Shown: positions 1 to 21,263 of the stretch, in pieces
Layout of the letters: every line of letters begins with the position of its first letter
How positions within the stretch are numbered: position 1 is the stretch's first letter
Source of the DNA: a virus
Virus record (IMG/VR): IMGVR_UViG_3300009440_000045
Location: 1-21,263 of that record
DNA length: 21,263 bases
Direction: 5' to 3' (one strand)
Made by a program: the position numbers and the translations under genes
The notes under the pieces: generated by a model
Database searches by the model: none
What the model saw: only the letters and a program-made list of their open reading frames with translations
What the model was told of the DNA's origin: nothing

Positions 1-438
1 CTACGACCTGACGAAGCGCAATTTTTAGCAACTCGGAAATTTTCAATTTTAGAAATCGCCAGAATATTCAGAGTCCCACCTCACAAATTAGGGGATTTGG
101 AGCGTGCTACATTTTCAAATATAGAACACCAATCAATTGAATTTTTAACCGATACGATCAATCCAATAGCTATAAAGATAGAGCAGGAACTCAATAAAAA
201 ATTAATTTTTGAGAATGAAAAAGGCATAAGTTATTTTGAGCATAACACAAACGGATTACTTCGAGGAGATGCAAAGACTAGGGCAGAATATTATACAAAG
301 CTTTATTCAGTCGGAGCAATTACTCAAAACGAGATCAGAAGAAAGGAGAACATGAACGACATGGAGGGCGGTGATGTGCTATATGTGCCTTTGAATATGG
401 TTGATTCCAATAAAACACAAGACAATGAAGAGCAGTAA
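1..438 (+). CDS. Portal protein, C-terminal part (gene cut by window start)
   Basis: Frame 1 is open from the first base and encodes 145 residues ending at the stop at 436-438. The stretch DEAQFLATRKF, then IARIFRVPPHKLGDLERATF and IEHQSIEF, is the typical C-terminal half of HK97-type portal proteins, which form the dodecameric ring through which DNA enters and leaves the head. The N-terminal half lies at 20531-21263, so the map is probably circular. Aligned to the family from memory, about eight residues are missing between the halves (the end stops in ...ILEE plus one base). The gene overlaps the protease gene by 14 bases at its 3' end. The assignment is very secure; only the size of the junction gap is inferred. 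Confidence 0.95.
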   Translation, partial: LRPDEAQFLATRKFSILEIARIFRVPPHKLGDLERATFSNIEHQSIEFLTDTINPIAIKIEQELNKKLIFENEKGISYFEHNTNGLLRGDAKTRAEYYTKLYSVGAITQNEIRRKENMNDMEGGDVLYVPLNMVDSNKTQDNEEQ

Positions 439-1015
439 GGAGATTAGACAGTTTAACACCACAGAGTTAAGGGCTATAGATAGCGAAAGCGGAGGCGTAA
501 CAATTCGAGGCTATGCCAGCGTATTCAATAAATTATCGCATGACTTAGGGCAGTTTAGGGAGCAAATAGATCCGGCAGCCTTTAGAAGCGCATTAGACAG
601 CCCAGAATTAGACTGTGTCGCTTTATTAAACCACGACAATAATATAATTTTCGCACGAAGCAGTAACGGAAGTTTAAAATTAAGTACAGACGAAAAGGGA
701 CTAATTTCTGAGTGGGATATGCCAAACACACAGGCCGCAAGAGATACCGCCGAACTGGTTAAGAGTGGAGTAATTTCGCAAATGAGTTTTGGCTTTTATG
801 TAGGAAAAGACAGTTGGCAAAAGCGAAGTAAAGGAGAATACATAAGAACAATCAAAGAGGTAAAAAAATTGGTTGATGTTAGCCTTGTGACTAAACCGGC
901 ATACCCACAAACAAGCGCAGGAATTAGAAGCCTAGACGATTATATACAGGCAGAAATGCCAACACCTAAAAACACAATAAACAACATCAAATTAACTTTA
1001 TTGAAATTAAAATGA
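425..1015 (+). CDS. HK97-type prohead maturation protease
   Basis: The protein has 196 residues from the ATG at 425. An in-frame TTG at 401 would add eight residues but is a poorer start. The family is the serine protease that trims the capsid scaffold during head maturation. Hallmarks are IRGYASVFN near the N-terminus, LLNHD with the probable catalytic His70, and SQMSFGF with the probable catalytic Ser121. The sequence VDVSLVTKPAYP has Asp151 where HK97 protease has an acidic third residue (Glu). The gene sits between portal and major capsid, the standard order, and its last bases overlap the capsid start as ATGA. Codon use matches its neighbours. The family call is secure, while the third catalytic residue is inferred. 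Confidence 0.95.
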   Translation: MKSSKEIRQFNTTELRAIDSESGGVTIRGYASVFNKLSHDLGQFREQIDPAAFRSALDSPELDCVALLNHDNNIIFARSSNGSLKLSTDEKGLISEWDMPNTQAARDTAELVKSGVISQMSFGFYVGKDSWQKRSKGEYIRTIKEVKKLVDVSLVTKPAYPQTSAGIRSLDDYIQAEMPTPKNTINNIKLTLLKLK

Positions 1016-2244
1016 AAAAGACAATTAAGCAACTAAAAGAAGAACGTCAGTCATCTATTGACGAAATGACTGCCCTTGTAAATTTATCAGAATCAGAGGA
1101 CAGAAATCTAACTTCAACAGAACAAAAAGATTTTGATCTTACCACCAGCAAAGTAGAAAATTTAGACTCTCGAATTGAGCGACTGGAGCGATCTTTAAAT
1201 CTGGTAAACAATGCACCGATTTCTCACTCAATTCAAGACGTAGCAAATACAGACAAGGATTTGAGAGGGTTTTCCTTCGGAGCAGTGATCAAAGCAGCCT
1301 ATACTGGGCAAGTTGATGGATTAATCAAAGAATTAGATGCAGAGGCACGAATCAAAGAGCCAAATGCAGCATATAGAGGTATTGCAATCCCTGCTTCAGT
1401 ATTACAAATGAGGACAGCATTACCAGCAGCAGCAGGAGATGTAAAAAGTGTAGATACTGGCGCATTTGTAGATCAGTTAGAAGCAGCTTCAGTACTAGCT
1501 AAAGCAGGAGCTAACTTTTACACCGGACTAAGCGCAGATAGAAAATTCCCAGTGATTAGCGACATCACGTCAAGTTTTGTATCTGAAAACCCTAGCGCAG
1601 TAAGTGAAAGCGGAGCAGTAACAGGCTTAACGATTTCGCCAAACAAAATAATTTCCGTTGTAGGTATGTCGGCTGAAATGATGGCGCAAAATACAGGAGT
1701 CGAAGCTGCATTACGTAGAAATATGGTAGAGTCTATTATGGCTACATTTGAATCTAATTTACTTTCAAAAGTAGATAAATCTGCAGGCCCTTCATCTATA
1801 TATTCAGATGCAAACGCATTTTCAACAGCCGCAGCCTTGACTGATGATATTCTTTACGGTTTGGAAACTTATTGTTTAGGTAAAAATGTAGATACTTCAA
1901 GAGCAAGATTTGCATATTTATGTTCACCGAATGCTTTAGGTAAAGTAAAAGGATTGGCAGGAACGAACTTTGTTAATCAGTTTGCAGATCTAGCAAATAA
2001 AACAATAAACACCCACCCTTATCTAGTTTCTTCAAACGTAGGAAACGAAGCAACCGCAGGGAAAGAGCGTATTTTATTTGGAGATTTCTCTAAGGTACAT
2101 ATCGGACAATTTGGAGGGATTTCTGTATTATTTGACCCTTACACAAACGCAGCCAAAGGACTTGGTAGGTTGGTAGTTACGTCTTTAGTAGATGGAGCAG
2201 CAGCACAAGCTGGGGATGTATTGGCAAAATGGACTAAAGCATAA
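1012..2244 (+). CDS. Major capsid protein, HK97 fold, with N-terminal scaffolding region
   Basis: The protein has 410 residues. Residues 1 to about 70 are charged and coiled-coil-like (MKKTIKQLKEERQSSIDEM, then SRIERLERSLN), which matches the delta/scaffold region that the protease removes in this family. The rest is a typical HK97-fold body: ALPAAAGDVKSVDTGAFVDQ, a central VVGMSAEMMAQNTGVEAALR segment corresponding to the spine helix and following regions, and a C-terminal GDFSKVHIGQFGGISVLFDP strand region ending in AGDVLAKWTKA. Start and protease stop overlap as ATGA, suggesting translational coupling. A stem-loop follows the stop codon. The exact cleavage site cannot be fixed from sequence alone. 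Confidence 0.96.
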   Translation: MKKTIKQLKEERQSSIDEMTALVNLSESEDRNLTSTEQKDFDLTTSKVENLDSRIERLERSLNLVNNAPISHSIQDVANTDKDLRGFSFGAVIKAAYTGQVDGLIKELDAEARIKEPNAAYRGIAIPASVLQMRTALPAAAGDVKSVDTGAFVDQLEAASVLAKAGANFYTGLSADRKFPVISDITSSFVSENPSAVSESGAVTGLTISPNKIISVVGMSAEMMAQNTGVEAALRRNMVESIMATFESNLLSKVDKSAGPSSIYSDANAFSTAAALTDDILYGLETYCLGKNVDTSRARFAYLCSPNALGKVKGLAGTNFVNQFADLANKTINTHPYLVSSNVGNEATAGKERILFGDFSKVHIGQFGGISVLFDPYTNAAKGLGRLVVTSLVDGAAAQAGDVLAKWTKA

Positions 2245-2268
2245 ATTTAGTACAAATAATTTATATAT

Positions 2269-2292
2269 AGAGGTGGCTTAACCGCTGCCTCT
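2269..2292 (+). terminator. Stem-loop after the major capsid gene
   Basis: AGAGGTGGC (2269-2277) pairs with GCTGCCTCT (2284-2292) around a six-base TTAACC loop, nine pairs including two G-U wobbles. It is followed by ATTTAAAT rather than a clean T run. It could be a weak terminator or a 3' mRNA stabiliser that keeps capsid mRNA abundant relative to the downstream connector genes. The structure is clear; the function is inferred. Confidence 0.55.
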
Positions 2293-2309
2293 ATTTAAAT
2301 CAGCAAAAT

Positions 2310-2912
2310 ATGCCTTTTGTAGAAAAATCAGGATTTTTAAACGTTGAGCCAATCACTTTGGTACAAGCAAAATCATATTTAAAAATTGATTCCACTGATG
2401 AAGATGCTTATATAACGGAATTAATTGCCACAGTTCGGGAATTTGTAGAAGATGAAACAAATACCGGCATAGTTCAGCAGGATATTACAGAATACAGAGA
2501 TGGCTTTAATACTGTGATCACTTTACAAATCAACGGACAAATTGCGCAAAAAGGAGATACAGGCTATGAAACTGTAAATACTCCAAAGGTTTCATATTTA
2601 AAAGATGGTAGCTGGATAGATTTATCAATTAATACAGATTATTATTTCAGTAATTACAACGGCCAGCCAAAAATACAAGCAGCATCAAATGGTTGGAATG
2701 TTGATCCAGATGAAAGACTTAACAATGTGAAAATATCCTATGTTATAAAACCAACAACAGGGATACCTAAGCCATTAGTACAAGCCATGTATTTGTTGAT
2801 TGGTCATTTTTTCGACAACAGGAACGCAATCACATACGGAAACGCCAAAGAGCTGCCTATTGGATACAAAAGAATAATAAACCAGTACAAATCAATTATT
2901 TGGAGTAAATAA
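2310..2912 (+). CDS. Head-tail connector, gp6-like (adaptor)
   Basis: The protein has 200 residues. The opening, EPITLVQAKSYLKID followed by DAYITELIATVREFVEDETN, is the signature of the gp6-like/QLRG phage connector family, whose members form a ring under the portal. The C-terminal helix PLVQAMYLLIGHFFDNR is also typical. It starts at the ATG after the capsid stem-loop, and the next gene begins immediately after its stop. The position after the capsid gene agrees with the role. Its length is near the family norm, with a beta-rich middle (about residues 60-140). Confidence 0.85.
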   Translation: MPFVEKSGFLNVEPITLVQAKSYLKIDSTDEDAYITELIATVREFVEDETNTGIVQQDITEYRDGFNTVITLQINGQIAQKGDTGYETVNTPKVSYLKDGSWIDLSINTDYYFSNYNGQPKIQAASNGWNVDPDERLNNVKISYVIKPTTGIPKPLVQAMYLLIGHFFDNRNAITYGNAKELPIGYKRIINQYKSIIWSK

Positions 2913-3272
2913 ATGGATGCCGGGAGTTTAAAATATAGAATTGAGATCAAACACAGGGCATTCCTTCAGGAAAGTGACTACGGAGGGGTTTACGAATCTT
3001 CCGACAGTATTGTTGATCAAAATAATACAGGATACAATTCTATATTTAACAAATGGGCAAATATTAAATGGCTGCAGGCAAAGGAACGTCTTCAGGGAGG
3101 TATTTTCTCATCAGTAAAGCAGGCAATATTTACAGTTAGATATAGCAATGATTTAAGCAATCTAAACTCAAGGGACTCTATTACATATGATAATGAAGAT
3201 TTTGAAATTCAGAGTTTAGCCTATAAAGGTCACAAAGCTTTTATAGAAATAATAGCAACGCTAAAAGAGTAA
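2913..3272 (+). CDS. Head closure / head-tail joining protein
   Basis: The protein has 119 residues, beta-rich, beginning LKYRIEIKHRAF, with WANIKWLQAKERLQGG, then an FTVRYSNDL strand and a C-terminal EDFEIQSLAYKGHKAFIEI segment. This layout is typical of the small head-tail joining (head closure, SPP1 gp16-type) proteins that plug the connector. The ATG follows directly on the preceding stop, and the stop shares one base with the next start (TAATG). Identification rests on position plus motif pattern; sequence conservation in this family is low. Confidence 0.8.
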   Translation: MDAGSLKYRIEIKHRAFLQESDYGGVYESSDSIVDQNNTGYNSIFNKWANIKWLQAKERLQGGIFSSVKQAIFTVRYSNDLSNLNSRDSITYDNEDFEIQSLAYKGHKAFIEIIATLKE

Positions 3273-3715
3273 TGCAATTTACAACAAACATAAAAGGGGC
3301 TAAAGCTGTAGAGAAAGCTTTAATGAATGCAAGTGATAAACTCACTCGAAAAGTTATTCTAAGCGGCATGAGAGCGGCAGCCACCCCAATAGTGAAAGCT
3401 GTAAAGTCATACACACCAGTAAGTAAAAACACAAACTACGACAATCGAAAGCGTGGAGATTTAAAAAAGTCCATAGGAAAATTTACCGGTAAAAGTAAAA
3501 AGTTTGCAACCCTATACGTAGGGCCAAGAGTTAAAAACAAGTTTGCATATATGGGCTATATAGGTCACTGGATAGAGTTCGGAAATGATACCGGGTACGA
3601 TTTAGCTTTTAAAGGCCGCAGATATGTTCAAAAAGGGTACGAATCAGCGCAGGAGAAAGCCCTATCTATATTAGACGAGAAAATACTAAAAGCAGCAACT
3701 AAATTCTTAAAATGA
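3272..3715 (+). CDS. HK97 gp10-like neck / tail completion protein
   Basis: The protein has 147 residues and is rich in basic residues. GMRAAATPIVKAVKSYTPV, then GDLKKSIGKF and ATLYVGPRVKN, followed by YIGHWIEFG, form the standard pattern of HK97 gp10-family proteins, which complete the tail-proximal neck. The start overlaps the previous stop by one base and the stop overlaps the next start (ATGA at 3712-3715), so the connector cluster looks translationally coupled. Confidence 0.87.
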   Translation: MQFTTNIKGAKAVEKALMNASDKLTRKVILSGMRAAATPIVKAVKSYTPVSKNTNYDNRKRGDLKKSIGKFTGKSKKFATLYVGPRVKNKFAYMGYIGHWIEFGNDTGYDLAFKGRRYVQKGYESAQEKALSILDEKILKAATKFLK

Positions 3716-4122
3716 GCGTGATTGGCATACATATAGGAAAAGCAATTTATCACATTTTAAAGAATGACAGCTCTATTGTTTCAATGGTGGGGAACGTCAA
3801 AAATATACAGCCTTCGGCAATATATACAGACAGCCCCAAAGCAGGTATTTATTATGATATTCTAACGGTAAACAACACAAACACAAAAGGCGATCATAAG
3901 GCAACCATTACAGAGGTGTCGGTGCAAATAGAATGCTTTAAGAAATCATACGAAGATGTGATCAATTTAGGGGCTAGAGTGCAGGAACTTTTAGACAAAA
4001 AAAACGGAACATTTAACGGAGTAAACTTACAAAGTTGTGTACTAGAATCGCAATCATCAGACTTCGATGGGAATAATAAATTGTATTATTTACAACTAAC
4101 TTTCAAAACACGAATCACTTAA
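3712..4122 (+). CDS. Tail terminator protein, DUF3168-like
   Basis: The protein has 136 residues. GKAIYHILKNDSSIVSMVG at the N-terminus, PSAIYTDSPKAGIYYDIL, TEVSVQIECF and YEDVINLGARVQELLDKK match the DUF3168 / gp17-type fold of proteins that cap the tail tube and join it to the head. It lies just upstream of the major tail protein, the normal place for a tail terminator. The C-terminus (YYLQLTFKTRIT) is the usual final beta strand. Confidence 0.87.
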   Translation: MSVIGIHIGKAIYHILKNDSSIVSMVGNVKNIQPSAIYTDSPKAGIYYDILTVNNTNTKGDHKATITEVSVQIECFKKSYEDVINLGARVQELLDKKNGTFNGVNLQSCVLESQSSDFDGNNKLYYLQLTFKTRIT

Positions 4123-4133
4123 AAAACAAAAAA

Positions 4134-4562
4134 ATGGCAATAGTAAACGCAACAGACGTAATCATAACAATAAACGACACAGCAGGTACAGCACACGGAT
4201 CAGTAACAGAGAAACTACTATTTGGTACTTCTGCTTCTTTATCTGTTTCTAGAGACCTTAGAGACTCTACTAACAAAGCAAGTGCAGGATGGTCTGAATC
4301 ATTAGCAGGTCTTAAATCTTGGGAACTTTCAGGAGATGGATTTGTAGAATTTCGACTTGCTGATGCAGCTCAAAAAAACTTCAAAGAGTTGTTTCAAAAA
4401 ATGATAGCAAACGATCCTGAAGTAACTGTAAAGTTTTCTGATGGTATTACTTACTATGTTGGTAACGCTTTTATGACTTCTTTAAGCGTAGATGCAGGTG
4501 TAGAAGAAAACGCAACTTACTCAGTTTCACTTACAGGATCGGGAGCTTTAACTCAAGGATAG
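4134..4562 (+). CDS. Major tail tube protein (short paralogue)
   Basis: The protein has 142 residues, beta-rich. It contains FGTSASLSVSRDLRDSTNK (from about residue 29), GWSESLAGLKSWELSGDG, VKFSDGITYYVGNAF (from about residue 99) and SLSVDAGVEENATYSVSLTG. These are the features of the major tail protein family (TP901-1/gp17 type) that polymerises into the tail tube. Position after the tail terminator and before the chaperones agrees. The next gene is a clear paralogue with inserted modules. The start ATG is preceded by an A-rich leader with no Shine-Dalgarno. This compact copy is the more likely bulk tube subunit. Confidence 0.88.
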   Translation: MAIVNATDVIITINDTAGTAHGSVTEKLLFGTSASLSVSRDLRDSTNKASAGWSESLAGLKSWELSGDGFVEFRLADAAQKNFKELFQKMIANDPEVTVKFSDGITYYVGNAFMTSLSVDAGVEENATYSVSLTGSGALTQG

Positions 4563-4587
4563 TATTAACTTTTAAATCCATTAAATT

Positions 4588-6336
4588 ATGGCAATTCAAA
4601 ACGCATCGGATTTATTAGTCTACAAGAAAACTAGCCCTGCTAGAGCGCAGGTTACTCGGATCAAGGTTAAGAGTTCTACTCCTATTAAGGATTTTACATT
4701 AAATAATAACATAATACTTAATAATGTTACTGACGCATCAGGAGATATTTCTGATGGTGTAGTTGATGCTTTGTCGGGAATTAATACAGGTTTTTCAGTC
4801 TGCTCTAGTATTAGTGCTATTTTAACAGGTACTTATGGATATACAGCAACAGCGGTAGTAAATGACCCTTCTGATGCTTCATTTAAAAAATTCGATGTAA
4901 CCAACGGAGCAAATGGACCTGTCCCTACGCTAGAAGTATTAAGCGGTACAAACGAGTTCAAATCGGGCGCAGTCGAAATAGTTGTAATCACATCGGGTCA
5001 ATCTTTAGTTTATCAACCAATCGCTTTCAGTACATCTGCTTCGCTTGGTGTAAGTAAGGATTTACGTGATATTACTACGAAAGACTCTCAAGGATGGCAA
5101 GAGAACGCAAAGGGATTAGGTTCTTTTGAGTTAAGTACAGATGCACTATGGGATGTAAACAACGCTGTAGGAGTCGAGTCTGCTACAGAAGATTTGATTG
5201 TAGGCGATTCAGTAGATGTTAAGTTTTCCGATAGAGTTCGCAACTTAATTGATACTGAGGAGGTTTATGGGTCTAGTGAGTGGAGTGTATCTAACGTCAC
5301 CATAACTAAACACCTCCAAGACCCATTTGGTCAATTTACTGCTGCTCAATTCGATGTTGACTCTAGTGGTGGATATAGACGAAACCAATATTATCTCCCA
5401 ATAAACTTGGTTGAAAGTAAAAAAATATCTTGGTCATTATACCTTAAGGCAGTTTCGGTTTCGGCAAATTCTTGTCAATTTAGGATTCAAGGGGATAGTG
5501 CGGTACAAGCTGATTTAGACTTTACCACAAGTATAGAAAAAATTAGTGGTGATGGTACTGTCTCGTCAACAAACACGCTTATAAAAAAAGTAACAGGTTT
5601 AAGTACGACTTCGTGGACTAGAGTACAAATAACTACAGACTCAGTAATTTCAGGTACAGATTTACGTGATGTTAGAATTATAACATATCCTGGAGACTCT
5701 TTCTCAAGCCAAACCACGGCAGACAAGATAATAACCGCTTCGTGGCAAGTCGAAACAAGTACAGACGCTTCGGATTATCAAAACCCGACTGAGGTAGATT
5801 GTTACCAAGGTAAAGCGTTTGTAAATAGTGTTTCTGTAGATGCAGGAGTCGAGGACAATGCAACTTATTCTGCTTCGTTCACAGGTACTTCGGAGATATT
5901 TATTAATGGTTTAGGTCACGAGTTATTAGGTGATAATTACTTTGATGGGGTTGAAACTACAGGGGGTTTAAATAAGTTATTAATTCCAAATTGGAAATTT
6001 AGCAACGAGAATTCAAATGCTTTAGGTTATTTTCCTAGTGCTGCTAGGTTTAAGTGGGCAAGTAGTGCTGATACTTTTTTAGTTTCTTACACTGGTAGTG
6101 CAAACTTAGATGTAATGGTTGTGGGTAAAGAGTATGAATTGACTTATACAATTTCTGCTTATGTAAGTGGTGAATTAACTTTAAATTCAGCAACAAATAA
6201 CCCTACAATTCCTTTAATTGTTGGAAGTCATACAATTAGGTTTACATCTGACCAAGCTTATTTAATGATTGCAAAATCAGGTACATCAGGTGAAATTCAT
6301 ATAAGTTACATATCACTTAAAGAAGTATTCTCTTAA
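4588..6336 (+). CDS. Second, enlarged major-tail-protein paralogue with inserted modules
   Basis: The protein has 582 residues. The tube-protein core of the preceding gene recurs split into pieces: MAIQNASDLLVYKK at 1-14, FSTSASLGVSKDLRD and GWQENAKGLGSFELST at about 147-185, VKFSD near 212, then GKAFVNSVSVDAGVEDNATY near 408. Three extra blocks interrupt or extend it: about 110 residues near the N-terminus, about 190 residues (216-405) between two core strands, and a C-terminal domain (about 446-582) resembling a jelly-roll carbohydrate-binding module (WKFSNENSNALGYF, VGKEYELTYTISAY, IHISYISLKE). I infer a decorated tail-tube subunit that displays glycan-binding modules along the tail. It might instead be a minor tail protein. 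Paralogy is seen directly; binding is inferred. Confidence 0.75.
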   Translation: MAIQNASDLLVYKKTSPARAQVTRIKVKSSTPIKDFTLNNNIILNNVTDASGDISDGVVDALSGINTGFSVCSSISAILTGTYGYTATAVVNDPSDASFKKFDVTNGANGPVPTLEVLSGTNEFKSGAVEIVVITSGQSLVYQPIAFSTSASLGVSKDLRDITTKDSQGWQENAKGLGSFELSTDALWDVNNAVGVESATEDLIVGDSVDVKFSDRVRNLIDTEEVYGSSEWSVSNVTITKHLQDPFGQFTAAQFDVDSSGGYRRNQYYLPINLVESKKISWSLYLKAVSVSANSCQFRIQGDSAVQADLDFTTSIEKISGDGTVSSTNTLIKKVTGLSTTSWTRVQITTDSVISGTDLRDVRIITYPGDSFSSQTTADKIITASWQVETSTDASDYQNPTEVDCYQGKAFVNSVSVDAGVEDNATYSASFTGTSEIFINGLGHELLGDNYFDGVETTGGLNKLLIPNWKFSNENSNALGYFPSAARFKWASSADTFLVSYTGSANLDVMVVGKEYELTYTISAYVSGELTLNSATNNPTIPLIVGSHTIRFTSDQAYLMIAKSGTSGEIHISYISLKEVFS

Positions 6337-6355
6337 ACACTAATAAATTAAAAAA

Positions 6356-6667
6356 ATGAAAAAGGTAGAAATAGGCGGCCAAGAACGACCAATCAGGTTC
6401 AGTTATTTAGCTTTGAAAGACATTTGTAATAAATGCGGATTAAAGTTAAGCGAAATGAATCAGTTAGGATCGGAGATTGAACACATCGGTATTATTACAT
6501 ATTACGGACTAAAAGCAGGAGCTAAGAAGATCGGCGAACCTTTTAAGTACAAAATAACTGATATAGAAGATTGGCTTGACAACGAGGCCTTTAGTAAAAT
6601 TGGAGAAATTTTAGAATCTTTTCAATTAGACCAGCCACAAAATGACCCGCAAATTGGGGGAAAGTAG
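6356..6667 (+). CDS. Tail assembly chaperone, gpG-like
   Basis: The protein has 103 residues. A small mostly helical protein (FSYLALKDICNKCGLKLSEM, GIITYYGLKAGAKK, ITDIEDWLDNEAF) with a Gln/Asn-rich tail, lying directly before the tape measure. This is the place and size of the lambda G-type chaperone that coats the tape measure during tail assembly. Its last codons contain GGGAAAG, the same heptamer lambda uses for the G to GT frameshift, immediately before the TAG stop. The family diverges fast, so the call rests on context, the heptamer and the downstream open frame. Confidence 0.85.
   Translation: MKKVEIGGQERPIRFSYLALKDICNKCGLKLSEMNQLGSEIEHIGIITYYGLKAGAKKIGEPFKYKITDIEDWLDNEAFSKIGEILESFQLDQPQNDPQIGGK
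6658..6664 (+). promoter_or_regulatory. Programmed -1 ribosomal frameshift site GGGAAAG
   Basis: The heptamer G GGA AAG is in the correct phase for tandem -1 slippage and is followed at once by the zero-frame TAG (6665-6667). It is identical to the lambda G/GT slippery sequence. Slipping joins the 103-residue protein to the open -1 frame that continues without a stop to 7011. I see no strong hairpin just downstream; lambda is also not known to require one. Confidence 0.88.
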
Positions 6668-7011
6668 AAGAACCTATTGAATCCGATTTAATCACATTTG
6701 ACAAATTGGAAGAGATAGGGCTGGGAAAGCTAGGAATGAATCATGATGAAATGTACGATTTGACTATGCGGAGCTTTGTAAATAAACTCAAAGGTTTTAA
6801 CGATCACCAGCAGCTAAAGACTCGGACATCATGGGAGCAGACAAGAATAATCATGCACTCGATTCTAAAGCCTTACATGAATAAAAACGTAAGCCTTAAA
6901 GAGGTGCTACCTTTTGAATGGGATAGTGATATAAAGACAGCCAAACCAGTAAGTAAAAAGCATATTCAGAGCGTGATAGATCGCTATGAAAACCACAAAA
7001 AAAATAAATAG
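6664..7011 (+). CDS. GT extension of the tail assembly chaperone (made by -1 frameshift)
   Basis: From the slippery site the -1 frame reads VEEPIESDLITFDKLEEIGLG and continues to the stop before the tape measure, adding 115 residues to give a fusion of about 218 residues. The segment has no ATG before residue about 24 of the extension, which argues against independent translation; a TTG at 6706 is the only early alternative. TRTSWEQTRIIMHSILKPYM and VLPFEWDSD are typical of the T domain in Bacteroidota phage chaperones, which recruits tail tube subunits to the tape measure. The stop is directly followed by the tape measure ATG. Confidence 0.85.
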   Translation, partial: VEEPIESDLITFDKLEEIGLGKLGMNHDEMYDLTMRSFVNKLKGFNDHQQLKTRTSWEQTRIIMHSILKPYMNKNVSLKEVLPFEWDSDIKTAKPVSKKHIQSVIDRYENHKKNK

Positions 7012-8772
7012 ATGGGCTTAAAAAAAGCAACTGTAAAGCTAGGGGCGGACACAAAGGAGTTTCAAAGCAAAATGCGAAAGGCTTCCAAAACTTTCCGAAA
7101 GATGGGGAAGCAGATGAAAGACATGGGGAAGCAGATGAGTATTGGGCTGACCTTACCGCTAACAGCCTTTGCAGCGGCTTCTGTTAAAGCCTTTGATACA
7201 CAAGCCAAAGCGGAAGCCAAGCTTAGAACAGCCCTAAAAGGTAATGAAAAAGCCTTTAAAAGCTTAACAAAACAAGCCAGAGAACTCCAAAAAATTAGCT
7301 TATTTGGAGATGAGGAAACCATACAGGCGCAGTCTATGCTTGCAAGCATGGGACTAGAGGAGGATGCAATTAAAAGATTAACACCTCTAATTCAAGACAT
7401 GGCAACCGCTAAAGGCATGAACCTTACCGCAGCAGCGGATTTAGTGGCTAAGTCTGTAGGTTCTTCAACCAACGCATTAAGTAGGTACGGTATACAGATA
7501 GAGGGAGCTGTAGGAAGCACTGAAAGACTAGACAGCGCAGCCAATGCACTAAGCAAGCAATTCAAAGGACAAGCCGCAGCAGCGGCAGAAGCAGGGGCCG
7601 GAGGGATCACTCAGTTAAAAAACTCTATTGGGGATTTAATGGAAGAAATTGGGGGCTTATTAATGCCAGTTGTCAATTCCATCGCTGAGAAGGTTAAAGG
7701 CATGGTTAAAAAATTTGGAGATCTAGATAAAGGCACAAAAGTAATTATTTTAACAATTGGCACATTGGTAGCTGCATTGGGGCCAGTAATTTATACGCTT
7801 GGAATAATTGCCACGAAAATAATGGCAATAAATACTCCGATTCTTTTAGTCATCGCAGGAATTGCTGCCCTAGTTACTGCAGTAGGATATGCTGCATCAA
7901 ATTGGGATGCATTAAGCGAAAGGGCAAATTTAGTTTTTACAATTCTACAAAATGACCTTTTAGATCTGGCTAAGTTTTTCGTTAAAAATAACCCTATTAG
8001 TATCTTAATAAAAGGATATAATAAAGTAGCTAAGTTTTTCGGTAAGGAACAGCTTGGAAATCCTTTTGAAAATATTGGGAACAGCCTAGATAAATTTAAA
8101 AAAGATCTTCCCCAAGTAAAGACACAGATGAAAGGCTTTGGGGAGTCTATGCGAGAAAGTGCACTAAAAGCTGCAGGCGCATTAGGATTCCTAAATGAAC
8201 AAGTAAGTGGAGAGGCCTCAGGAGGGGCTGAAGGAGGAGGGGATGAAGGGTCTGAAGGAGGAGGTGGTGATACTGGAATAATTCAGAATATTAATAAACT
8301 AAAAGAGGCCAGCAATAGCTTTGCTATGTCCATCTCGGATAGTTTTGCTTCTGGCTTTGCAAACGCTGTGACCAGTGGAGAAGGTTTTTTAAAATCAATG
8401 AGTGAAATATTTAAGGGGATAGCCAAACAGATCGCTGCCATGATTATAAAAGCTTCAGTTTTAGCTGTATTATTTCAATTTACAGGATTAGGTAACATGC
8501 AAGCAGCGGCAGACGGAGCGACAGGATTTAAAGACCTATTGGCTTTAGGATTACAAGGAAAGGCAACCGGTGGGTCAGTTTCCAGAAATTCGCCATATAT
8601 GGTGGGAGAAAAAGGCCCGGAGATGTTTATGCCTAATTCAAGCGGAACAATAATACCAAACCATAAACTAAGCGGCGGAGCTGGTGATGCTGTTATCCCT
8701 GATGTAAGAATATCGGGAAACGACTTATTAATCGTATTTGATAGAGCAGAACGTAGAAAAAATAGAAGGTAA
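7012..8772 (+). CDS. Tape measure protein
   Basis: The protein has 586 residues, short for the family, so a rather short flexible tail is expected (tail length scales with this protein). Residues 10-45 are basic and coiled-coil-like (FRKMGKQMKDMGKQM). The middle is Ala/Gly-rich helical (LTAAADLVAKSVGSSTNAL is a common tape measure motif). Residues about 244-297 hold two hydrophobic segments (VIILTIGTLVAALGPVIYTL and ILLVIAGIAALVTAVGYAA) that may enter the host membrane on DNA ejection. A Gly/Glu-rich linker follows at about 402-422. The C-terminus carries MVGEKGPEMFMPNSSGTIIP, a recurrent tape measure ending. It follows the G/GT chaperones, as expected. Confidence 0.95.
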   Translation: MGLKKATVKLGADTKEFQSKMRKASKTFRKMGKQMKDMGKQMSIGLTLPLTAFAAASVKAFDTQAKAEAKLRTALKGNEKAFKSLTKQARELQKISLFGDEETIQAQSMLASMGLEEDAIKRLTPLIQDMATAKGMNLTAAADLVAKSVGSSTNALSRYGIQIEGAVGSTERLDSAANALSKQFKGQAAAAAEAGAGGITQLKNSIGDLMEEIGGLLMPVVNSIAEKVKGMVKKFGDLDKGTKVIILTIGTLVAALGPVIYTLGIIATKIMAINTPILLVIAGIAALVTAVGYAASNWDALSERANLVFTILQNDLLDLAKFFVKNNPISILIKGYNKVAKFFGKEQLGNPFENIGNSLDKFKKDLPQVKTQMKGFGESMRESALKAAGALGFLNEQVSGEASGGAEGGGDEGSEGGGGDTGIIQNINKLKEASNSFAMSISDSFASGFANAVTSGEGFLKSMSEIFKGIAKQIAAMIIKASVLAVLFQFTGLGNMQAAADGATGFKDLLALGLQGKATGGSVSRNSPYMVGEKGPEMFMPNSSGTIIPNHKLSGGAGDAVIPDVRISGNDLLIVFDRAERRKNRR

Positions 8773-8776
8773 AGGC

Positions 8777-11203
8777 ATGGGGTCATTCGGAAAGTATAGA
8801 GATACTATAATTAAAGGTGAAAAGGGTACTGATTGGTATGTAGAAATTCATAAAAAGGATTTCTCAGGATCTTCTACTGATATGACTTTAGCAGGTGAAG
8901 GCTTCCAAATAACTTGGAACGGACAAGGATCAACAAGAGATCGAATATTTTTAGGGTCGGAATGTGTAATAAGTCTTATGGTTCGAACCGATACTGACGA
9001 GACTGATTTATACGATATATTAGATGCAGGATTTAAAGAATACTTTATCAGAATCTATAAAAACTCTGTAAGCACATCAACAATATGGTGGTACGGATGG
9101 ATTCAACCATCATTCGATACAGTAGAAAATGCTCCATATCCTTACATTTCTCAAATTACAGCGACCGACTCATACGGATATTATCAAAAACAACTTTTTT
9201 CTACCTTTAGCAGCGAAGAACAAAAGCAAGACAACCATAGCCTTGCGAGAATATATTTAGATTTCTTACACAATACAGATTTAGCAGCAGTCAATTTAGT
9301 CGAAAACCCTGATTTCTTAGCATATAAAGGATGGAAGTTGTTTTCAAATGATGTTATTGCAAACGGATTTCTTACAATAAACGGACAAACAGGAAGCCGG
9401 AAATCAATATCTTGTGAAGGTGATACTTTAATTGTAGGCAATACTTATGAGGTTAATATATTAGTTCAATCTAGAACTTCCGGTACATTAACCGTAATTG
9501 ATGGCGGTAGTGGATCAACAATCGGGTCAATAACCTCTACAGGATTAAAGACTTTTACTTGGACTCAATCCGCAGCTAGTGGAGGTAAAGGGCTTCACCT
9601 TTACACAAACAACAATTTTGTAGGTGTATTGAGTTACGTTACAGTTCATCAAACTGAGGATTTACCTTGCCCTAGTGGTGTGAATTTTATACAAACAGCT
9701 ATAGACTGGCACACCGCAGCCGACCAAGGTGTTGTTACTGATGATGCAAGTAAATATTATATTTGTAAAGGTGCTTTCGCTACTAACACAAACTTTCCTT
9801 TTGAATATAAAGAATCAGACGCTTTTCAAGAAGCGTTAAAGATATTTAACACAGTAGGATTCTTAGCAGAAGGTAAATACAACTTTATACAACCGAATCA
9901 TTACATAGGCACTACAAACGGTGGAAATATTTTTTACCCTTACAATAGCGAAACTTATACCGCAACTTCATCAAGTCAAACAAATCTATGCGAAATAAAT
10001 CAATCGAGTAATGTTTTACTTGGTGGATCAAGTTTCACCTACGAAGCTCCGTTTAAATCAGTAAGTACTGTTTTCACATCAGTAGGTCAAGCGTTTAATT
10101 TACCTTCAGGGGTTGATTTAACTGATTTTGATTCAGATGATGATTATGTTTATGGCGGTCAAATTGTAGCTAATCAAGATTATGATCTGGATTGGTCATC
10201 CACTTATATTGAAAAAATACCTAAAAGTAATATAGATACCTTAATTGGAGCAACGCATAGCATTAACTCAATACAACAAAGCTTTCATTCTTATGTAACT
10301 ATAAAAGCGACAACCGCAACAGGAGAAAAATATTTGACTTTAGATTCAAACGATAATTTAGAATGGTCGACTAATCAAAAAAGAATAGTTTTATCTAGAG
10401 GGCTAAATAGGAATCCCGCAACAGGGCCATACAATAGTTTATTTAGCTCATCTTTTAATCAAAGCACTTGTGAAGGAGCTTATAAAAATAATGGAGTATT
10501 TGGGCCTGCCGCTTACCTAGATTACAAAAACCCTGATAATATTATACTGGTCACGCAGCCAAGTACTCAAAATGATAATAAATATACATTTAGACAGCAT
10601 TTAAAATTTAAGGTAAAAATACCACAACTGTCAAGTACAAGTTCTGTATTTGTTAAAGTTGATACTGATTTAGCAGTTTTAGCTTACAATCCGGGCGGAC
10701 AAGGTAGTACTTACTCTATAAACCCATCAAGTACAGGGGTCACAAAAGAATCAACATCTGGCGGCATAACTTTAGAGGTGGAGGAAACAACCTCACTATC
10801 CACTAACGAAGCCAGATTCACAGAGACAAGCACAAGCTCAACTTCAACAGAGAATTTTAATTTAGATGACGTTCTTATTGGTGTTACTGAGTCAGATGCA
10901 ACCTATTCAATTACAGACATAAACAACGAAGCAGTAACTGAAAATCTTTACAGAGGTAGCAATCAAGTAGAGGGAGAGGTAGCTACACAGTTATTAGTAA
11001 AAGAGTTTTTAGAAATGCAACAAAGCCCACTTCAAATATTGCAAGGAAGCATTCAAAGTGCTAATATATCCCCTTTAGATATAGTTAAGTACAAACTAAA
11101 TAGCAATGCCGCTGCAGCAAAATACTATATGTTCTTTGGTGGTACATTTAAGGCTAATAGTGAGATTATGGAAGGTGAATGGTTTAGAATAAAAGGAGAC
11201 TAA
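8777..11203 (+). CDS. Large tail-tip structural protein with an inserted carbohydrate-binding-like module
   Basis: The protein has 808 residues from the ATG at 8777, which follows the tape measure stop by four bases. A TTG at 8738 would overlap the tape measure and is less likely. The opening, YRDTIIKGEKGTDWYVEIHKKDF, and the region SLMVRTDTDETDLYDIL are typical of the big protein after the tape measure in Bacteroidota phages, probably fusing distal-tail and hub functions. Residues about 170-290 look like an inserted jelly-roll module (NLVENPDFLAYKGWKLFSND, VGNTYEVNILVQS, LHLYTNNNFVGVLSYVTV) resembling the C-terminal domain of the 582-residue tail protein. Long Ser/Thr-rich beta stretches follow. 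The tail-tip role is inferred from order; a receptor-contact role is plausible. Confidence 0.75.
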   Translation: MGSFGKYRDTIIKGEKGTDWYVEIHKKDFSGSSTDMTLAGEGFQITWNGQGSTRDRIFLGSECVISLMVRTDTDETDLYDILDAGFKEYFIRIYKNSVSTSTIWWYGWIQPSFDTVENAPYPYISQITATDSYGYYQKQLFSTFSSEEQKQDNHSLARIYLDFLHNTDLAAVNLVENPDFLAYKGWKLFSNDVIANGFLTINGQTGSRKSISCEGDTLIVGNTYEVNILVQSRTSGTLTVIDGGSGSTIGSITSTGLKTFTWTQSAASGGKGLHLYTNNNFVGVLSYVTVHQTEDLPCPSGVNFIQTAIDWHTAADQGVVTDDASKYYICKGAFATNTNFPFEYKESDAFQEALKIFNTVGFLAEGKYNFIQPNHYIGTTNGGNIFYPYNSETYTATSSSQTNLCEINQSSNVLLGGSSFTYEAPFKSVSTVFTSVGQAFNLPSGVDLTDFDSDDDYVYGGQIVANQDYDLDWSSTYIEKIPKSNIDTLIGATHSINSIQQSFHSYVTIKATTATGEKYLTLDSNDNLEWSTNQKRIVLSRGLNRNPATGPYNSLFSSSFNQSTCEGAYKNNGVFGPAAYLDYKNPDNIILVTQPSTQNDNKYTFRQHLKFKVKIPQLSSTSSVFVKVDTDLAVLAYNPGGQGSTYSINPSSTGVTKESTSGGITLEVEETTSLSTNEARFTETSTSSTSTENFNLDDVLIGVTESDATYSITDINNEAVTENLYRGSNQVEGEVATQLLVKEFLEMQQSPLQILQGSIQSANISPLDIVKYKLNSNAAAAKYYMFFGGTFKANSEIMEGEWFRIKGD

Positions 11204-11206
11204 GAT

Positions 11207-12337
11207 ATGGCTAAAAGTTTGAAAAGATTATCTAGTGATGTATCTTCAATAAGTTCGGCAGTTAAAAATGTCAATTCAACATTTTCAGACTTTCTAAATG
11301 AACAAGCGTATGGAGTTGTTTCTCAAGAGATCCCTAACGTAGATAGTAGTGGTAACCCTTTAGCTATTGGTACGATATATCTTGAAAATAATATGAAGGG
11401 TAAGATTCTAAAGCACTCCAAAATTGTTTTAACATTCCCTGATGGGTCCAACCCTTTAATAATACCCAACGATATAGGTAATCAGCCGGGAACAAATTTG
11501 AATGAATTTGTGGTAAGATTTGCAGCAGCAGGTGCTGAAGTATTTCCTGAAACATCTTACCCAGTTGGATCGCTTATTTTAGGATTAGATTACGAGGCAA
11601 ATACGGTATTAGGTGCAGCCGGTGGAGCAGATGCTACTGGTGATGATGTACAATATTATTATGGTGGTGCTTTAGCAGGCTCATCAAATACTAATTCAGA
11701 GGGTGGATCTCCTCACGACTTTAAATTCAACCGTGCTTCGGGTGTTGTAACAGCTCAAGGCTTTGCAGGAGACGGCTCTGCCTTAACTAATTTACCTGCT
11801 ACTAGTCCAGGCGGAGCTAACAATCAAGTGCAATTTGCATACAATGGAGCATTTACCGCTGATTCTGATTTCTCATTTAATCAGTTTAGCAATATTTTAG
11901 ATGTATCAACGGTAAGAGCAGAGAATGCTACCGCAGGTATTTACCTATCAGCAGGTAGTCAATATATGTACCTCACTCCTGTAGACTTTATAGCTACTGC
12001 TAGTAGTTCATCGAATGGGTTTATTAGTAATGATGGAGCTAGGTTAGGTATCGTTTCTGGACAAACCTATTACGCACAATTCCAAGTCCCTAAAGGCTAT
12101 AAAGTAAATTATGTAGATTTAAAAGGAAGTGCAAACTATTCTTTTTATATCTACGCAAGTTCTTACAGTTCGGGTACTCAAGTATACAAAGCAACAGGAA
12201 CAATAAACACCCCTTTAACGCTTTTAAGTTATCAGCAATTAATAGGGTCAGCAGGTGATTATTTTACTTTAAAAGTAACACCGTCGGGATATGGTAATTA
12301 CATTTATGGCTGTCAAATAGGATTGATAAAAACATGA
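11207..12337 (+). CDS. Tail fibre-like protein
   Basis: The protein has 376 residues. An N-terminal Ser-rich helical segment (LKRLSSDVSSISSAVKNVNS) could be a trimeric coiled coil or virion anchor. The middle is Gly/Ala/Asn-rich with ASGVVTAQGFAGDGSALTNL, a motif frequent in phage fibre shafts near the receptor-binding end, followed by GGANNQVQFAYNGAF. The last 130 residues are beta-rich and Tyr/Ser-rich (YSFYIYASSYSSGTQVYKAT) and could be a receptor-binding head. I see no S74 intramolecular chaperone domain. It is the last tail gene, next to the lysis genes, the normal site for a fibre. The stop overlaps the next start (ATGA). Confidence 0.7.
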   Translation: MAKSLKRLSSDVSSISSAVKNVNSTFSDFLNEQAYGVVSQEIPNVDSSGNPLAIGTIYLENNMKGKILKHSKIVLTFPDGSNPLIIPNDIGNQPGTNLNEFVVRFAAAGAEVFPETSYPVGSLILGLDYEANTVLGAAGGADATGDDVQYYYGGALAGSSNTNSEGGSPHDFKFNRASGVVTAQGFAGDGSALTNLPATSPGGANNQVQFAYNGAFTADSDFSFNQFSNILDVSTVRAENATAGIYLSAGSQYMYLTPVDFIATASSSSNGFISNDGARLGIVSGQTYYAQFQVPKGYKVNYVDLKGSANYSFYIYASSYSSGTQVYKATGTINTPLTLLSYQQLIGSAGDYFTLKVTPSGYGNYIYGCQIGLIKT

Positions 12338-12498
12338 AAATGCTAACAGATACAACTAAAATCAGCCTGATAAATAGCACAGCTATAGGCATAAGTATGT
12401 CAGATATTGAACTCACTTTGCGGATCATTTCCCTTATTGCTGCCATTATTTATACTATTTATAAATTTTATAAAGAATATAAAAATGAACAACTTTAG
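12334..12498 (+). CDS. Small membrane protein, holin candidate
   Basis: The protein has 54 residues. The polar N-terminus (MKMLTDTTKISLINSTAIG) is followed by ISMSDIELTLR, one hydrophobic helix (IISLIAAIIYTIY, about residues 31-43) and a charged tail KFYKEYKNEQL. One membrane helix plus a charged end fits small phage holins or spanin-like proteins. It overlaps the fibre stop as ATGA and overlaps the next gene by 14 bases. This coupling between a fibre gene and a candidate cell-wall gene supports a lysis role. No family motif proves it, and a second holin-like protein exists at 17770. Confidence 0.65.
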   Translation: MKMLTDTTKISLINSTAIGISMSDIELTLRIISLIAAIIYTIYKFYKEYKNEQL

Positions 12499-12895
12499 GG
12501 CAGTATTGACAAGGTTATCAGACAACGGAACGCAAACACTAGGCCGGTTGGTTTTGTACAATAATCTGGATGATGTATTCAATTGCACGACTTTAGAATT
12601 GTCATTTAATGCAAACTTGAAAAATATTAGTTGTATTCCTACAGGAACATACAAGGTCACTCCTAGATATAGTAAAAAATATGACAATCACTATCTTGTT
12701 AATGATGTAATTGGTCGGGATTATATATTGATCCACGTAGCTAACTATTACTATGATTTAAAGGGATGTATTGGAGTGGGTTCTGATTTCTACGACATCA
12801 ATAAAGACGGAGAGCATGATATAACTTCTTCACGGTCAACCCTTAAAAAATTAAAAGAATTAGCACCGGATGGATTTGAGCTTATCATTATATAA
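12485..12895 (+). CDS. DUF5675-like protein, candidate lysis enzyme
   Basis: The protein has 136 residues from the ATG at 12485. A longer frame opening at 12407 would lie entirely over the holin-like gene, so the internal ATG is preferred. The conserved pattern TTLEL, CIPTGTYKV, DYILIHVANYYYDLKGCIGVG and SRSTLKKLKEL is the DUF5675 signature. His84 and Cys95 in the HVAN...GCIGVG segment recall the His/Cys arrangement of YkuD-type L,D-transpeptidases, though the family's enzymatic activity is not established to my knowledge. Placed after a small membrane protein at the end of the late genes, it is the best endolysin candidate here; no classical amidase or lysozyme is visible. Confidence 0.75.
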   Translation: MNNFRAVLTRLSDNGTQTLGRLVLYNNLDDVFNCTTLELSFNANLKNISCIPTGTYKVTPRYSKKYDNHYLVNDVIGRDYILIHVANYYYDLKGCIGVGSDFYDINKDGEHDITSSRSTLKKLKELAPDGFELIII

Positions 12896-12955
12896 TTAAT
12901 ATGTATATATTAAATTAATTTTATATATTTATAATTCACCAAAATAAATATTATT
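12896..12955. other. AT-rich spacer with an imperfect dyad
   Basis: Almost entirely A and T. TAATAT (12897-12902) and ATATTA (12907-12912) form a dyad around GTAT. No promoter of the TTG/TAnnTTTG type is evident. In such composition the dyad may be chance. Confidence 0.3.
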
Positions 12956-13195
12956 ATGACTATAATTAAATCAATAACTTTGGCTTATGATTTAATCTGG
13001 GAAAAATCAAAAGATCATTTTGGATTATACAAAAATGTAAAATTTAGAATAATTAAACGACACTGTAAAGATTGTAAAATGTTAACAGTAAACGATGATG
13101 ATACTCAATTATATATAAATTATTGCTCTAAGTGTGGTAAGGATGATATTGATACAACCAATTTAGTACAAACTTGGAGTTTTAAAAAAAAATAA
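12956..13195 (+). CDS. Small zinc-ribbon-like protein, unknown role
   Basis: The protein has 79 residues. Two CxxC pairs (CKDC at 37-40 and CSKC at 57-60) are separated by 16 residues with a beta-hairpin-like middle, a probable zinc ribbon. The remainder is basic (RIIKRH; C-terminal WSFKKK). It is not recognised further. It is separated by 60 very AT-rich bases from the lysis candidate and is followed by the main non-coding region. It could be a small regulator or a host-factor binder. Confidence 0.65.
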   Translation: MTIIKSITLAYDLIWEKSKDHFGLYKNVKFRIIKRHCKDCKMLTVNDDDTQLYINYCSKCGKDDIDTTNLVQTWSFKKK

Positions 13196-13207
13196 ATCCT
13201 TTTTTTC

Positions 13208-13238
13208 TTGACTGGTGTGTTTAATTTTGTAAATTTAC
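13208..13238 (+). promoter_or_regulatory. Candidate promoter, Bacteroidota type
   Basis: TTGAC begins at 13208 and, 19 bases after the TTG, TAAATTTA (13230-13237) matches TAnnTTTG except for the last base. The spacing suits the Bacteroidota primary sigma factor. Transcription would start near 13242-13246 and read toward the early genes, but would meet two terminator-like hairpins first. Confidence 0.5.
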
Positions 13239-13303
13239 AATGTTAAACGCCAATAAATTTAGTTCTTTGACTTACTAGCCTCCTCCATATTTTTAGATTT
13301 TAA

Positions 13304-13327
13304 ACTCCTTTGTTGGAGTATTTTTTT
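13304..13327 (+). terminator. Intrinsic terminator-like hairpin 1
   Basis: ACTCC (13304-13308) pairs with GGAGT (13315-13319), loop TTTGTT, then one A and seven Ts (13321-13327). The stem is short but has three G-C pairs and a good T tract. It may end late transcription arriving from the tail genes and the zinc-ribbon gene, or terminate a short transcript from the candidate promoter at 13208. Confidence 0.6.
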
Positions 13328-13338
13328 AGTCTAATTTG
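13309..13338 (+). promoter_or_regulatory. Possible second promoter overlapping terminator 1
   Basis: TTTG (13309-13312) is followed 19 bases later by TAATTTG (13332-13338), one base short of the TAnnTTTG box. It would start transcription between the two hairpins. Weak evidence in an AT-rich region. Confidence 0.25.
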
Positions 13339-13363
13339 TCCTATAATATATATTATGTATTTG

Positions 13364-13388
13364 CTAAGTAATTGATACTTAGTTTTTT
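13364..13388 (+). terminator. Intrinsic terminator-like hairpin 2
   Basis: CTAAGTA (13364-13370) and TACTTAG (13376-13382) form a perfect seven-pair stem around ATTGA, followed by six Ts (13383-13388). The stem is AT-rich, so it is weaker per base than hairpin 1 but longer. Two hairpin-plus-T-run elements 60 bases apart in one leader suggest attenuation or tight insulation of early from late transcription. Confidence 0.55.
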
Positions 13389-13446
13389 AAGGTGCATTTG
13401 GGTAATAATTAGCTAAAAAATTCCAATTATTTAAAATGTTTTATAA

Positions 13447-13460
13447 ATTAGTAAACTAAT
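13447..13460. promoter_or_regulatory. Candidate operator palindrome
   Basis: ATTAGT-AA-ACTAAT is a perfect dyad ending four bases before the TTG start at 13464. AATTAGTAAA, which overlaps its left arm, also occurs at 20496-20505 before the portal gene. It could bind a dimeric regulator; AT-rich composition weakens the case. Confidence 0.3.
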
Positions 13461-13463
13461 TCA

Positions 13464-14045
13464 TTGACTTTTGTTTTGAAAACATACAGTTTAGACAAAT
13501 TAATTTCTCAAGATTTACGCACTAAAAAGTGGTACTTTTTTCACGGTTTAGATCGTGAAAATAGTAGAGTTTTTTTTAAAAACAAAAAGACCGCAGATAA
13601 CTTTTTAAGATACGCCAACAAATTCACAAGGATTATGTACGTACAAACAAATCAATTATACACGGATGTATTTGTGATTTGGCGAAGTGTTTACATGCAG
13701 TATTCTAAAACTGACAAAGATTTTAAATTTATCAAAGAACTAATTGAAAGTATAGAATTTCAATTTGATCGTTGGAGCAAAAATCACTGTTTAAGTTTAG
13801 ACTCCGCTACATTTGTGATCAATGCTCCTGTAAAGATTTTAAACATCATCAAAGAAGTAATTATTGTTCTTCGCAGATACGGTAAAAAAAACTCTAATAC
13901 TTCAATGATTTATCAATTAGACTCTAAGATCACTTATTTAAATTTCTTATTGTCTCAATTTGTGGATTTTGATAAATACACATCCAAATCTTCAGAAATC
14001 ACTAAAATAATCAATTTACCTATTTTAAGGATGGTCGCTAGTTAG
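13464..14045 (+). CDS. Hypothetical protein, first gene after the non-coding leader
   Basis: The protein has 193 residues if the TTG at 13464 is used; another TTG lies at 13476, and no in-frame ATG exists before about residue 58, so the true start is uncertain. The protein is basic and aromatic, with KKWYFFHGLDRENSRVFF followed by a helical KTADNFLRYANKFTRI and a largely helical C-terminal half (APVKILNIIKEVIIVLRRYG). I do not recognise the family. Being the first gene behind the candidate promoter and hairpins, it is a good candidate for an early takeover or regulatory protein, but nothing in the sequence proves this. Confidence 0.7.
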   Translation: MTFVLKTYSLDKLISQDLRTKKWYFFHGLDRENSRVFFKNKKTADNFLRYANKFTRIMYVQTNQLYTDVFVIWRSVYMQYSKTDKDFKFIKELIESIEFQFDRWSKNHCLSLDSATFVINAPVKILNIIKEVIIVLRRYGKKNSNTSMIYQLDSKITYLNFLLSQFVDFDKYTSKSSEITKIINLPILRMVAS

Positions 14046-14065
14046 TCAGGTTAAAACCTACTAAC
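14041..14065 (+). promoter_or_regulatory. Strong hairpin ending exactly at a start codon
   Basis: GTTAGT-C-AGGTT-AA-AACCT-ACTAAC: eleven pairs interrupted by one bulged C at 14047, overlapping the previous stop (14043-14045) and ending one base before the ATG at 14066. No T tract follows, so it is not a terminator. It could be an operator in DNA, or an RNA structure that controls translation of the next gene. Confidence 0.55.
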
Positions 14066-14248
14066 ATGAAAAAAATAGACTGTATTCAAATCCTTAAAAC
14101 ACAAAGGTCAGAATTAGCTGCCGCACTTACCTTGCAGCTAGTTAGAAACATTCAACAACACGACAAGGATTCCACCGAAGCCCTTAGAAATGCGCTCAAT
14201 TTAAACGGATTACTACTTAAAAAGTTTAAGGATGAGACTAAAGACTAA
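14066..14248 (+). CDS. Small helical hypothetical protein
   Basis: The protein has 60 residues, predicted almost fully helical (ELAAALTLQLVRNIQQHDKD, TEALRNALNLNGLLLKKF). Not recognised. The ATG follows directly on a strong hairpin, and its 3' end overlaps the next gene by 17 bases, suggesting co-translation. The size and helical character fit a small accessory or regulatory protein, but no function can be assigned. Confidence 0.65.
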   Translation: MKKIDCIQILKTQRSELAAALTLQLVRNIQQHDKDSTEALRNALNLNGLLLKKFKDETKD

Positions 14249-14525
14249 GAGCGAAACCGTGCAGATACTTCTGGAAAACTACCCACATCTTCGAGACGAT
14301 GATAATAGATTGATTGCGTCTGTATGGAAGATTGAACTCAGAAAAAAAGACTTAACAGCAATAGATTTCTTGCAACTATACGCATCTAAAAATGTGAGCA
14401 ATGCCGAATCCATCAGACGATGCAGGCAAAAGCTGCAGGAGTTACATCCCGATCTAAGAGGTAAGAAGTACAACCTTAGACACAAATCACAAACTCAAAT
14501 TAAACAACAACTTAAAAACTGGTAA
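14232..14525 (+). CDS. Conserved phage hypothetical protein, possibly DNA-binding
   Basis: The protein has 97 residues, basic and helical. The pattern LLENYPHLRDDDNRLIASVW, then FLQLYASKNVSNAESIRRCR and QKLQELHPDLRGKKY, is one I associate with a small protein common in Bacteroidota phages and prophages near replication genes. SNAESIRRCRQKLQ could be a helix-turn-helix recognition segment. Function unknown. It sits just before the OB-fold-like gene, with one base between stop and next ATG. Confidence 0.7.
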   Translation: MRLKTKSETVQILLENYPHLRDDDNRLIASVWKIELRKKDLTAIDFLQLYASKNVSNAESIRRCRQKLQELHPDLRGKKYNLRHKSQTQIKQQLKNW

Positions 14526-14526
14526 A

Positions 14527-14910
14527 ATGAACAAAACAAGCAAAGTAAAAAGTGTACAAGCTAATGGAACTTGGGAAGGTACTTATGGAATCATGTATAA
14601 ATTTGAAATTTCTTTTGATAATGGTGATGTAGGTGAATACTCATCTAAAAATGAAGATCAGAATAAATTCATACAAGGCCAGGAGATAGAATACATATTC
14701 ACAGGAGGAAACTATCCTAAAATCAAACCAGTATATACACAACCATCACCGGCAAACTTTTCAAATAAGAGCGAGGAAACTTCTTTAAAAATTGCAAGGC
14801 AAAGCAGTCTAAAAGTGGCCTGTGACCTTTGTATAGCATCCGGGGAAATTGAAGATTTATTACCTATGGCTGAAAGACTAACTAAGTGGGTAATGAGTGG
14901 AAAGATATGA
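14527..14910 (+). CDS. OB-fold-like protein, candidate single-stranded DNA-binding protein
   Basis: The protein has 127 residues. Residues 1-70 form a beta-rich unit (VKSVQANGTWEGTYGIMYKF, DNGDVGEYSSKNEDQNKFIQ, EIEYIFTGGNYPKIKPV) that fits a small OB fold. A short polar linker follows, then a helical C-terminal part IARQSSLKVACDLCIASGEI with LTKWVMSGK. This two-part layout recurs in phage proteins thought to bind single-stranded DNA during replication or recombination. Position among the early genes, before the methyltransferase and replication protein, agrees. The assignment is by pattern, not a proven motif. The stop overlaps the next start (ATGA at 14907-14910). Confidence 0.6.
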   Translation: MNKTSKVKSVQANGTWEGTYGIMYKFEISFDNGDVGEYSSKNEDQNKFIQGQEIEYIFTGGNYPKIKPVYTQPSPANFSNKSEETSLKIARQSSLKVACDLCIASGEIEDLLPMAERLTKWVMSGKI

Positions 14911-15224
14911 AGCAGCCAAAACTAAAAAGAATATTTCTCACCAGTGGAACAAGGTGCAGAAACGTAGAGACTGAAAAAGCTTACGCAATTAAGCTATTTA
15001 GACAAAACGTCTTTGTTTCAAAAAAGTGTTGTGTAATGCAGAAAATTACACATGACCGGTATAGATGGACTTTAGATATTCCTACTTGGATGATTGAAAA
15101 AAATGAAGATTTAGAAGATGCAGTCATATACATAGAGGATCTGAATGAGTGGTGTGAAAATATAGGAAAGAAAACGATCTCAAAAATTGATAAGTATTTA
15201 AGCAAGTACGAAGATGAAGAATAA
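14907..15224 (+). CDS. Hypothetical early protein
   Basis: The protein has 105 residues from the ATG at 14907, chosen because it overlaps the previous stop as ATGA; a GTG at 14886 would add seven residues. The N-terminal part is basic (MKQPKLKRIFLTSGTRCRNV), the middle contains VFVSKKCCVMQKITHDRYRW, and the C-terminus is acidic (LEDAVIYIEDLNEWCEN, ending in KYLSKYEDEE). The cysteines are not spaced like a zinc site. Not recognised. It overlaps the next small gene by 11 bases, so the run 14527-15369 looks like one translationally coupled block. Confidence 0.65.
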   Translation: MKQPKLKRIFLTSGTRCRNVETEKAYAIKLFRQNVFVSKKCCVMQKITHDRYRWTLDIPTWMIEKNEDLEDAVIYIEDLNEWCENIGKKTISKIDKYLSKYEDEE

Positions 15225-15369
15225 GCGCAATAAATTAATGACAGTAACGAATTACGCTAAACAAATAGGCGTAAGCAAACAGGGTGTGTATAGGAGGGTT
15301 AAGGATAAAACTATTCCGCATAGATACATAGACGGTGTTCCATTTATTAAAGTAAACGAAAATAAATGA
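15214..15369 (+). CDS. Tiny helix-turn-helix protein (excisionase/MerR-like)
   Basis: The protein has 51 residues (43 from the internal ATG at 15238). VTNYAKQIGVSKQGVYRRVK is a textbook helix-turn-helix (residues 11-30), and HRYIDGVPFIKVNENK resembles the short wing of MerR/excisionase-type DNA-binding domains (compare 'I.g..fI.'). It overlaps its neighbours at both ends (11 bases upstream; ATGA with the methyltransferase). It may regulate the early operon or act as a small DNA-bending protein. With no integrase present, an excision role is unlikely. Confidence 0.75.
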   Translation: MKNKRNKLMTVTNYAKQIGVSKQGVYRRVKDKTIPHRYIDGVPFIKVNENK

Positions 15370-16010
15370 AAATACTTAATTTATATTCTTGTCTTGGTGG
15401 AAATCGGTACAAGTGGGATGAAGTAACAGATGTAGAGGTTACAGCTGTTGAATGGGATGAGGAACTCGCAAGACTGTATCAAGAGAGATTCCCAAACGAT
15501 ACGGTAATCGTAGCAGATGCACATCAGTATTTATTAGACCATTACCAAGAGTTTGATTTTATTTGGACATCCCCACCTTGCCCAACGCATAGCAGAGCCA
15601 GGTATTGGGGAATTGGTGCAAATGGGAAAAACCCTGTATACCCAGATATGAATTTATATCAAGAAATAATATTCTTACAAACTCATTTTAAAGGTAAGTT
15701 TGTTGTTGAAAATGTAATCCCATACTATGAGCCATTAATACCATCACAAAAAAGAAATAGACATCTGTATTGGACTAATTTTAACTTACCGAATATTCTT
15801 TCAGATAGGGATGCAAAAATAAGTCAAGGAACAAATGAAGTTAAAAAATTATCTGAATTTCACCAATATGATTTTAAAAAATACAAAGGAAAACAATTAA
15901 CTAATAAAATAGCAAGAAACTTAGTAGACTACCAGGCAGGGAAAACAATTTTACAAACAGCTTTAGGAATAGTAAAACAAGAAAACGTAAATCAATTAAG
16001 TATACTATAA
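15366..16010 (+). CDS. Orphan C5 cytosine-specific DNA methyltransferase (compact)
   Basis: The protein has 214 residues. Motif I is LNLYSCLGGNRYKW (SAM-binding, residues 4-17); motif IV is TSPPCPTHSRAR with the catalytic Cys72; motif VI is VVENV with Glu115; motif VIII is QKRNR (Gln128, Arg130, Arg132). A segment ARNLVDYQAGKTIL near the C-terminus may stand for motifs IX-X. Typical C5 enzymes are over 300 residues with a large target recognition domain between VIII and IX; here only about 45 residues lie there, so specificity may be relaxed or partner-dependent. No restriction enzyme is adjacent, so the likely role is protecting phage DNA or marking it. The stop and next ATG share one base. 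Confidence 0.87.
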   Translation: MKILNLYSCLGGNRYKWDEVTDVEVTAVEWDEELARLYQERFPNDTVIVADAHQYLLDHYQEFDFIWTSPPCPTHSRARYWGIGANGKNPVYPDMNLYQEIIFLQTHFKGKFVVENVIPYYEPLIPSQKRNRHLYWTNFNLPNILSDRDAKISQGTNEVKKLSEFHQYDFKKYKGKQLTNKIARNLVDYQAGKTILQTALGIVKQENVNQLSIL

Positions 16011-16660
16011 TGCAGCGAGATAGTTTCATATTTTACCGATCATTTTTTGAGGCTACAAAGCCATTAAACAAAGAGCAAAAAGCAGACTTATACGATTGTA
16101 TTTGTGGCTATGCTTTAGGCAATGAATTAGAGCCAATAAATGACCCTATTCTGGAGGCAATGTTCTCACTTATAAAACCACAATTAGAGGCTAATTTAAA
16201 ACGCTATAAAAATGGTTTAAAAGGAGCAGAACATGGCAAAAAAGGGGGGAGGCCTAAAACCCCAAAAAAACCCCTAACTAACCCCAAGCTAACCCCTAAT
16301 GTAAATGTAAATGATAATGTTAATGTAAATGATAATGAAAATCTAAATGTAAATAAGAATAAAAAGAATAGTAGGGGAGTCGCATTTGCTCCTCCGACTC
16401 TAAAAGAAATAGAAGATTTATTTAAAACAAAAATAATAAACCCAGAAAAGGCTGCTTTAGAAGCTGAGATATTTTACAATTTCTACGGATCAAAAAATTG
16501 GATGATAGGAAAAAGTAAAATGAAAAGCTACAAAATGGCTGTAGGTGGATGGATTTCAAGAAAAAAACAACAAGAAAATGAAACTAAAAGCACAAGTAAA
16601 GAGCAACGAATTAAGCAATTACAGGACTCATCAGACCGCAACTTTGGAGTTGTCTTATAG
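16010..16660 (+). CDS. DUF6291-like replication protein (initiator/replisome organiser candidate)
   Basis: The protein has 216 residues. N-terminal RDSFIFYRSFFEATKPL, ADLYDCICGYALGNE and LIKPQLEANLKRYKNGLKG (1-75) are the DUF6291 pattern. A low-complexity linker (about 76-125) is rich in Pro, Lys, Asn and Val. The C-terminal part has EAEIFYNFYGSKNWMIGKSK, then MKSYKMAVGGWISRK, a motif shared by phage replisome organisers. The linker DNA holds four 11-bp AACCCC repeats and an AT-rich hexamer tract, so the gene may contain its own origin, as lambda O does. The last 83 bases overlap the next gene. The replication role is inferred from context and layout. Confidence 0.72.
   Translation: MQRDSFIFYRSFFEATKPLNKEQKADLYDCICGYALGNELEPINDPILEAMFSLIKPQLEANLKRYKNGLKGAEHGKKGGRPKTPKKPLTNPKLTPNVNVNDNVNVNDNENLNVNKNKKNSRGVAFAPPTLKEIEDLFKTKIINPEKAALEAEIFYNFYGSKNWMIGKSKMKSYKMAVGGWISRKKQQENETKSTSKEQRIKQLQDSSDRNFGVVL
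16258..16301. repeat. Four tandem 11-bp AACCCC repeats, candidate iterons
   Basis: AACCCC starts at 16258, 16269, 16280 and 16291, exactly 11 bases apart, with following bases close to WARCT. Eleven is not a multiple of three, so the repeat falls in shifting codon phases and is not a by-product of a repeated peptide. This is iteron-like spacing of one helical turn. Protein binding is inferred. Confidence 0.65.
16298..16372. repeat. AT-rich hexamer tract (ATGTAA/ATGATA-like)
   Basis: About twelve imperfect six-base units such as AATGTA and AATGAT encode the Asn/Val linker. The tract directly follows the AACCCC repeats and is easily melted, so it could be the DNA-unwinding part of an origin. 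The period of six is in frame, so a purely coding, slippage-generated repeat is also possible. Confidence 0.5.
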
Positions 16661-17333
16661 TAAAGAGCCTAAGGTAAGAGATTTAGCTAAGAGCAAACCG
16701 GAACTAATTATACAAACCATAAACTATCTCTATGTATTGTTATCAGTAAAGGAAGATAATAGACTTAACGAAATAGAAGAGAGTGTTTTAAATGGATTAA
16801 TACTTACATCCTTTAAAAACTACTCATTAAATGAGATAAAACACGCTTTTAGACTAGCATTAAAAGGGGATATAGATGTAAAACTGTACTCAAAGCTAGA
16901 TGCCATTACATTAAGCGCAGTAATGAAGCAGTACAAAAAGCACAAAGAAAAGACGTTAAAAGAAGAATTGAACAGGACTAAAACACCTATCGCTTTAAAT
17001 GAGGACCAAAAGAAAGCCATAGAGAGCGAATTTATAGATTTATGTGTAAGTACATACCTAATAGAAAGAAAGTCTATTAAATCGCCTAATATAAGCAATG
17101 AATTATATCAGGTTTACAAATATTTCTGGAAACTAGGAAAGATAAACCTAACAAATGAAGAGGTAGAAATGTACAAAGAACTAGCACTAGGGTACTGGAA
17201 GCAGGAATTAAAAGAAATGAGATTAAAAGGATCTAAGCTTAAATTAAATACTCCGATGCCTACCTCAAGGCAAAAAGTAATAGCTGCCTGTTTAGTGCTG
17301 TATGACAAAATAACCCCAGCACAGAAGTACTGA
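16578..17333 (+). CDS. Hypothetical replication-associated protein
   Basis: The protein has 251 residues from the ATG at 16578; a GTG at 16545 would extend it further into the upstream gene. Even so it overlaps that gene by 83 bases in another frame. Largely helical: LIIQTINYLYVLLSVKEDNR, EIKHAFRLALKGDIDVKLYS, LDAITLSAVMKQYKKHKEK. The motif 'F+LALKGdi...y..lDa..l...m..Y' resembles a protein that often follows the initiator in Bacteroidota phages and prophages, perhaps a helicase loader or replication accessory, but no Walker motif is present. The C-terminal region (TSRQKVIAACLVLYDKITPA) is conserved-looking. Function unproven. Confidence 0.65.
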   Translation: MKLKAQVKSNELSNYRTHQTATLELSYSKEPKVRDLAKSKPELIIQTINYLYVLLSVKEDNRLNEIEESVLNGLILTSFKNYSLNEIKHAFRLALKGDIDVKLYSKLDAITLSAVMKQYKKHKEKTLKEELNRTKTPIALNEDQKKAIESEFIDLCVSTYLIERKSIKSPNISNELYQVYKYFWKLGKINLTNEEVEMYKELALGYWKQELKEMRLKGSKLKLNTPMPTSRQKVIAACLVLYDKITPAQKY

Positions 17334-17344
17334 GGTTACAACCT
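17333..17344. promoter_or_regulatory. Palindrome AGGTTACAACCT after the replication genes
   Basis: AGGTT-AC-AACCT is a perfect five-base dyad straddling the stop region of the preceding gene. Its arms are identical to the core of the hairpin at 14048-14059 (AGGTT-AA-AACCT). A shared operator or RNA element is possible. Confidence 0.35.
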
Positions 17345-17372
17345 AAAAACACTGAGAAAAAAATATCTAATA

Positions 17373-17389
17373 AAGATAGAAATTATCTT
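17373..17389. promoter_or_regulatory. Small dyad before the VRR-NUC gene
   Basis: AAGATA (17373-17378) and TATCTT (17384-17389) pair around GAAAT, 16 bases before the ATG at 17406. No T tract follows. A weak candidate for an operator or mRNA structure. Confidence 0.3.
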
Positions 17390-17405
17390 CAAAATATACA
17401 ACAAA

Positions 17406-17804
17406 ATGGCTCAAAATAACCCCTATTATTACAACGAAGAAGGATTACAAACTCACGTTATTAATTTCCTTAAAGAATTTTATCCAAAAGTCAAATATTG
17501 CGCATCATTGGGGGGCATAAGAACAGGCTTAAAACAAGCAAAAAAAGCTAAAAGTACAGGATATGTAAAAGGCTTTCCTGATCTACAAATAACAGAGGCC
17601 AGAGGCGGATACTTTGGGCTATTCATTGAACTTAAATTTGATAAACAGTGCTATATGTCTGGATACCAAAAAGATTGGATAAAGGACTTAGAAAAAAGAG
17701 GCTACCAAGCAGTTTGCTGTAAAGGTTACGAGCAGACAATAGAAACCATAAATAAATACTTACAACAACATGAAACTAAGCAAATTATTAAAAGAGATTG
17801 TTAA
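17406..17804 (+). CDS. VRR-NUC family nuclease
   Basis: The protein has 132 residues. Family core: N-terminal helix EEGLQTHVINFLKEFYP, then ASLGGIRTGLKQAKKAKSTG, GFPDLQI with Asp59, GGYFGLFIELK with Glu75 and Lys77 (the PD-(D/E)xK catalytic set), Gln88 in the helix YQKDWIKDLEKRGYQAVCCK, and a final helix ending INKYL. Stand-alone VRR-NUC proteins in phages are thought to cut branched or structured DNA, which would help resolve replication intermediates before packaging. It overlaps the following gene by 35 bases. No missing catalytic residue is seen. Confidence 0.92.
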   Translation: MAQNNPYYYNEEGLQTHVINFLKEFYPKVKYCASLGGIRTGLKQAKKAKSTGYVKGFPDLQITEARGGYFGLFIELKFDKQCYMSGYQKDWIKDLEKRGYQAVCCKGYEQTIETINKYLQQHETKQIIKRDC

Positions 17805-18015
17805 AGGAATCATTCCGGCCTTACCCTTTGGTAACGCTATACAAACCATTAGCGACAACATCAAAGAAGATGGCTATACACCTACAGGGCGCATCAACTA
17901 CCCTAAGCTAATAATGTACACAATCACCGGACTAATTGTACTGGGCAGGTTATTAGGTCTCATAACCAACGAAGATGTGTTGACATTAATTGCAACACTA
18001 GAAACATTAGACTGA
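17770..18015 (+). CDS. Small membrane protein, second holin-like candidate
   Basis: The protein has 81 residues. An N-terminal amphipathic part MKLSKLLKEIVKGIIPALPF with GNAIQTISDNI, then a hydrophobic segment LIMYTITGLIVLGRLLGLI (about residues 47-65) and EDVLTLIATLETLD. One membrane helix, short, phage-encoded: a holin or membrane anchor is possible. It is embedded between a nuclease and an HNH gene with overlaps at both ends (35 bases; one base), so it is not with the fibre/lysis pair at 12334. Which of the two small membrane proteins times lysis cannot be decided here. Confidence 0.6.
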   Translation: MKLSKLLKEIVKGIIPALPFGNAIQTISDNIKEDGYTPTGRINYPKLIMYTITGLIVLGRLLGLITNEDVLTLIATLETLD

Positions 18016-18338
18016 TGCCTAATATTCCAAACAAGAACAGGAATACATACAGGGTCAAGGCTCGGCAGACTTATCTAAAAGATAAAGAGAGAGCTTTCAA
18101 AGGAATCGATACAAGCAACGCAGTATTTTACAACTCCAGAACATGGAGGAAGTTAAGGCTCATGATTCTACAGCGTGACCCACTATGTAAGATATGCGAT
18201 CAGTTTGGAAGAATAGAAAGCAGCGTAGTATGTGACCATATACTACCGATTAATAAAGGGGGAGCGAAGTACAACCCGGATAATTTACAGGGATTATGTA
18301 CACGATGCCACAATGCTAAATCTGCAAAAGATAAGTAA
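18015..18338 (+). CDS. HNH endonuclease, packaging-associated
   Basis: The protein has 107 residues. FYNSRTWRKLRLMILQRD leads to the HNH fold: CKIC (58-61), CDHILPINKGG with Asp74/His75, Asn90 in NPDNLQGLC, and CTRCHN (95-100) with His99. Two CxxC pairs indicate structural zinc. HNH proteins next to small terminase genes, as in HK97, take part in cos cleavage and DNA packaging; this gene ends right before the candidate cos interval and the terminase genes, so I infer that role rather than homing. Confidence 0.93.
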   Translation: MPNIPNKNRNTYRVKARQTYLKDKERAFKGIDTSNAVFYNSRTWRKLRLMILQRDPLCKICDQFGRIESSVVCDHILPINKGGAKYNPDNLQGLCTRCHNAKSAKDK

Positions 18339-18453
18339 TAGTATTGGGAGGGGGGTCTCAATATCTAGAGCAATTAGTCTGTACATCGCCGCTCTCCCAC
18401 TTTCTTTTTATGCATGCAAAATTGGAGATTATGATAGAGAGATATATTTATTT
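18339..18453. other. Candidate cos (packaging) interval between HNH and terminase genes
   Basis: About 115 bases without a convincing gene, locally G-rich (GGGAGGGGGG at 18346-18355) and with nested dyads: TGGGAG (18345-18350) with CTCCCA (18394-18399), and AGAGC (18367-18371) with GCTCT (18391-18395). In cos phages with the HNH-TerS-TerL-portal order, the cohesive end site lies in this interval. An open frame shared with the small terminase crosses it, but homology starts only at 18454. The exact nick sites are not visible. Confidence 0.5.
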
Positions 18454-18912
18454 ATGAAAGGAAGACCACCAAAACCGACAAGGCTAAAAGAAATGGCCGG
18501 CACAGATCAGCCGTGTAGAATATTACCTAACGAAATGGAGGTCAGTAGATTAGTAAACATTCCTAATCCACCAATGCACCTTAGTGATCAAGGATTAAAG
18601 GAGTGGGATGTTATCACTATGGAATTGCATAGTAAACAAATGCTTCATTTGGTTGATTTATCTTTAGTTGCTGCCTATTGTAATGAAATGGCTTTGTACA
18701 TTGAGACAGAGCGAACACTATTAAAAGGTAGGATAGATGAGTTTTATAATGAGGAGGGAATCCTGATAAGAAGACTTGCAAAACCAGAGCAAAAGATTAG
18801 CAAAGACGCACTTGCTGCAGCTTTAAAATTAGCGGCTCAATTTGGATTAACTCCAAGCGCACGAACAAGGATAAGCATGCCGAACCAAACCCCTAAAGTA
18901 CTAGAGATTTGA
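18454..18912 (+). CDS. Terminase small subunit, P27-like
   Basis: The protein has 152 residues from the ATG at 18454. The open frame extends upstream to 18232, but that stretch lies over the HNH gene and the cos interval and has no family resemblance. MKGRPPKPTRLKEMAGTDQP is the standard opening of P27-type small terminases; PPMHLSDQGLKEWDVITMEL, then LSLVAAYCNEMALYIETERT and ISKDALAAALKLAAQFGLTP followed by SARTRI match the body. The protein recognises viral DNA and recruits the large subunit. The stop overlaps the large terminase start as TTGA. Confidence 0.93.
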   Translation: MKGRPPKPTRLKEMAGTDQPCRILPNEMEVSRLVNIPNPPMHLSDQGLKEWDVITMELHSKQMLHLVDLSLVAAYCNEMALYIETERTLLKGRIDEFYNEEGILIRRLAKPEQKISKDALAAALKLAAQFGLTPSARTRISMPNQTPKVLEI

Positions 18913-20474
18913 AAGAACAAAAGTATTATTTTGATAAAGAAGCAGCAGATAAATCGGTAAGATTCATAGAGAGATATTTAACTCATGCAAAGGGGGAGCT
19001 AGGAGGGAAGCCTTTTATCCTAGAGGACTGGCAAAAGAATGAAATTATACACCCGATATTTGGCATGAAGCACAAGGATACAGGTTTAAGAAGATACCGG
19101 ACTGCTTTCATATTTTTACCACGTAAAAACGGCAAAAGCACACTAGCCGCAGCAATAATATTGACCCTTATGTTTGTAGATAATGAGGTAGGTGCTGAGT
19201 ATTATAGCGCCGCAAACGACAGAGAGCAGGCTAAACTAGTATTTGACTGTGCTAAGAGTATGGTTGAAAATAGCAAGGACTTAAGCACGTACCTAGAAGT
19301 CTTTAAAAACTCACTTGTTTATAATGCAAAAGGATCATTTTATAAAGCTATTTCCAGAGAGTCGGGAACAAAGCACGGTTTTAATGTAAGCGCAGCCATC
19401 TATGACGAACTCCATGCAATGAAAAGCGGTGAGGCTGAGAATTTATACCAAGTATTAGAGACAGCTACAGGAAGCCGGCGAGAGCCTCTTATGATAGCTA
19501 TTACTACGGCAGGATTTGACACAGCCAGCGAATGTTATAAAATGTATTCCTATGCAAAGCGTGTACAAGAAGGTAGTGTTGTGGATGATGCTTTTTTACC
19601 GGTTATATACGAGGCAGATGTAGAAGATGACATACAAGACCCCAAGACATGGGCCAAAGCAAACCCTAATTATGGCATTTCTTTAAAAAAGGAATACATG
19701 AAAAGGGAGGCATTAAAGGCGGCAACGCTTCCCAGTTATGAAAATATATTCAGACGGCTGCACCTTAACGAGTGGACGGGTTCGGATGTTAGATGGATTA
19801 GCGATGATTTATGGACTGCCTGCGATGATACTATAGACGAAAGCAAGTTAATAGACTACCCATGTTGGGGGGGCTTAGACCTTGCAAGCGTGAGAGATTT
19901 AACAAGCTTAGTGTTGATCTGGAATGTTGATGATAAATATATATATAAACATTGGACATTTGTCCCCGAAGATAAGGTACATCAACGATCAGGTGGTAAA
20001 GATGGGGTAAGTTATTTAGAATGGAGTGATATTTTAGAAATAACAGCAGGGAATGTGACCGATTACGACTACGTACAAGTCAAATTGATGCAACTAAATG
20101 AGCAATATAACATTCAAAGTATAGCCTTTGACCGGTACAACTCTAGTCAATTGGTGCTTAATTTAATAGATGAAGGCTTTAAAATGTCCCCATTTGGGCA
20201 GGGATTTGTAAGTATGAACCCACCAACAAAAGCCTTAGAGGCTAAAATACTACAAAAAGAGGTTGTTCACAATAACTGCCCAGTCCTAAGGTGGCAAATA
20301 GGAAACGTTCAACTAGGACAAAATAGTGCCGGAGATGTCAAGCCTGTAAAAGACAAAGCCAAAGATAAAATTGATACAATTGTGGCGATGATTATGGCCA
20401 CAGGCGAGATGCTATTTAGTGAAAGGGAAAAGGTGAGTGTTTACAATAGTAAACGAGGTTTTTTAAGTATTTAA
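18909..20474 (+). CDS. Terminase large subunit (ATPase and nuclease)
   Basis: The protein has 521 residues. The start must be the TTG at 18909 (an in-frame stop lies 15 bases upstream and the next Met is inside conserved sequence), overlapping the small subunit stop. The ATPase domain has Walker A PRKNGKST (71-78, Lys76), Walker B AIYDE (Asp166, Glu167) and coupling motif ITTAG (198-202). The nuclease domain has LDLAS (Asp324), AFDRYNS (Asp408) and KDKIDT (Asp489), a complete RNase H-like acidic set. Full length and order (HNH, cos interval, TerS, TerL, portal) are typical of HK97-like cos phages. Confidence 0.97.
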   Translation: MKEQKYYFDKEAADKSVRFIERYLTHAKGELGGKPFILEDWQKNEIIHPIFGMKHKDTGLRRYRTAFIFLPRKNGKSTLAAAIILTLMFVDNEVGAEYYSAANDREQAKLVFDCAKSMVENSKDLSTYLEVFKNSLVYNAKGSFYKAISRESGTKHGFNVSAAIYDELHAMKSGEAENLYQVLETATGSRREPLMIAITTAGFDTASECYKMYSYAKRVQEGSVVDDAFLPVIYEADVEDDIQDPKTWAKANPNYGISLKKEYMKREALKAATLPSYENIFRRLHLNEWTGSDVRWISDDLWTACDDTIDESKLIDYPCWGGLDLASVRDLTSLVLIWNVDDKYIYKHWTFVPEDKVHQRSGGKDGVSYLEWSDILEITAGNVTDYDYVQVKLMQLNEQYNIQSIAFDRYNSSQLVLNLIDEGFKMSPFGQGFVSMNPPTKALEAKILQKEVVHNNCPVLRWQIGNVQLGQNSAGDVKPVKDKAKDKIDTIVAMIMATGEMLFSEREKVSVYNSKRGFLSI

Positions 20475-20478
20475 ACCC

Positions 20479-20509
20479 TTGATTATTAGGTATATAATTA
20501 GTAAATTAG
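20479..20509 (+). promoter_or_regulatory. Possible promoter for the head operon
   Basis: TTG at 20479 and TAAATTAG (20502-20509), one mismatch from TAnnTTTG, are 20 bases apart, with the portal ATG at 20531. The second box overlaps the 5' arm of a hairpin. Modest match in an AT-rich interval. Confidence 0.35.
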
Positions 20510-20531
20510 GGATTGAAATAAACCTAATTTA
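20502..20531 (+). promoter_or_regulatory. Nine-pair inverted repeat ending at the portal start codon
   Basis: TAAATTAGG (20502-20510) and CCTAATTTA (20523-20531) are perfect complements around a 12-base loop, and the last A is the first base of the portal ATG. It could be an operator, or an mRNA hairpin that limits portal translation. No T tract follows. Confidence 0.5.
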
Positions 20532-21263
20532 TGCCCTTCGACTTGCTTAATATTTTTTCTTCTAAAAAAGGAAAAAGCGAAAAGAGAAATTTTGATTTCA
20601 CAGATTTCTCACTTTTAAATGGTGCGCCTGTTATTAATGAGCAGGCTGCACTTACCTTTTCAGCAGTATATGCTGCGTTAAGAGTTATATCCGAGACGAT
20701 CGCACAGCTTCCATTAAACTATTACAAGAAAACAGACAAAGGTCGGGAGGTCTACAGTGATAGCCCATTGTTCACTCTAGTTAATAGCGAACCGAATACT
20801 TTAATGACAAAATACACATTCTTTGAAACTTTTGTCAATACACTATTATGTTATGGTAACGCTTACGCTTACATCGAAAGAACACAAAGAGGTTTACCGA
20901 TCTCTCTTAAATTAGTACATCCGGACGATGTAAAAGCCGAATTAATTGAGGATAATCTGGTCTATAATGTCAAAGGTATAGAGGGAAATATTAGCGCAAC
21001 AGACATGATTCATGTGCTAGATATGTCTTTTGATGGGATTACAGGACAGAGCAGAATATCCAAAGCAAAGGATAATATAGCTTTAGGCATAGCAGCACAA
21101 AAATACGGGAAGGAATTTTTTGAATCAGGCGCAAAAATTAGTGGCGTATTGATGCATCCGGCAACATTAGGCGGTGACGCATTGCAGAACCTCAGGGAAA
21201 GCTGGCGGCGAACTTTTCACACAGGAGTAGGAGGAAAATTTGAAACCGCTATTCTTGAGGAAG
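20531..21263 (+). CDS. Portal protein, N-terminal part (gene cut by window end)
   Basis: The visible part has 244 residues and no stop before the window ends. It has MPFDLLNIFSSKKGKSEKRN, then LTFSAVYAALRVISETIAQL and PLNYYKKTDKG, NTLLCYGNAYAYIERTQRGL, GITGQSRISKAKDNIALGIA, and GGKFETAILEE at the end: the HK97-type portal N-terminal and clip/stem region. The rest of the protein is at 1-438. It follows the large terminase after a 56-base gap holding an inverted repeat. The joined protein would be near 397 residues, normal for this family. Confidence 0.95.
   Translation, partial: MPFDLLNIFSSKKGKSEKRNFDFTDFSLLNGAPVINEQAALTFSAVYAALRVISETIAQLPLNYYKKTDKGREVYSDSPLFTLVNSEPNTLMTKYTFFETFVNTLLCYGNAYAYIERTQRGLPISLKLVHPDDVKAELIEDNLVYNVKGIEGNISATDMIHVLDMSFDGITGQSRISKAKDNIALGIAAQKYGKEFFESGAKISGVLMHPATLGGDALQNLRESWRRTFHTGVGGKFETAILEE

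Follow-up and report, generated by a model that had tools for sequence, protein, structure and literature searches.

A decorated tail tube paralogue with predicted carbohydrate-binding-module-like insertions in a clade of uncultured siphophages

Tandem tail tube genes with a shared core

The window analyzed here is a 21,263-nt stretch of viral DNA (positions 1 to 21,263 of IMG/VR record IMGVR_UViG_3300009440_000045), and the tail-gene features described below lie on its + strand. It carries a siphophage module in the standard order of capsid, connector genes, tail terminator, two tail tube genes designated TTP1 and TTP2, two small genes at the chaperone position, tape measure, and large tail protein. 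The tail terminator gene (3712–4122; PHROG 347, E 1.9e-8) lies directly upstream of the tube genes. TTP1 (4134–4562) encodes a plain tail tube protein of 142 aa, which matched Phage_tail_2 (PF06199) at E 6.8e-18 and scored above the cut-off of NCBIfam NF047353 (phage tail tube protein), and TTP2 (4588–6336) encodes a decorated paralogue of 582 aa, which matched Phage_tail_2 at E 6.5e-9; the respective bit scores of 65.4 and 36.4 both exceeded the cut-off of 23.8. As expected for PF06199 tubes, the two genes are placed between the tail terminator and the chaperone and tape measure genes. The open frame at 6356–6667, without firm family match, occupies the lambda G-like tail assembly chaperone position between the tube and tape measure genes, and the 586-aa tape measure protein (7012–8772) matched PHROG 991 at E 4.3e-23, among others. 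Just 5′ of the stop of ORF 6356–6667 lies a GGGAAAG sequence (6658–6664), and the alternative frame is open into ORF 6736–7011; this arrangement looks like a lambda G/GT-type programmed frameshift of tail chaperones.

Core segments common to TTP1 and TTP2 had been claimed in a sequence-only reading of this DNA, and the comparison upheld the claim. BLASTP aligned the two proteins with 44% identity over 82 aa (E ~1e-12) and 62% over 32 aa (E ~1e-9), and their first eleven residues also align; an alignment in which long gaps were cheap scored 17.6 SD over shuffled sequences, and an ordinary local alignment 14.5 SD. The full core stretch common to both proteins is TSASLSVSRDLRDSTNKASAGWSESLAGLKSWELS / TSASLGVSKDLRDITTKDSQGWQENAKGLGSFELS. 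In TTP2 it is distributed over three blocks: block 1 (residues 1–12, MAIQNASDLLVY; 4588–4623) matches the TTP1 N terminus, block 2 (approximately residues 141–217; 5008–5238) contains the conserved DLRDxTxKxSxGW stretch, and block 3 (approximately residues 404–438, beginning YQGKAFVNSVSVDAGVEDNATYSASFTGT; 5797–5901) again aligns to the TTP1 core. The near-invariant residues of the DLRDxTxKxSxG stretch are identical in TTP1 and TTP2. By topology, this stretch is the β2–β3 loop, which matters for tube growth in lambda gpV and T5 pb6 (PMC8718954). At otherwise conserved core positions, TTP1 and TTP2 differ consistently at T7/S, W63/F, G67/T, F70/L, and I114/V.

The AlphaFold2 model of TTP1, built from an alignment of 46 sequences, was modest (pLDDT 67), and its best structure matches were tail tubes, namely the Sf11 tail (Z 13.4) and the monocin tube MttP (Z 11.9, 28% identity); further matches included the 80alpha, GTA, lambda, and SPP1 tubes, with several siphophage tubes at Z 10–13. 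On this model, TTP1 has the tail-tube fold. The model of TTP2, built from 76 sequences, had a mean pLDDT of 83, with confident modules and a core at only ~55–65, and this core had no match of its own in the structure search; the order of its strands and helices follows that of TTP1. Modeling recovered the tube fold for TTP1; for TTP2, a common tube fold, as anticipated by the sequence-only reading, is suggested by the correspondence of sequence and strand order, and the ability of the TTP2 core to join a tube ring is suggested chiefly by its sequence.

Inserted and appended modules of TTP2

The TTP2 core is interrupted twice and extended once, by ~128 (residues 13–140), ~186 (218–403), and ~144 residues (439–582), so that earlier figures of about 110, 190, and 135 residues were fair estimates. 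Insert 1 (4624–5007) follows the first strand and is modeled as an alpha/beta domain (pLDDT ~87–96 over residues 21–130), which occurs in every TTP2. It could be assigned to no known fold by the structure search with the whole TTP2 model, in which the matches were taken up by insert 2. Insert 2 (5239–5796) lies in the hairpin between the strand following helix 1 and the next strand, and the extension (5902–6333) is C-terminal. The model of insert 2 matched the carbohydrate-binding modules (CBMs) CBM29 (1gwm; Z 12.3, 3.2 Å over 144 residues) and CBM22 (1h6x; Z 12.2), with CBM4 within the group at Z ~11–12 and the phage baseplate chains 9b45 and 9euf at Z 11.7. Similarly, the model of the extension matched the hyaluronan-binding module 4d0q (Z 12.3, 3.0 Å over 132 residues). 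Insert 2 and the extension are therefore predicted to have CBM jelly-roll β-sandwich folds and could bind carbohydrate; such jelly rolls are a common fold, and sugar binding by these modules may not occur. Profile searches of each insert, as had been suggested earlier, identified no Pfam or PHROG family common to the members of any module, a result with which distant CBM kinship remains compatible. A weak sequence match between insert 2 and the GTA head-spike protein Rcc01080 (E 0.023) was not relied on. Foldseek matches of whole TTP2 to Cry and Vip3 proteins and seed globulins (TM up to ~0.25 of the query) reflect shared β-sandwich modules and were set aside as uninformative on function.

As for the placement of these modules, lambda gpV and T5 pb6 have an outward-facing domain at the C terminus (PMC8718954), and YSD1 has one that is inserted (PMC7385642); by analogy, the TTP2 inserts would face outward. 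Modules of the extension type also occur outside TTP2. A segment of the large downstream tail protein (9326–9538; residues 184–254) matched the extension profile in hmmsearch (blastp E 0.02), which means that two tail proteins use the same module type, and stand-alone ORFs carry the module in L061 (5168–5995) and, in two copies, in L088 (2327–3160).

The modules diverge much faster than the core that carries them. Core identity among the window's close relatives was 83–100%, compared with 55–68% for insert 1, 48–69% for insert 2, and 30–83% for the extension; differences at fourfold sites were mostly larger in the modules too. The window and L003 have a 100% identical core, but their inserts and extension are only 64–68% identical. 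The extension of L005 was 30–35% identical to those of the others, and 30% to that of the window, despite a core identity of 97–100%. Furthermore, relatedness depended on the module compared: between the window and L007, the extension is 83% and insert 2 63% identical, whereas between L003 and L007, insert 2 is 82% and the extension 65% identical. Each module thus has a history of its own, diverging and shuffling separately from the others while the core stays nearly fixed. This is the trace that adhesin-module swapping on a constant core would leave; selection and recombination may each contribute, and the two were not separated formally. The sequence-only reading had proposed host-binding domains, in keeping with the predicted CBM-like folds of two modules and with diversification that is confined to the modules and spares the core; host binding itself is a possibility that these models suggest.

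The presence of insert 1 in every TTP2, even where CBM-like modules are missing, could also be read structurally. TTP2 might, in certain circumstances, take the place of TTP1 in most or even all rings, or the two might form rings at a fixed ratio, and insert 1 might mainly brace the ring, as the inserted domain 2 of the YSD1 tube protein can do from outside (PMC7385642). However, the divergence of insert 1 is similar to that of the CBM-like modules (55–69% identity in near relatives, against 83–100% for the core), unlike that of a packed brace, and codon usage, described below, speaks against equal abundance of TTP1 and TTP2. We regard this reading as improbable.

Distribution and origin of TTP2

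The distribution of TTP2 was examined in a set of 76 complete genes, non-redundant at 90% identity, which comprised that of the window and its IMG/VR relatives. Their lengths fell into three discrete bands without intermediates, and the bands correspond to architectures: proteins of 249–275 aa carry insert 1 alone (25 genes), those of 428–456 aa also carry insert 2 (11 genes), and those of 555–590 aa carry both inserts and the C-terminal extension (40 genes). TTP1 and TTP2 are in tandem in nearly all contigs with enough flank, a count in which overlapping loci of some contigs enter repeatedly, and the commonest spacing from the TTP1 end to the TTP2 start is 25 or 26 nt. TTP2 is absent from four loci, which have a single tube gene. 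When a tree was built from the core only, every TTP2 fell on one side of a branch opposite TTP1, with a support of 100/100. The earlier description of tandem paralogues, one plain and one decorated, accordingly stands, and a single origin of TTP2 by tube-gene duplication is the best explanation. When the tree was rooted on a TTP1 row, the first split led to the insert-1-only forms, and the CBM-bearing forms made up two supported clades. The backbone was poorly resolved, so that both gain and loss would be compatible with the tree.

Frameshifting or readthrough that would fuse TTP1 to TTP2 was ruled out: TTP2 possesses a start codon and a core of its own, and the intergenic distance of 25 or 26 nt shifts the frame between contigs. 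Among the TTP2 genes of the 428–456 aa class, an extension encoded in another frame was found only in L093 (9216–9533), where the module is out of frame with TTP2 and its first part is missing. This is apparently a recently broken copy and not programmed recoding; in the other ten contigs of this class, the next gene begins at or within ~50 nt of the stop. The broken extension of L093 would suit the view that TTP2 is a decoy, a regulator, or a degenerate paralogue that stays outside virions. Nevertheless, TTP2 is retained across lineages with strong conservation of its core and, as shown below, of its start element, and we consider this view very improbable.

No relative of TTP2 was found in the cultured-phage collection searched, and pattern scans of GTDB genomes returned no relatives of TTP1 or TTP2. 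The capsid matched only 15 cultured-phage records, the best being Cellulophaga and Roseobacter phages at ~26% identity. Because these matches are few and distant and the GTDB pattern scans were empty, a flavobacterial host is only a guess. One contig, IMGVR_UViG_3300020469_000117 (36512 bases), contributed both L076 and L123; its tail region is present twice, near both ends and 95.7% identical over 5.9 kb, and the contig is probably an assembly joining two related genomes.

Start element, abundance, and proposed role of TTP2

A nucleotide-conserved element of about 57 nt (4563–4623) straddles the TTP2 start. The 25 nt upstream of TTP2 showed a mean pairwise identity of 82% (83% over all 76 loci), whereas the corresponding stretch reached 67% at TTP1, 51% at the following gene, and 48% at the tape measure gene, and the conservation continues into the first TTP2 codons at synonymous sites; Ser7, for example, is encoded by TCG in 71 of 75 genes, although TCG makes up 6.5% of the serine codons in these genes. 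In the IMG/VR loci, the strict form of the motif preceded 84 distinct downstream genes, all of them TTP2, and in the window it occurs once, at 4563–4579. These data show a conserved cis element at the start of TTP2.

The element possibly folds into an RNA hairpin, since its inverted-repeat arms ACTxxTAAATCC (4568–4579) and GGATTTAxxAGT (4608–4619) can pair around the AUG (4588), which would then lie in the loop. The named pairs were formed in 94.9% of cells of the alignment, with four two-sided changes. Covariation is weak because the region hardly varies and relatedness was uncontrolled. RNAalifold gave no consensus structure for the start-element alignment, folding of individual sequences gave z-scores of only −0.9 to −2.3, and the hairpin is poorly kept in L034 and L036. 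Predicted structure at the start was stronger for TTP2 than for TTP1 in 71 of 74 contigs, and in most it also exceeded that at the starts of the following gene and the tape measure gene. Taken together, a hairpin is moderately supported, and it may limit TTP2 translation. In Flavobacterium, start-site structure tends to reduce initiation (PMC6847099); the host here may be a different one.

Codon usage was scored against a reference made up of capsid genes from other contigs. In 39 of 41 contigs, TTP1 was nearer than TTP2 to capsid usage; these contigs are related, and the p-value is therefore not to be taken at face value. The mean scores were 0.134 for capsid, −0.025 for TTP1, −0.155 for TTP2, −0.162 for other genes, and −0.170 for tape measure, i.e., TTP2 usage is background-like, level with the tape measure and other genes. 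Because of codon usage, an indirect sign of abundance in these related contigs, and start-site structure, TTP1 is probably the bulk subunit and TTP2 a minor component. The sequence-only reading had left open a tube of mixed composition or a capping ring, and these signs suggest a fit to both.

The main rival reading is a terminal ring, in which TTP2 would form one ring only, either head-proximal below the terminator or as a tip-proximal tube starter, with its domains making a collar or a tip adhesin ring. About six copies would fit the low-expression codon usage, the consistent TTP1/TTP2 core differences listed above could mark a distinct ring, and the gene adjoins those for the chaperone and tape measure. 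However, the two proteins do not differ in the stretch that presumably makes the ring contacts, and a conserved dose-limiting start element is less relevant for a cap placed by assembly order. We hold a terminal ring to be unlikely, though a serious contender. On balance, we lean slightly towards TTP2 as a dose-limited tube-ring subunit that carries auxiliary host adhesins.

Under this preferred reading of a dose-limited ring subunit, the tube gene was duplicated once to give TTP2, a second tail-tube subunit whose retained core would let it take a place in the hexameric tube rings. That core would bear the alpha/beta domain in all members and one or two CBM-like jelly rolls in most. TTP2 output would stay below that of TTP1, probably owing to a start codon within a conserved structured element, and TTP2 built in among TTP1 subunits would yield a tail shaft with a limited number of auxiliary, weakly host-binding modules. 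These might help the phage to stay on or move over the cell surface until the tip of the tail meets its receptor. What we infer from the genes includes the incorporation of TTP2 into virions, its external display, carbohydrate binding, a lower copy number, and translational control.

Tube decoration is already known from frameshifted or uniformly extended tube proteins. TTP1 and TTP2 would resemble the tube of SPP1, which contains a short and a long version of a single tube protein; the long version is in the minority and bears a surface-binding-like domain, with gp17.1:gp17.1* at about 3:1 in SPP1 tails (PMC6316719). There, +1 frameshifting at the 3′ end yields the long version, with a single FN3 domain added at the C terminus, whereas TTP2 is encoded by its own paralogous gene, its core is interrupted by insertions, and the predicted folds are CBM-like and not FN3. 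The major tail protein/TpeX of 936-group lactococcal phages likewise offers tube variants with a CBM-type extension and three tube-protein size groups, and one such CBM extension (TpeX) from a 936 tube protein bound host cells when fused to GFP (PMC6669499); again, its extension is C-terminal and frameshift-made, but TTP2 is a dedicated paralogue with a CBM-like module within the tube fold. The most likely account is that TTP2 works like SPP1 gp17.1* and 936 TpeX, but by way of a separate paralogue with internal insertions and not a frameshift. The tube protein of the chi-like phage YSD1 has a β-sandwich domain (domain 2) inserted in its core on the outer surface, in a loop neighboring, apparently not identical to, that used in TTP2; in contrast, YSD1 has one tube gene, with the domain on all subunits, where it braces the ring (PMC7385642).

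In Cellulophaga phage phi39:1, the tube gene is likewise followed by two small genes and the tape measure gene, and its gp18, annotated as a structural protein from MS/MS, matched the TTP1 profile at 1e-12, but it has a single tube protein and no TTP2. We know of no CBM-like insertions in the Hcp2–Hcp3 heterohexamer of Bacteroides fragilis, which belongs to type VI secretion. Judging by its entry title (PDB 9vne), that complex combines paralogous tube-fold subunits in one ring, and it serves here only as a precedent. No description of second or paralogous tail tube proteins in this arrangement was found in the open-access literature searched. Here, a whole clade of uncultured phages would assign decoration to a second tube gene, with domains inside the tube fold and in three modular states. 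The natural series of zero, one, or two CBM-like modules on one core raises the question of what tail-shaft adhesins do, and the start element is a candidate for an RNA device by which a phage controls the proportions of two subunits that can substitute for each other in the same polymer. As a speculation that we hold with considerable doubt, the ~57-nt element might be a translational operator, with the AUG enclosed in a hairpin that tube protein possibly senses, which fixes the decorated:plain ratio in place of the SPP1/936 frameshift, while the near-fixed core would provide homology arms through which adhesin modules are exchanged in the tube.

Elsewhere in the window, 15366–16010 encodes a short DNA cytosine methyltransferase-like protein (a weak match, far under cut-off), and 18015–18338 an HNH-type endonuclease-like protein, whose sole NCBIfam match was IscB, far under cut-off, and which is likely an ordinary phage HNH gene.

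Follow-up and report, generated by a model that had tools for sequence, protein, structure and literature searches.

The replication origin of phage lambda occupies the middle of the initiator gene and consists of iterons followed by an AT-rich tract, with four iterons in lambda itself and six in Stx phages (PMC7466680). The lambda iterons are comparatively large, at about 18-19 bp. In SPP1, oriL lies in gene 38 and combines direct repeats with an AT-rich melting element inside the initiator gene, and the phage encodes its own loader together with a DnaB-type helicase (gp38/gp39/gp40; PMC6316719). The Bacillus subtilis oriC, with its DnaA-trios and DnaD Recognition Element, carries a periodic low-stability element beside the duplex-bound initiator, which is read in single-stranded form by DnaD (PMC10201434). 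Here, we investigated a 21,263-base IMG/VR virus record (the window), whose products include HNH, VRR-NUC, and methylase-like proteins, and in which an iteron array and an adjoining hexamer tract (Table 1) very probably constitute a phage theta-type origin embedded in its own initiator gene; protein binding, melting, helicase loading, and the start of replication are inferred.

Table 1. Coordinates of the array, the tract, and the surrounding coding features in the window.
Feature	Position	Strand	Basis or remark
Putative initiator gene, 216 aa, DUF6291 (PF19808), phrog_15768	16010..16660	+	Profile match; model pLDDT 82
N-terminal helical domain, residues 1-74	16010..16231	+	No confident PDB fold match
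Basic glycine-rich tail, residues 69-83, GLKGAEHGKKGGRPK, "long GGRP" class	16214..16258	+	Tail class compared with iteron class
Iteron 1, CTAAAACCCCA	16254..16264	+	Direct sequence reading
Iteron 2, AAAAAACCCCT	16265..16275	+	Direct sequence reading
Iteron 3, AACTAACCCCA	16276..16286	+	Direct sequence reading
Iteron 4, AGCTAACCCCT	16287..16297	+	Adjoins tract; grid locked to tract start, n=124 relatives
nnTGnn hexamer-phased tract (AATGTA/AATGAT/AATGTT), encodes NVNVNDNVNVNDNENLNV	16298..16351	+	Alignment, codon use, stability
C-terminal helical domain, residues 131-211	16400..16642	+	Common to proteins annotated as phage replication initiators
Next gene, 262 aa, phrog_26016, function unknown	16545..17333	+	Helicase/loader genes hold this position in relatives

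The motif AACCCC recurs at 16258, 16269, 16280, and 16291, at a spacing of exactly 11 bp, and the 11-bp units tile 16254-16297 without gaps; the very next base starts a run of AATGTA/AATGAT hexamers. The array, which Tandem Repeats Finder (TRF) can also read as period 22, is the sole four-fold exact 6-mer series with a period of 7-30 in the window, and no such series arose in 20 first-order Markov simulations. As the 11-bp period is not divisible by 3, the copies fall in different codon positions, and successive copies encode TP, KP, NP, and TP. When the codons were redrawn synonymously, keeping the protein and the window's own codon usage, four AACCCC copies appeared in only 4 of 200,000 draws, and a four-fold out-of-phase series appeared in none of 20,000 synonymous draws of the array gene.

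The conservation of this repeat was examined in relatives. Since the patterns of a first search had included the Asn-Val tract, a second search was restricted to the N-terminal domain (A1), and it returned 80 bacterial or metagenome-assembled genome (MAG) loci and 80 viral loci. Among 152 non-redundant linkers, the self-similarity of the linker DNA, measured against a synonymous null, peaked at lags 11, 22, and 33 (combined Z of 25.3, 23.0, and 12.5, respectively), with 58% of the linkers exceeding a Z of 2 at lag 11; control segments at this lag gave a Z of 2.6 (N-terminal) and -1.3 (C-terminal). Of 534 intervals between iteron cores, 333 measured 11 bp, where about 25 would be expected, and the spacing is kept although the linker peptides, and even the iteron letters, vary. 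Pairs in inverted orientation, such as AACCATAGGTT, also occur and follow a 22-bp grid. The repeats are thus conserved as DNA, at 11 bp. A first-pass annotation had reported four 11-bp AACCCC repeats within a replication gene and had proposed that the DNA repeat itself is selected; the repeats held with their positions exact, and selection is upheld by the synonymous nulls and by the lag-11 and lag-22 excess in the 152 relatives. Conserved spacing despite differing linkers, which it had offered as a check, was found, and the absence of the repeats from close relatives, which it had said would refute the idea, did not occur.

The relatives bear host labels from Bacteroidota, Clostridia, Bacilli, and others, of which the MAG labels are possibly wrong, and they include isolates of Prevotella, Capnocytophaga, Riemerella, Chryseobacterium, and Clostridium viride. 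The same layout is present in phages NrS-2 (host Nitratiruptor, Campylobacterota) and GRNRAP2. The same site, in four interchangeable repeat spellings, recurs in phages and prophages across many bacterial groups. For Porphyromonas and Vibrio proteins in which the C-terminal domain alone is shared, no 11-bp array was visible.

Immediately after the last iteron comes a conserved tract of low stability in which TG recurs at 6-bp steps. In the window, seven consecutive hexamers run to 16339 and one further hexamer lies at 16346. When 124 sequences were aligned at the first hexamer, T followed by G recurred with a 6-bp period, in at least about 90% of the sequences over the first five hexamers, while C peaked at -2, -13, -24, -35, -46, and -57 from the tract start. 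Compared with its closest relative (L002), the window has identical iterons and a tract that differs by a few substitutions and a 12-bp insertion, equal to two hexamers. When 60-bp stretches of the 21-kb window are ranked from the least stable upward, the tract comes third; the two that precede it start near 12887 and 13402 and are largely non-coding. The region containing them, 12887-13460, is very AT-rich and comprises the least stable DNA of the window, and no iterons were seen in it. We propose the tract as the site of melting and helicase loading, which is an inference made without melting data.

Codon use in the tract is constrained as well. Asparagine is written AAT in 891 of 909 tract codons (98%) versus 997 of 1503 (66%) elsewhere in the same genes, and among Asn codons that precede a G, AAT accounts for 837 of 849 in the tract versus 339 of 491 elsewhere (Fisher p 1e-58). 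Gene by gene, the proportion of AAT before G was higher in the tract in 82 genes and lower in 1, and the AAT contrast also holds in genes with higher third-position GC. Where Asn is replaced in the tract by H, P, T, D, Y, or S, the replacement mostly keeps a codon of the form nnT followed by G. A search with a 30-mer of the tract for occurrences outside its reading frame yielded no non-coding copy; all 25 matches were in frame, in DUF6291-like genes.

These data bear on a first rival explanation, in which the repeats arose only as a by-product of selection for flexibility in a low-complexity protein linker (Pro/Lys-rich, then Asn-Val-Asn-Asp). In its favor, the segment is coding and predicted to be disordered, with the confidence of the structure model being low from about residue 75 onward, and several linkers contain 33-bp, hence 11-residue, duplications. 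Against it, (i) the period is out of codon phase, (ii) the excess survives protein-preserving shuffles, and (iii) codons are fixed even where residues change. We consider the by-product explanation very unlikely, and in its linker-only form it is rejected by the synonymous nulls. The puzzling Asn-Val-Asn-Asp linker is instead explained as a signal carried in the DNA, not as a feature of the protein.

The iteron cores among relatives are spelled AACCCC, AACC, AAGC, or CAACC, and the spelling corresponds to the type of basic tail in the protein, the 15-25 residues encoded just upstream, after the N-terminal domain. A long GGRP tail accompanies AACCCC in 35 of 37 cases, a short GGRP tail AACC in 43 of 44, a tail without GGRP AAGC in 28 of 31, and a GGAPKGN tail CAACC in 8 of 9; all three proteins with a long insert plus GGAPKGN have iterons combining CAACC and CCCC. 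Moreover, near-identical genes have swapped tail and repeats together. Loci L195 and L199 are 98% identical in the N-terminal and 89% in the C-terminal domain, with AACC and AAGC iterons, respectively, and loci L189 and L199 are 92% and 94% identical in the same domains, with AACCCC and AAGC. The pairing and the exchanges suggest that the iterons are read by the encoded protein, with residues 69-83 of the window protein as the proposed determinant of specificity; both are inferences from sequence alone, with no binding data. Because the tail and the iterons adjoin, linkage could explain part of the pairing. Furthermore, a tree-based test of independent pairs counted only 1-3 supported switches, since the N-terminal tree is poorly resolved, and its sign test was not significant.

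In a second rival explanation, the iterons are recognized not by the encoded protein but by a host protein such as DnaA, on which many plasmid and phage origins depend. However, the window contains no DnaA-box-like TTWTNCACA, with the caveat that the contig is possibly incomplete, and the iteron spelling varies with the tail of the phage protein itself, which makes a host reader very improbable. With the phage protein as the reader, a bolder, joint claim can be formulated, namely that (i) the disordered basic tail of 15-25 residues recognizes the origin through a modular code, (ii) tail and iterons form a mobile specificity cassette, and (iii) the nnTGnn tract is a new strand-specific loading element in phages of Bacteroidota, Bacillota, and Campylobacterota. 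In such a code, an extra GAxxG insert would specify CCCC rather than CC, GGAPKGN in place of GGRP would specify CAACC, and the absence of GGRP would specify AAGC. This claim, taken as a whole, is possible but slightly more likely to prove wrong than right.

The assignment of the gene as an initiator is likely, and its function is inferred from context. The window protein matches DUF6291 (Pfam) with 75.3 bits (cut-off 27.2, E 4e-21). The C-terminal halves of relatives match DnaB_2 (DnaD), Phg_2220_C, and PHROG families named DnaD-like loader or replication initiator, with the DnaD domain DnaB_2 (Pfam) found in 14 of 87 relatives. The downstream neighbors in relatives encode DnaB-like helicases, primase/helicases, DnaC-like loaders, and G39P-like loaders, and in phage NrS-2 the gene occupies an early position near the repressor. 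The window protein itself has no Pfam DnaB_2 match, and for its C-terminal domain a search with the family profile gave only a weak DnaD-like match, to 2zc2 (E 0.74). A PDB sequence search gave a best E of 0.01, to low-complexity sequence, and fold searches with the N-terminal domain, alone and within the full model, gave no Foldseek match with E below 4, with VIA Z under 4; this missing match says nothing on function. Membership of the lambda O family by descent was considered and rejected, as the window protein matched no O-type profile but only DUF6291 and unnamed PHROGs; phrog_678, "replication initiation O-like," was matched by 4 of 87 relatives. Upstream, a short C5-methylase-like gene (214 aa) occupies 15366-16010, and its stop codon overlaps the start codon of the putative initiator gene.

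In the proposed mechanism, the DUF6291 domain and tail would bind the iterons cooperatively; as 11 bp is approximately one helical turn, the sites of binding would be aligned along one face of the helix. The bound initiator would then cause the tract to melt, and the C-terminal domain and/or the product of the next gene would bring a DnaB-type helicase to the exposed strand. Differing tail and iteron types may keep co-resident phages off each other's origins. A third rival explanation is that the array is an operator, through which DUF6291 or another phage protein regulates transcription of the replication operon, with the origin lying elsewhere. Iteron-binding initiators are often autoregulators, and the AT-rich, largely non-coding DNA near 12887-13460 could hold another origin. 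However, the array starts some 250 bp into the gene and is locked to the low-stability tract, the array-tract pair is kept across many phages and prophages, and no iterons were seen in the AT-rich region, so we regard the operator as unlikely and retain the embedded origin. GC skew was uninformative on this point: the window showed no sign change at 16.3 kb, the complete phage NrS-2 has a skew minimum at 17,587, 1.4 kb from its tract, which coincides with a switch in gene direction, and the complete phage GRNRAP2 has no comparable minimum. Of the remaining proposals of the first-pass annotation, a probable initiator gene is supported by DnaB_2 in relatives and by the helicase and loader neighbors; an easily melted tract after the repeats is upheld by its stability rank; a GC-skew change at 16.3 kb was sought and not found; and an origin resembling that of the lambda O gene is supported, with origin firing and protein binding only inferred.

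The specificity of period 11 was assessed in IMG/VR, where the period-11 and period-12 scans are samples. At period 11, 25 of 80 loci with AACCCC triplets fell in DUF6291 genes, compared with none of 30 at period 10 and 4 of 120 at period 12, and the hexamer tract was present in 23 of the 25 period-11 DUF6291 loci. The remaining arrays of period 11 are either intergenic or located in other genes, some of which are different initiator-like genes. It is possible that 11-bp iterons are a wider phage design; the tract, by contrast, accompanies DUF6291. Six loci (L288, L296, L298, L305, L327, and L348) have period-11 AACCCC arrays, without the hexamer tract, inside unrelated initiator-like phage genes, some of which resemble DUF1376/YdaU by eye. 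In six others (L306, L312, L317, L325, L335, and L339), 11-bp arrays of the AAACCCCGCCC type are situated close to the 3' end of RepA-type AAA helicase-like genes, and apparently non-coding 11-bp AACCCC arrays occur in other phage contigs (L276, L277, L290, L294, L295, and L341). The sole plasmid match, NZ_OY725926.1 (L537; Bacteroides finegoldii), was not used as evidence of autonomous replication; it carries ffh, rho, tilS, and folD along with a prophage with DUF6291 and dnaB and is probably a mislabelled chromosomal piece.

Our analyses suggest a likely function, that of replication initiator, for a large family of unknown function, and they would make it possible to find the origins of many uncultured phages and prophages by sequence alone. 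The match between tail class and iteron spelling represents a directly testable recognition code, for which the natural exchanges supply ready pairs, and the codon-constrained hexamer tract provides a new case for the opening of phage origins. In the open-access literature searched (subscription papers were outside its scope), we found no description of the DUF6291 version, the hexamer tract, or the tail-iteron pairing.

Compared with the known systems, the locus resembles the lambda origin in gene O in placing iterons and then an AT-rich tract midway through the initiator gene, but it differs in its 11-bp iterons, its hexamer-phased TG tract, and its unrelated N-terminal domain without a known fold match. 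With SPP1, it shares direct repeats and a low-stability element in the initiator gene, and G39P-like loaders adjoin some DUF6291 genes, whereas the initiator family and the repeat layout are different; SPP1 also has a second origin, oriR, and a second array in the window was sought only by the AACCCC scan. The periodic low-stability element, as well as the DnaD domains in some DUF6291 relatives, recalls the unwinding region of the B. subtilis oriC, but the period of the tract is 6 rather than 3, and, by eye, the AATGTA run contains no TnnT on either strand and no run of DnaA-trios. Embedded iteron origins are already known from lambda O and SPP1 gene 38, and what distinguishes the probable origin described here is its initiator family, the size of its iterons, and its tract.
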